This document shows positions 1 through 44,508 of a stretch of 44,508 bases of DNA, piece by piece. Location: positions 1 to 44,508 of the forward strand of contig JAFXZT010000149.1 of the NCBI GenBank assembly GCA_017541145.1, in the 5' to 3' direction. The notes below the pieces were generated by a model. The model saw only the letters and a list, made by a program, of their open reading frames with translations, had not been told where the DNA came from and made no database searches. Within the stretch, counting starts at the first letter, position 1. Each line of letters starts with the position of its first letter. Position numbers and translations under genes: made by a program. Source of the DNA: Bacteroidales bacterium. GTDB taxonomy: Bacteria; Bacteroidota; Bacteroidia; Bacteroidales; UBA3824.

Positions 1-340
1 CACGGATTTATCGACCGTGAAGGCAGGTCATATACGATATTACCCAGGGAATTACGACCGTGACCCCAGGTGAATTTTTATTTTAACACGGATTTATCGA
101 CCACGAAGGCAGGTCACATACGATATTACCCAGGGAATTACGACCGTGACCCCAGGTGAATTTTTATTTTAACACGGATTTATCGACCACGAAGGCAGGT
201 CACATACGATATTACCCAGGGAATTACAATCATAACACCGGGTGAATTGGGATTACTCCATGGGAATATTAATTATAACCTCAGGTAATTTTGAATATCC
301 GATCACGAATAACAATTTATACCTCAAGCAAAAATAATAT
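1..340. repeat. Degenerate tandem array, 43-bp period (copy 1)
   Basis: Eight repeat units lie in exact 43-bp register: the anchor CGACCGTGA or a variant begins at 12, 55, 98, 141, 184, 227, 270 and 313. The first five units alternate between two types (A: ...GAAGGCAGGTCA; B: ...GACCCCAGGTGA), giving a nearly perfect 86-bp dimer at 1, 87 and 173. The last three units are strongly diverged but keep the spacing (CAATCATAA at 227, TAATTATAA at 270, CAATTTATA at 313). A second motif, CCCAGGGAAT, recurs at 43, 129 and 215 and as CCATGGGAAT at 258. The array probably continues beyond the left edge. It holds no credible ORF and lies downstream of the last PUL gene. A related array is at 31890-32262. 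Function unknown. Confidence 0.85.
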
Positions 341-414
341 TAATCTATAAAAAACAACTTTATCAATAATAAATTTTTATTTCGATTACCTCCCCAAATT
401 TAAATAGTCAATAC

Positions 415-459
415 ATAAAAAAAACTGTCTGAACGCTACTTGAAACGCCAGACAGTTTT
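415..459 (-). terminator. Intrinsic terminator ending the PUL operon
   Basis: A perfect 10-bp inverted repeat (AAACTGTCTG at 422-431 and CAGACAGTTT at 449-458) encloses a 17-nt loop. On the minus strand it is followed by a run of eight T residues. It lies just past the stop of the last minus-strand glycan-binding protein gene and so marks the end of the PUL transcript. Confidence 0.85.
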
Positions 460-489
460 AAAAAATTTTAAACAATTATACAAAGATTT

Positions 490-2553
490 CTACGGTATAA
501 AGGATATTTTCTTAACAGTCAAGTTTTCTCCTTGAATTATTATAGCTCCACCCCAATTTGTATTTGTTTGTAATGAGTTATAAAAACTTTCATTTACGGT
601 AAATGAAATATAACCATCTGTAATTGCAGAAGCAGGACCATTAATATTATTACCACCGTCAAAAGCGGTATATTGACCCCATGCACCATCAAAGAATTGA
701 AGTTGCCAGAATCCACTCTCATCGTCCTCATCTTTTTTACTATGTTTCAAATCATTTACAGAAACATAAATTTTTATTGTTGACCCTACAGTAATATCTT
801 TAAACAAATCTTGAGGGAAAACAGACCAATTTACAGTCCAAATACCTAAATCTTGGGTTTGTTCCAACAATGTTACTTCCGCCAATGTTATATTAATTTT
901 TGTAGCAGAGCTTACATTAGCACTTCCATCACTAACGATAATATAGTCATTAGTAGCAACAGATTTAGTTCCAGGAATATTAATAAACATTCCATTTTTA
1001 CTTGCTACAGAATAGACCGGTATATTTATGCCAGCTATGCTAACAGAAGTTACCTTATCTAAATTACCACCTTCTACAAAAATATTACCACCCAAGATTG
1101 CTGATTTAGGAATCTTTGACAAATATGGATGCGGACATTCTTCAACTGCAATATTCCAAACTTGAGTTTCCTCTCCATTTGTTGACTTAACAAAAAGCTG
1201 CTGAGTACCATTTATATACTCAGGAACAACAAAAGAAAACGAATTATTATCTATAACTTTAAAATCTCTAACAGGTTCATCGCCAATTCTTGCATCTACA
1301 GCATAATTCAACAAATTATTGCAAGCTGTTATAACGACTTTACCACCTCCTATATACTTTTTCTCACCGTTGGTATCATAAGACCAATATGCACCGCTTA
1401 CGTCAATAGGTTTAATATTAAGGTCTGTTGTTACCTCTGTAGCATTACCTGTTACGGCTTTGATTCCTGATTTAGCCTTTTTGGGGATAATTAATGTTAT
1501 AGAATTGTTATCGTCAGCTATAGTATATTCTGATTTTTCTAATGTGTAATCTCCCAATGTCAAAGAAGTAATCAAATCAAGATCGCTACCTGTTATAGTC
1601 AATTCATCACCAAGGAAATAATAGTAGGTTATTTTACCATCATTTTCCTCAGACCGTATATATTCAATATCATTAATAACAGGTTTAACAAGAGTAATTT
1701 CTGCTTTTGTATCGACAGAAACGCCGGATGCAGTTACAACTGCAACAGCACCGTCTTTTGCCTCCGCAGGAACTTTTACTGCTATGGAAGTTGCATTTGT
1801 CGGTTCAACATCAACAACAGCATCATTGAAAACTACCTTTGTTACCAAATCAAGATCTTGTCCTGTAATAGTAATTACATCACCGGCTTTAAGATTTGTA
1901 GCTGAAACTTCAGTCGGTTTCGGCAATGTTACGGTAAGTTCGCCACATAATACCGGTTTGCCGTCTGTCAAGGTAAGGTCGCCGGTTGCTGCCTCTGCCG
2001 GAACTTTGAACTTGAGTTCTGTGTTGGTGAGACTTGTAACGTATTTGTCAAAAATTGCTTTTTGATCGTCACTTATCGGCTGAAGCGGAATTTTTACTTC
2101 TCCGATATTGATGTATGTAGCATTTGAAAGATATTTACCTGTAATTGTTACTTCGCTACCGGGACGCTGCTCTTGCGGCGAGAATGATACTACTTCTACC
2201 GGTTCTGAAAATCCGATCGGTGAAAGTGTTGTAATATCTCCGTTTGATGTATGAAGTATCAAATTGCCGGGTAATGCTGATTCCGGAACTTTTACTGTAA
2301 ATTTGCCACTTGAAATAAATGTAGGTGTAACGGTTTCGCCTCCGGGGAATTCTACGCTCTGTACGCTGCTCAGGTCAGCTCCTATGAATGTGAGTTCTCC
2401 GCCACGGGCAATCGGGCATGGACCAAAACTTTCAAGAAAGTTGTATGTCTGAGGCGCTTCATCGTCGTTTTTACACGATGTGAAGGCACTTACCCAAAAC
2501 ATCAGCATTAATAATGCCAGTGTGCTTAAATGTTTTTTGTATATTGTAAACAT
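490..2553 (-). CDS. IPT/TIG-domain surface glycan-binding lipoprotein (PUL)
   Basis: 687 residues. The N-terminus has a lipoprotein signal peptide with lipobox AFTSC (lipidated Cys27), followed by acidic KNDDE, the kind of lipoprotein export signal that sends Bacteroidota lipoproteins to the cell surface. The body is a chain of about five or six immunoglobulin-like IPT/TIG modules, recognisable by repeated phrases such as GDVITITGQDLD, GGNIFVEGGNLD and VKVPA. The last ~115 residues are a different, aromatic-rich domain (GFWQLQFFDGAWGQY, NWGGAIIIQGENLTV) that looks like a carbohydrate-binding module. By position after SusC-SusD it corresponds to a SusE/SusF-type or SGBP-type accessory protein: it should hold glycan at the outer membrane and has no catalytic role. 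The glycan is not readable from sequence; the GH130 neighbour suggests beta-mannan. ATG start at 2553; terminator at 415-459 follows. Confidence 0.85.
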   Translation of the reverse strand: MFTIYKKHLSTLALLMLMFWVSAFTSCKNDDEAPQTYNFLESFGPCPIARGGELTFIGADLSSVQSVEFPGGETVTPTFISSGKFTVKVPESALPGNLILHTSNGDITTLSPIGFSEPVEVVSFSPQEQRPGSEVTITGKYLSNATYINIGEVKIPLQPISDDQKAIFDKYVTSLTNTELKFKVPAEAATGDLTLTDGKPVLCGELTVTLPKPTEVSATNLKAGDVITITGQDLDLVTKVVFNDAVVDVEPTNATSIAVKVPAEAKDGAVAVVTASGVSVDTKAEITLVKPVINDIEYIRSEENDGKITYYYFLGDELTITGSDLDLITSLTLGDYTLEKSEYTIADDNNSITLIIPKKAKSGIKAVTGNATEVTTDLNIKPIDVSGAYWSYDTNGEKKYIGGGKVVITACNNLLNYAVDARIGDEPVRDFKVIDNNSFSFVVPEYINGTQQLFVKSTNGEETQVWNIAVEECPHPYLSKIPKSAILGGNIFVEGGNLDKVTSVSIAGINIPVYSVASKNGMFINIPGTKSVATNDYIIVSDGSANVSSATKINITLAEVTLLEQTQDLGIWTVNWSVFPQDLFKDITVGSTIKIYVSVNDLKHSKKDEDDESGFWQLQFFDGAWGQYTAFDGGNNINGPASAITDGYISFTVNESFYNSLQTNTNWGGAIIIQGENLTVKKISFIP

Positions 2554-2637
2554 AATTGATTTCTGTTTATATTTTAACTATTTTTTGTAGAAGAGAAAAA
2601 TCTGAATCTCGTGTATTCAAATTTTTCTCTAATAGTA

Positions 2638-3930
2638 TTAATATTTCATTTCAACAAGTCTTACGTTGTCGAAATACAATTTTGGCTGCATTTTTGGCAA
2701 TGCATTTACATCTGTTGCTGTACCTGCACCCGCCCAACGTATTGTAAGACCTGCCAAATCTTCTACCTTAGGAGCATCTATTGATTTACCTTCTATTGTT
2801 TTGGTAAATTCTGTTAAAGGCATTGTAATGGTAATCCATTCGCCGTTGGTTGTAAAATTAGGCTCTGCAATAAATGGCTCATACAAATATGAAGCTACGG
2901 TTGCATAATACTGGTTGTTATTATTTGCTGCACTAACAGTTTCCAAACTTGTCGGCTGAACTGCAAAGCACAAACCTGTCCAAGGATTCTCTACAAAAAT
3001 TTCCAACTGATAAGCGAATTTTGTAATGTCTGTTACCGGAATTCTTGTAAGAATATTATCAGTAGCATCAGGCCAGTAGTTCAAGGTCATATTGTCTTCG
3101 ATCCAATCGAGTTTACCTTCCAAAGCAGCACCTTTGTTGTCAAAGAGACAAGCATTGCCGGATAATTCTACAGTAGGAATAGCAGCATTACCGGGACGCC
3201 AACCGTTAGCGGCTGCCATTGCACCGTTTTTACCGTCAAAGTCAAACAACAAGCCTTCCACATTGCTTTCTTTGAGATCTGCATAAGTGTATATTTTATA
3301 AGGCCAGTTTGTAGTACCAAATGCACTTTCTACAGAGAGAACTCCACTTTCTGTGATGTCTTCCGGTACTGTGAACGAAAGCTGAGTATATGTAGAAGAC
3401 TCATCAGGAGAAACTGTTTTGCCACCCGGCAATGTAATTGTAATAGGAATTTCTTCAGTCGGGATAAAGTAGTTACCTTTTATTGTAACAACTTCGCCAG
3501 CTTTCAGATAACCTTTGTTAACATTGTCGATAGCCGGTTTCGGTAATATAGTTTCAACAGGATATTCTATTGTTTTACCGTTTTTACATGTAAGATACAA
3601 TATATTTGTTACCTTGTTCGGTATTGCTACCGGAGTTGTAAAGATAACAGCAGTAGGTGTGATGTAGCACGGATTGAGAGCTACAGCTTGATCGTTGAAT
3701 GATATACCAATAATATTATCAAGGTTTTCACCAATCATTGCTACGGTTTGACCCAAAGACAAATCTACAATCATAGAATCCGCTTTGGCAGCATCCGTAG
3801 GTCTGAAATATTTGATTACTGGATCTGCACCGGTATCTGTTTCATCGTCGTCATTGCAGGCTACCATAGAGAAACCTGTCATCAAACCGATTAACAGCAA
3901 CAATGCGGTTTTTATATTTGTTTTAATCAT
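2638..3930 (-). CDS. Surface glycan-binding lipoprotein, SGBP-B-like
   Basis: 430 residues with lipobox MVAC (Cys25) and an acidic NDDDETD tail after the cysteine, suggesting surface display. Two IPT/TIG-like modules occupy roughly residues 35-215 (IKYFRPTDAAKADSM; GYLKAGEVVTIKGNYF). The C-terminal half, about 225-430, resembles the glycan-binding domain of surface glycan-binding protein B from Bacteroides PULs: LLFDFDGKNG, NGWRPGN, and a terminal YFDNVRLVEM. It starts 8 bp after susD, so it belongs to the same transcript. Its role would be to capture the polysaccharide or long oligosaccharides and pass them to SusC/SusD. The domain family is fairly sure; ligand specificity is inference. Confidence 0.85.
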   Translation of the reverse strand: MIKTNIKTALLLLIGLMTGFSMVACNDDDETDTGADPVIKYFRPTDAAKADSMIVDLSLGQTVAMIGENLDNIIGISFNDQAVALNPCYITPTAVIFTTPVAIPNKVTNILYLTCKNGKTIEYPVETILPKPAIDNVNKGYLKAGEVVTIKGNYFIPTEEIPITITLPGGKTVSPDESSTYTQLSFTVPEDITESGVLSVESAFGTTNWPYKIYTYADLKESNVEGLLFDFDGKNGAMAAANGWRPGNAAIPTVELSGNACLFDNKGAALEGKLDWIEDNMTLNYWPDATDNILTRIPVTDITKFAYQLEIFVENPWTGLCFAVQPTSLETVSAANNNNQYYATVASYLYEPFIAEPNFTTNGEWITITMPLTEFTKTIEGKSIDAPKVEDLAGLTIRWAGAGTATDVNALPKMQPKLYFDNVRLVEMKY

Positions 3931-3938
3931 AATAATTT

Positions 3939-5789
3939 CTAAATTTTTGTTTCGTCATAATAACCTAATTGTGAAAAATCGTAAGGCTGAGCTTCACCAG
4001 CCAAATTCGGATTTGCAGCAATATCCTTATCAGGGAACGGCAACAAGAAAGCTCCGTCTGCAATTCCACCGTTTTTGGTAGAAGGAATTACTGTCGGACT
4101 GATGTCTGTGTTGAGTTTTACATAATCTTGATTTGTAGGATTCTTGAAAGCAGCCATCATATCACCGTCGCCGCCAAGCCAACCGCAAGCGCGTGCATTA
4201 CGCTCTTGTGAAAGGATATACACTGAAGCTTCAGCAACATCCAAATAAGCCCAACGACGAAGATCATAATAGTTGTCTCCTTCAAATGCCAACTCTCTGC
4301 GACGTTCATTGATAAAGAATTCCATACTCAAGGTATATTCTTCCTCACCTATACCGGCACGAGAACGAACGATGTCCATATATTTCTTAGCTGTTGCCAA
4401 ATCGCCTTTGTGGAAAGCAGCCTCACTTGCACACAAGTAAACGTCAGCAGTACGAAGAAGTATCATAGGAGTACAACTACCCTGACCGTCAGGTGTGCAG
4501 CCGTATTCTGCAATATGGTCTGCAATACTTCCGTGAATTTGTTTTACAGGAGCAGCTCCTGTAGGAAATACCCACTCCCAACCGTTGTCTACGTCAACTT
4601 TGTTGTCAGAATCAACTTTGCCACAGTTCCAAGTTACATAGAAACCTTTTTTGCCGAGAGCAGCAATTTCCAGATTTCTCTGCCAGAAAGGGATGTAATC
4701 GTGATAAAGTGCCATTGTAGCAGCACGTCTTACATCGTAACCGTCAGCAACTGTCAAATCAGCATCTTTGTAACTGTCCGGACGAGTTGTTGCTTCGCCG
4801 TATTTTACATTCGGGTCAAAAGAATTAACGCCGAAAAGATTCATCAAATCTACTGTAACATAATTCCAAGCACCCCAAGCACCGGTTTCGTTAAGACCGG
4901 GACAACCCATATCGCAATGGTTGATATTGATTGAAGGATAAGGATTGTAATTCGGAGACCAGTGAAGTGTAATCAAACTTTCTGGAGAAGTCTCGCCTTC
5001 GTGACGGAAAAGTTTTCCGTAAACAGGTTCCAAAGTACCGTGTGCAGAGTTTTCTACCAACGCTGCATACTTCAAAGATTGGTCAAGTAAGTGAGAATCT
5101 TTACCTTTGAAACAAGCATAATACAAATACACTTTTGAAAGAAGTCCGTAAGCAGAATACTTATCAACACGACCGGCATCGTTTGATTCCGGAAGATATT
5201 CAGCAGCCTTCTGCAAAACAGTGATGATGTATTTGTAAATATCTTCTTCAGAGTTTTTGGTTAAATCGTATGATTTACCTTCACCGATGATTTTTACATT
5301 GTCATCAATAATTGGAGATTGACCCCAAAGTCTAACGATGTAGAAATAAGCCATCGCTTTCATTACCATCGCTTCGCCTTTGTATTTGTTAACAACTTCT
5401 TCGTCAAGAGTTGAATAAGCATCCATGTTTGTCATGGCGATATTTGCCATACTTACTACTGCATTCAAAGCTCCGTAACCGTTGGTTAAGATGTCGTTGG
5501 TAGATGCAGTTGACATATTGAGACTTGTATAAATATTGGTAGCACCCTTACCGTAATTGCCTGCCAAAACATCACCGGCATCAATCCACATACGTTGGAA
5601 GTCAAACCATGCTATACAATACAAAGGATTGATAGCCTGCTTGAGCTCGGATTCTGTTTGATAGAAGTCAACCGCAGTAGGGTTGTCTTCTGTAGGACGG
5701 TCGAGAAAGTCTTCGCACGAAGTAAATGAAAGTACCGGCAACAATCCCAAACAACCTAAACCTATCGTTTTTAATATTTTGTTTTTCAT
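3939..5789 (-). CDS. susD: SusD/RagB family nutrient-binding outer-membrane lipoprotein
   Basis: 616 residues from the ATG at 5789; a TTG three codons upstream also opens the frame but is less likely. Lipoprotein signal with lipobox FTSC (Cys25) followed by EDFLDRP, typical of the family. The N-terminal helical TPR-like region (about 30-330) carries FYQTESELKQAINPLY and AMVMKAMAYFYIVRLWG. The C-terminal RagB/SusD domain has the hallmark INERRRELAFEGDNYYDLRRWA and ends with the usual LLPFPDKDIAANPNL. SusD proteins cap the SusC channel and bind glycan at the cell surface. The stop of susC is 22 bp upstream, a standard susCD pair. Named by family; the ligand is not starch here as far as the locus shows. 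Confidence 0.96.
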   Translation of the reverse strand: MKNKILKTIGLGCLGLLPVLSFTSCEDFLDRPTEDNPTAVDFYQTESELKQAINPLYCIAWFDFQRMWIDAGDVLAGNYGKGATNIYTSLNMSTASTNDILTNGYGALNAVVSMANIAMTNMDAYSTLDEEVVNKYKGEAMVMKAMAYFYIVRLWGQSPIIDDNVKIIGEGKSYDLTKNSEEDIYKYIITVLQKAAEYLPESNDAGRVDKYSAYGLLSKVYLYYACFKGKDSHLLDQSLKYAALVENSAHGTLEPVYGKLFRHEGETSPESLITLHWSPNYNPYPSININHCDMGCPGLNETGAWGAWNYVTVDLMNLFGVNSFDPNVKYGEATTRPDSYKDADLTVADGYDVRRAATMALYHDYIPFWQRNLEIAALGKKGFYVTWNCGKVDSDNKVDVDNGWEWVFPTGAAPVKQIHGSIADHIAEYGCTPDGQGSCTPMILLRTADVYLCASEAAFHKGDLATAKKYMDIVRSRAGIGEEEYTLSMEFFINERRRELAFEGDNYYDLRRWAYLDVAEASVYILSQERNARACGWLGGDGDMMAAFKNPTNQDYVKLNTDISPTVIPSTKNGGIADGAFLLPFPDKDIAANPNLAGEAQPYDFSQLGYYDETKI

Positions 5790-5811
5790 TTTTATCAATA
5801 TAAAAAGTTAA

Positions 5812-8800
5812 TTAGAATTGAAGATTTAATCCTACAGTAAAAATACGCGGAGAAGGATAACGTCCTATATCAACACCTGATACATAGTTGGTAGTCTGAC
5901 TTACACCAACTTCAGGGTCAAGTCCTGTGTATTTTGTAAATGTGTAGAGATTACTGATACTTGCATAAACCTTTGCCGAATTGATTTTTGCATATTTAGT
6001 ATATTTCTGCGGAATATTGTATCCGAGAGTTACTTGACTGATTTTCAAGTAAGAGCCGTCTTCAACGTAACGGTCTGAATGATAACCACCTGTACCGGAA
6101 GTAGGAGCAGCATTACCGTTAGGGTCACCCATAGCAGCACGCGGTGTTTTGCCATCGCCGCCGGTAACGCGGATATTATATGGATCGTCTTGCCATGAGT
6201 TGCAAGCTAATTCTACCATTATAGGCTTGCCTTCCGCATCCAATTCTTTACCCGGAACTTCTACTGTACGAGGATATGCAATTGATTCATCGATAACTGA
6301 GAGTCTTGCTCTGTCTTCAACAGATTTCAACTGATTGTTCCAAGCGTCACGCATACTTGATAATTTGATTGCAGTATAATTGTAAACATCGTTGCCGTAA
6401 CTGCCGGTAAGGAAGATAGAGAATTCAAATCCTTTGTAAGTTAAGGTATTTGTAAGACCACCTGTAAAAAGCGGATTCGGGTCGCCGATGATTGTCATAT
6501 CGTAAGTATTGATAACACCGTCTGGTTTTCCTTTAGGACCGCTGATGTCTTTGTATTTTACGTCACCAACCCAAACGCCTTGTGTACGGCTAACTGCAGT
6601 ACCTTCACGACGGGGAGAGTTAAGCAAGTCGTTCATGTCTTGATAAATACCGTCGGTCTTGTAACCGTAGAACTGATACAATGCTTCGCCGCTTCTTGAA
6701 ATACAAATCGGGTCACCTTGTCCGCCCCATTGTGCATAACCGCGAATTGCATCGTTACCAGAACCGCTCAAGTTAACAAGTTCGTTTTTGTTGTGACTGA
6801 ACTGAAAGCTTGTTGTCCATTTGAAACCTTTCTTATTGATATTTGTGGTATTGATTGTGATTTCAAAACCGGTATTTTTCATTTCACCGAAGTTACCCAT
6901 TGGAGCTTGAATCTTTGTAGCATCATTACCTTCGCTACCCATATAAGTAGGAAGCTGCTGACTCATAAGCATATCCTTTGAAGTTTTGGTGTAATATTCA
7001 AATACGAATTGGAATCTGTCTTTCATGAAATTTAAGTCAAGACCGATATTCCAAGATTCTTGAGTTTCCCAAGTAACATAAGGGTTAGGAATAATAGTAG
7101 GACGATAACCTGCGCCAAGGAAATAACCGCCGCCGTAGGTTTCAAGTTTTCCTGCTGAACCCCAAGTAAATGCCGGAATATTGTCGTTACCAACCTGACC
7201 CCAACCAAGACGAAGACGTCCGCTGTTGATAAGTCCGCTCAAACTTTCAAAAAATGCTTCATCAGAGAATTTCCAAGATGCTGAGAACGAATGGAAATTA
7301 CCCCAACGATTTTCAGGACCGAAGTTTGAAGAACCGTCACGACGATATGTATAAGTTAAATTGTATTTGCCTTTGTAACCGTAGAAACCACGACCGAAGA
7401 AAGATACTCTTGAACCTGAACCAAATCCGTAAGTAATAGAAGGATCACCTGCGCCAAGTGCCGGGTTTTTGATTTCGTTTGATGACAAACCGGTATTTTT
7501 TACGCTCATGTTTTCCCATGAATATTCGCTTGTTTCCTGACCAACCATTGCTGTTAAACTATGCTCACCAAATGATTTGGTATAAGTCAAGAAGTTTTTA
7601 ACTTGCCAAAAACGGTTGTCATATTTACCGTCTTGACATGTACTCTGATTATTGAAGTCAGAGGGAGAGAAATTATATGTCGGCAAGAAATAATAAGAAT
7701 TAGTATTAGTGTTGCTCAAAGCATATTCTGTATGGAATGTAAGATCTTTGAGCAAATTGATGTCAGCATACAAAGTAACGTCGAGGTTTCTTCTTGCCAA
7801 TTTGTTGTCGATGATATTAGCTTTAGCAACCGGATTTTGGAAACTACGTCCTTCACCTGAAAGATTAGCGTAATTGCCTTCAAAATCATAAACAGGAATA
7901 TCCGGAGTCATGTAAGTAGCAATAGAAATAATACCGTCTTCGGAGTTGTTCATAACCAATTGGTCGTGAGAAGTAGCAAACGAGAAGTTGGTTCCTACTT
8001 TCATGAATTTAGTAACTTGAGCATCTACATTGGTTCTGAAATTGAAACGGTCGAAACTTGTACCGATGATAGTACCTTCTTGATTGTAATAACCGCCGGA
8101 AATATAGTATCTTACGGCATCTGTTCCGCCCGCAGCGCTCAAATTGTGAGAATGCATAAATGCAGTTCTGAAAATAGCGTCTTGCCAATCGGTACCTTTT
8201 CCGAGAAGTCTGTAATCACCAAACTCACCTGAATTTTCAGTGTTTTGAGTTTCGGTGTAAAACTCGTTACGATATTTTGCATATTCTTGCAAGTTCATAA
8301 GGTCAAGTTTTTTAGCAACGGTCTGCCAACCTGCACTACCGCTGTAATTGAATTGAGCCTTACCTTTCTTACCTTGTTTTGTGGTGATAAGTACAACACC
8401 GTTAGCTGCTCTTGAACCGTAAATTGCAGTTGCAGAAGCATCTTTCAAAATTTCCATGCTCTCGATATCATCAGGATTGAGGTTAGAAATTCCGGAGAAA
8501 GTACCAACAGCACCGTTACCCAAACTAAGACCGTAATCATTACCGCCTTTTACAACGTTTTGCATCGGAACACCGTCCACAACGTAAAGCGGCTGTGCAT
8601 TTGCAGCATTCAATGTAGAAGCACCACGGATTTGTACGTTCATACCGCCACCCGGTTGTCCTGAGTTGGCAGTTACTTGTACACCGGCAGCCTTACCTTG
8701 AAGGGCTTGGTCGATACCGGCACCAACAAAACCTTCGATGTCTTCTGCACCGACCGAAATTGAAGATCCCGAAACGTCGGATTTTTTCATTGTACCGTAA

Positions 8801-9147
8801 CCTACTACAACAACCTCGTCAATAGCTTTGGTGTCTTCTTTCATGGTTACGTTTACAGAAGTTGTACCTGCTGTAGACAATTCTTCTGTATTGTAGCCCA
8901 TATAGCTGAACTCCAATACAGCCTCATTATTAGAGACGCTCAGTGTATAATTACCGTCGATATCGGTGATTGTACCATTGGTAGAACCTTTTTCAATCAC
9001 ATTTACACCGGGTAATGTCATACCTGCCTCGTCAACTACTTTGCCGCTTACCGTCTTTTGCGCAAATACGGAGGCTGCACTTATAAAGAGCAATCCCACC
9101 ATTATTAGCAAAGATTTCAGCAAGTGATGATGAAGAAATCTTTTCAT
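5812..9147 (-). CDS. susC: SusC/RagA family TonB-linked outer-membrane transporter
   Basis: 1111 residues from the ATG at 9147; an upstream TTG would add three residues. The signal peptide ends near SAASVFAQ (residue ~31). A carboxypeptidase-regulatory-like domain follows (about 32-105, ending SYMGYNTEELSTAG). Then comes the SusC signature DEVVVVGYGTMKKSDVSGS, a plug domain (about 120-230: LQGKAAGVQVTANSGQPGGG and SMEILKDASATAIYGSRAANG), and a 22-strand-type barrel to the aromatic C-terminus VGLNLQF. It imports oligosaccharides across the outer membrane using TonB energy, in complex with the SusD encoded next. A TAAATTTG element at 9231-9238 may be its own promoter, separate from the GH130 gene upstream. 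Confidence 0.97.
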   Translation of the reverse strand: MKRFLHHHLLKSLLIMVGLLFISAASVFAQKTVSGKVVDEAGMTLPGVNVIEKGSTNGTITDIDGNYTLSVSNNEAVLEFSYMGYNTEELSTAGTTSVNVTMKEDTKAIDEVVVVGYGTMKKSDVSGSSISVGAEDIEGFVGAGIDQALQGKAAGVQVTANSGQPGGGMNVQIRGASTLNAANAQPLYVVDGVPMQNVVKGGNDYGLSLGNGAVGTFSGISNLNPDDIESMEILKDASATAIYGSRAANGVVLITTKQGKKGKAQFNYSGSAGWQTVAKKLDLMNLQEYAKYRNEFYTETQNTENSGEFGDYRLLGKGTDWQDAIFRTAFMHSHNLSAAGGTDAVRYYISGGYYNQEGTIIGTSFDRFNFRTNVDAQVTKFMKVGTNFSFATSHDQLVMNNSEDGIISIATYMTPDIPVYDFEGNYANLSGEGRSFQNPVAKANIIDNKLARRNLDVTLYADINLLKDLTFHTEYALSNTNTNSYYFLPTYNFSPSDFNNQSTCQDGKYDNRFWQVKNFLTYTKSFGEHSLTAMVGQETSEYSWENMSVKNTGLSSNEIKNPALGAGDPSITYGFGSGSRVSFFGRGFYGYKGKYNLTYTYRRDGSSNFGPENRWGNFHSFSASWKFSDEAFFESLSGLINSGRLRLGWGQVGNDNIPAFTWGSAGKLETYGGGYFLGAGYRPTIIPNPYVTWETQESWNIGLDLNFMKDRFQFVFEYYTKTSKDMLMSQQLPTYMGSEGNDATKIQAPMGNFGEMKNTGFEITINTTNINKKGFKWTTSFQFSHNKNELVNLSGSGNDAIRGYAQWGGQGDPICISRSGEALYQFYGYKTDGIYQDMNDLLNSPRREGTAVSRTQGVWVGDVKYKDISGPKGKPDGVINTYDMTIIGDPNPLFTGGLTNTLTYKGFEFSIFLTGSYGNDVYNYTAIKLSSMRDAWNNQLKSVEDRARLSVIDESIAYPRTVEVPGKELDAEGKPIMVELACNSWQDDPYNIRVTGGDGKTPRAAMGDPNGNAAPTSGTGGYHSDRYVEDGSYLKISQVTLGYNIPQKYTKYAKINSAKVYASISNLYTFTKYTGLDPEVGVSQTTNYVSGVDIGRYPSPRIFTVGLNLQF

Positions 9148-9230
9148 GTGTGTCAAAAAATTTAATTAAACGATTTTTAAAATAAAAACTTAGGTTAAAA
9201 AAAAGAAATATAAGTAATTATTCTTTTAAA

Positions 9231-9238
9231 CAAATTTA
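9231..9238 (-). promoter_or_regulatory. Candidate -7 element upstream of susC
   Basis: On the minus strand this reads TAAATTTG, a perfect match to the Bacteroidota -7 consensus TAnnTTTG, 83 bp before the susC start codon. No good TTTG element lies 19-21 bp further upstream, so the call is tentative. Regulated PUL promoters often have a poor -33 box and depend on the activator. Confidence 0.4.
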
Positions 9239-9347
9239 CCAAGTTCCTTTTTACAGAACATGTTCAGGATTTTGCAGACCGCTGATGATTAGTAGAACAA
9301 CAAACGGTCAACAATCTCCGTCAGAGAGTTTTAGGTGTAACATTTTT

Positions 9348-10526
9348 TTATTTTGACTCCAATGCCTTGTTGCGGTCTACCAAATCAATAATCGCCTTAA
9401 CAGACAAATCTGATCTAAGACCGTCGGCAGGAGTATTTTTGCAATAGTCAATAAGTTGAGCAACAGAAGTTTCTGCTACATGAAGTCTTGTATCTGATGC
9501 TGCATAATAAATAAGTATTCTGCCGTTGTCGTCTTTAATCCAACCGTTGGAGAATACAACATTAGAAACATCACCAAGACGTTCCATCTTTTTAGGAGCA
9601 ATAAAATATCCGCCCGGAGTATAAATTACTTTTGACGGATCGTCCAAAGCTGTCATAAACATGTAAAGAACATATCTCAAACCGGCAGCAGTGTTTCTCA
9701 CTCCGTGTGCCAAACAGAGCCAACCTTCATCAGTTTTTATCGGATGAGGTCCCATACCATTTTTTACTTCTTTGATAGTATGGTATATCTTGTTGTCAAT
9801 AATTTTTTCTTCTTTTACTTCGGCATGAGTAATATCTTCACAAAGACCGAAACCGATTCCGCCGCCGCTGCCTACATTGATAAATCCGTCTTGAGGACGT
9901 GTGTAAAAAGCGTATTTGCCGTCAATAAATTCCGGATGAAGAACAACATTACGCTGTTGACCGGAATATGATTTCAAATCATCGAGACGTTCCCAATTTA
10001 CCAAATCCTTGGTTCTTGCGATACCGGCCATAGCCACAGCCGACATCGTGTCGCCCGGCTCAGCATTAGGATCATGACGCTCGGTACAGAAAACACCGTA
10101 AATCCAACCGTCTTCGTGAGCCGTAAGTCTCATGTCGTAAACATTGGTATCAGGATCCGAAGTTTGAGGCATCACAATCGGTTTGTCCCAAAACTTAAAA
10201 TTGTCTATGCCGTTAGGACTTTCAGCAACAGCGAAAAATGATTTTCTGTCGGCACCTTCCACGCGGGCTACAACGCAATATTTGCCGTTGAACTTAATAG
10301 CACCTGCATTGAAAGCTGCATTTACACCAATACGTTCCATCAAAAACGGATTGGTTTTCTCGTTGAAATCATAACGCCACTCCAATGGAGCATGTTCCGC
10401 AGTCAAAACAGGATATTTATAACGAGTATAAATCCCGTTTGAAAGTTCTTCCGGTTCATTTTTCCTAGTAATTAGGAGTTCATGATTCTTTTTAAGCTCA
10501 ATTAATCTTTGTGAAAAATTTGTCAT
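9348..10526 (-). CDS. GH130 4-O-beta-D-mannosyl-D-glucose phosphorylase
   Basis: 392 residues, the normal length for glycoside hydrolase family 130 subfamily 1. The enzyme phosphorolyses 4-O-beta-mannosyl-glucose to mannose 1-phosphate and glucose. No signal peptide is present, so it is cytoplasmic. From recollection of Bacteroides fragilis mannosylglucose phosphorylase, motif identity is very high: [90 protein letters not shown]-like [16 protein letters not shown] and [16 protein letters not shown]. The catalytic acid is Asp131 in the VYDMRL motif. The gene is first in the minus-strand PUL, 200 bp before susC, and divergent from the hybrid sensor. It implies that the transported glycan yields mannosyl-glucose, as from beta-mannan or glucomannan. 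Other GH130 mannobiose or mannan phosphorylases are the alternative. Confidence 0.9.
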
Positions 10527-11147
10527 AATATTTTAATATTAATATTAAGTCTCGCTTATATTTGATTTCGGCTGTCATTTGTATCAGGGTTAACTCCCGT
10601 CACACTTTAAATAATTAATTTAATTTAATTTTTATAACACTTTTATTTATGCTTTTTAGAGTAAATCTCTTATTTGCTTTTTTGCTGTATTCTTTCTAAT
10701 GCTATAGTGTAATTTCTCTTATTGGTAAAAGGATGCGATTTCTTTTAACGTTACAGCAAAAAGCTCGTGTCTCTTACTAAAATTTAACATTACGAAGATA
10801 AATTACGACCTGCAAAAAGATGTTAAATGATGTATCAAGATTATTAAAATTTGTAATTTTCGACATCAAAAAATGTAACATTTCTTGTTAGATTTCGTAA
10901 CAATCAGTTGTTAACTTGTTGATTATACGAATATTAACACACTAACATAATTTTAATTAATTGTTAAAACAACACCACTAAATTTGTAACAAATAATAAA
11001 ATCAAACTCATAAAAAACAGAAATAACAAGATAAATTTTGAATTATGGAAAACATTTACTTACTTTGAACCGTGAAAAGGATAAAGATTAAATTAACAAA
11101 GGCTTAAAATGAGCTCTTGTCGCTTACTAATACTTTTTTAACCTAAG
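10527..11147. promoter_or_regulatory. Divergent regulatory region between GH130 and the hybrid sensor
   Basis: A 621-bp AT-rich gap without a credible gene. It contains TAAATTTG at 10979-10986, a candidate -7 box for the plus-strand sensor gene with only a weak TTG upstream. Two internal duplications stand out. TTTATAACACTTTTATTTAT occurs at about 10631-10650 and again at about 11170-11189, inside the first codons of the sensor gene. A GCTC-N-TGTC-N-CTTACTAA element occurs at about 10762 and, with two mismatches, at about 11112. A TTGTTCTACTAAT stretch on the minus strand before susC (about 9287-9299) is loosely similar. These could be regulator binding sites or remnants of duplication. A 16-codon hydrophobic ORF at 10649-10699 is probably spurious. 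Confidence 0.5.
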
Positions 11148-14100
11148 ATGTTTTATAAACTATTTTTTTTTATAACACTTTTATTTATAGCACAAAAAGT
11201 GCAGGCTCAGGAGGACAAATTCAAAGAACTTGCTCCCCAAAGCCTGCCTTTTGTTGGCTATACGGATAAAAACGGACTATCCAACAGCCACGTAAATGCT
11301 ATAGGTCAAGACGAAAAAGGCTACATCTGGATTGCGACAAACGACGGACTCAACAGATTTGACGGTAACAAATTTGAAAATTTCTATTACACTCCCGAAG
11401 ATAAAACATCAATAAACAGCAACACTATATACACAATTTTTAAAGACCGTACAGAACGAATTTGGTTTGGAACATTCAAAGGATTATGTACTTACAACTA
11501 CAAAACCGGAGAATTTGAGACAATAGAACTTCCTAAGCAAGCCAACACAATTCAAAACGTACCGGTAAGAGGCATTGTACAAACCAACAACGGCGATTTG
11601 TGGGTAGGATTATCGGGCGGAGGAATTGCGCAAGTGGATTTGGAAACAAATCAAGTAAAATATTACCGACACAACAATAATAATCCCAACTCTTTATGTT
11701 CCGACGGAATAATTGCAATGGCAATTGACCAAAACGATAATATTTGGATAGGAACAGAAGACAACGGCATATCAATTTATGATACCAAAGAAAAAAAATT
11801 TACAAATATCAACAAGTCAACAGGCGAAATCGGCAGCAATGTAATCCGCGCAATTATCTGTACTTCAGACAATAAAATCGCAATTGGAACTTACGATGGC
11901 GGTCTTACAATCTACAATCCGGAGTCAAAACAGTACAAAACATACAACAATTGTCAAAACGTGTGCGGCATAGCTGAAAGCGACAAGCACGAACTTTGGT
12001 TAGGAACAGAAACCAACGGTTTGTTACATTTTAACATGAAAACCGAAGCTATAAAAGTGTTTTCCAAAAAGTTAGGAAATGCACACGGACTACTAAGCGA
12101 CAACATACATGCAGTATTTTGCGACAAAGACAGAAATCTTTGGCTCGGAATTTTTCAATGCGGTGTCAACATGTTGAAACCCAAGCCGATGTTTTCCGGT
12201 GCAGGCTACAATCAAGAGGAATTTACAAACGGAATCTCACAAAAACCGGTTTTGGCAATTTGTCCAATCGACCAAGAAACCGTTTATTTAGGAACCGATG
12301 GCGACGGTATGCAAATTTGGAATCCGAAAGACAATACTTTTGAACATATCAGAGCCGGCAACAACGGTCTGAAATCCAATGTTATAAGATCAATTTACAA
12401 AGATCATAACAACAGAATTTGGATAGGAACATATTTAAAAGGATTGATGGAATATCATCCCGAAACCAAAACTTTTACACAATATCAAAATCAGAAAAAC
12501 GACAAGAACTCGCTGAGTCACAACGACGTACCAACAATCATAGAAGACCGTTTGGGCAATCTATGGATTGGTACAAACGGTGGCGGACTCAACCTTATGA
12601 ACAAGGAAACGGGAACTTTCAAAAACTTTCAAAAAGACGAACAAAATCCGAACAAAACAATCATAAACAATTATATTACAAGCCTATACATCGACAAACA
12701 CGGTTATCTTTGGATTGGAACATTTTGGGGATTATCAAGGATGGACCCTGTAAAATGTGAATTTAAAAATTTTGAACTTGAAGAAGACTACAATTCATAC
12801 AATTGTATGCTTGAAGACTCTCAACAACGATTTTGGGCAGGAACTTCCGACGGTTTGAAATTGATAAATATAACAGACGGAACTTACAAAATATTTACCA
12901 CAAAAGACGGTTTGCCTAACAATGTAATAAATGCAATAGAAGAAGACAATCACGGAAATTTATGGATAAGTACTGACAAAGGCATATGCAGATTCAATTA
13001 CGACAACATGTCTTTCAGGAAATACTCAACATACGACGGACTTTTCTCAAACGAATTTATACACGGTTCGATGGCGAAATCCGACGACGGAGAAATCTAT
13101 TTCGGTGGAATTGAAGGCGTTACAAAATTTAATCCTCAAGATATCAAATCAAACGACGTACCGCCAAGAATAGCAATTACCGATTTATTGGTTTTCAACA
13201 AATCGGTAAAACCGGGTGATGCAAACGGTATTCTCAAAAATTCAATTATCGAAACAGATGCCATTCAGTTAAATTGGGAAGACAACAGTTTTACCATAGT
13301 ATTCAGTGCGATAGAATATTGTCAACCGCAAAAAATAGTTTACGCGTGGAGAATGGACGGGTTCAACAACAATTGGGAGTATTTCAATTACCAAAAAAAC
13401 TCAGCAACATACACCAATCTCGACGCCGGAATCTACTATTTTGAAGTAAAAGCATCCAACGACGGCGAAACATGGAGCAATCCTATCGTATTGAGAATAA
13501 AGATATTAGCACCAATTTGGAAACGTTGGTGGATGATTTTGATTTATTGTATAACATTCGCGATAATTGTACTTTTCTTTTGGAGAAAATACAAACAATA
13601 CGAAGAAGAAAAACATCAAATTAAAATCCAGTATATCAAGCAACAAAACGATATAGAACTCAACAAAACACGTTTACAGTTTTTCACAAACATCTCTCAC
13701 GAGTTTAGAACACCTTTAACATTGATACTCAGTCCGTTGGAAGAGATGTTACAATCATCAAAATACAACAGCGAAGAGCGAAATAAATTTGACCTGATGC
13801 ACCGAAATGCAGAAAGACTTTTGCGAATGGTGAACCAAATAATGGATTTAAGGAAAATTGACAACAATAAATTCCAATTTAATCCTACGAAAAACGAACT
13901 AATCAGTTTTATCAGAGAAATTTACGAAAATTTCAATCAATTGGCTGTAAAAAACGGTACAACATTTACAATGAAATCCGATTTGAAAGAATTTTACGCA
14001 TATTTCGACAAAGAACAAATCGACAAAGTGATGTACAATTTACTGTCTAACGCGTTTAAATTCACGCCGGTAGACGGGAAAATTTCGATTTTAATCAAAA

Positions 14101-15224
14101 AAGCTGACAAAGATTCCAAAAATATTGTAATAATTGTAGAAGACAACGGCAAAGGAATTTCGGAGGAAAATATTGATAAAATATTTGACAGATTTTTCCA
14201 AGGCGACACTTCCAAAATGCAACAAGGAACCGGCATAGGTCTTTGGCTGACAAAACGTTTCGTGGAAATGCACCAAGGAATAATCAGTGTATCAAGCGAA
14301 GTTGGCAAAGGTACTGCATTTACAATAATGCTTACCGACGGCAGCGAATTTGAAAAAATCGCTAACAAAAATACTGAATATCAACACCTTCAAGTTGATG
14401 TAAAAGACAACAACGAACTGATTTCTATGGAAATAGAAAAATCAGAAGCCACAACAACGCCGAAATACACTTTATTAATAGTAGAAGACAACGAGGATAT
14501 CCGCAATTATTTATCAGAAGGATTATCGAAACTCTACAATGTAAAAACTGCTGACAACGGTAAAACAGGATTGCAGATGTGTAAAGAATTATTACCGGAT
14601 TTGGTAATTACAGATATCATGATGCCGGAAATGAGCGGTATCGAAATGAGTAAAATTATAAAAGAAGACATCGAAACTTGTCATATTCCGATTATAATGT
14701 TAACAGCCAAATCGTCTGAAGAACAGCGAATTGAAGGTCTTGAAACCGGTGCTGACTCATATATTCCAAAACCGTTTAACCCGAAACACCTTTTGGTAAG
14801 AATCAAGAAACTTTTGGAACTGAGAAAAACTCTTCGCGAAAAGTTTGGTAATGATATCGGATTTGAAGCCGAACAAATAGCTATCACTGTGCCGGACAGA
14901 GACTTACTGAAAAAAGCAACAGGAATAATCAAGAAAAGAATTTCCGACCCGAAACTATCGGTAGAAACACTTTCAGAAGAAATAGGAATCAGTCGCGGAC
15001 ATCTGCAACGAAAACTCAAAAGCCTTACAGGACAGAATCCTAACGAATTTATCCGAATAATAAGGTTGAAACAGGCAGCAGAAATTCTGGCAGAAAAAGA
15101 TGTTTCAATAGCCGAAGTAGCCGACATGGTGGGATTCAGTTCACAAAGCTATTTCTCTACATCGTTTACAAAGCAATTCAACATCTCGCCGTCGCAATAC
15201 AAAGAAGAATTGATGGCAAAATAA
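11148..15224 (+). CDS. Hybrid two-component system sensor/regulator (HTCS) of the PUL
   Basis: 1358 residues, all elements of a two-component system in one protein. Signal peptide (1-20, ending VQAQ). The periplasmic sensor has about fourteen two-component-propeller blades (repeated phrases such as GYIWIATNDGLNRF, NLWIGTNGGGLNLM and NLWISTDKGICRF), then a Y_Y_Y domain (about 715-785). One membrane span at about 795-815. Cytoplasmic histidine kinase with H-box HEFRTPLTL (phospho-acceptor His851), N-box NLLSNAFKF and G-boxes VEDNGKGIS and GTGIGLWL. Receiver domain with phospho-acceptor Asp1156 (VITDIMMPEMSG). AraC-type DNA-binding domain at about 1258-1358 (GISRGHLQRKLK; VADMVGFSSQSYFS). Family members bind a specific oligosaccharide in the periplasm and activate the adjacent PUL, here the divergent minus-strand genes. 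The stop is 2 bp from the convergent mtgA stop. Confidence 0.97.
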   Translation: MFYKLFFFITLLFIAQKVQAQEDKFKELAPQSLPFVGYTDKNGLSNSHVNAIGQDEKGYIWIATNDGLNRFDGNKFENFYYTPEDKTSINSNTIYTIFKDRTERIWFGTFKGLCTYNYKTGEFETIELPKQANTIQNVPVRGIVQTNNGDLWVGLSGGGIAQVDLETNQVKYYRHNNNNPNSLCSDGIIAMAIDQNDNIWIGTEDNGISIYDTKEKKFTNINKSTGEIGSNVIRAIICTSDNKIAIGTYDGGLTIYNPESKQYKTYNNCQNVCGIAESDKHELWLGTETNGLLHFNMKTEAIKVFSKKLGNAHGLLSDNIHAVFCDKDRNLWLGIFQCGVNMLKPKPMFSGAGYNQEEFTNGISQKPVLAICPIDQETVYLGTDGDGMQIWNPKDNTFEHIRAGNNGLKSNVIRSIYKDHNNRIWIGTYLKGLMEYHPETKTFTQYQNQKNDKNSLSHNDVPTIIEDRLGNLWIGTNGGGLNLMNKETGTFKNFQKDEQNPNKTIINNYITSLYIDKHGYLWIGTFWGLSRMDPVKCEFKNFELEEDYNSYNCMLEDSQQRFWAGTSDGLKLINITDGTYKIFTTKDGLPNNVINAIEEDNHGNLWISTDKGICRFNYDNMSFRKYSTYDGLFSNEFIHGSMAKSDDGEIYFGGIEGVTKFNPQDIKSNDVPPRIAITDLLVFNKSVKPGDANGILKNSIIETDAIQLNWEDNSFTIVFSAIEYCQPQKIVYAWRMDGFNNNWEYFNYQKNSATYTNLDAGIYYFEVKASNDGETWSNPIVLRIKILAPIWKRWWMILIYCITFAIIVLFFWRKYKQYEEEKHQIKIQYIKQQNDIELNKTRLQFFTNISHEFRTPLTLILSPLEEMLQSSKYNSEERNKFDLMHRNAERLLRMVNQIMDLRKIDNNKFQFNPTKNELISFIREIYENFNQLAVKNGTTFTMKSDLKEFYAYFDKEQIDKVMYNLLSNAFKFTPVDGKISILIKKADKDSKNIVIIVEDNGKGISEENIDKIFDRFFQGDTSKMQQGTGIGLWLTKRFVEMHQGIISVSSEVGKGTAFTIMLTDGSEFEKIANKNTEYQHLQVDVKDNNELISMEIEKSEATTTPKYTLLIVEDNEDIRNYLSEGLSKLYNVKTADNGKTGLQMCKELLPDLVITDIMMPEMSGIEMSKIIKEDIETCHIPIIMLTAKSSEEQRIEGLETGADSYIPKPFNPKHLLVRIKKLLELRKTLREKFGNDIGFEAEQIAITVPDRDLLKKATGIIKKRISDPKLSVETLSEEIGISRGHLQRKLKSLTGQNPNEFIRIIRLKQAAEILAEKDVSIAEVADMVGFSSQSYFSTSFTKQFNISPSQYKEELMAK

Positions 15225-15226
15225 AA

Positions 15227-15967
15227 TTACTCCAATTCTATTTTGCCCATCTTAGGCATCAAGTTGATAATCTTGACTTGACGACCTTTTATATAATTAG
15301 AAGGTTTAGCTATAAGATATTTACGTGGATTGGGCAAACAAGCAGCAATCAATGCGCACTGATTTTTATCAAGTTTTGACGCCGGAATATTAAAATATTT
15401 TTGCGAAGCTGCTTCCACTCCGTAAACACCCGGACCGGTTTCAATCACATTGAGATAAACTTCCATAATGCGTTTTTTACCCCAAATCAGTTCAATTAAA
15501 ACTGTAAAATAAGCCTCGTAAGCTTTACGCACAAAACTGCGCGAATGAAACAGAAATACATTTTTTGCACATTGCTGACTTATCGTACTTCCGCCACGAA
15601 GACGCTTTCCCTTTTGATGATCTTCTATTGACTTTTTGATATTTTCAAACGAAAAACCCGAATGTTTCGGAAAAAGATTATCTTCGGACGAGATTACTGC
15701 TCGCGGCATTTGCTCTGAAATTTCATCGTAAGAAACCCAAGTTTTTGTAGCCCATTTTGACTTTTCGTCGCCTTCAAAAAAGCGTTGCACCATAAGCGGC
15801 GTAACATAAACCGGTACAAATTTATAAAGAACTACAAAATAAATCGGCCAAACAAAAGATACAACTAAAAATATTTTAAAAGCTAAACCTAAGATTCTAA
15901 GGGCTTTAGCTCTGAAAGATTTGACATTTTCTGATTTAGTTTTTGTAGACATTTTCTCGCGAGCCAT
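15227..15967 (-). CDS. mtgA: Monofunctional biosynthetic peptidoglycan transglycosylase (GT51)
   Basis: 246 residues, normal for the family. It polymerises lipid II into glycan strands on the periplasmic side of the inner membrane. One N-terminal membrane anchor (about 28-50) is followed by the GT51 domain: SSEDNLFPKHSG with catalytic Glu95, RLRGGSTISQQCAKN, KKRIMEVYLNVIETGPGVYGVEAA, and NQCALIAACLPNPRKY. No transpeptidase domain follows, so it is the MtgA type rather than a penicillin-binding protein. The ATG at 15967 overlaps the upstream lytic transglycosylase gene by 32 bp; an internal ATG at 15952 is an alternative start. The overlap argues for translational coupling of a strand-making and a strand-cutting enzyme. 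Confidence 0.94.
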   Translation of the reverse strand: MAREKMSTKTKSENVKSFRAKALRILGLAFKIFLVVSFVWPIYFVVLYKFVPVYVTPLMVQRFFEGDEKSKWATKTWVSYDEISEQMPRAVISSEDNLFPKHSGFSFENIKKSIEDHQKGKRLRGGSTISQQCAKNVFLFHSRSFVRKAYEAYFTVLIELIWGKKRIMEVYLNVIETGPGVYGVEAASQKYFNIPASKLDKNQCALIAACLPNPRKYLIAKPSNYIKGRQVKIINLMPKMGKIELE

Positions 15968-16904
15968 CGTTCAAAACTGTAATTTGATAAACTTTGTGAT
16001 CAGGGTTTGTAAGTTTAGTATCTCGAAGCCAAGGATTGAGATATTTCAACATCTTATAATTTACCGTAACTTGTTTTGCGAAATCGTAAAGATTTGAAAT
16101 TGAGGAATCTACCTCAATAGTTTTTGTATCCAACGGCGGGTACAAATCTTTTTCTCTGAAACAAAAACCGTAATCTTCCGGCTTGGTTAACAACAATTTG
16201 AAAGCCAAAATACGATATACATAACGTCCAGTTTCTCTATTATGTTTCAAATCATAATATGAATTTTCGCCTTGAGTTCTAATCAAACGTTGCATTCCCG
16301 CCTGACCACAATTGTAAGAAGCGGCAACCGAAGTCCAACTTCCGAATTTTGCAAATGCTTGTTTAAAATACTTGCAAGCAACTTCAGTTGACTTTTCGAT
16401 ATTATAACGTTCATCCACTTCAGGAGTAATTTCAAGACCGTTTTCCTTGCCCGTAGTTTCCAATATTTGCCAAAAACCGACAGCATTAGACGGCGAAACT
16501 ACGTGATCCATACCACTTTCGGTAACGCACAAATACAAAAAATCTTCAGGAATACCGTTTTTCCTAAGAATTTTTCTCAACATCGGGAAATATCGGTTGG
16601 CGCGTTTCAGATACAAAAAAGTTTCAGAATGCCAATACATCGTTTTAAGTAGCTCTTTTTCAAGCGATTCTCTGACATCAAAATCTTGCAACGGCACTTC
16701 TTCACCACAAAAATCCAATTTTTCCGGCAAAATCGGAAGATAATTGCTGTAATGCTCTTTCATATCATTTTGATAAGCAGAATCACTATCATCATTTACT
16801 GCCTGAACAAACAATTTAACTGCTACAAAGGCAATTACGAAAAAAGTTAATACGTAAGCGATGTACAACAACGCCTTTTCAATCTTAGGATTAGAAAATT
16901 TCAT
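15936..16904 (-). CDS. Membrane-anchored lytic transglycosylase, SLT domain (MltD/MltF-like)
   Basis: 322 residues. It cleaves peptidoglycan glycan strands in the periplasm. An N-terminal membrane segment (about 10-33) is followed by a goose-lysozyme-type SLT domain at about 108-245: GIPEDFLYLCVTESGMDH with catalytic Glu129, SNAVGFWQILETTGKENGL, DERYNIEKSTEVACKYFKQ, and WTSVAASYNCGQAGMQR. The ~65 residues after it contain TIEVDSSISNLYDFAKQ and MLKYLNPWLRDTKL, which read like a degenerate LysM-like cell-wall-binding tail. The gene overlaps mtgA by 32 bp on the same strand. ATG start at 16904. Confidence 0.88.
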   Translation of the reverse strand: MKFSNPKIEKALLYIAYVLTFFVIAFVAVKLFVQAVNDDSDSAYQNDMKEHYSNYLPILPEKLDFCGEEVPLQDFDVRESLEKELLKTMYWHSETFLYLKRANRYFPMLRKILRKNGIPEDFLYLCVTESGMDHVVSPSNAVGFWQILETTGKENGLEITPEVDERYNIEKSTEVACKYFKQAFAKFGSWTSVAASYNCGQAGMQRLIRTQGENSYYDLKHNRETGRYVYRILAFKLLLTKPEDYGFCFREKDLYPPLDTKTIEVDSSISNLYDFAKQVTVNYKMLKYLNPWLRDTKLTNPDHKVYQITVLNDGSRENVYKN

Positions 16905-16962
16905 TGATACCGGATATTAAAAATTATTGCGCTAAATTAATAAAAATATTCAACTAATATTT

Positions 16963-16970
16963 TAATTTTG
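16963..16970 (+). promoter_or_regulatory. Candidate -7 promoter element
   Basis: TAATTTTG fits TAnnTTTG and ends 21 bp before the ATG of the DUF4369-like lipoprotein gene. The -33 region is not convincing, so this is only a candidate. Confidence 0.35.
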
Positions 16971-16991
16971 TGTTATAAAAGAGACGATTTT

Positions 16992-17681
16992 ATGAAACTA
17001 AAAATTACATCAATATTGTTTTGCATCTTGATAATAACGAGTTGCAAAGAAAAAGACGCAAATTTTGAAATTGATATCAAAAGCCACGAAGCTAACAATC
17101 TCGTAATCAAAATTTTGCACGAAACCGATAATGGCTTGGAAATTGTAGATTCTACAAAATTAGAGATGTCAAGGGCGCAACTGAGAGGCAATCTCAGTAA
17201 ACCCGAAATGATGTACATCTACGTGGACAATGCGCAAGATTATTTGCCGGTATTTGTTGAACCGGGAGAATTAAGTATCGATTTGAACTACTGCAAACTT
17301 AACAAAAGTATTGTAAAAGGGTCGGAAAGTAATAAAATATTGATTGACTTTTTTCAATCTTACACAGCATTTATCGATAAATACAACGGAATCAACAAGA
17401 TGCTAAGCAACGCCCGCAAAAACAACGACACGGTGATAATCAACGGGTTGGAAGAAGACAAAAGAAATCTGAAAACAGAAACAATTGGTTTTCAGCGAAA
17501 TTTTATCAAAAAATATATTACGTCGCCGATAGCTTGCTATATCTTGAGTTCGCAATTGATGTACGATCTCAACAAGCAGGAACTCAGCAACTTGCTGGAT
17601 TCTATTCCGGACAGCAACCGCGACAACAGATATTATTTCAAAGCCAGAAAATATTTGTCACAAATAAATGATACTCTATAA
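16992..17681 (+). CDS. Small lipoprotein with DUF4369-like domain
   Basis: 229 residues from the ATG at 16992; the frame also opens eight codons earlier at a TTG, but only the ATG puts a clean signal peptide at the start. Lipobox IITSC gives Cys18. Residues ~25-105 (FEIDIKSHEANNLVIKILH through VFVEPGELSIDL and KSIVKGSESNKILIDF) look like the DUF4369 domain found at the N-terminus of Bacteroidota TlpA-like thiol-disulfide proteins. The rest is helical with no thioredoxin fold and no CXXC, so this is either a stand-alone version or a truncated relative. It is followed 2 bp later by the DUF1460 gene, implying one transcript. Function unknown. Confidence 0.75.
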   Translation: MKLKITSILFCILIITSCKEKDANFEIDIKSHEANNLVIKILHETDNGLEIVDSTKLEMSRAQLRGNLSKPEMMYIYVDNAQDYLPVFVEPGELSIDLNYCKLNKSIVKGSESNKILIDFFQSYTAFIDKYNGINKMLSNARKNNDTVIINGLEEDKRNLKTETIGFQRNFIKKYITSPIACYILSSQLMYDLNKQELSNLLDSIPDSNRDNRYYFKARKYLSQINDTL

Positions 17682-17683
17682 AA

Positions 17684-18502
17684 ATGAAAAAATTACTGAT
17701 TATTTTTTTACTTGTAAATGCTACAATTTGTAATGCACAAAAAGACAGTCTTGACTATCAAAAAATAGCAAGCCGTCTTGACGGAAGCAAACCGCTTAAC
17801 GAATTGGTTTTGCAATCGGCAAAATTGCTTTTAGGAAATCCGTATGTTGGTGGTACACTTGATATTAGCGACAAAGAAACGCTTGTAATAAATTTCGATA
17901 AATTCGACTGTGTAACATTTCAAGAAACATGCTCGGCATTGGCTTTAGATGCAAAATCCGCAAATCCAAGTTATTCTAATTTCAAAAACAAATTAGAAAG
18001 TATAAGATACAGAAACGGAAAATTAAACGGATATATTTCAAGATTACATTACTCAACTGACTGGATAAACGATAATTGCAAAAGAAACAATGTAAAAGAC
18101 CTTACCAAAAGTTTGGGCGGAATTGTTTTGAACAAAAATATCAATTTCATGTCAACTCATGCTGCACTTTACAAACATCTAAATGGCAATCAACTGAATA
18201 TCAAAGAAATAGTTAACATCGAAAAAAATATCAATCAAAATCATGTTAACTATATTCCAAAAAACAAAATCGCCGAAGTGAGCAAGAATATTGAATCAGG
18301 ATGTTTAATTTTCATTACAACAAGCAAATTAGGATTGGATTTTGCACACGTGGGAATTTCTGAAAATTCAAACGGAGTTTTGAAAATGATTCATGCATCA
18401 TCAACCGGCAAAAAAGTAATGGAAACACCTGTATCTCTTGCAGAGTATCTATCAAAAATTCAGCAATTTACAGGAATCGCAGTTTTACAATTAACAAACT
18501 GA
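17684..18502 (+). CDS. DUF1460 N-acetylmuramoyl-L-alanine amidase-like protein, exported
   Basis: 272 residues with a Sec signal peptide (about 1-18, ending CNAQ). The body matches the DUF1460 family, an NlpC/P60-like papain fold seen in Bacteroidota and thought to act on peptidoglycan or muropeptides. FDKFDCVTFQET supplies the likely catalytic Cys76 and FAHVGIS near residue 225 the likely histidine. LLLGNPYVGGTLD is the conserved N-terminal phrase. The ATG is 2 bp after the preceding stop. Its own stop directly abuts that of convergent porQ with no intergenic base. Periplasmic cell-wall hydrolysis is an inference from the family. Confidence 0.82.
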   Translation: MKKLLIIFLLVNATICNAQKDSLDYQKIASRLDGSKPLNELVLQSAKLLLGNPYVGGTLDISDKETLVINFDKFDCVTFQETCSALALDAKSANPSYSNFKNKLESIRYRNGKLNGYISRLHYSTDWINDNCKRNNVKDLTKSLGGIVLNKNINFMSTHAALYKHLNGNQLNIKEIVNIEKNINQNHVNYIPKNKIAEVSKNIESGCLIFITTSKLGLDFAHVGISENSNGVLKMIHASSTGKKVMETPVSLAEYLSKIQQFTGIAVLQLTN

Positions 18503-19474
18503 TTACCTGACAGCAAAATTGGAAATAAAAATCTCGGCAGTAAAAAAATTGGCAGAAGCCGCCGGAGATAAACATCGTCTTGAATATTGTACAGAAAAAC
18601 GTTTCAACCTTACATCTACTCCAAATGAAAATCCCGGAAAAGGTGTAAGGTCAGAAACATATAAATCGTTGTGAGTCTGAAAATTAAACCCGGCTTTTAC
18701 AGAAACAGGACTTTCAGGAAACAATTCTGTTGACAATATAATATGATTGACAAAAGAACGCATAAAGTCATCATCAAGTTTCGGACACTGCAAATCATGT
18801 AATGTAAAAGAAAAACGTAAAGGCGCATGAAGCAATATTTTGGAAATTCCAAATCGCAAATCCAATGGCAATTTTTCCCGCTCGTAAGCATATTTTGTTA
18901 ACTGACAACCAAGATTCATAGCAGAAAATCCAAATGTAAGTTTCTGATTATCAATTTTGTAAATTAAGCCCAAATGAGATGCAATTCCAAATGAACGATA
19001 TGTCTCCAAATGAGAAAAAATTGTAGAAAATGTAGCACCAAACCTCAAGTTTTTCAAGATGTTACGACTAAAAGATACAAACAAAACATGCTCTTTGCAA
19101 TTGAAAGTTCCAAGTTGATTTCCAACATCGTCAAGTTCCTCAAAATCACCATAATTCAGAAATTCAACTCCGCCGGTTATCATCAAATCAGACCCGACTT
19201 TTGCTCCGTAAAGCATTGAGCCATAATTGATATCAGAAACGTATGAAATATAATTGAGCGATGCTGACATATTATCAAGACTGTCAACTAAAGCGGGATT
19301 GGAAAAAACAGAATTAACACCGCGCATATCTGCCGACGGAATAAAACCGCCTAACGATGCGTAATTACTTGACATATTGAGTCTTAAAAAAGAATAAATA
19401 CTTTCTCCGCCAACTTGTCCGAACGAACAAACACTGTTAACAATCAACAACAATATGATATAAAACAATTTCAT
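18503..19474 (-). CDS. porQ: Type IX secretion system outer-membrane protein PorQ
   Basis: 323 residues, the usual length. Signal peptide of about 19 residues (ending SFGQ), then GGESIYSFLRLNMSSNYASLGGFIPSA-type sequence (residues ~22-48, key GGES, FL, ASLGG) and NSVFSNPALVD, which characterise PorQ. The rest is a predicted beta-barrel of the FadL-like PorV/PorQ superfamily with alternating strands up to the C-terminal FFTAEIFISNF. PorQ associates with the T9SS attachment machinery at the outer membrane and indicates that this organism has a T9SS. No substrate with a clear T9SS C-terminal domain was recognised in the window. ATG at 19474. Confidence 0.85.
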   Translation of the reverse strand: MKLFYIILLLIVNSVCSFGQVGGESIYSFLRLNMSSNYASLGGFIPSADMRGVNSVFSNPALVDSLDNMSASLNYISYVSDINYGSMLYGAKVGSDLMITGGVEFLNYGDFEELDDVGNQLGTFNCKEHVLFVSFSRNILKNLRFGATFSTIFSHLETYRSFGIASHLGLIYKIDNQKLTFGFSAMNLGCQLTKYAYEREKLPLDLRFGISKILLHAPLRFSFTLHDLQCPKLDDDFMRSFVNHIILSTELFPESPVSVKAGFNFQTHNDLYVSDLTPFPGFSFGVDVRLKRFSVQYSRRCLSPAASANFFTAEIFISNFAVR

Positions 19475-19515
19475 GATGCGAAATTGGGAATTTTTTTTTA
19501 TTATTGTAACAATTT

Positions 19516-19548
19516 TTTGCCACCAACTTGAAAAATTAAATAATTTTG
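19516..19548 (+). promoter_or_regulatory. Bacteroidota-type promoter of the SPOR-hisB-GT2-BamA operon
   Basis: TTTG at 19516-19519 is followed after 21 bp by TAATTTTG at 19541-19548, a full match to the Bacteroidota housekeeping consensus TTTG-N19/21-TAnnTTTG. The expected transcription start is near 19555, about 14 nt before the ATG at 19569. Confidence 0.65.
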
Positions 19549-19568
19549 CAACGAGAAAAACAAATTAT

Positions 19569-21044
19569 ATGAAAATTAAGACAATTATAATTTCAGCAAT
19601 TACAATACTGTTTGCGGCTTGCAACAACGACAACAAACAAGCGCAATCGAGTATAGATGAGAACTTTATCCAAGAAACGGATACTGTAGCGAAAGAGATT
19701 AACAAAGAAACTGAAGAGTTTTACCAAAAAGCAACAGAAGAAAATGATGCCGACAATCTAGCAAGATTTCTGGCAGGAAAACCGGTAGAAAAGTTTGCAA
19801 CTTTACAAAATACTGAGCATTATAAAAATTACGCGAAAAAATGTAAACAACAATGGGAAGACCTCACGAAGAAAACTCTAAATCCAATTCAAAATTGGTG
19901 TAAACAAAACATCAAAGATTTCTATGAAGACAGTACATGTTTGTTTTATCCGTTTGGAGGTCCCGACATCGTTTTTGCAATGACTTTTTTCCCATACGAA
20001 GAAGATTACGTACTGTTTGGTCTTGAAAATCCGGGATTTATAACCGACCCGACAAAAATTTCTGATACCAAAATCCAAGCGTATTTAGATTCTCTGAATT
20101 ATTCGTTCAGATACCTCAATAGATTTGGATTTTTTATTGCGGGACAGATGCGCGACGATTTCAAAAATGAACATCTTGACGGAACGCTTCACATCGTACT
20201 TTACACACTCGCGATGGAAGAATGCAAAATCACAAACTACAGAAATATTTATTTGGACGACCGTGGAAATATCAAAGAATCAGACGGTAATCCGGTAAAG
20301 CATCCTTATGGCTGGGAAATTGTTTTCAAAAAAGACGGCGAAGACAGAATACGAACTGTAAAATATTTCAGAATGGACATGAGCGACCCGCCAATGACCG
20401 GCAAAATGGAATTTCCGTTTTTCCTAAATTCTGTCAAAGAAAAAACTTGTTATCTGAAATCAGCATCGTATTTATTACAAGGTGTTGAATTCAAAATAAT
20501 GCAAAAACTTGTTGTAAATCAATTTGATAAAATTTTGCAAGACGAGTCCGGATTGGCTTACGGCAATCTAAAAAAAGATTATGATATCCGACTTTTTGGA
20601 ACATATTCAAGACCGTTGAAAGTTTTCTCTATTTTCAAACAAGAAGATTTGAAAAATGCTTTGGCAGCCAACAATTGCAAGGCACTTCCATTTAAAATCG
20701 GCTACGCATCGCAACTCAACGAATCGGTTTTGATGGCTTGTACAAGAAAAGATCCTAACGCTCCGAAACAAGAAGTTAAAAACGAAATTGAAAACAAAAC
20801 AATAGCTTATACAGAAGAAATTGTTTACAAAGTACAATTCAAAGTTTCGTGGAAAAAGCTAAATGACAACGAGTTGAAAGGCATAAAAGATGTAGATTAC
20901 TACACCGACAACAGCGCATACAAGTACACAGCCGGCAATTTTAAGTCAGAAAAAGAATGTCAGGATTTACTGAAAGAAATGCAAAACAAAGGTTACAAAG
21001 ATGCATTTATTGTAAGATTCTGCAACGGAAAACGAATTAAATAA
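19569..21044 (+). CDS. Lipoprotein of unknown function with C-terminal SPOR-like domain
   Basis: 491 residues from the ATG at 19569; the open frame extends upstream but the promoter lies inside that extension and the lipobox (LFAAC, Cys18) fits only this start. A charged linker precedes a ~300-residue central domain with FYPFGGPDIVFAMTFFP, YVLFGLENPGF, YRYLNRFGFFIAG-like sequence and DGTLHIVLYTLAMEECKIT, which I do not assign to a named family. The last ~75 residues (VYKVQFKVSWKKL, YKYTAGNFKSEKECQDLL, GYKDAFIVRFCNGKRIK) resemble a SPOR peptidoglycan-binding domain of the Bacteroidota type, suggesting binding to denuded glycan strands. First gene of an operon with hisB, a GT2 and a BamA-like protein. 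Confidence 0.8.
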   Translation: MKIKTIIISAITILFAACNNDNKQAQSSIDENFIQETDTVAKEINKETEEFYQKATEENDADNLARFLAGKPVEKFATLQNTEHYKNYAKKCKQQWEDLTKKTLNPIQNWCKQNIKDFYEDSTCLFYPFGGPDIVFAMTFFPYEEDYVLFGLENPGFITDPTKISDTKIQAYLDSLNYSFRYLNRFGFFIAGQMRDDFKNEHLDGTLHIVLYTLAMEECKITNYRNIYLDDRGNIKESDGNPVKHPYGWEIVFKKDGEDRIRTVKYFRMDMSDPPMTGKMEFPFFLNSVKEKTCYLKSASYLLQGVEFKIMQKLVVNQFDKILQDESGLAYGNLKKDYDIRLFGTYSRPLKVFSIFKQEDLKNALAANNCKALPFKIGYASQLNESVLMACTRKDPNAPKQEVKNEIENKTIAYTEEIVYKVQFKVSWKKLNDNELKGIKDVDYYTDNSAYKYTAGNFKSEKECQDLLKEMQNKGYKDAFIVRFCNGKRIK

Positions 21045-21048
21045 AACC

Positions 21049-22170
21049 ATGAAAAACAGAATATTATTTATCGACAGAGACGGTACAATAATCAACGAAC
21101 CGCCTACAGATTATCAAGTAGATAAACTGGAAAAATTCAGTTTCAAAAAAGGAGCAATCACGAGTTTGGAAAAAATAAGACGCTATACAAATTTCAAATT
21201 TGTAATGGCAACCAATCAAGACGGACTCGGCACCGATTCGTTTCCCGAAAAAGATTTTTGGCCATATCAAAATCTTATGCTTGAGACACTTGAAAGCGTT
21301 GGAGTAACATTTGATGATATACTTATCGACCGAAGTTTTGAATCAAATCCTCTGCCTACCAGAAAACCGGGAGTGGAAATGATGAAAAAATATATCAATG
21401 ATACCGAAAATTATAACATCGAAGAATCTTTGGTAATCGGCGACAGACCAACAGATGTAATACTTGCAAAAAATCTTGGCTGCAAGGCTGTTTTTTTAGG
21501 TGAAGAAATACAACCTGAATTAGAAAAATATTGTCTAATAAAAACAACGTCATGGCAAGAAGCAGAACGCGCGATAATATCTTATAACAATGTGATAAAA
21601 ATTAAACGCGATACCGCCGAAACAAAAATAGACCTGAAAATATATCCGGGAAATCCGGAAATCAAAAAAGTGGACACCGGAGTAAAATTTTTCGACCACA
21701 TGTTAATGCAAATTCCGGTTCACGGATGTTTCGGAATGGATTTGTACTGCAAAGGCGATGTTGAAGTAGATGAGCATCATACAATAGAAGACGTTGCAAT
21801 TGCGTTAGGTACAGCAGTAAACGAACTTTGGAAAACAAGAAAACTTATCAATCGCTACGGTTTTGAATTCAACCTCACAATGGACGATTGTTTGGCAAGC
21901 GTGGCAATGGATTTGGGCGGAAGACCTTGGTTGGTTTACGATGCTGATTTCATGAGAGAAAAAATCGGAGATTTCCCAACCGAAATGATTTACCATTTTT
22001 TCAAATCATTCTCCGACAACGCAAAATGTAATCTCAACATAAAAGCAACAGGTATTAACGAACATCATAAACTGGAAGGAATTTTCAAAGCATTGGCAAA
22101 ATGTCTGAAACAAGCTATAAGCTATGATTTTACATTACAGACAATTCCTTCATCAAAAGGCATGTTATAA
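21049..22170 (+). CDS. hisB: Bifunctional histidinol-phosphatase / imidazoleglycerol-phosphate dehydratase
   Basis: 373 residues, the two-domain HisB. The N-terminal HAD phosphatase (about 1-165) has DRDGT with nucleophile Asp9 and acid Asp11, then ATNQDG and GDRPTDV. The C-terminal IGPD domain (about 180-373) has VKFFDHML, DEHHTIEDVA, LGGRPWLVYD and EHHKLEGIFKA, the metal-binding histidine motifs. It catalyses two steps of histidine synthesis in the cytoplasm. Between RSFES and TRKPG the loop has no cysteines, whereas E. coli HisB carries a four-ligand zinc loop there. The gene is 4 bp after a SPOR lipoprotein gene and is absent from the hisGDC operon at 33055-36268, an unusual separation. 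Confidence 0.95.
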   Translation: MKNRILFIDRDGTIINEPPTDYQVDKLEKFSFKKGAITSLEKIRRYTNFKFVMATNQDGLGTDSFPEKDFWPYQNLMLETLESVGVTFDDILIDRSFESNPLPTRKPGVEMMKKYINDTENYNIEESLVIGDRPTDVILAKNLGCKAVFLGEEIQPELEKYCLIKTTSWQEAERAIISYNNVIKIKRDTAETKIDLKIYPGNPEIKKVDTGVKFFDHMLMQIPVHGCFGMDLYCKGDVEVDEHHTIEDVAIALGTAVNELWKTRKLINRYGFEFNLTMDDCLASVAMDLGGRPWLVYDADFMREKIGDFPTEMIYHFFKSFSDNAKCNLNIKATGINEHHKLEGIFKALAKCLKQAISYDFTLQTIPSSKGML

Positions 22171-22179
22171 AAAATAAAA

Positions 22180-22926
22180 ATGATAAAAAACAAAAAAATA
22201 GGCGTTGTATTACCCGCCTATAATGCAGAAAAAACACTGGAACGAACTTACAATGAAATCCCGTTTGACATCGTGGACGAAGTAATTCTTACCGACGATT
22301 GCTCAAACGACAATACTGTAAAAGTAGCTCAACAACTCGGCATTCGCAACATCATAAAACACGAAAAAAACAAAGGTTACGGAGCCAACCAAAAATCTTG
22401 CTACAAAAAAGCTTTGGAATTGGGTTGCGATATAATCGTGATGTTACATCCTGATTATCAATATACTCCCAAATTATTAAGGCCGATGTGCTACACAATA
22501 GCCGACGGAGCATACTCTGTAATAATTGCGTCAAGAATACTCGGCAAAGGAGCTCTAAAAGGCGGAATGCCAATATATAAATATGTGTCAAACAGATTTT
22601 TGACATTTTTTCAGAACTTCATGATGAATCAAAAATTGTCAGAATACCATACAGGATACAGAGCTTTCAGCAAAGAAGTAATAGAAAGTATCAACTTGGA
22701 AAAAGACAGTGATGATTTTGTTTTTGACAATCAAATGTTAGCTCAAATATTCTTTAACGGATACGAAATTGCAGAAATAACATGTCCGACCTTATATTTC
22801 AAAGAAGCTTCAAGCATCAATTTCAAAAGAAGTGTGAAATATGGAATCGGAGTTATGGGTACTTCAATTAAATATTTTTTGAACAAAATCGGGTTGTTAC
22901 ATTCTGATATCTTCAAAAAGCAATGA
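22180..22926 (+). CDS. Glycosyltransferase family 2, DPM/DPG-synthase-like
   Basis: 248 residues, a GT-A fold enzyme of the polyprenyl-phosphate sugar transferase type. GVVLPAYNAEKTLERT begins the nucleotide-binding fold, DDCSNDNT follows, MLHPDYQYTP carries the metal-binding region in place of the usual DXD, and YHTGYRAFSKEV is the conserved acceptor-side motif. There is no multi-span membrane tail, so it is the short form. It may transfer a sugar from a nucleotide donor to a lipid or surface glycan. Nine bases separate it from hisB and 14 from the barrel gene, so it is co-transcribed with them. Donor and acceptor cannot be told. Confidence 0.88.
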   Translation: MIKNKKIGVVLPAYNAEKTLERTYNEIPFDIVDEVILTDDCSNDNTVKVAQQLGIRNIIKHEKNKGYGANQKSCYKKALELGCDIIVMLHPDYQYTPKLLRPMCYTIADGAYSVIIASRILGKGALKGGMPIYKYVSNRFLTFFQNFMMNQKLSEYHTGYRAFSKEVIESINLEKDSDDFVFDNQMLAQIFFNGYEIAEITCPTLYFKEASSINFKRSVKYGIGVMGTSIKYFLNKIGLLHSDIFKKQ

Positions 22927-22940
22927 CCCACTAATTAACT

Positions 22941-24413
22941 ATGAATCCAAAAATTAACCTAAAAATATTATTAAAAACCATAACAATAGTTGTACTGCTA
23001 ACAACAATAAATTACAAGACAAGAGCCCAAAACATCGGCTTTAAGACAGACACAACTATCATTGATTCACTTACTAACAGTGATGAAAGGGTGTATATTG
23101 TCTCTAACATAAATATAACCGGCAACAAAAAAACAAAAGAAAAAATAATACTACGGGAACTGGAATTTCAATCCGGAGACTCAATCACAGAATCCGGATT
23201 GAATGATGTTCTTGAAAAAAGCAGAAAAAATACTCTGAAAACTTCGCTTTTCAATTACGTTACAATCAATTGGGAATCAACAGGTATCGACAATTATATA
23301 AATATCAATATCAATGTGGAAGAACGTTGGTATCTTTGGCCTCAGGCAGATATTACACCTCACAACGGCAATATCAACGATTGGCTGAGAAATCCGGATA
23401 TTAAGAAAATTGATTATTGTTTCGGAATTCAAAAATACAATTTCAGAGGCATGAAAGAATCAATCTACTTTGCAATAAAACGCGGATTCAATAATCTTTC
23501 TCAAATAGGATACTCTGATATAGCAATCGAAAAATCAAGAAAAAATCTTTTAAGCTTTAACATCAGTATTTCAAAAAGAAAATCATGCGTATTGGAAATT
23601 ATTGATAATAAAGCAGAATATGCAGAATTTGAATCAATAAAAACAGCTTACAAAGAATACAAATACGATATTACATATACTTATCGACCGAAAATCAATA
23701 CAGAAAATATTTTCAGTATAAACTACACAGATACACATATTTGTGACTCAATTGCCATACTCAATCCGGAATATCTCGGTAATGGCAGAACTAATATAAA
23801 AGCCATAAATTTGAAATACATATATCTTGTAGACAACAGAAGCTCAAGCTATTACCCTCTAAAAGGAAATTATTTGAAAGTAACTTTGGGTAAATTAGGA
23901 GTGTTCAGTCATGATATCAACACATTTTTCATAAAAACCGATGCAAGAATTTACACCGAAGTATTACCGCGATTCTATTTTTCAGCGCAAGGATATGTAT
24001 CAACAAGTAGCAGTACAACACCGTTTTATTACAGAGAAACATTCGGTACAAAACCAAATGTAATGGCAGGTTACGAAGAAAGACAAATTGCCGGAAATAC
24101 ATTGACTTATATCAGAACTTCGTACAAATTTGAAATCATAAAACCACACATCTTATATTTAAGGAAACTGAATTTACCAAAATTCAACAAAATCCACTAC
24201 GCATTATATTTGCATACATTTGCCAACTGTGGATACGCAACTGCTGAAAAGTCAGACTACGAAAACAAAAACCTTATGAACGATACATTCCTCGGAGCAT
24301 GGGGCGCAGGTCTTGATTTGGTAACTTATTACGATAGAATTTTTAGTGTATATTACACAAGAAACCTCCAAGGTGATTCATATATCGGAATTGGAATAAA
24401 ATCATTCTTCTAA
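22941..24413 (+). CDS. BamA/TamA-like outer-membrane protein with one POTRA domain
   Basis: 490 residues. Signal peptide to about residue 29 (ending TRAQ). A POTRA domain at about 50-125 (YIVSNINITGNKKTKEKIILRELEFQ-type sequence; key INITGNKKT and ILRELEFQSGD). The ERWYLWPQAD motif leads into a 16-strand-type barrel (bacterial surface antigen D15 family) with DNRSSSYYPLKGNYLKV and a C-terminal SYIGIGIKSFF ending in Phe, the outer-membrane insertion signal. With only one POTRA it is much shorter than BamA itself, so it is probably an accessory Omp85 paralogue that handles a particular protein or lipid. Last gene of the operon; a hairpin overlaps its stop codon. Confidence 0.85.
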   Translation: MNPKINLKILLKTITIVVLLTTINYKTRAQNIGFKTDTTIIDSLTNSDERVYIVSNINITGNKKTKEKIILRELEFQSGDSITESGLNDVLEKSRKNTLKTSLFNYVTINWESTGIDNYINININVEERWYLWPQADITPHNGNINDWLRNPDIKKIDYCFGIQKYNFRGMKESIYFAIKRGFNNLSQIGYSDIAIEKSRKNLLSFNISISKRKSCVLEIIDNKAEYAEFESIKTAYKEYKYDITYTYRPKINTENIFSINYTDTHICDSIAILNPEYLGNGRTNIKAINLKYIYLVDNRSSSYYPLKGNYLKVTLGKLGVFSHDINTFFIKTDARIYTEVLPRFYFSAQGYVSTSSSTTPFYYRETFGTKPNVMAGYEERQIAGNTLTYIRTSYKFEIIKPHILYLRKLNLPKFNKIHYALYLHTFANCGYATAEKSDYENKNLMNDTFLGAWGAGLDLVTYYDRIFSVYYTRNLQGDSYIGIGIKSFF

Positions 24414-24443
24414 TTTTCAGGCATTTACAAAAGCTGAAAATTA
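24411..24443 (+). terminator. Hairpin at the operon end, possible terminator
   Basis: A perfect 10-bp inverted repeat, TAATTTTCAG (24411-24420, containing the stop codon) and CTGAAAATTA (24434-24443), with a 13-nt loop. The stem is AT-rich and the following T content is modest, so termination efficiency may be low. Confidence 0.45.
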
Positions 24444-24481
24444 ATAATTTCAAAATTAGTAAAAAACAAAAAATAATTATG

Positions 24482-24489
24482 TAACTTTG
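24482..24489 (+). promoter_or_regulatory. Candidate -7 element for the NAD kinase gene
   Basis: TAACTTTG matches TAnnTTTG, 40 bp before the nadK start. The sequence from 24481 to 24504 is 19/24 identical to 26485-26508, including GAGGC after the -7 box, so the two promoters may share a regulatory element. No clear -33 box. Confidence 0.45.
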
Positions 24490-24529
24490 AGGCGAAGATA
24501 TTGGAAGTAAAAAAATCAAAACAAAAAAA

Positions 24530-25411
24530 ATGAAAGTTGCAATATTCGGAAGAAAATTCTCAGAAAACTTCAACAGAAACATATACAAAATATTTGAAAC
24601 ACTCAACCGCAACAAATGCGAAATTTTTGTGTTTGAAGAATATTTTCAGTATATAGTTGATCATCTGTATTTTAAACCGAAAATATCAGGTACATTCACC
24701 AATAGCTTCAATATGCCGGAAGGATTAGATTTACTAATCAGCATAGGCGGCGACGGTACTATGCTTGAAAGTGTAACTTACGCAGTATCAGCAGATATTC
24801 CGGTAGTAGGAATCAATAGCGGAAGATTAGGATTTTTGGTACAAGTATCCGACGATACATTACAAAGTGCATTATCAGAAATACTTGAAGGCAGAAACAC
24901 AATCGAAAACAGAACATTGATAGAAGTATCAAGCAGTAGCGAAAGATTCGATAACCTAAATCTCGCACTCAACGAGGTCACGATAATGAGAGTAAATACA
25001 AGTTCGATGATTAGTATAAACGTATACTTAAACGACGAATTTTTAAATACATATTGGTCAGACGGACTCATAATCGCCACACCTACAGGAAGTACAGCGT
25101 ATTCATTAAGTGCGGGAGGTCCGATAATAATTCCGGGAAGCGGCAACTTTGTATTGACTCCGGTATCGCCACACAATCTCTCTGTAAGACCGATTGTTAT
25201 AAGCGATGACAACGTTTTGAGATTAAAAGCCGAAGGACGTGAAAAAAACTATTTGGCAAGCGTTGACTATCGTCAGGCATGTCTGCCGTTTGAAGAAGAA
25301 TTGACATTAAAAAAATCAACAAAAAAACTAAAACTAATAAAACTAAGCAATACAAACTTCTTTAACACTCTAAGGAACAAGCTTTTATGGGGTATGGATA
25401 AAAGGAATTAA
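24530..25411 (+). CDS. nadK: NAD kinase
   Basis: 293 residues, normal for bacterial NadK. It phosphorylates NAD+ to NADP+ in the cytoplasm. GGDGTML (about residues 73-79) holds the conserved Gly-Gly-Asp, NSGRLGFL the next family motif, ALNEV and the SDGLIIATPTGSTAYSLSAGG stretch (key TPTGSTAY) the substrate-binding core, and PVSPHNLSVRP the C-terminal motif. It has its own candidate promoter at 24482 and is followed by 100 bp of AT-rich spacer before the DUF6089 genes. Confidence 0.97.
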   Translation: MKVAIFGRKFSENFNRNIYKIFETLNRNKCEIFVFEEYFQYIVDHLYFKPKISGTFTNSFNMPEGLDLLISIGGDGTMLESVTYAVSADIPVVGINSGRLGFLVQVSDDTLQSALSEILEGRNTIENRTLIEVSSSSERFDNLNLALNEVTIMRVNTSSMISINVYLNDEFLNTYWSDGLIIATPTGSTAYSLSAGGPIIIPGSGNFVLTPVSPHNLSVRPIVISDDNVLRLKAEGREKNYLASVDYRQACLPFEEELTLKKSTKKLKLIKLSNTNFFNTLRNKLLWGMDKRN

Positions 25412-25511
25412 AAAAAATTAACAAATTTAGCTCATAAAAAACAAGAAAAAACAAATAACTACGTTATAACAAAAAGGTGAACCAAAAAAGGCAAAAAATA
25501 TTAATTTTATT

Positions 25512-26456
25512 ATGAAAAAAATAGTAGTCTTAATAGCACTATTGTGTACGATTAGCGGAGTAAACGCTCAATCCAGACATTTAGATCAACACAGCATCTA
25601 TTTTGGTGCAGGCGGAAATATGTTTATGGGAGATCTCGGTGGAGGCTCTCAAGATGCTGCCCATTTCTTAGGATTAAGAGACGTGGATTTAGCTGCATTC
25701 AGACCATCATTTTGTCTCGGATATGGTTACAAAGTATATGACAACCTTGCAGTTAGAGCAGGTGTAACCTATTCAAGAGTATATGGTGACGACAAAGAAA
25801 CTCCAAGAATTTCAAGAGAATCGCGTAATCTTAATTTCAGAAGCGATATATTTTCAATAGGATTCAACTTAGATTATTATTTCGTAAAAGAAAAAGAAAT
25901 CCCAAGATACGCAACTGCAGCCTTCTCTAAAAGAATCGCAGCATACTTTACTGTAGGTTTCGGATTCTTCCATTTCAATCCTCAAGGAGAATACCAAGGA
26001 CAATGGTACGACTTGCAACCTTTGTGCACAGAAGGTCAAGGCACAAATATCACATATATACAACACAGAACAGGCGAACCTGATGTAACATTTACAACAG
26101 CAAGTGCACCTTATAAATTATGGGCTGCTGAAATTCCATTCGGATTGGGTGCTAAAATTGCTGTCAACAGAAAATTGTCTGTAAGTGCTGAACTTGCTTT
26201 CCATGCAACCACAACAGATTATATTGATGATTGCTCTACAAATACATTCAATTGGGAACAAGAAGGTCTTACACCTCCAAGCGAAATGACAATGATTATG
26301 GCTGACAAACGCGTTACAGCAGAAGGTGCAGATGCAGCACCATTAAAAACTGGTTGCATAAGAGGTGATTCCGGATACAACGATGCATACGTAACTTTTT
26401 TGATAACCGCTCATTATAAACTCATAAATAGATACGGTAAGCAAAGGAAACACTAA
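25512..26456 (+). CDS. DUF6089 outer-membrane beta-barrel protein (PorG-like), copy 1
   Basis: 314 residues. Signal peptide of about 19 residues (ending VNAQ), then a predicted 8-10-strand barrel: FGAGGNMFMGDLGGG near the start, PSFCLGYGYKVYDNLAVRAG, FDIFSIGFNLDYYFV-like strand, and AAYFTVGFGFFHFNPQG. The family includes PorG, an outer-membrane component of type IX secretion; that porQ is also in this window fits, but whether this copy is PorG itself is not certain. An extracellular-looking region around 190-290 holds acidic and cysteine residues (DDCSTN; LKTGCIRGD). It has a paralogue immediately downstream. Confidence 0.8.
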   Translation: MKKIVVLIALLCTISGVNAQSRHLDQHSIYFGAGGNMFMGDLGGGSQDAAHFLGLRDVDLAAFRPSFCLGYGYKVYDNLAVRAGVTYSRVYGDDKETPRISRESRNLNFRSDIFSIGFNLDYYFVKEKEIPRYATAAFSKRIAAYFTVGFGFFHFNPQGEYQGQWYDLQPLCTEGQGTNITYIQHRTGEPDVTFTTASAPYKLWAAEIPFGLGAKIAVNRKLSVSAELAFHATTTDYIDDCSTNTFNWEQEGLTPPSEMTMIMADKRVTAEGADAAPLKTGCIRGDSGYNDAYVTFLITAHYKLINRYGKQRKH

Positions 26457-26623
26457 GAAATTAGATTTCTATATTTTATAATTAGTAATTTTGAGGCAAA
26501 AGTATAGGCTCATAAACTTCTATACTACAAACAGTTGAGATTATTTCACATAAAATGTTAAAAAAAAATAAAAACTTTTTCAATTTTTTAAATAGAAAAA
26601 AGAATAATTTCAAAAAATATTAA

Positions 26624-26631
26624 TATATTTG
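26624..26631 (+). promoter_or_regulatory. Candidate -7 element for the second DUF6089 gene
   Basis: TATATTTG followed by CAG fits TAnnTTTG, 86 bp before the ATG. A second TAATTTTG with downstream GAGGC is at 26486-26493. Together with the 261-bp gap they suggest independent transcription of this copy. No clear -33 box. Confidence 0.45.
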
Positions 26632-26717
26632 CAGTCGAAAAATTTTAAACAGCTAATTATAAAATATAACATACGCCCGATAAAAAAGGCGAAATCTAAA
26701 AATATTAAATAAAAATT

Positions 26718-27698
26718 ATGAAAAAAACGATAGCCGTATTACTTGCAGTAATATTTTCAGTAGGCTCGGCATTTGCACAACAAGCTCAATGGAAAAATTC
26801 AAGACACAGCGTATTTGCCGGCGGCGGTATCAACGTATTTATGGGTGACTTAGGTGGCGGTAGCGGAAAAGGTAGCCATTTCCTTGCATTCAAAGATATG
26901 GACAACAAAGCCACTAATCCTTCATTTACTATTGGTTATAAATACAAATTAACTGAACGTTTTTCTTTGAGAGCAAATGTATTATATTCAATTGTAAAAG
27001 CTGACGATGCTTCTTCTGAGAATGTATCAAGATATGAAAGAAACTTTAACTTTAAAAGTAACTTTTGGGATTTAGGTGGAAGCGTTGACTTTTATTTCAT
27101 CAAGGAAAAAGAAGTTCCGGTTTACGCAAGACTTAGCTTTTGGAAAAGATGGTCTGCTTACGTTTTCGTAGGATTAAGCGGTTTGAGATACAACCCTAAA
27201 GGTCAAGATCCTTACACTGGAGATTGGGTAGAGCTCAGACCTCTTCATACTGAAGGTCAAACTACCGGTGTTGCTTACCAAACTTTGGACAAACACGGTA
27301 AATTGGTAACTGTAGAATCTGAAAAAGAATATGGCAAATGGACTTTATCTTATCCTTTTGGTATCGGTGTTAAATGCCAAGTAACTAGAAGATGGGATAT
27401 CGGTTTGGAATTTGCTCAAAGATATACATTCTCTGACCATTTGGATGACTGCGGTAGCGACTACTATTTCAACTACGCTGAATTGGGTATTACTCCTCCA
27501 AGCGATTTAACTCCTATTATGGCTGATAAACACATGAATGAAAACGGTGAAATCGATCCGGAAAAATACTTAACCGGTAGACAAGGTCGTAGCAACTCTG
27601 ACTACAGAGATGCTTATTGGACTCTTTTGTTAACTCTTCACTACAAATTCAAGAGCAACAAGGGTACTCCTTACAACCACAGACCAAAATATATGTAA
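26718..27698 (+). CDS. DUF6089 outer-membrane beta-barrel protein (PorG-like), copy 2
   Basis: 326 residues. Signal peptide of about 20 residues (ending SAFAQ), barrel motifs parallel to copy 1: FAGGGINVFMGDLGGGSGKG, TNPSFTIGYKYKLTERFSLRA, FWDLGGSVDFYFIKEKEVP and AYVFVGLSGLRYNPKG. It clearly arose by tandem duplication of the neighbour. The codon choice leans more to GGT, GCT and AAC than in the neighbour, as in highly expressed genes (impression, not computed). It is followed by a strong terminator at 27721. T9SS-related role is inferred from the family. Confidence 0.8.
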   Translation: MKKTIAVLLAVIFSVGSAFAQQAQWKNSRHSVFAGGGINVFMGDLGGGSGKGSHFLAFKDMDNKATNPSFTIGYKYKLTERFSLRANVLYSIVKADDASSENVSRYERNFNFKSNFWDLGGSVDFYFIKEKEVPVYARLSFWKRWSAYVFVGLSGLRYNPKGQDPYTGDWVELRPLHTEGQTTGVAYQTLDKHGKLVTVESEKEYGKWTLSYPFGIGVKCQVTRRWDIGLEFAQRYTFSDHLDDCGSDYYFNYAELGITPPSDLTPIMADKHMNENGEIDPEKYLTGRQGRSNSDYRDAYWTLLLTLHYKFKSNKGTPYNHRPKYM

Positions 27699-27720
27699 GA
27701 TTCATAATAAAATTAATATA

Positions 27721-27757
27721 CAAAAAAACCGAACTGAATTTCAGCTCGGTTTTTTTG
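27721..27757 (+). terminator. Intrinsic terminator after the DUF6089 pair
   Basis: CCGAACTGAA and TTCAGCTCGG form a stem with one mismatch, flanked by seven A and seven T residues. It would act on the plus strand and could work on both strands. Confidence 0.85.
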
Positions 27758-27840
27758 TGCCTCATCATGAAAGATACTACAATAATTGCAACTTCAAAAT
27801 ATCCCCGAATGACAACATCTTAATTTCTAAAACATCTCAA

Positions 27841-27892
27841 AACAAAAAATCCCTTACTTATCCGATAATCATAACTCGAACAAGTAAGGGAA
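27841..27892 (-). terminator. Intrinsic terminator of the rpe gene
   Basis: TCCCTTACTT (27850-27859) and AAGTAAGGGA (27882-27891) form a perfect 10-bp stem; on the minus strand it is followed by ATTTTTTGTTTT. It lies 28 bp past the rpe stop. Confidence 0.8.
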
Positions 27893-27919
27893 ATAATCTC
27901 TGTAGAAAATATATCCGAA

Positions 27920-28585
27920 TTAATATTTTACCGGATATTTCAACAATCTGACATTTGCATCAAAATCTTTTGCTGCGAAAAGATAACTTCCTGATACAAA
28001 AACGTCTACACCGGCATCTGCCAACTTATAAGCGTTTGTATTATCAACGCCGCCATCTACCTGTATCAACGCTGAGGAATTATTTTTTAAGATCATCTCT
28101 TTGCAACGGCTGATTTTGGAATATGAATGCTCTATAAACTTCTGACCTCCAAAGCCCGGATTTACTGTCATAATCAAGACCATATCAAGATCTGAAACTA
28201 TATCTTCCAACAATGTGACTGAAGTTGCAGGATTGAGCGCGATACCACACTTACAACCCATTGACTTGATTTGAGATACCAATCGGTGGATATGTGTACA
28301 CGCCTCATAATGAAATGTCAACATCCCGGCACCCTCTTTGATAAACCTCTCGGCATAATTATCAGGATTTACTATCATAAGATGTACGTCCAACATCTTT
28401 TCTGAATGTTTCTTAAATGCCTTTACTACCGGCAATCCAAATGTGATGTTAGGCACAAAAACACCATCCATCACATCTATATGTACCCAATCGGCACTAC
28501 TTTTATTGATTTTCTTGGCTTCCGACTCAATATTGGCATGATCACATGACAATATCGACGGCGATACAATCAAGGTTTTATCCAT
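27920..28585 (-). CDS. rpe: Ribulose-phosphate 3-epimerase
   Basis: 221 residues, normal length for this TIM-barrel enzyme. It interconverts ribulose 5-phosphate and xylulose 5-phosphate in the cytoplasmic pentose phosphate pathway. VSPSILSCDHANI, VHIDVMDGVFVPNITFGLP (metal-site His and Asp), LDVHLMIVNP, TFHYEA, GIALNPAT, VLIMTVNPGFGGQKF and IQVDGGVDNTNA are all present. Single-gene transcript with its own terminator and a probable promoter at 28611. Confidence 0.97.
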   Translation of the reverse strand: MDKTLIVSPSILSCDHANIESEAKKINKSSADWVHIDVMDGVFVPNITFGLPVVKAFKKHSEKMLDVHLMIVNPDNYAERFIKEGAGMLTFHYEACTHIHRLVSQIKSMGCKCGIALNPATSVTLLEDIVSDLDMVLIMTVNPGFGGQKFIEHSYSKISRCKEMILKNNSSALIQVDGGVDNTNAYKLADAGVDVFVSGSYLFAAKDFDANVRLLKYPVKY

Positions 28586-28610
28586 TTTTTATTACCTATT
28601 AATTTTTTTG

Positions 28611-28618
28611 CAAAATTA
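28611..28618 (-). promoter_or_regulatory. Candidate -7 element for rpe
   Basis: On the minus strand TAATTTTG, 25 bp before the rpe ATG. A TTTTG occurs 15 bp upstream, a spacing shorter than the consensus. Lies in the 112-bp divergent gap shared with the deoxynucleoside kinase gene. Confidence 0.4.
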
Positions 28619-28697
28619 ATAAAAGTATTTTTCCAAAATTGTTTTTCTATTACTAATTTTACACAATTATTTTTAGGAACATTAATTCTGTTATATC

Positions 28698-29303
28698 ATG
28701 CACATCGCTATCGCAGGAAATATTGGATCAGGCAAAACTACGCTTACTAACAAATTAGCTAAGCATTACAACTGGACTCCTAATTACGAAGATGCGGAAC
28801 AAAATCCGTATCTCAATGATTTCTATAATGATATGCCACGTTGGGCGTTTAATCTGCAAGTGTATTTTCTTCACAGCAGACTAAAAAAGATACTTGAATG
28901 TAAGAACTCAGGTCAACATGTTATCCAAGATAGAACTATCTATGAGGATGCGTATATCTTTGCCGCCAATCTTTATGATATGAATCTGATGTCCGAAAGA
29001 GACTACAGAAATTATCTCGATATATTTGAATTCACAACTTCACTCCTGCAAGCCCCTGATTTGCTTATATATCTGAGAGCAAATGTTCCTACTCTGATTA
29101 AACAGATTAAAAAACGCGGACGGCAATACGAACAAAGCATCAGCCCCGATTATTTAACCAAACTGAATCAAAAATACGACCTCTGGTCTCAATCTTATAA
29201 CAGCGGTAAAATCCTTACTATTGACGTAGAAAATTTAGACTTTGCAAATTCTGACAAAGATTTTATTTCAGTAACCAAACTTATTGACGAGAAACTGAAA
29301 TAA
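28698..29303 (+). CDS. Deoxynucleoside kinase
   Basis: 201 residues, typical of bacterial deoxyadenosine/deoxyguanosine-type kinases. It phosphorylates deoxynucleosides for salvage in the cytoplasm. P-loop GNIGSGKT at residues 7-14, YEDAEQNPYLNDFY (substrate-binding Glu region), VIQDRTIYEDAYIF in place of the common DRS motif, LLIYLRANVPTLIKQIKKRGR lid region with the arginines. The next gene, the GH3 lipoprotein, begins 35 bp later on the same strand. Which nucleoside is preferred cannot be read from sequence. Confidence 0.93.
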   Translation: MHIAIAGNIGSGKTTLTNKLAKHYNWTPNYEDAEQNPYLNDFYNDMPRWAFNLQVYFLHSRLKKILECKNSGQHVIQDRTIYEDAYIFAANLYDMNLMSERDYRNYLDIFEFTTSLLQAPDLLIYLRANVPTLIKQIKKRGRQYEQSISPDYLTKLNQKYDLWSQSYNSGKILTIDVENLDFANSDKDFISVTKLIDEKLK

Positions 29304-29338
29304 TCTTTTATTTAATTTATAACTAATAACCCAATTAC

Positions 29339-31771
29339 ATGAAAAACAATTTACTAATGGCAATAGGTATTGCAGCCGTTACTATAAGCCTGCATGCCTG
29401 CTCCAACAAACAAAGCGACGAGAATTTCTCCCCGACGAAACAAGAATCGTGGATGACCGACGCTACCAACAACGCGAAACAAATTATCGCGAAATTGTCT
29501 CTCAAAGAAAAACTTGCTCAATTGCAATCAGGAAGTATTTATGTAATAAAAGATGCTTCCGACTCGTTGGGAAATCTCAATTTCGATTCGCTCAAAAAAT
29601 ACTATCCCTACGGAATGGGATTAATGAATATCGATTTCGGTAACACCCCGGGCGAAAAATACTGTAGAACAGTCAACTCACTGAAAGAGTACAACAACAC
29701 TCTAAAAAATCCTATACCGATGATTTTCATAGGTGAAGGTCTTCACGGTCTTATGAGCATGGGTACTACAGTATTCCCTCAGGCAATAGCTCTCGGATGC
29801 AGTTTCGATACTACCCTACTCCGTCAAGTCTACGAAGTAACAGCCGAAGAAGCTAAAGCCAGAGGTATCAACATGCTTTTCTCCCCGATATTGGACCTCG
29901 CCCGCGAACCAAGATTCGGTCGTATCGAAGAGATGTATTCCGAAGACCCTTTCCTTTGCGGTATTTACGGCAAAACTGCTGTTGAAGCTTTTCAAAATGA
30001 AGGTAGCAACGGTCAACTGCAAATGGCTGCCACTCTCAAACATTACATGGGACACGGTCAAGTAGAAGGAGGCAGAAACGTGGCGGCTTATACCGGCTCG
30101 GCAAACGATCTCATGAACAACCATTCCGTACCTTTTGAGATGTGTGTAAAAGCCGGTGTGGCTTGCGTTATGCCTGCTTACAACGATGTATGTGAACTAC
30201 CCGTTACTATCAACGAATGGTTACTCAAAGATGTTTTAAGAAAACAATTCGGATTCAACGGTCTTGTAGTATCCGACCAAAACGCCGTAGACAGGATGTA
30301 TGATGTCAACCATATCGCATCATCTTACCAAGAAGCCGCTGAGATGTCTATCAAACGCGGTATTGACATCGATATTATCGGTCGAGACGGAACATACCAA
30401 TTGTTGGAAGAATCTGTAAAATCCGGAAGACTTTCAGAAAAGGTAATTGACAACGCTTTGCAAAATCTCTTAATCTTAAAATGGCGTTTGGGATTGTTTC
30501 AAAAGGACGAGCCTACCGACATCGCTTACATGAATAGCGTAACAAACAATCAATCTCACAAAGATTTAGCTCGTGAAACAGCAAGAAAGACTATGGTCTT
30601 ACTCAAGAACGACGGCACTTTGCCTTTGGACTCCAATTCAATAAAAAAAATCGCCGTAATTGGTCCTAATGCCAACACTCTTGACTATGGCGGATACACA
30701 GCTGAACCCGTATATCCCGGAGTTACGGTTTTCGACGGTATCAAAAAGTTCGCAGAGCCCAAAGGTATCAAAGTAAACTACGCCGAAGGTTGCCGCTTGT
30801 CCAACTCCCCTATCGGATTTTGGATCAATGATAATCAGGAACTTATCTCGGAGCAAGAAGCTACAAAGCTAATAAACGAAGCCGTAACAGTTGCTAAGAA
30901 TTCCGACATCGTGATACTTTGTATAGGCGAAAACGTTTCGTATTCCCGCGAGGCATGGGGCGAAAACCACAGAGGCGACCGCGACAATCTTGAGCTATTA
31001 GGATATCAAAACCTGTTAGCTCAGAAGATAAAAGCAACCGGCAAACCCGTTATAACACTCATGTTCGGAGGTCGTCCGCTAAATATCAGACCCGTTTTAC
31101 AAAACTCCAACTCTTTGGCACAGTGCTTTTATCTCGGTCAGGAGTGCGGTAACGCTGTTGCCGACGTACTATTCGGAAAATACAATTTCGAGGGAAAACT
31201 CTCAGTATCAATGCCACAATCAGCAGGTTCGATTCCGTGTTATTACAACATGAAACCAAACCGTTTCCGCAGCTATATCTACGAAGAGAGCGGCGACACT
31301 ATTTTCCCGTACACATTCGACACAGTCAACAACAAGTACAACTACGTAGAACACTCTTGGGAACCGCCTGTCAACCACGCAGTTTTCCCGTTCGGTTACG
31401 GACTTAGCTATACCAAATTCCAAATATCAGAGCCTACTTGCGACAATTATAAACTCTCTAAGCAAGAAACTGTTACAATAAAAACCACAGTGAAAAATAT
31501 CGGTGACAGAGAAGGCGCAGAAGTAGTACAACTCTATATTCGCGACGAGTTTGCAAGCGTAGTCCGCCCGATAAAAGAGCTTAAAGCATTTCAAAAGGTT
31601 TACTTAAAACCCGGAGAATCAAAGGATATTGAGTTCAAAATCACTCAAAACGACTTGAAATTCTACAATCAGAAGCTCGAAAAGATTTTTGAACCCGGCA
31701 ATTTCTTAGTTTATGTAGGCTCCAGCTCAAGAGACCGCGACCTCAAGATGACTCATTTTATAATGGAATAA
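29339..31771 (+). CDS. GH3 beta-glucosidase-type glycoside hydrolase, lipoprotein
   Basis: 810 residues with lipobox LHAC (Cys21); the residues after it (SNKQSDE) are less acidic than in the PUL lipoproteins, suggesting a periplasmic rather than surface location. The GH3 N-terminal barrel contains GLHGLMSMGTTVFPQAIALG, RFGRIEEMYSEDP, AATLKHYMGHG, and GLVVSDQNAV with nucleophile Asp313. The GH3 C-terminal domain (about 420-660) has TMVLLKNDGTLPL, AVIGPNA and CIGENVSYSREAWGENHRGDR. A fibronectin-III-like domain closes the protein (about 700-805, NIGDREGAEVVQLYIRD). It releases terminal beta-linked sugars, most likely glucose. It is outside the PUL but could complete glucomannan or beta-glucan breakdown. 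A terminator follows. Confidence 0.93.
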   Translation: MKNNLLMAIGIAAVTISLHACSNKQSDENFSPTKQESWMTDATNNAKQIIAKLSLKEKLAQLQSGSIYVIKDASDSLGNLNFDSLKKYYPYGMGLMNIDFGNTPGEKYCRTVNSLKEYNNTLKNPIPMIFIGEGLHGLMSMGTTVFPQAIALGCSFDTTLLRQVYEVTAEEAKARGINMLFSPILDLAREPRFGRIEEMYSEDPFLCGIYGKTAVEAFQNEGSNGQLQMAATLKHYMGHGQVEGGRNVAAYTGSANDLMNNHSVPFEMCVKAGVACVMPAYNDVCELPVTINEWLLKDVLRKQFGFNGLVVSDQNAVDRMYDVNHIASSYQEAAEMSIKRGIDIDIIGRDGTYQLLEESVKSGRLSEKVIDNALQNLLILKWRLGLFQKDEPTDIAYMNSVTNNQSHKDLARETARKTMVLLKNDGTLPLDSNSIKKIAVIGPNANTLDYGGYTAEPVYPGVTVFDGIKKFAEPKGIKVNYAEGCRLSNSPIGFWINDNQELISEQEATKLINEAVTVAKNSDIVILCIGENVSYSREAWGENHRGDRDNLELLGYQNLLAQKIKATGKPVITLMFGGRPLNIRPVLQNSNSLAQCFYLGQECGNAVADVLFGKYNFEGKLSVSMPQSAGSIPCYYNMKPNRFRSYIYEESGDTIFPYTFDTVNNKYNYVEHSWEPPVNHAVFPFGYGLSYTKFQISEPTCDNYKLSKQETVTIKTTVKNIGDREGAEVVQLYIRDEFASVVRPIKELKAFQKVYLKPGESKDIEFKITQNDLKFYNQKLEKIFEPGNFLVYVGSSSRDRDLKMTHFIME

Positions 31772-31798
31772 TTCACTTCCCATATTATTCTGATGCAC

Positions 31799-31837
31799 GG
31801 CAGTCAATTGATATTCAGTTGACTGCCTTTTTGTTTT
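31799..31837 (+). terminator. Intrinsic terminator after the GH3 gene
   Basis: GGCAGTCAA and TTGACTGCC (perfect 9 bp, 11-nt loop) followed by TTTTTGTTTT, 27 bp after the GH3 stop. Confidence 0.9.
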
Positions 31838-31889
31838 ATATAACATGTCAACAAAATCCGTTAAATGCCAAGGGAGAGGATATTTTTTA

Positions 31890-32262
31890 CAAAAAAAATA
31901 TTACATCGGGGCGAGATTCTGACTTTCAACCTGTTAACAATATTAATATCGGGTCACGGTTCTGACTTTTTTCTCAAGAAAATTGTTATATCAGGTTACG
32001 GTTCTGACATTTTACTTCAAGAAGATTGTCACATCGGGTAGCGGATATGACTTTTCACCTGAGGTAAATTGTCACATCCGACACCCGATATGAGTATCAA
32101 CACCGAGTAAATTATCAGAATCACCACCGGATATGAATATTGTTGACAGGTAAGATGTCAGAACAGTAACCGGATGTGACTTTTTACATCATATCAAATA
32201 TCCCAATTACGTGAAACTCCGAATTGTTTTACTGTAACAAATATCCCAATTACAATCGGATT
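31890..32262. repeat. Degenerate tandem array, 43-bp period (copy 2)
   Basis: About nine diverged units at 42-44-bp spacing. The anchor ATCGGG or its variant begins at 31905, 31948, 31990, 32033, 32076, 32120 and 32163, and AAATATCCCAATTAC recurs exactly 43 bp apart at 32196 and 32239. A companion phrase (GGTTCTGACTTTT / GGATATGACTTTT / CGATATGAGTAT) sits at fixed distance in each unit. ACCTGAGGTAAATTGTCACA near 32057 closely resembles ACCTCAGGTAATTTTGAAT at 278 in the first array, with ATCCGA at the same distance, so both belong to one family. The array fills the gap between a terminated plus-strand gene and a convergent minus-strand gene. No ORF was accepted in it. Confidence 0.8.
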
Positions 32263-32373
32263 ATGATTATATCATCAATTCGATAATCCGTAGAATTGTA
32301 GCGTGTAACGTCTTATGGCAATGCGAAACAGCCGTCGTAACATCCCGCCGTTTTTTCCAACACAAGAAAATAT

Positions 32374-32910
32374 CTAAACTGCTTCTCTGTTGCGGTATGC
32401 GAGCCAGATGCCGGCAAGAAATCCGAACAGATGCGCTTCCCAAGATATTGACGGATTGCTCGGCAACACGCCCCAGATAACTCCGCCGTATAGGAAAAAT
32501 ATTATTACTGAGATGATTATGGTTTTCAAACTGCGTCGGAATAATCCTATTGAAAGCAAAAATCCCAACAAGGCGAATATCACTCCCGACATCCCGATAT
32601 GATAGCTTGACCGCGCTAAGAGCCAAACTAACAATCCGTCAAGAAGGGCTGATTGTATCCATATTTTCCATGCTATTTCGCGGTACATCCAAAAAAGTAC
32701 AAGTGTTAAAACAAAGATACCGCCCGTGTTGGAAACTATATGCGACAATCCGCCATGTATAAACGGCGCAAAGATTATTCCCCACAGACCGTCAAGATGT
32801 CGGGGAAGGATTCCGAATGATGCAAATTCGCCGGGAAAGATAAAGTCTAATAAAAAACTCAGCCACATCAATACTACGATGAAGCCGGAAATTATTGCTG
32901 ATTTTAGCAT
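32374..32910 (-). CDS. Rhomboid family intramembrane serine protease
   Basis: 178 residues, about six hydrophobic segments. The catalytic dyad is visible: Ser108 in IGMSGVIFALLG and His160 in SWEAHLFGFLAGI. FIHGGLSHIVSNT (residues 51-62) is the conserved His/Asn-containing second helix. Rhomboids cleave membrane proteins within the bilayer of the inner membrane. It follows the his operon on the same strand but is separated from hisC by 144 bp with a terminator-like hairpin, so it is probably a separate unit. ATG at 32910; the long minus-strand ORF overlapping its 3' end in another frame is a shadow. Confidence 0.92.
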   Translation of the reverse strand: MLKSAIISGFIVVLMWLSFLLDFIFPGEFASFGILPRHLDGLWGIIFAPFIHGGLSHIVSNTGGIFVLTLVLFWMYREIAWKIWIQSALLDGLLVWLLARSSYHIGMSGVIFALLGFLLSIGLFRRSLKTIIISVIIFFLYGGVIWGVLPSNPSISWEAHLFGFLAGIWLAYRNREAV

Positions 32911-32939
32911 TGTTTACCTCCTTTTTATTATAAATAATC

Positions 32940-32980
32940 AACAAAAACTGAATTTCGTTTGGCAGGAAACTCAGTTTTTG
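32940..32980 (-). terminator. Terminator-like hairpin after hisC
   Basis: AAAAACTGA (32943-32951) and TCAGTTTTT (32971-32979) form a perfect 9-bp stem with a 19-nt loop; the stem ends in T residues on either strand. It lies 75 bp past the hisC stop and before the rhomboid gene. Confidence 0.7.
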
Positions 32981-33054
32981 CAGGTTTTGAGTGTTTTTCT
33001 TTGTTGCGGATTGTCAGACTGTTATCTTGAAGTAAGATGTTAAAAACCTAAAGA

Positions 33055-34080
33055 TTAAAACTTTTTCATTACTTCAAAGAGTTTGTCGTTCTGCTCAGGT
33101 GTCCCCACTGTAATACGGATACAGTTTTGACACTTTGGCATACTATGTCTGGACCTCAGGATGATTCCGTTTTTGAGTACAAAATCCATAAGTTCTTTGT
33201 GACGAGGGGTTTTTATCATGAAGAAGTTGGAGTCTGAGGGGTAAATTTTCTCGATGTACGGGAGTGAAGAAAGATTTTTCATAAGTCTTTCGCGCTCTGA
33301 TATCAAGAGAGTTACCTGTTTTTGGAATCCGTCTAAGTCCTGAAGCTTCTCGATAATTGACTTTTGGGTAAAACCGTCCATATTGTACGGCATTTTTACT
33401 TTGTTTACCATCTTAGCCAATTCTTCTGACATGTATCCGACTCCTGCTCTTAGCGATGCTAAGCCCCATGCTTTGGAGAAGGTTTGTACAACTACCAGAT
33501 TGTCAAAATCTTTGAGGTACTTGATACATGATTCCATGTCAGCAAAATCGTTGTAAGCCTCGTCTACAACTACCAATCCATTGAAATTTTTTACTAGTTC
33601 GAGTATTTTATTTGTATCAAAAGCCTTGCCTGTGGGGTTGTTGGGCGAGCAGATTATTATAATTTTGGTGTTTTGGTCTGCTTTAGCCAAGATGTCAGAA
33701 GGAAGAAAGTCAAAATCGTCGTCTAACATCACTTCCCGAAACTCCACGTCGTTGAGACAGGCGAGTGTGTAATACATCCCATAACTCGGAGCAAGCGAAA
33801 TTACATTATCTTTCTGAGGATTGCAACTAATTCTGTAGAGTAAATCGAGAATTTCGTCGCTGCCGTTACCCATAACCATGTTGGCAACTTTTACACCTTT
33901 GATATTAGCTAATAAGGTTTTTGGGTCAATCTGCAAGGGGTCGGGGTAACGGTTCCAATTTCCGTAGGGGTTTTCGTTGGCATCCAAGAAGATGTAATCT
34001 CCTTTAGCTACCAAATCTCTGGCTGCGGAGTATGCCTCCATATCCCATATATTTTTGCGGACAAATTTTTCTAAGTTCAT
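33055..34080 (-). CDS. hisC: Histidinol-phosphate aminotransferase
   Basis: 341 residues, normal for HisC, a fold-type I PLP enzyme that converts imidazole-acetol phosphate and glutamate to histidinol phosphate. LDANENPYGNWNRYPDP is the N-terminal substrate motif, GNGSDEILDLL and SPNNPTG (145-151) contact the cofactor, VVDEAYNDF holds the PLP-ring Asp, and QTFSKAWGLASLRAG contains the Schiff-base Lys203. It is the third gene of hisGDC, 10 bp after hisD, and is controlled by the attenuator upstream of hisG. Confidence 0.96.
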   Translation of the reverse strand: MNLEKFVRKNIWDMEAYSAARDLVAKGDYIFLDANENPYGNWNRYPDPLQIDPKTLLANIKGVKVANMVMGNGSDEILDLLYRISCNPQKDNVISLAPSYGMYYTLACLNDVEFREVMLDDDFDFLPSDILAKADQNTKIIIICSPNNPTGKAFDTNKILELVKNFNGLVVVDEAYNDFADMESCIKYLKDFDNLVVVQTFSKAWGLASLRAGVGYMSEELAKMVNKVKMPYNMDGFTQKSIIEKLQDLDGFQKQVTLLISERERLMKNLSSLPYIEKIYPSDSNFFMIKTPRHKELMDFVLKNGIILRSRHSMPKCQNCIRITVGTPEQNDKLFEVMKKF

Positions 34081-34090
34081 ATTGTTCGAT

Positions 34091-35368
34091 TTATTTAAGT
34101 CTGACAGTTACAGCGTTTTTGTGAGCATCCAATTGTTCGGCGGCTGCCATAGTTTCGATAGCGGGACCTATTGTACGGATACCTTCTTGCGAGATTGTTT
34201 GGAAGGTGATTTTTTTCATGAACGAATCCATGTTGAGACCGGAATAGGCTTTGGCGGCAGAGCATGTAGGGAGTGTGTGGTTTGTACCTGATGCATAATC
34301 TCCCGCGCTCTCGCATGCGTATTCTCCTATGAATACACTACCCGCATTTACAACTTCTTCGGCGAGTTGGATGGCGTCAACAGTGTTGATTACCAGATGT
34401 TCGGGTGCCCAAAGGTTGGTAAGTCTTACCGATTCGTGATTGTTTTTTGTAACAACGGCAAAACTGTTTTCAAAACTTTTGGCGGCGATATCTTTTCTTG
34501 GCAGCAAATCCAATTGTCGTAATGCTTCCTTTATGATTTCGTCCTTCTTGGATTCGGAGTCTACGAACAATCCGACTTGAGAATCCAATCCGTGTTCGCA
34601 CTGAGAGAGCAAATCGGCAGCTGCATATACGGGATTTGTCTTTTCGTCGGCAATTACAGCCAATTCACTCGGACCGGCAGGCATATCGATTGCGGTTTCC
34701 GATGAGTTGACGAGTTGTTTTGCTACGGTTACGAACCTGTTGCCGGGTCCGAATATCTTGCTGACTTTCGGTACTGTCTCGGTTCCGTAAGCCATGGCGG
34801 CTATAGCTTGAGCTCCTCCTATCTTGAAGACTTTTGTTACGCCCAACAATTTAGCACAGTAAAGCACTACGCTATTGATACTTCCGCCACTACGCGGAGG
34901 CGAACAGAGTACGATTTCCTTGCAGCCCGCCAACTTCGCAGGTATTGCAAGCATCAATACTGTAGAAAACAGCGGTGCACTGCCGCCGGGGATATAGATT
35001 CCTACTTTCTCGATACCGACTGCCTTTTGCCAACATACTATGCCTTTGGAAGTTTCAACCTTTGTTACTTCTTTTTGTAATTGAGATTTGTGAAACTTCT
35101 CGATATTGTCTTTTGCGAGGAGTATTGATTTTTTCAACTCGTCGGGAACTTCGTTTTCAGCTTGGTCGAGTTCATCTTGAGTAGTGAGAAGATTCTCGGG
35201 ACATGACTTATCGAATTTTAAGGTAAGTTCCTTAACAGCCTTGTCGCCGCCGGCTTTTACTTGTTCGAGAACAGATTTTACAATCGGTTCTATTTCCTGA
35301 ACTTGAGATGCCGGTCTTTTTGACTTCTCCAAGAACTCGGCATCATTTGTATATTGTATAGTAAACAT
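34091..35368 (-). CDS. hisD: Histidinol dehydrogenase
   Basis: 425 residues, full length. It oxidises histidinol to histidine in two NAD-dependent steps and needs zinc. GVYIPGG appears as GIYIPGGSAPLFSTVLML, followed by GGAQAIAAMAYGTE, KIFGPGNRFVTVAKQLV, DMPAGPSELAVIADE, the SQCEHGLDSQ zinc/catalytic segment, LWAPEHLVI, and YASGTNHTLPT near the C-terminus, with all the usual metal-site histidines and Asp/Glu. Middle gene of the operon, 39 bp after hisG and 10 bp before hisC. Confidence 0.97.
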   Translation of the reverse strand: MFTIQYTNDAEFLEKSKRPASQVQEIEPIVKSVLEQVKAGGDKAVKELTLKFDKSCPENLLTTQDELDQAENEVPDELKKSILLAKDNIEKFHKSQLQKEVTKVETSKGIVCWQKAVGIEKVGIYIPGGSAPLFSTVLMLAIPAKLAGCKEIVLCSPPRSGGSINSVVLYCAKLLGVTKVFKIGGAQAIAAMAYGTETVPKVSKIFGPGNRFVTVAKQLVNSSETAIDMPAGPSELAVIADEKTNPVYAAADLLSQCEHGLDSQVGLFVDSESKKDEIIKEALRQLDLLPRKDIAAKSFENSFAVVTKNNHESVRLTNLWAPEHLVINTVDAIQLAEEVVNAGSVFIGEYACESAGDYASGTNHTLPTCSAAKAYSGLNMDSFMKKITFQTISQEGIRTIGPAIETMAAAEQLDAHKNAVTVRLK

Positions 35369-35407
35369 CTGCTAATAAATATAAAATGTAATACAATAAC
35401 AGATATT

Positions 35408-36268
35408 TTACAAAATCATCTTTTCGATAGGTACAACCAAAATACCTTGCGCACCAGCGGCTCTGAGTTCGTCGATAATGCCCCAGAATTTGTCCTCCTG
35501 AACCACAGAGTGAACAGAAACCCAATCGGAATCAGCCAAAGGAAGTACAGACGGGGATTTCATACCGGGAAGAAGTTTAATAATATCGTTGAGTTTTGCT
35601 TTAGGAGCGTTGAGAAGGATGTATTTATTAGATTTGGCAGCGTGGATGGCGTGGATTCTAAACAAGAGTTTGTCGAGGATTTCTTGTTTTGCGGCAGAGA
35701 GTTTTTCGTTTTTGATAAGCACCGCTTGAGAGTTCACCATTTTTTCTTTCTCCACCAAACCGTTGCTCAACAATGTAGAACCGGTAGAAACGATATCGAA
35801 AATCGCGTCAGCCAATCCGATTACCGGACAAATTTCCACAGAACCGTTAATTACATGAATATCAGCATTGATATTGTTGTCTGCCAAAACTTTTTTCAGG
35901 ATATTAGGGTAAGTAGTAGCGATTTTTTTGCCGTTGAACCATTGCAGACCGTTGTAATTGGCGTCTCTTGGGATAGCGAGCGAAAGTCTGCATTTACCGA
36001 AACCGAGTTTTTCAGCGACTTCTACTTGTTGACCTGTTTCCCAAATCACATTTTCGCCCACGATACCAGCGTCAGCCACGCCGTCAGCCACACACTGAGG
36101 AATATCGTCATCTCTGAGGTAGAGAATATCGATGGGGAAATCGGGCGAGGAAGCAAACAACAAACGTGAACTTGCATTTGATGCGCTGATTCCGGCTTTT
36201 TCAAACAGTTCGATAGACTTGTCGCTAAGGCGTCCGGATTTCTGAATAGCAATTTTTAATCTTTCCAT
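35408..36268 (-). CDS. hisG: ATP phosphoribosyltransferase, long form
   Basis: 286 residues, the long form with a C-terminal ACT-like regulatory domain, so no HisZ partner is needed. It joins PRPP and ATP in the first committed step of histidine synthesis and is usually inhibited by histidine. LKIAIQKSGRLSDKS, VADGVADAGIVGEN, and the PRPP-binding stretch GLADAIFDIVSTGSTLL are present; KYILLNAPKAKLNDIIKLLPGMKSP-type sequence (key LNAPK, LPGMKSP) begins the regulatory domain at about residue 205. First structural gene of the operon; its ATG is 142 nt downstream of the leader-peptide stop and behind an attenuator terminator. The long plus-strand ORF across this gene is a shadow. Confidence 0.97.
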   Translation of the reverse strand: MERLKIAIQKSGRLSDKSIELFEKAGISASNASSRLLFASSPDFPIDILYLRDDDIPQCVADGVADAGIVGENVIWETGQQVEVAEKLGFGKCRLSLAIPRDANYNGLQWFNGKKIATTYPNILKKVLADNNINADIHVINGSVEICPVIGLADAIFDIVSTGSTLLSNGLVEKEKMVNSQAVLIKNEKLSAAKQEILDKLLFRIHAIHAAKSNKYILLNAPKAKLNDIIKLLPGMKSPSVLPLADSDWVSVHSVVQEDKFWGIIDELRAAGAQGILVVPIEKMIL

Positions 36269-36324
36269 AATGTAGAAAATAATTTATGATTATAATATTT
36301 AATAGTTAATTACTGTAATACAAA

Positions 36325-36365
36325 CAAAAAAGGCCGAATCACAATTCGTAGTGCGATTCGACCTT
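36325..36365 (-). terminator. Attenuator terminator of the his operon
   Basis: In the minus-strand transcript the 5' arm (positions 36365 to 36351, AAGGTCGAATCGCAC) pairs with the 3' arm (36342 to 36330, GTGATTCGGCCTT) with one bulge and one G-U pair, followed by six U residues. It stands between the his leader peptide and hisG, so most transcripts should stop here when histidine is plentiful. Its 5' arm can pair instead with 36420-36413 (GTGCGATT with AATCGCAC, 8 bp, extended by ACC/GGT across a small internal loop), which would form the antiterminator. Confidence 0.9.
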
Positions 36366-36410
36366 ATATTTCCTAAAACGAAATTATCCTCTGAAAACTA
36401 TAATTTTCGG

Positions 36411-36488
36411 TTAATCGCACAGCAAATCGGCTCCGCCATGATGATGGTGAAGATGATGAAATGCGATATGCGAATTGAATAATTTCAT
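36411..36488 (-). CDS. hisL: Histidine operon leader peptide
   Basis: A 25-codon ORF (ATG at 36488, TAA at 36411-36413) with seven histidine codons: residues 7, 11, 12 and 14-17, including four in a row. It ends GGADLLCD. This is the signature of a his attenuation leader. The last His codon lies about 18 nt before the antiterminator segment and the stop codon overlaps that segment. A ribosome stalled at His codons would therefore leave it free to pair with the terminator arm, and a ribosome reaching the stop would block it. The candidate promoter is 34 nt upstream. No functional homologue of hisL is implied beyond regulation in cis. Confidence 0.92.
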   Translation of the reverse strand: MKLFNSHIAFHHLHHHHGGADLLCD

Positions 36489-36521
36489 TTGTTGTGTTTT
36501 TTTACCAAAAATATCTGTGCA

Positions 36522-36553
36522 CAAAAGTAGTGTTTATTTTTGAAATTATGCAA
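36522..36553 (-). promoter_or_regulatory. Promoter of the his operon
   Basis: On the minus strand TTG (36553-36551), 21 bp, then TACTTTTG (36529-36522), fitting the Bacteroidota TTTG-N19/21-TAnnTTTG consensus. The expected transcription start is near 36515, giving a leader RNA of about 25 nt before hisL. Confidence 0.65.
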
Positions 36554-36584
36554 TAAAAAACGAATTTTTTTTCATTTTTTAATA

Positions 36585-37616
36585 TTAGTCGCGAAAATGT
36601 TTGGATGTTAAATGATGTTTAGCAAGTTCGTTTTTATAATTGTTGATATTTTTTATGATTTTTACACCTCGCTTGTCACCCAAATCGTTAACTTTGTTAG
36701 CATAATCTTCAGCTACGTCAAATATTTCTAAGGCAAGATAGATATTTGCCAATCCGCACAGCAAATCAAGTTTGGCAGATTTCTGCTTTTTTTCTGTAAC
36801 GGACATCGCTTGTTCGCAATCTTGAATAAAGTGTATCCAGTCTTTGAGACATTGTGTAGTTTCCTCGATACCTTCTTCTGCACTCAACTGTCCGAAACAA
36901 GATTTTATCTGCTCTTTAGCAAGTTTGTACTTATTATAATACTGAGATTTTTTGCTGTCTAAAAGCCAAACAGCAGCAGTTTCTCTGTCACGACCGTAAA
37001 CATAACGATGGTTAATCAACGACTGACTATTTTTGTAGCAAGTATCTAATATTGCGTTGGTTAAACCAGAAAGAATAAACTGTTTGTTGTCAAGATAATA
37101 CTCATGAGCATCGCGAGGATCGTAAAAACCGCGATCGCCTACCCAGTGATAAATCAAGGGTTTGTCGTATGAGTTACGAGAATTGTTAGAATAATTGCAA
37201 TAACCTTGCGGCGAATTGATTTCCACATCTATAGGAAGAAGGTAATCTATTGCCGGATAGTATTTTCTTACCTCTTTGGTTTCTCCGTGTTTTGTTACAG
37301 TGGTTATTTCTTCAAACTCATAAGATTTCAAAATCTCGAAATCATAGACTTTAAAAGTGGTAGTCAAATAAGGATTTTCGTTGTCGTAAGTCCAACCATA
37401 CGGGCAAAAATCATCCGCAAGTTTCTGAAAATCAATATTTCGCTTGGTAGGTTTTGAAGCATCGAGACTTATTGCGTAAGTTCTTCGTTCGGGTTCTACA
37501 TAATATGTCGGCAGATGTCTAACCGAAAAGCCAACCCAAAATTTGTCTGTAGAATATTGAGCTAAAGCATTGAGGCTCAACATCGCTGCAAATACAAAAA
37601 ATATAATTCGTTTCAT
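36585..37616 (-). CDS. Secreted protein of unknown function
   Basis: 343 residues with a Sec signal peptide (about 1-19, ending LNALAQ). The mature N-terminal part (about 20-190) is rich in Tyr and Asp (FWVGFSVRHLPTYYVEPERR; PAIDYLLPIDVEINSPQGY) and looks beta-structured. The C-terminal part (about 215-340) is helical and TPR-like, with KLDLLCGLANIYLALEIFDVAEDYANK-type pattern (key LANIYLALEIFDVAEDY). I do not recognise a named family. It stands between the his leader and sbcC on the minus strand with a strong promoter of its own, so it is likely monocistronic. Location should be periplasmic or extracellular. Confidence 0.75.
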   Translation of the reverse strand: MKRIIFFVFAAMLSLNALAQYSTDKFWVGFSVRHLPTYYVEPERRTYAISLDASKPTKRNIDFQKLADDFCPYGWTYDNENPYLTTTFKVYDFEILKSYEFEEITTVTKHGETKEVRKYYPAIDYLLPIDVEINSPQGYCNYSNNSRNSYDKPLIYHWVGDRGFYDPRDAHEYYLDNKQFILSGLTNAILDTCYKNSQSLINHRYVYGRDRETAAVWLLDSKKSQYYNKYKLAKEQIKSCFGQLSAEEGIEETTQCLKDWIHFIQDCEQAMSVTEKKQKSAKLDLLCGLANIYLALEIFDVAEDYANKVNDLGDKRGVKIIKNINNYKNELAKHHLTSKHFRD

Positions 37617-37688
37617 ATAAAAATACTTTAGAATTTTATATTAATCTAAAAGATGTTTTAATTAAAAATATTTGTGTTGAAAACTCCG

Positions 37689-37720
37689 CAAATATAATGT
37701 ATATTTTCAATACCGACAAA
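37689..37720 (-). promoter_or_regulatory. Bacteroidota-type promoter upstream of the secreted protein gene
   Basis: On the minus strand TTTG (37720-37717), 20 bp, then TATATTTG (37696-37689): a full consensus match. The expected start lies about 65 nt before the ATG at 37616. Confidence 0.7.
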
Positions 37721-37757
37721 CAGCTTTTTACCAGAAAAATATCCGTAAAAAAAATCA

Positions 37758-40700
37758 CTAATCGTTAACAACGGTTACGATGCTACGAGTATTATCGCCT
37801 TTTGACTTTTGAACACGGATTTTTGCCGAGATTCGCTCCTGAAGTTCTTTCACATGAGAGATAATTCCAACCTGACGACCTTGAGATTTTAATTTTTCAA
37901 GCATTGTAATTACATGATTGAGAGAATCTTCGTCCAAAGTTCCGAATCCTTCATCGATAAACAAAGTTTGTGATTGTACACCGTTTTGCATCATATCGCT
38001 GAGTCCCAACGCCAAACACAACGAAACCATAAAACTTTCGCCGCCCGATAATGTGGATGCCGGCCGCTCGAAACCCATTTCTAAGTCGTTAACAAAGATT
38101 GCCATCGATTCGCCTTGACATGTAAGTGTATACTTATCCATAAGTCGGCTAAGATTATAATTTGCGCTTTCCAAAAGTGTCTTCAAAGTGTAATTCTGCG
38201 CCAAGATTCTCAATCTCTTACCGTCCGCCGAACCCAAAATCTCTTTCAATACCGACCAATCATTGAATTTTTCGATTACTTTTGACAATTTTTCCGTCGT
38301 AAGTTTGCTACGCGACATTTCAGAATTATTCTTTTCCAACAAAATTTCTATATCTCGCAATTGGTGGTTATCTTTTTCAGTTTCAGACTTTTGAGATTCC
38401 AAAAGATTTTCAAGTTCAGCGAGTTCTGACTCTGACTTTCCGGGCTTTTCATCATGTTTCAACAAATTGTCAGAAGCATCCTTTTTTGACTGTTCGGCTT
38501 TTGTAAACCGCTCATCAACAGCAGAAATCTCGTCTTTTAACTTTTGCAAAGAGCCGGAAGGATAGTTCAACAACGATTTAATCTTGTCAGCATCCAAACC
38601 CAAATCAGGATTTTGGGAATTAATATCAAGAATAAGTGTATCGATTTTCTCCTGACCGGATTTCAATTTGTTGCTGAGTTCATCCTTTTGTCCGAAGTGA
38701 TTTTTGAGATCAGTTTCAAGCGATGAAATATTTTGCGGCAAACTTTCAAGCTCGGTTTCGCTACAAGTAGAAGATTCAACAACAGCTTTTTCGCTGAAAA
38801 ATTTACCAATATTTTCAATCCGTTTGCAACTGTTTTCAAGTTTATCCAGAGTTTCTTTCTTTAACTTTTTATCTTTAACAGTTTCTTTCAATGTATTGAA
38901 CTCTTTTGCTTTGTTATCAATAATATTTTTGAAAGAAATATAATTGCAATCAATAGCGTCAAAAGTTTCAGGCTTGGTTAAATATTTTTTAAGCTCAGTT
39001 ATAATGGCAGTTTTTTCCTTTGTAACGATTTCCAAATTATTGGAATACTCAGTTACAGAATTGTTCAACAATGCAATATTGCTTTCAATTTTCTGCTTTT
39101 CATCTTTAGAAATATCAAGTTTTTTCAACGCCGAATCATATTCCGAGCGAGATTTATTCAGCTCGTTGCTAAGTTTTGTATGAACTTGCTTTTGGGAATT
39201 CAGCTCCACTTTTGCCGTCTCAAATTTGGCATTCAATTCCGGAAGAACTTTCTCCAGCTCATCAACTGAGGACATATTTAAATTTTCCTCAGTGTTGAAA
39301 TAAGTCACAGCCTTCTGCAAATGCGTTCCAAAATTGGTTAATTCACTTTCAAATTTTTCCAATTCCGGCTTTTCTCTCAAACAGGATTCTTCCAAAGTTT
39401 TAATCAAATTGTTCTTCGTACCGATTTCTGTTTGAATATTTCTTAGTTTAGATTCGGATTCTTTTCGCTGATTTTCAATAGTTTCCAATTGTGATTTAAA
39501 GAAATCTTCCACATGACTTGCATACGGATGCTCCAAACTACCGCAAACGGGACACGGCTGTTGAGGTTTCAGATTGCTCCGCATTTTCTCAACACTCTCT
39601 GTAGCAGCATCTTTAAGATTTTGATAAGTCTTTGTAACAGTATCAAATTCTGTTTGAGCCTTGATAGATTCGGTATTAAGAGCTGTTAACTGATTTTTTG
39701 CATTTAAAATTGATGCCTCATTATCAGCTATCAGTTTTCGAGACTTCTCGCAATTAGCTTTTGAATTGTTGTAATTTGTAAATAAATTCAGAGTTTTTGA
39801 GATTATAGAAATTTTTGTTTCAAGTTTCTCGTAACTTGAATTAATATTCTGAATATCAATTGCATTAAGTTCTACCGATTTATTATCAACAGTCAACTTC
39901 AATGATTTCAACAAGTTATCCAAATTTACGAACTCAGCAGATTTTTGTTGCAACGTTTTAGTTAAAATATCAATCTGCTTTTTACTGCTTACTATTTTTG
40001 TATTCTCGTCAGTAATTTTGGTGTTGACATTATGATAATTCTCAAGAAGCGAATCTATTGTCTGAATATTTTCATAAATATCCTTTTTGAGCGACATGTT
40101 GTTGAACTTTTGTTCCAAGTCCTCGATTTCCAATCCCAACGCCGAATTGGTTTTACGAAGATACAAAAAGTCAGCAAAATATTGATAATAAGAATTTTGC
40201 AAGTTCAAAAAGTTACGTTGCAACCTCTGAATATCTTGATTTACCTCGCCGAGATTATCGTACAACGGTCTAAATCCCGATTCAACAATTTCCAACTGTT
40301 TCACAACAAGTCTGTCAGGCTTAGAATTTTCAACTGCTTTTGTCGCGTTTTCCAATTCCGAAGTCTTTTCTGACAATGTTTTTACCAAATCAATATAAGT
40401 TTTCTTCCAATTGATTTTTGTAACGATTTCATCAGAAACCTTCTTGTGTTGCTCAATCGAGTTTTTAACTTTTGAAATATTTTCGTTTGCCGCAGAGATT
40501 TCCTCATCTGTCAACAACTTGATATTCTGAAGTTCAGATTCCAACACCTCTTTTTCCGACTTGCAATCACGATAATTATCATAAATCTTTACCGAAACTT
40601 TTTCATAAATATCGGTATTCGTCAGCATTTGGAGAATCTCGGATTTAGTTTCTTTGTCAGCATAAAGAAATTTTGAAAACTGATTCTGAGCCAACATCAC

Positions 40701-41204
40701 GCAACGGATATAACGGTCGAAATTCAAGCCGGTAAGTTTCTCAATCCGAGTTCTAAATTCTGTTTGTTTCTCGGTAACAACTTCAAAGTTGTCATCACCT
40801 TTTTTACTGATATACAAAGTATTACCGGCCGGCATCAATGTACCGTCCGTTTTCTTATGCGCACGGTGAACCGACCATTCAGCCTTGTAAATTTCATGAT
40901 TCTCGGTTTCAAAAATTGTTGACGCCGAAGCCTCTGCCGCACCATAACGAATGATATGACGTGTATCATCGGTTTTCCTAATCGATGAATTTTCCATCTC
41001 GATGTCTTCGCCCGCGATATTTGAAAAACGCGGTGTCTGACCGTAAAGCGAAAGACAAACTGCATCTGTTATTGTACTTTTACCCGCGCCGGTGTCACCG
41101 CAAATGAGAAACAATGGTGAATTTTGCAATGGTCCGTTACTGAAATCAATTTCCGCATCAGCCAAGGTTGCAAGATTTTTTATGATGATTTTACGGATTT
41201 TCAT
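37758..41204 (-). CDS. sbcC: Nuclease SbcCD subunit C (SMC-like ATPase)
   Basis: 1148 residues. SbcC is the Rad50-like ATPase that partners SbcD to process hairpins and DNA ends. Walker A GDTGAGKST at residues 36-44, long coiled-coil arms to both sides of a zinc-hook CPVCGSLEHP near residue 550, then the C-terminal ATPase half with STLSGGESFMVSLCLALGLS signature and QTLFIDEGFGTLDEDSL Walker B. Many Lys, Asn, Ser and Glu residues fill the coiled coil, as expected. It lies 13 bp after sbcD on the same strand, the standard pair order. ATG at 41204. Confidence 0.96.
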   Translation of the reverse strand: MKIRKIIIKNLATLADAEIDFSNGPLQNSPLFLICGDTGAGKSTITDAVCLSLYGQTPRFSNIAGEDIEMENSSIRKTDDTRHIIRYGAAEASASTIFETENHEIYKAEWSVHRAHKKTDGTLMPAGNTLYISKKGDDNFEVVTEKQTEFRTRIEKLTGLNFDRYIRCVMLAQNQFSKFLYADKETKSEILQMLTNTDIYEKVSVKIYDNYRDCKSEKEVLESELQNIKLLTDEEISAANENISKVKNSIEQHKKVSDEIVTKINWKKTYIDLVKTLSEKTSELENATKAVENSKPDRLVVKQLEIVESGFRPLYDNLGEVNQDIQRLQRNFLNLQNSYYQYFADFLYLRKTNSALGLEIEDLEQKFNNMSLKKDIYENIQTIDSLLENYHNVNTKITDENTKIVSSKKQIDILTKTLQQKSAEFVNLDNLLKSLKLTVDNKSVELNAIDIQNINSSYEKLETKISIISKTLNLFTNYNNSKANCEKSRKLIADNEASILNAKNQLTALNTESIKAQTEFDTVTKTYQNLKDAATESVEKMRSNLKPQQPCPVCGSLEHPYASHVEDFFKSQLETIENQRKESESKLRNIQTEIGTKNNLIKTLEESCLREKPELEKFESELTNFGTHLQKAVTYFNTEENLNMSSVDELEKVLPELNAKFETAKVELNSQKQVHTKLSNELNKSRSEYDSALKKLDISKDEKQKIESNIALLNNSVTEYSNNLEIVTKEKTAIITELKKYLTKPETFDAIDCNYISFKNIIDNKAKEFNTLKETVKDKKLKKETLDKLENSCKRIENIGKFFSEKAVVESSTCSETELESLPQNISSLETDLKNHFGQKDELSNKLKSGQEKIDTLILDINSQNPDLGLDADKIKSLLNYPSGSLQKLKDEISAVDERFTKAEQSKKDASDNLLKHDEKPGKSESELAELENLLESQKSETEKDNHQLRDIEILLEKNNSEMSRSKLTTEKLSKVIEKFNDWSVLKEILGSADGKRLRILAQNYTLKTLLESANYNLSRLMDKYTLTCQGESMAIFVNDLEMGFERPASTLSGGESFMVSLCLALGLSDMMQNGVQSQTLFIDEGFGTLDEDSLNHVITMLEKLKSQGRQVGIISHVKELQERISAKIRVQKSKGDNTRSIVTVVND

Positions 41205-41217
41205 TTTACTGATTTTT

Positions 41218-42414
41218 TTAATTAAAATTGTCCAAAATATCTTTCAACATCACGACATATTTGTCTTCCATTTTACATTTTTGCTTGTTCATGTAAATTT
41301 CCTTAATGATTTCAAGCGGATCGGCATGACGAAATTCCTCAGCCGAAAGATGTTTTTGCTCGCTCCTACCCTGCTGTTTTACGATGTTTTTCTTAAAAGT
41401 ACAAAACTTTGCAGCTTTAGTTTTCAAACAATTGATAATCTGAGCTTTGGTATCGGGATTAATATCTTGTTGTAACAAATTTACTTCAAGATACATTTTC
41501 TCATCGTCGGGAATTTGCAAAAGTTGCTGTTTCACGTCATTAAAACTTTGCGGCTCATCAGGAATTGTTTTCAGCGGAATCAACTGAGGAATATTACAAA
41601 GTTTTATGCCGTTGATACTATTACCGTTAAATTCTATTACAGCAAACGAATGTTTGTAATCCTTTTCGGCAAACGAAAAAGCAATCGGCGAACCGGAATA
41701 TCTTACAGCCCGATTGCCGTCCACGGGTTGAGGCTTATGGATGTGACCAAGCGCAAAATATGTAAAATCCGAAGGTAACTCGGCTGCGTTGATACTATCT
41801 TGACCGCCTACTTGATCTCCGGCAATAGAAGTTGAATACTCTGCATTGGAAGTTGTAAGATGACCGGTAGCAATTATCGGAATGTTTTTATCACCACGAA
41901 GTTCAATAGCAATTTGCGCAACATCCTGATAAAATTGCGAAACACTTATAGGGTGACTCATTGAATCATACAAATCACCACGGCGCAAAAACGGGACGGC
42001 ACATATTATGGCAGCAGGTTCTCCATTTTTACTGATTTCAAAAACCAAACTGTTGTAATCTATATTACCATCAATTTTTGCAACACTGCCTATCACGATT
42101 GTTTTCTGACTGAGTAACACTTCTTTAGGAGCGTTAAGATACGATGGCGAATCATGATTGCCCGCCGTAATTATAATGTCCAAATCGCTAAACTCAGAAT
42201 GTAAATCACAAATAAGTTCGTAATATCTTTTCGCAACAGCATTTCCCGGACTTGCCGTATCAAATACATCTCCTGCAACAAGTAGAATATCAATATTTTC
42301 GTTACATATTACAGATTTCAATTCAGAGAAAAACAACTCGAACTCTTCCGTGCGGTCGTATGTGTACAAATCTTTTCCCAAATGCCAATCGGCAGTGTGC
42401 AAAACTTTTAGCAT
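41218..42414 (-). CDS. sbcD: Nuclease SbcCD subunit D (Mre11-like exonuclease)
   Basis: 398 residues from the ATG at 42414; a TTG two codons upstream is less likely. It is the metallophosphoesterase nuclease of the SbcCD complex. Metal-binding motifs in order: HTADWHLGK (residues 6-14), LLVAGDVFDTA, ITAGNHDSPSY, IIATGHLT and FALGHIHKPQ. The C-terminal ~150 residues form the capping and SbcC-binding region. A candidate promoter is directly upstream, and sbcC follows after 13 bp. Confidence 0.96.
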   Translation of the reverse strand: MLKVLHTADWHLGKDLYTYDRTEEFELFFSELKSVICNENIDILLVAGDVFDTASPGNAVAKRYYELICDLHSEFSDLDIIITAGNHDSPSYLNAPKEVLLSQKTIVIGSVAKIDGNIDYNSLVFEISKNGEPAAIICAVPFLRRGDLYDSMSHPISVSQFYQDVAQIAIELRGDKNIPIIATGHLTTSNAEYSTSIAGDQVGGQDSINAAELPSDFTYFALGHIHKPQPVDGNRAVRYSGSPIAFSFAEKDYKHSFAVIEFNGNSINGIKLCNIPQLIPLKTIPDEPQSFNDVKQQLLQIPDDEKMYLEVNLLQQDINPDTKAQIINCLKTKAAKFCTFKKNIVKQQGRSEQKHLSAEEFRHADPLEIIKEIYMNKQKCKMEDKYVVMLKDILDNFN

Positions 42415-42437
42415 ATCCAATTGTGTTTTTTAATATA

Positions 42438-42470
42438 CAAAGATAAACATTTTTTGAATTTATAATCCAA
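42438..42470 (-). promoter_or_regulatory. Candidate promoter of sbcDC
   Basis: On the minus strand TTG (42470-42468), 22 bp, then TATCTTTG (42445-42438), close to the Bacteroidota consensus. The predicted start is about 17 nt before the sbcD ATG. Confidence 0.5.
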
Positions 42471-42556
42471 CTATTAATCAAACAATCATAAGTAATTTTA
42501 CCAACTAATTCATATTCGGAGGATTACACTGCTAACGAAAAGAAGTCAAACACACT

Positions 42557-42600
42557 AAAAAAACGAAAAAGCGGCTGCCATTAATTAATGACTGCCGCTT
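42557..42600 (-). terminator. Intrinsic terminator of the Hc1-like gene
   Basis: On the minus strand AAGCGGC and GCCGCTT flank an inner CATTAATTAATG palindrome, followed by TTTTTCGTTTTTTT. It lies 36 bp past the Hc1 stop. Confidence 0.85.
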
Positions 42601-42635
42601 CCTAAAAATAATTTTTAAAAGAATCTTCTCAGAAC

Positions 42636-42818
42636 TTACTTTGTAGCTTCGATAGATTTTTTACGGAATTCTTTTGTAAGTTTTTCCATAGCCAAAGATG
42701 CTTTACGTGCACGACCACCGGCAGCTTTGTTACCATCTTTTGTAAGGAGTTCTGCGTTCTTTACGAATTCATCGTATTGAGCTTTCAATTCTTCTACTAA
42801 TTTTGCTACTTCTTCCAT
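42636..42818 (-). CDS. Histone H1-like nucleoid protein (Hc1 family)
   Basis: 60 residues, short and lysine-rich: acidic-amphipathic N-terminal helix (MEEVAKLVEELKAQYDEFV), then GNKAAGGRARKASLAMEKL and a basic tail EFRKKSIEATK. This matches the histone H1-like (Hc1-type) proteins common in Bacteroidota, which bind DNA in the nucleoid. It has its own promoter candidate at 42863 and a strong terminator, consistent with a highly expressed single gene. Confidence 0.92.
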   Translation of the reverse strand: MEEVAKLVEELKAQYDEFVKNAELLTKDGNKAAGGRARKASLAMEKLTKEFRKKSIEATK

Positions 42819-42862
42819 TTTTGTGATGTTTTAAAATTAAAGTTTGCTTATGTTTATCGCTG

Positions 42863-42870
42863 CAAATGTA
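42863..42870 (-). promoter_or_regulatory. Candidate -7 element for the Hc1-like gene
   Basis: On the minus strand TACATTTG matches TAnnTTTG, 45 bp before the ATG. A TTG lies only 14 bp upstream, so the -33 element is uncertain. The rest of the 361-bp gap (42819-43179) shows only AT-rich sequence and the terminator at 43108-43147. Confidence 0.45.
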
Positions 42871-43107
42871 CATAAATAATTTTACAATCCTAATAGTTAT
42901 CAAACTATTTTTGAAAAAATATTAAATTATTTTCAGTTTTTTCCCTTGTAATTTCAAAAGTTTTTTATCATTTTTTATCTAAAAATCATTTTGTCACAAA
43001 TGGTTATCGGGATTATTTTAATTATTGATGCATCTCCTCGACAAATAAAAATCACAAAGTTTTTTTTTAACATCGAAACCAACAGGAAATACGGATATTA
43101 TAAAAAC

Positions 43108-43147
43108 AAAGAATAAAAAACGCCGGAGTTTTCGATTCCCAGGCGTT
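43108..43147 (-). terminator. Intrinsic terminator of the BspA-like gene
   Basis: AACGCC (43119-43124) and GGCGTT (43142-43147) form the stem base, with inner GGA/TCC pairing; on the minus strand it is followed by CGTTTTTTATTC. It still serves the broken DUF285 gene upstream. Confidence 0.75.
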
Positions 43148-43179
43148 AATGCAATTATTATGTGAGACTTGTTATCCTA

Positions 43180-44350
43180 CTATTTTTTCTCTGTAAAATA
43201 TCCCGGAGCGGATTCTCCGCCGTCGATTTTGGCATATTCGTAAGTTACTTTTTCGGGATTGAACTTAGTACCTTTGCCGCCTACAAGATTAGGACAATCA
43301 AAAAACATTGAGTATTCGTCATTTTTAGCTGATTTTGTTGTCCAATCTTTGCCTACATATATCTTAGTCAGATTGCTACAATTGTTAAAAATGTTAGAAA
43401 AAGATTCTATTTTTGACGTGTTGAAATTACTCAAATCAATTGTTTCCAATCTGTTAGCACCGTAAAACATACCCCATAAACTTTCAAGACTTTCTGTATT
43501 GAAATTGCTCAAATCAAGATTTTTAAGACCAACACAATTTGCAAACATGTGTTTCATACAATTTACTTTTTTGGTATTAAAAGTGCTAAGATTTATGGAT
43601 TTAAGTGCGCCGCAGCTTGTAAACATACTTGTCATATCTTCTACATTTTCTGTATTGAAACTGCTCAAATCAATACTTTTAAGTTTGTAGCATCCGCAAA
43701 ATAAACCTCCCATATTGGTAACGGATGATGTATTGAAATTTTTGATATTGACAATTTCCGTAAGATTTGAAAATCCCTCAAAGCAACTGGAGCATATTTT
43801 GGGAGAATAATTTTTGAATGAGTCATCGAATACTACCTTTGTAACATTCACGGCAAAAGGATTTAGAGCGAAAACTGAATCTTGTTCAAAACCCGAAACA
43901 TTGAAGTAGGCATTTTGCGGATATTTATCATTGTAGTAGAATGTTAATACGCCGTTGTTGAATACTACGTATGGTTTTGCGCCTGAGTATTTGGGCATCT
44001 GTTTCTTGATTGAATTCTTCTATATATTTCGAGGCGTCCCACTTATCTCCCACATAAATATTTTCCAAATTTATACAACCGCCAAACATAAATTCCATGT
44101 TTGTAACTTTTCTTGTATCGAAACTGCTAAGGTCAAGAGAGGTTATATGGATACAATCAGAAAACATCCTGCCCATATCTGTAACATCCTCGGTGTTAAT
44201 ATTTTCTAAGCCCTTAATAGTTCTAAGCTCATCCATACCATCAAACCACGAATAACAAGTAGTAGGCTTAAATTTAGCAAAAGATTTGTCAATCACAATA
44301 GTTTCAGCGAAGTACCAAGCGTCCATCAGACCCAAAAGATTCATTGATTC
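43180..44350 (-). pseudogene. BspA-like (DUF285) leucine-rich surface protein gene, frameshifted and 5'-truncated
   Basis: Two overlapping minus-strand frames carry parts of one protein. The 5' part (44344-43928, 138 codons) has KFKPTTCYSWFDGMDELRTI and LDLSSFDTRKVTNMEFMFGGC repeats, then loses the pattern after YVGDKWDASKYIEE. The 3' part (from about 43998 to 43180, 272 codons) restarts with KYSGAKPYVVFNNGVLTFYY and has five further DUF285 repeats (LSSFNTENVEDMTSMF; LSNFNTSKIESFSNIF) and a proper end PGYFTEKK. The frames join if about one base is gained or lost near 44000-44020. The 5' part lacks a signal peptide and its own PYVVFNNG module, and an IS-like sequence begins just upstream. BspA-like proteins are surface adhesins. 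Slipped expression of the 3' part alone is possible but it lacks an export signal. Confidence 0.75.
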
Positions 44351-44508
44351 TGTTGCAAAAAGTAAGTTGTGTCTTTCCCTAAAAAACGTTGACTCACAAC
44401 ATTGAGTTCAATATGTATAAAGACAAAACCGAAAAACGTCAAAAGTATTACGATGAAGTGATACGTTTGCATTTTGAAAAAGGCTACGGCGAAGACCGTA
44501 TAGCAAAA
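44350..44508 (+). mobile_element. Left end of an insertion sequence, cut by the window edge
   Basis: The region from about 44350 (TGTTGCAAAAAGTAAGTTGT) reads as an IS end followed by a short leader and a transposase-like N-terminus on the plus strand. The exact left boundary, inverted repeat and target duplication cannot be fixed because the right end is outside the window. It interrupts the 5' end of the BspA-like gene. IS family not assigned. Confidence 0.5.
44413..44508 (+). CDS. Transposase-like N-terminus (partial)
   Basis: 32 codons, open to the window end, from the ATG at 44413. The sequence EKRQKYYDEVIRLHFEKGYG followed by EDRIAK has the look of the helix-turn-helix start of an IS transposase, where a short basic segment precedes a DNA-binding helix that reads a recurrent 'GYGEDRIAK' turn. 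Family and completeness cannot be judged. It runs opposite to the broken BspA-like gene. Confidence 0.5.
   Translation, partial: MYKDKTEKRQKYYDEVIRLHFEKGYGEDRIAK

What the first reader, a model, noticed from the sequence alone, without database searches (positions are those of the whole stretch)
1..340. 43-bp-phased intergenic array with alternating unit types
Eight anchors fall at 12, 55, 98, 141, 184, 227, 270 and 313, exactly 43 bp apart, even where sequence identity has mostly decayed. The newest part is an alternating A/B dimer of 86 bp. Strict spacing despite drift suggests selection on phase (43 bp is about four helical turns), as for an array of protein-binding sites, or repeated slippage with constant unit length. 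A sub-period of 21-22 bp is hinted at by CCCAGGGAAT and CCCCAGGTGA within one unit. There are no spacers of the CRISPR kind and no coding frame.
Basis: partly seen in the sequence, partly recalled or inferred. Interest (0 to 1): 0.75.

Follow-up and report, generated by a model that had tools for sequence, protein, structure and literature searches.

The report
Four-turn DNA arrays beside DUF6261 genes
The repeats at the window's edge look like one of a class of short tandem DNA arrays in Bacteroidota bacteria, many of which lie upstream of genes for an unstudied protein (DUF6261) and keep a 40-43-base pitch although their sequences are mostly unrelated.

Summary
The array is real: eight 43-bp units at 1-344, the first five an A/B dimer of 86 bp, in register even where decayed. 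It is cut by the contig end. It is not alone. Stretches of this uncultured Bacteroidales genome hold 14 loci with arrays of period 41-43 bp or multiples, mostly unrelated in sequence. Seventeen of the genome's 20 DUF6261 (PF19775) matches have one, all upstream. Across the Bacteroidota, 85 of 111 testable DUF6261 genes, in 17 family labels, have a significant lag-40-44 array upstream; 7 of 579 control genes do, and 1 of 37 downstream flanks. Sequence turns over; pitch and upstream place stay; dyads are enriched. Equal G.T and A.C changes and some inverted homologous arrays favour double-stranded DNA over RNA. Best reading: each DUF6261 paralogue binds its own helically phased array, as SopB binds sopC; gene-less arrays, such as both in this window, are dispersed sites or relics. 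Binding is inferred, not shown. My searches found no description in print.

The parts
1..215 (.). Recently amplified part of the array: five 43-bp units alternating A, B, A, B, A (86-bp dimer); position 1 is the contig end
216..344 (.). Three decayed 43-bp units still in register
   Evidence: identity peak at lag 43, none of 2000 shuffles as high
421..461 (-). Inverted repeat with a T-run on the - strand, between the array and the 3' end of the neighbouring gene; terminator-like (read from the sequence, not tested)
490..2553 (-). Right-hand neighbour: 687-aa TIG-domain protein gene, its 3' end facing the array; not DUF6261
31893..32236 (.). Second 43-bp array in the window, decayed, between the 3' ends of a GH3 gene (29339-31771, +) and a rhomboid gene (32374-32910, -); its unit resembles the array upstream of DUF6261 gene L217
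   Evidence: lag-43 identity 0.58; similarity score 36 against a null maximum of 18

Best explanation
The window array is a gene-less (orphan) member of a two-part system found across the Bacteroidota: a DUF6261 gene and, upstream of it, a tandem array of 40-43 bp units (four helical turns) that often hold dyad-symmetric sites, in some arrays two per unit about two turns apart. Shown: the upstream pairing and its spread, the nearly constant pitch under sequence turnover, enrichment of dyads, and shared unit families between some orphan and gene-linked arrays. Inferred: DUF6261 binds its own array as double-stranded DNA, several copies side by side on one face of the helix, and so regulates its own gene and marks or organises further arrays elsewhere; protein and array drift together, so the recognised sequence changes while the pitch stays.
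For: 17 of 20 DUF6261 matches in this genome have an array, all upstream. Upstream lag 40-44 significant in 15 of 19 own, 17 of 27 congeneric, 23 of 28 order and 30 of 37 further loci, against 6 of 250, 1 of 250 and 0 of 79 control genes and 1 of 37 downstream flanks. Best stem significant in 21 of 54 and 12 of 30 arrays. G.T 182 and A.C 191, 98 and 104. 6 of 19 homologous array pairs match better inverted. Six of nine orphan arrays match a gene-linked array above the null maximum. Protein and array similarity correlate: Mantel r 0.66 (15 loci), 0.72 (16), 0.12 (23). No partner gene is shared beyond orthologues in 93 loci with 1.5-kb flanks.
Against: No binding experiment and no structure. No recognised DNA-binding domain: Pfam gives DUF6261 plus sub-threshold matches, NCBIfam nothing credible. 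Net charge is near neutral (median -0.4 per 100 residues, 103 proteins). 26 of 111 loci lack a significant array, and 51 of 84 arrays have no significant stem; a stricter dyad measure gave only 8 of 54. The protein-array correlation nearly vanishes at order level. The finding's own array matches no gene-linked array above chance and has no DUF6261 neighbour in the DNA held.
Confidence: 0.6

Rival explanations
1. RNA version: the array is transcribed into repeats that bind DUF6261, as in type III toxin-antitoxin systems, where an RNA antitoxin made of repeats pairs with a protein toxin.
For: Same layout, tandem repeats upstream of one protein gene (the position of the repeats in type III systems is recalled); a unit length fixed within the family; pairs that seem private to each locus.
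Against: No excess of G.T over A.C in stems (182 to 191, 98 to 104). Some homologous arrays lie inverted relative to the gene. No Rfam match in the arrays of 20 loci; the one hit lies beside an array. No toxin family among Pfam matches up to E 1.
Confidence: 0.12
2. Neutral minisatellites: replication slippage and recombination copy units of constant length without function.
For: Dimer and trimer higher-order repeats show recent amplification; array sequence turns over faster than the neighbouring gene.
Against: Does not explain the tie to one gene family, upstream, across the phylum, nor why other noncoding arrays in these genomes have scattered periods.
Confidence: 0.12
3. Mobile element: gene and array move together, the array holding the ends or target of a recombination reaction; orphan arrays are remnants.
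For: Up to 20 paralogues in a genome; orphan arrays share units with gene-linked ones; some flanks are shared between arrays; C147 keeps an array with only a gene fragment.
Against: No common element boundary found; orthologues keep their proximal DNA across species; no DUF6261 relative found in viral contigs with six narrow queries.
Confidence: 0.1

Closest known systems
F plasmid sopC (parS) bound by SopB (ParB)
   Same: Tandem array of twelve 43-bp repeats, each with an inverted repeat bound by a dimer (PMC9178275, passages seen); same pitch, dyads, one protein per array
   Different: One plasmid locus lying downstream of its genes, with a ParA partner; here the array is upstream, up to 20 pairs per genome, units hypervariable, no partner gene found, protein not recognised as ParB
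Iterons of plasmid replication initiators (recalled, not looked up)
   Same: Direct repeats phased by about two turns next to the gene of the protein that binds them
   Different: Chromosomal, many paralogues; no Rep domain in DUF6261
Type III toxin-antitoxin systems (ToxIN; PMC8860590, search listing only)
   Same: Tandem repeats plus one protein gene
   Different: There the repeats act as RNA; here the tests point to DNA
BrickBuilt MITE of Porphyromonas gingivalis (PMC4596501, abstract and passages seen)
   Same: Intergenic tandem repeats without spacers in a Bacteroidales species, many copies per genome
   Different: One 23-nt unit between a leader and a tail with inverted ends, reported in that species; here many sequences, 40-43 bp, no common ends found, a linked gene family

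Membership tests
DUF6261-linked 40-43 bp arrays (class described here) | Tandem period of 40-43 bp or its multiples | tested here: met
   43 and 86 bp at 1-344
DUF6261-linked 40-43 bp arrays (class described here) | DUF6261 gene downstream of the array | tested here: not met
   Neighbours are a TIG-protein gene and, if C108 adjoins, an ORF6N gene. The array is filed as a probable orphan on pitch, higher-order structure and kinship with array C35 (score 42), itself without the gene
ParABS centromere (sopC-like) | ParB-family protein and ParA partner gene | tested here: not met
   DUF6261 only; no shared partner in 93 loci with 1.5-kb flanks
ParABS centromere (sopC-like) | Repeats bound by the cognate protein at inverted repeats | not testable with these tools
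   Dyads enriched (33 of 84 arrays); binding needs an experiment
Type III toxin-antitoxin | Repeats act as structured RNA | tested here: not met
   G.T equals A.C in stems; some homologous arrays inverted relative to the gene; indirect tests
Type III toxin-antitoxin | Endoribonuclease toxin gene | tested here: not met
   No such family among Pfam or NCBIfam matches up to E 1
CRISPR array | Repeats separated by unique spacers | tested here: not met
   Units abut, no spacers
BrickBuilt-like MITE | Common leader and tail with terminal inverted repeats | tested here: inconclusive
   Some array flanks are shared between loci, but no common boundary was found
Iteron origin | Replication initiator binding the repeats | not testable with these tools
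   No Rep domain in DUF6261; binding and replication need experiments

The most novel reading that the evidence does not exclude
A phylum-wide family of private DNA addresses: each DUF6261 paralogue (up to 20 per genome) reads its own four-turn array at its own gene and at dispersed orphan arrays. Sequence specificity drifts freely by coevolution while the physical pitch of the protein-DNA assembly stays fixed, so the system marks, segregates or silences chromosomal places through geometry rather than through a conserved motif.
Probability: 0.4. Interest if true: 0.92.

Novelty: categorically new. Interest (0 to 1): 0.85.

Why it matters
Motif searches miss a system in which spacing rather than sequence is conserved. 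If confirmed, it gives a first role to a protein family of unknown function in the Bacteroidota and a natural set of many protein-array pairs for studying how DNA recognition coevolves. It also bears on assembly: contigs C54, C108, C188, C62, C70 and C17 of this genome begin or end in such arrays. Each pair can be tested with one purified protein and its own array.

Tried and rejected
Single-locus minisatellite: rejected, many arrays of the same pitch exist. CRISPR: rejected, no spacers. Common mobile-element boundary: sought with array flanks and with L034:200-1400; this found an interspersed repeat present in much of the genus (matches in 14 of 18 genomes), separate from the arrays, and shared flanks among some arrays only. 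RNA function: tested by wobble bias and orientation, not supported. Covariation: the excess in true register (z 5.6, none in slid registers) is partly inflated by decayed edge units; the stricter count is 26 of 47 doubly changed stem cells again Watson-Crick at unit identity >= 0.6, 14 of 31 at >= 0.7, 8 of 14 at >= 0.8, chance about one third, so suggestive only. A first dyad measure was significant in only 8 of 54 arrays; the stem measure, which allows a spacer and one mismatch, in 33 of 84. Viral carriage: a 16-mer from the array gave six single hits in viral contigs, taken as chance, and a 31-mer from another array none; six DUF6261 queries that ran found no relative there, but they use short peptide patterns and reach close relatives mainly. 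One of 50,697 phage records, an unverified 6.3-kb fecal scaffold, has a distant DUF6261 match and a faint 41-bp repeat (0.60) upstream. PHROGs and PADLOC gave nothing credible for three DUF6261 proteins. The PDB sequence search with the family profile gave weak matches only, to designed helical proteins and cytochrome b562 constructs.

Limits. The G000 stretches are not a random sample: the contigs were mostly chosen because earlier searches had hits on them. In one search the row L238 is invalid (3 bases upstream held) and was dropped, leaving 74 of 75; L254 passes by 0.01 only; the 84-bp dimer of L218 is beyond the lags used and counts as a miss; the fragment L230 was not included. In one search at most 12 candidates per genome were scored; one search took the 12 listed for G211 (one already held) and 8 for G296. 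In one search genes with lag identity under 0.5 were passed over as not significant. Start codons were chosen by script. Three of the 14 arrays counted (L043, L044, L182:17759) overlap open frames of 100 codons or more in my crude gene calls. The congener count (one noncoding array, L198) leaves out a weaker 43-bp signal at L189:123-449 (0.74).

Full report
What is there. Positions 1-344 hold eight 43-bp units. The first five alternate between two types (an 86-bp dimer); the last three have decayed but stay in register. In the decayed part identity peaks at lag 43 (0.55; shuffles 0.28, none of 2000 as high). The window is contig C54 of a 4.63-Mb, 192-contig genome and position 1 is the contig end. 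Contig C108 ends in 214 bp that are 96% identical to the array, so both may be edges of one array that the assembler could not close. A second 43-bp array lies at 31893-32236 between a GH3 and a rhomboid gene. Of 12 named loci with a relative of one window protein, nine are uncultured Bacteroidales, six of them from goat, sheep or yak; the host of this genome is inferred from them.

Not a single array. I scanned stretches of the same genome for tandem repeats (785 kb in all). Fourteen loci have arrays of 100 bp or more with period 41-43 bp or multiples, mostly unrelated in sequence. Nine of the 14 lie upstream of a DUF6261 gene; of the other five, one is cut by a contig end. Other noncoding arrays have scattered periods (18, 22, 34, 53, 66, 73, 78, 85). 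In 820 kb from five congeneric genomes (G002, G003, G008, G013, G016) TRF lists one such noncoding array (L198), and the lag scan one weaker 43-bp signal (L189). Several arrays are higher-order repeats: 86 = 2 x 43 (window, C35), 129 = 3 x 43 beside a plain 43-bp array (L040), 83 or 84 (L033, L045, L051, L182). The window array has no match at E 1e-3 in 38 other genomes.

The gene beside them. Nine arrays proved to lie upstream of paralogous genes of about 235-310 codons. All nine proteins match PF19775 (DUF6261) at E <= 7e-4, four above the curated cut-off. A profile of the nine found 20 DUF6261 matches in this genome, one a 38-codon fragment. Seventeen of the 20 have a 41-43 bp array (or multiples) in the DNA held, all 17 on the 5' side, 207-446 bp from the edge of the match. 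Of the three without, one ends with its contig 437 bp upstream and the other two are the lowest-scoring full-length matches.

How general it is. For each DUF6261 gene I took bases -900 to -20, computed the best identity over 86 bp at each lag from 15 to 70, and compared lags 40-44 with the maximum of 50 dinucleotide shuffles. Significant: 15 of 19 (own genome), 17 of 27 (congeners, after dropping L238), 23 of 28 (order). In one search, 30 of 37 further loci: 9 of 11 in the single-contig genome G211, 8 of 8 in G296, and 13 of 18 from the phylum search, among them loci of another family of the class (G321, G615) and of genomes related only at phylum level (G379, G652, G690). Together 85 of 111, in 17 family labels (labels). 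Ordinary genes tested the same way: 6 of 250 in this genome, 1 of 250 in congeners, 0 of 79 in two other genomes of the order; two of the six are themselves DUF6261 genes and one is the divergent neighbour of one. Downstream of DUF6261: 1 of 37. PF19775 was found in 32 of 295 order genomes and 11 of 395 phylum genomes, this genome counted in both, and in none of 14 control genomes. A named example is Prevotella nigrescens FDAARGOS_1486, whose annotated DUF6261 protein WP_004367630.1 matches from about the point where a 41-bp array ends.

What is conserved. Hardly the sequence. Orthologous genes in congeners share the DNA next to the start codon, while the array upstream is changed or replaced and the pitch stays 43. 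Best lags were 41 (18), 42 (24) and 43 (19) among 75 loci; outside the genus the significant ones are 41 (16) and 42 (7) there, and 40 (2), 41 (12) and 42 (16). Units tend to contain a dyad: the best stem beats shuffled units at p <= 0.05 in 21 of 54 arrays and 12 of 30 more, where about 4 of 84 are expected. Where two stems are found (28 arrays) their centres lie 16-21 bp apart, 18 of them 20-21; the two stems may not overlap, which favours large separations.

DNA or RNA. If the dyads acted as RNA hairpins, G.U pairs should be tolerated more than A.C. They are equal: 182 and 191, 98 and 104. Homologous arrays can lie in opposite orientation relative to the gene: 6 of 19 pairs scoring at least 19 match better inverted, from three contrasts; three of the six exceed the largest null score of 26, and dyads make inverted matches easier. 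In well-preserved units 26 of 47 doubly changed stem cells are Watson-Crick again (chance about one third; 14 of 31 and 8 of 14 at stricter unit identity); related units are not independent. Together these favour double-stranded DNA.

Orphans. I compared nine arrays that have no DUF6261 gene beside them with the gene-linked arrays of this genome. Six exceed the null maximum clearly: the window's second array, C180b and C189 match the array of L217; C35b those of L213 and L221; C180a that of L219; C188b that of L223. C35 is marginal (16 against 15), C55a and the finding's own array do not. The finding's array matches C35 (score 42), and its decayed units match C180b weakly (23). Its place in the class rests on pitch, higher-order structure and that kinship. 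C147, an array with only a gene fragment beside it, shows one way orphans can arise.

Mechanism. Four turns per unit, dyads, no strand bias, an array at each gene and related arrays elsewhere: this suits a protein that lines up several copies on one face of the helix. The nearest well-studied case with the same pitch is sopC of the F plasmid, twelve 43-bp repeats each with a 16-bp inverted repeat for a SopB dimer (PMC9178275, passages). I infer that DUF6261 binds its array (0.6). What it does there is open: autoregulation is the least demanding reading, marking or organising the chromosome the bolder one. Against it: no recognised DNA-binding domain, near-neutral charge, a protein-array correlation that is clear among close relatives (Mantel r 0.66 and 0.72) but not at order level (0.12), and no experiment. 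No neighbour gene is shared beyond orthologues or small groups of at most four loci in 93 loci with 1.5-kb flanks.

Novelty. I rate it categorically new because no known kind I considered meets its own defining features here, although it may work like a centromere or iteron array. 'DUF6261' occurs in one paper of the library, on streptococci (search listing only); PF19775 in none; searches on intergenic tandem repeats in Bacteroidetes, repeats of 41-43 bp and iteron-like repeats in Bacteroides listed nothing on this pairing (listings only). The library lacks most subscription papers, so a description elsewhere is possible.

Noticed in passing
L031:4908-5798 and 6016-6183 (G000:C108): Probable other neighbour of the finding's array: an ORF6N-domain gene whose start lies about 230 bp from the array, with a block of a different 43-bp repeat at the near end of the array.
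   Followed up: partly
L184:6600-7060 (G000:C146): CRISPR-like array: about 37-bp repeat with unique spacers, period 73-74 bp.
   Followed up: no
L049:16720-17113, L051:15480-16100, L050:60-190, L032:4526-4652: Interspersed palindrome (TAGAGACGTTGTGTACAACGTCTC type) near several arrays, with 18-22 bp repeats between copies in L049 and L051.
   Followed up: no
L034:200-500 and copies listed: Interspersed repeat with palindromic ends, present in much of the genus (14 of 18 genomes), separate from the arrays.
   Followed up: partly
L172:6920-7129 (G000:C189): 53-bp tandem repeat of a terminator-like hairpin.
   Followed up: no
L247:1246-1280, - strand: Rfam DUF805b RNA match (38.7 bits) in the DNA of a congeneric DUF6261 locus.
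   Followed up: no
L288:2125-2600 (NZ_CP082843.1): A 120-bp repeat lies just before the 41-bp DUF6261 array in Prevotella nigrescens.
   Followed up: no
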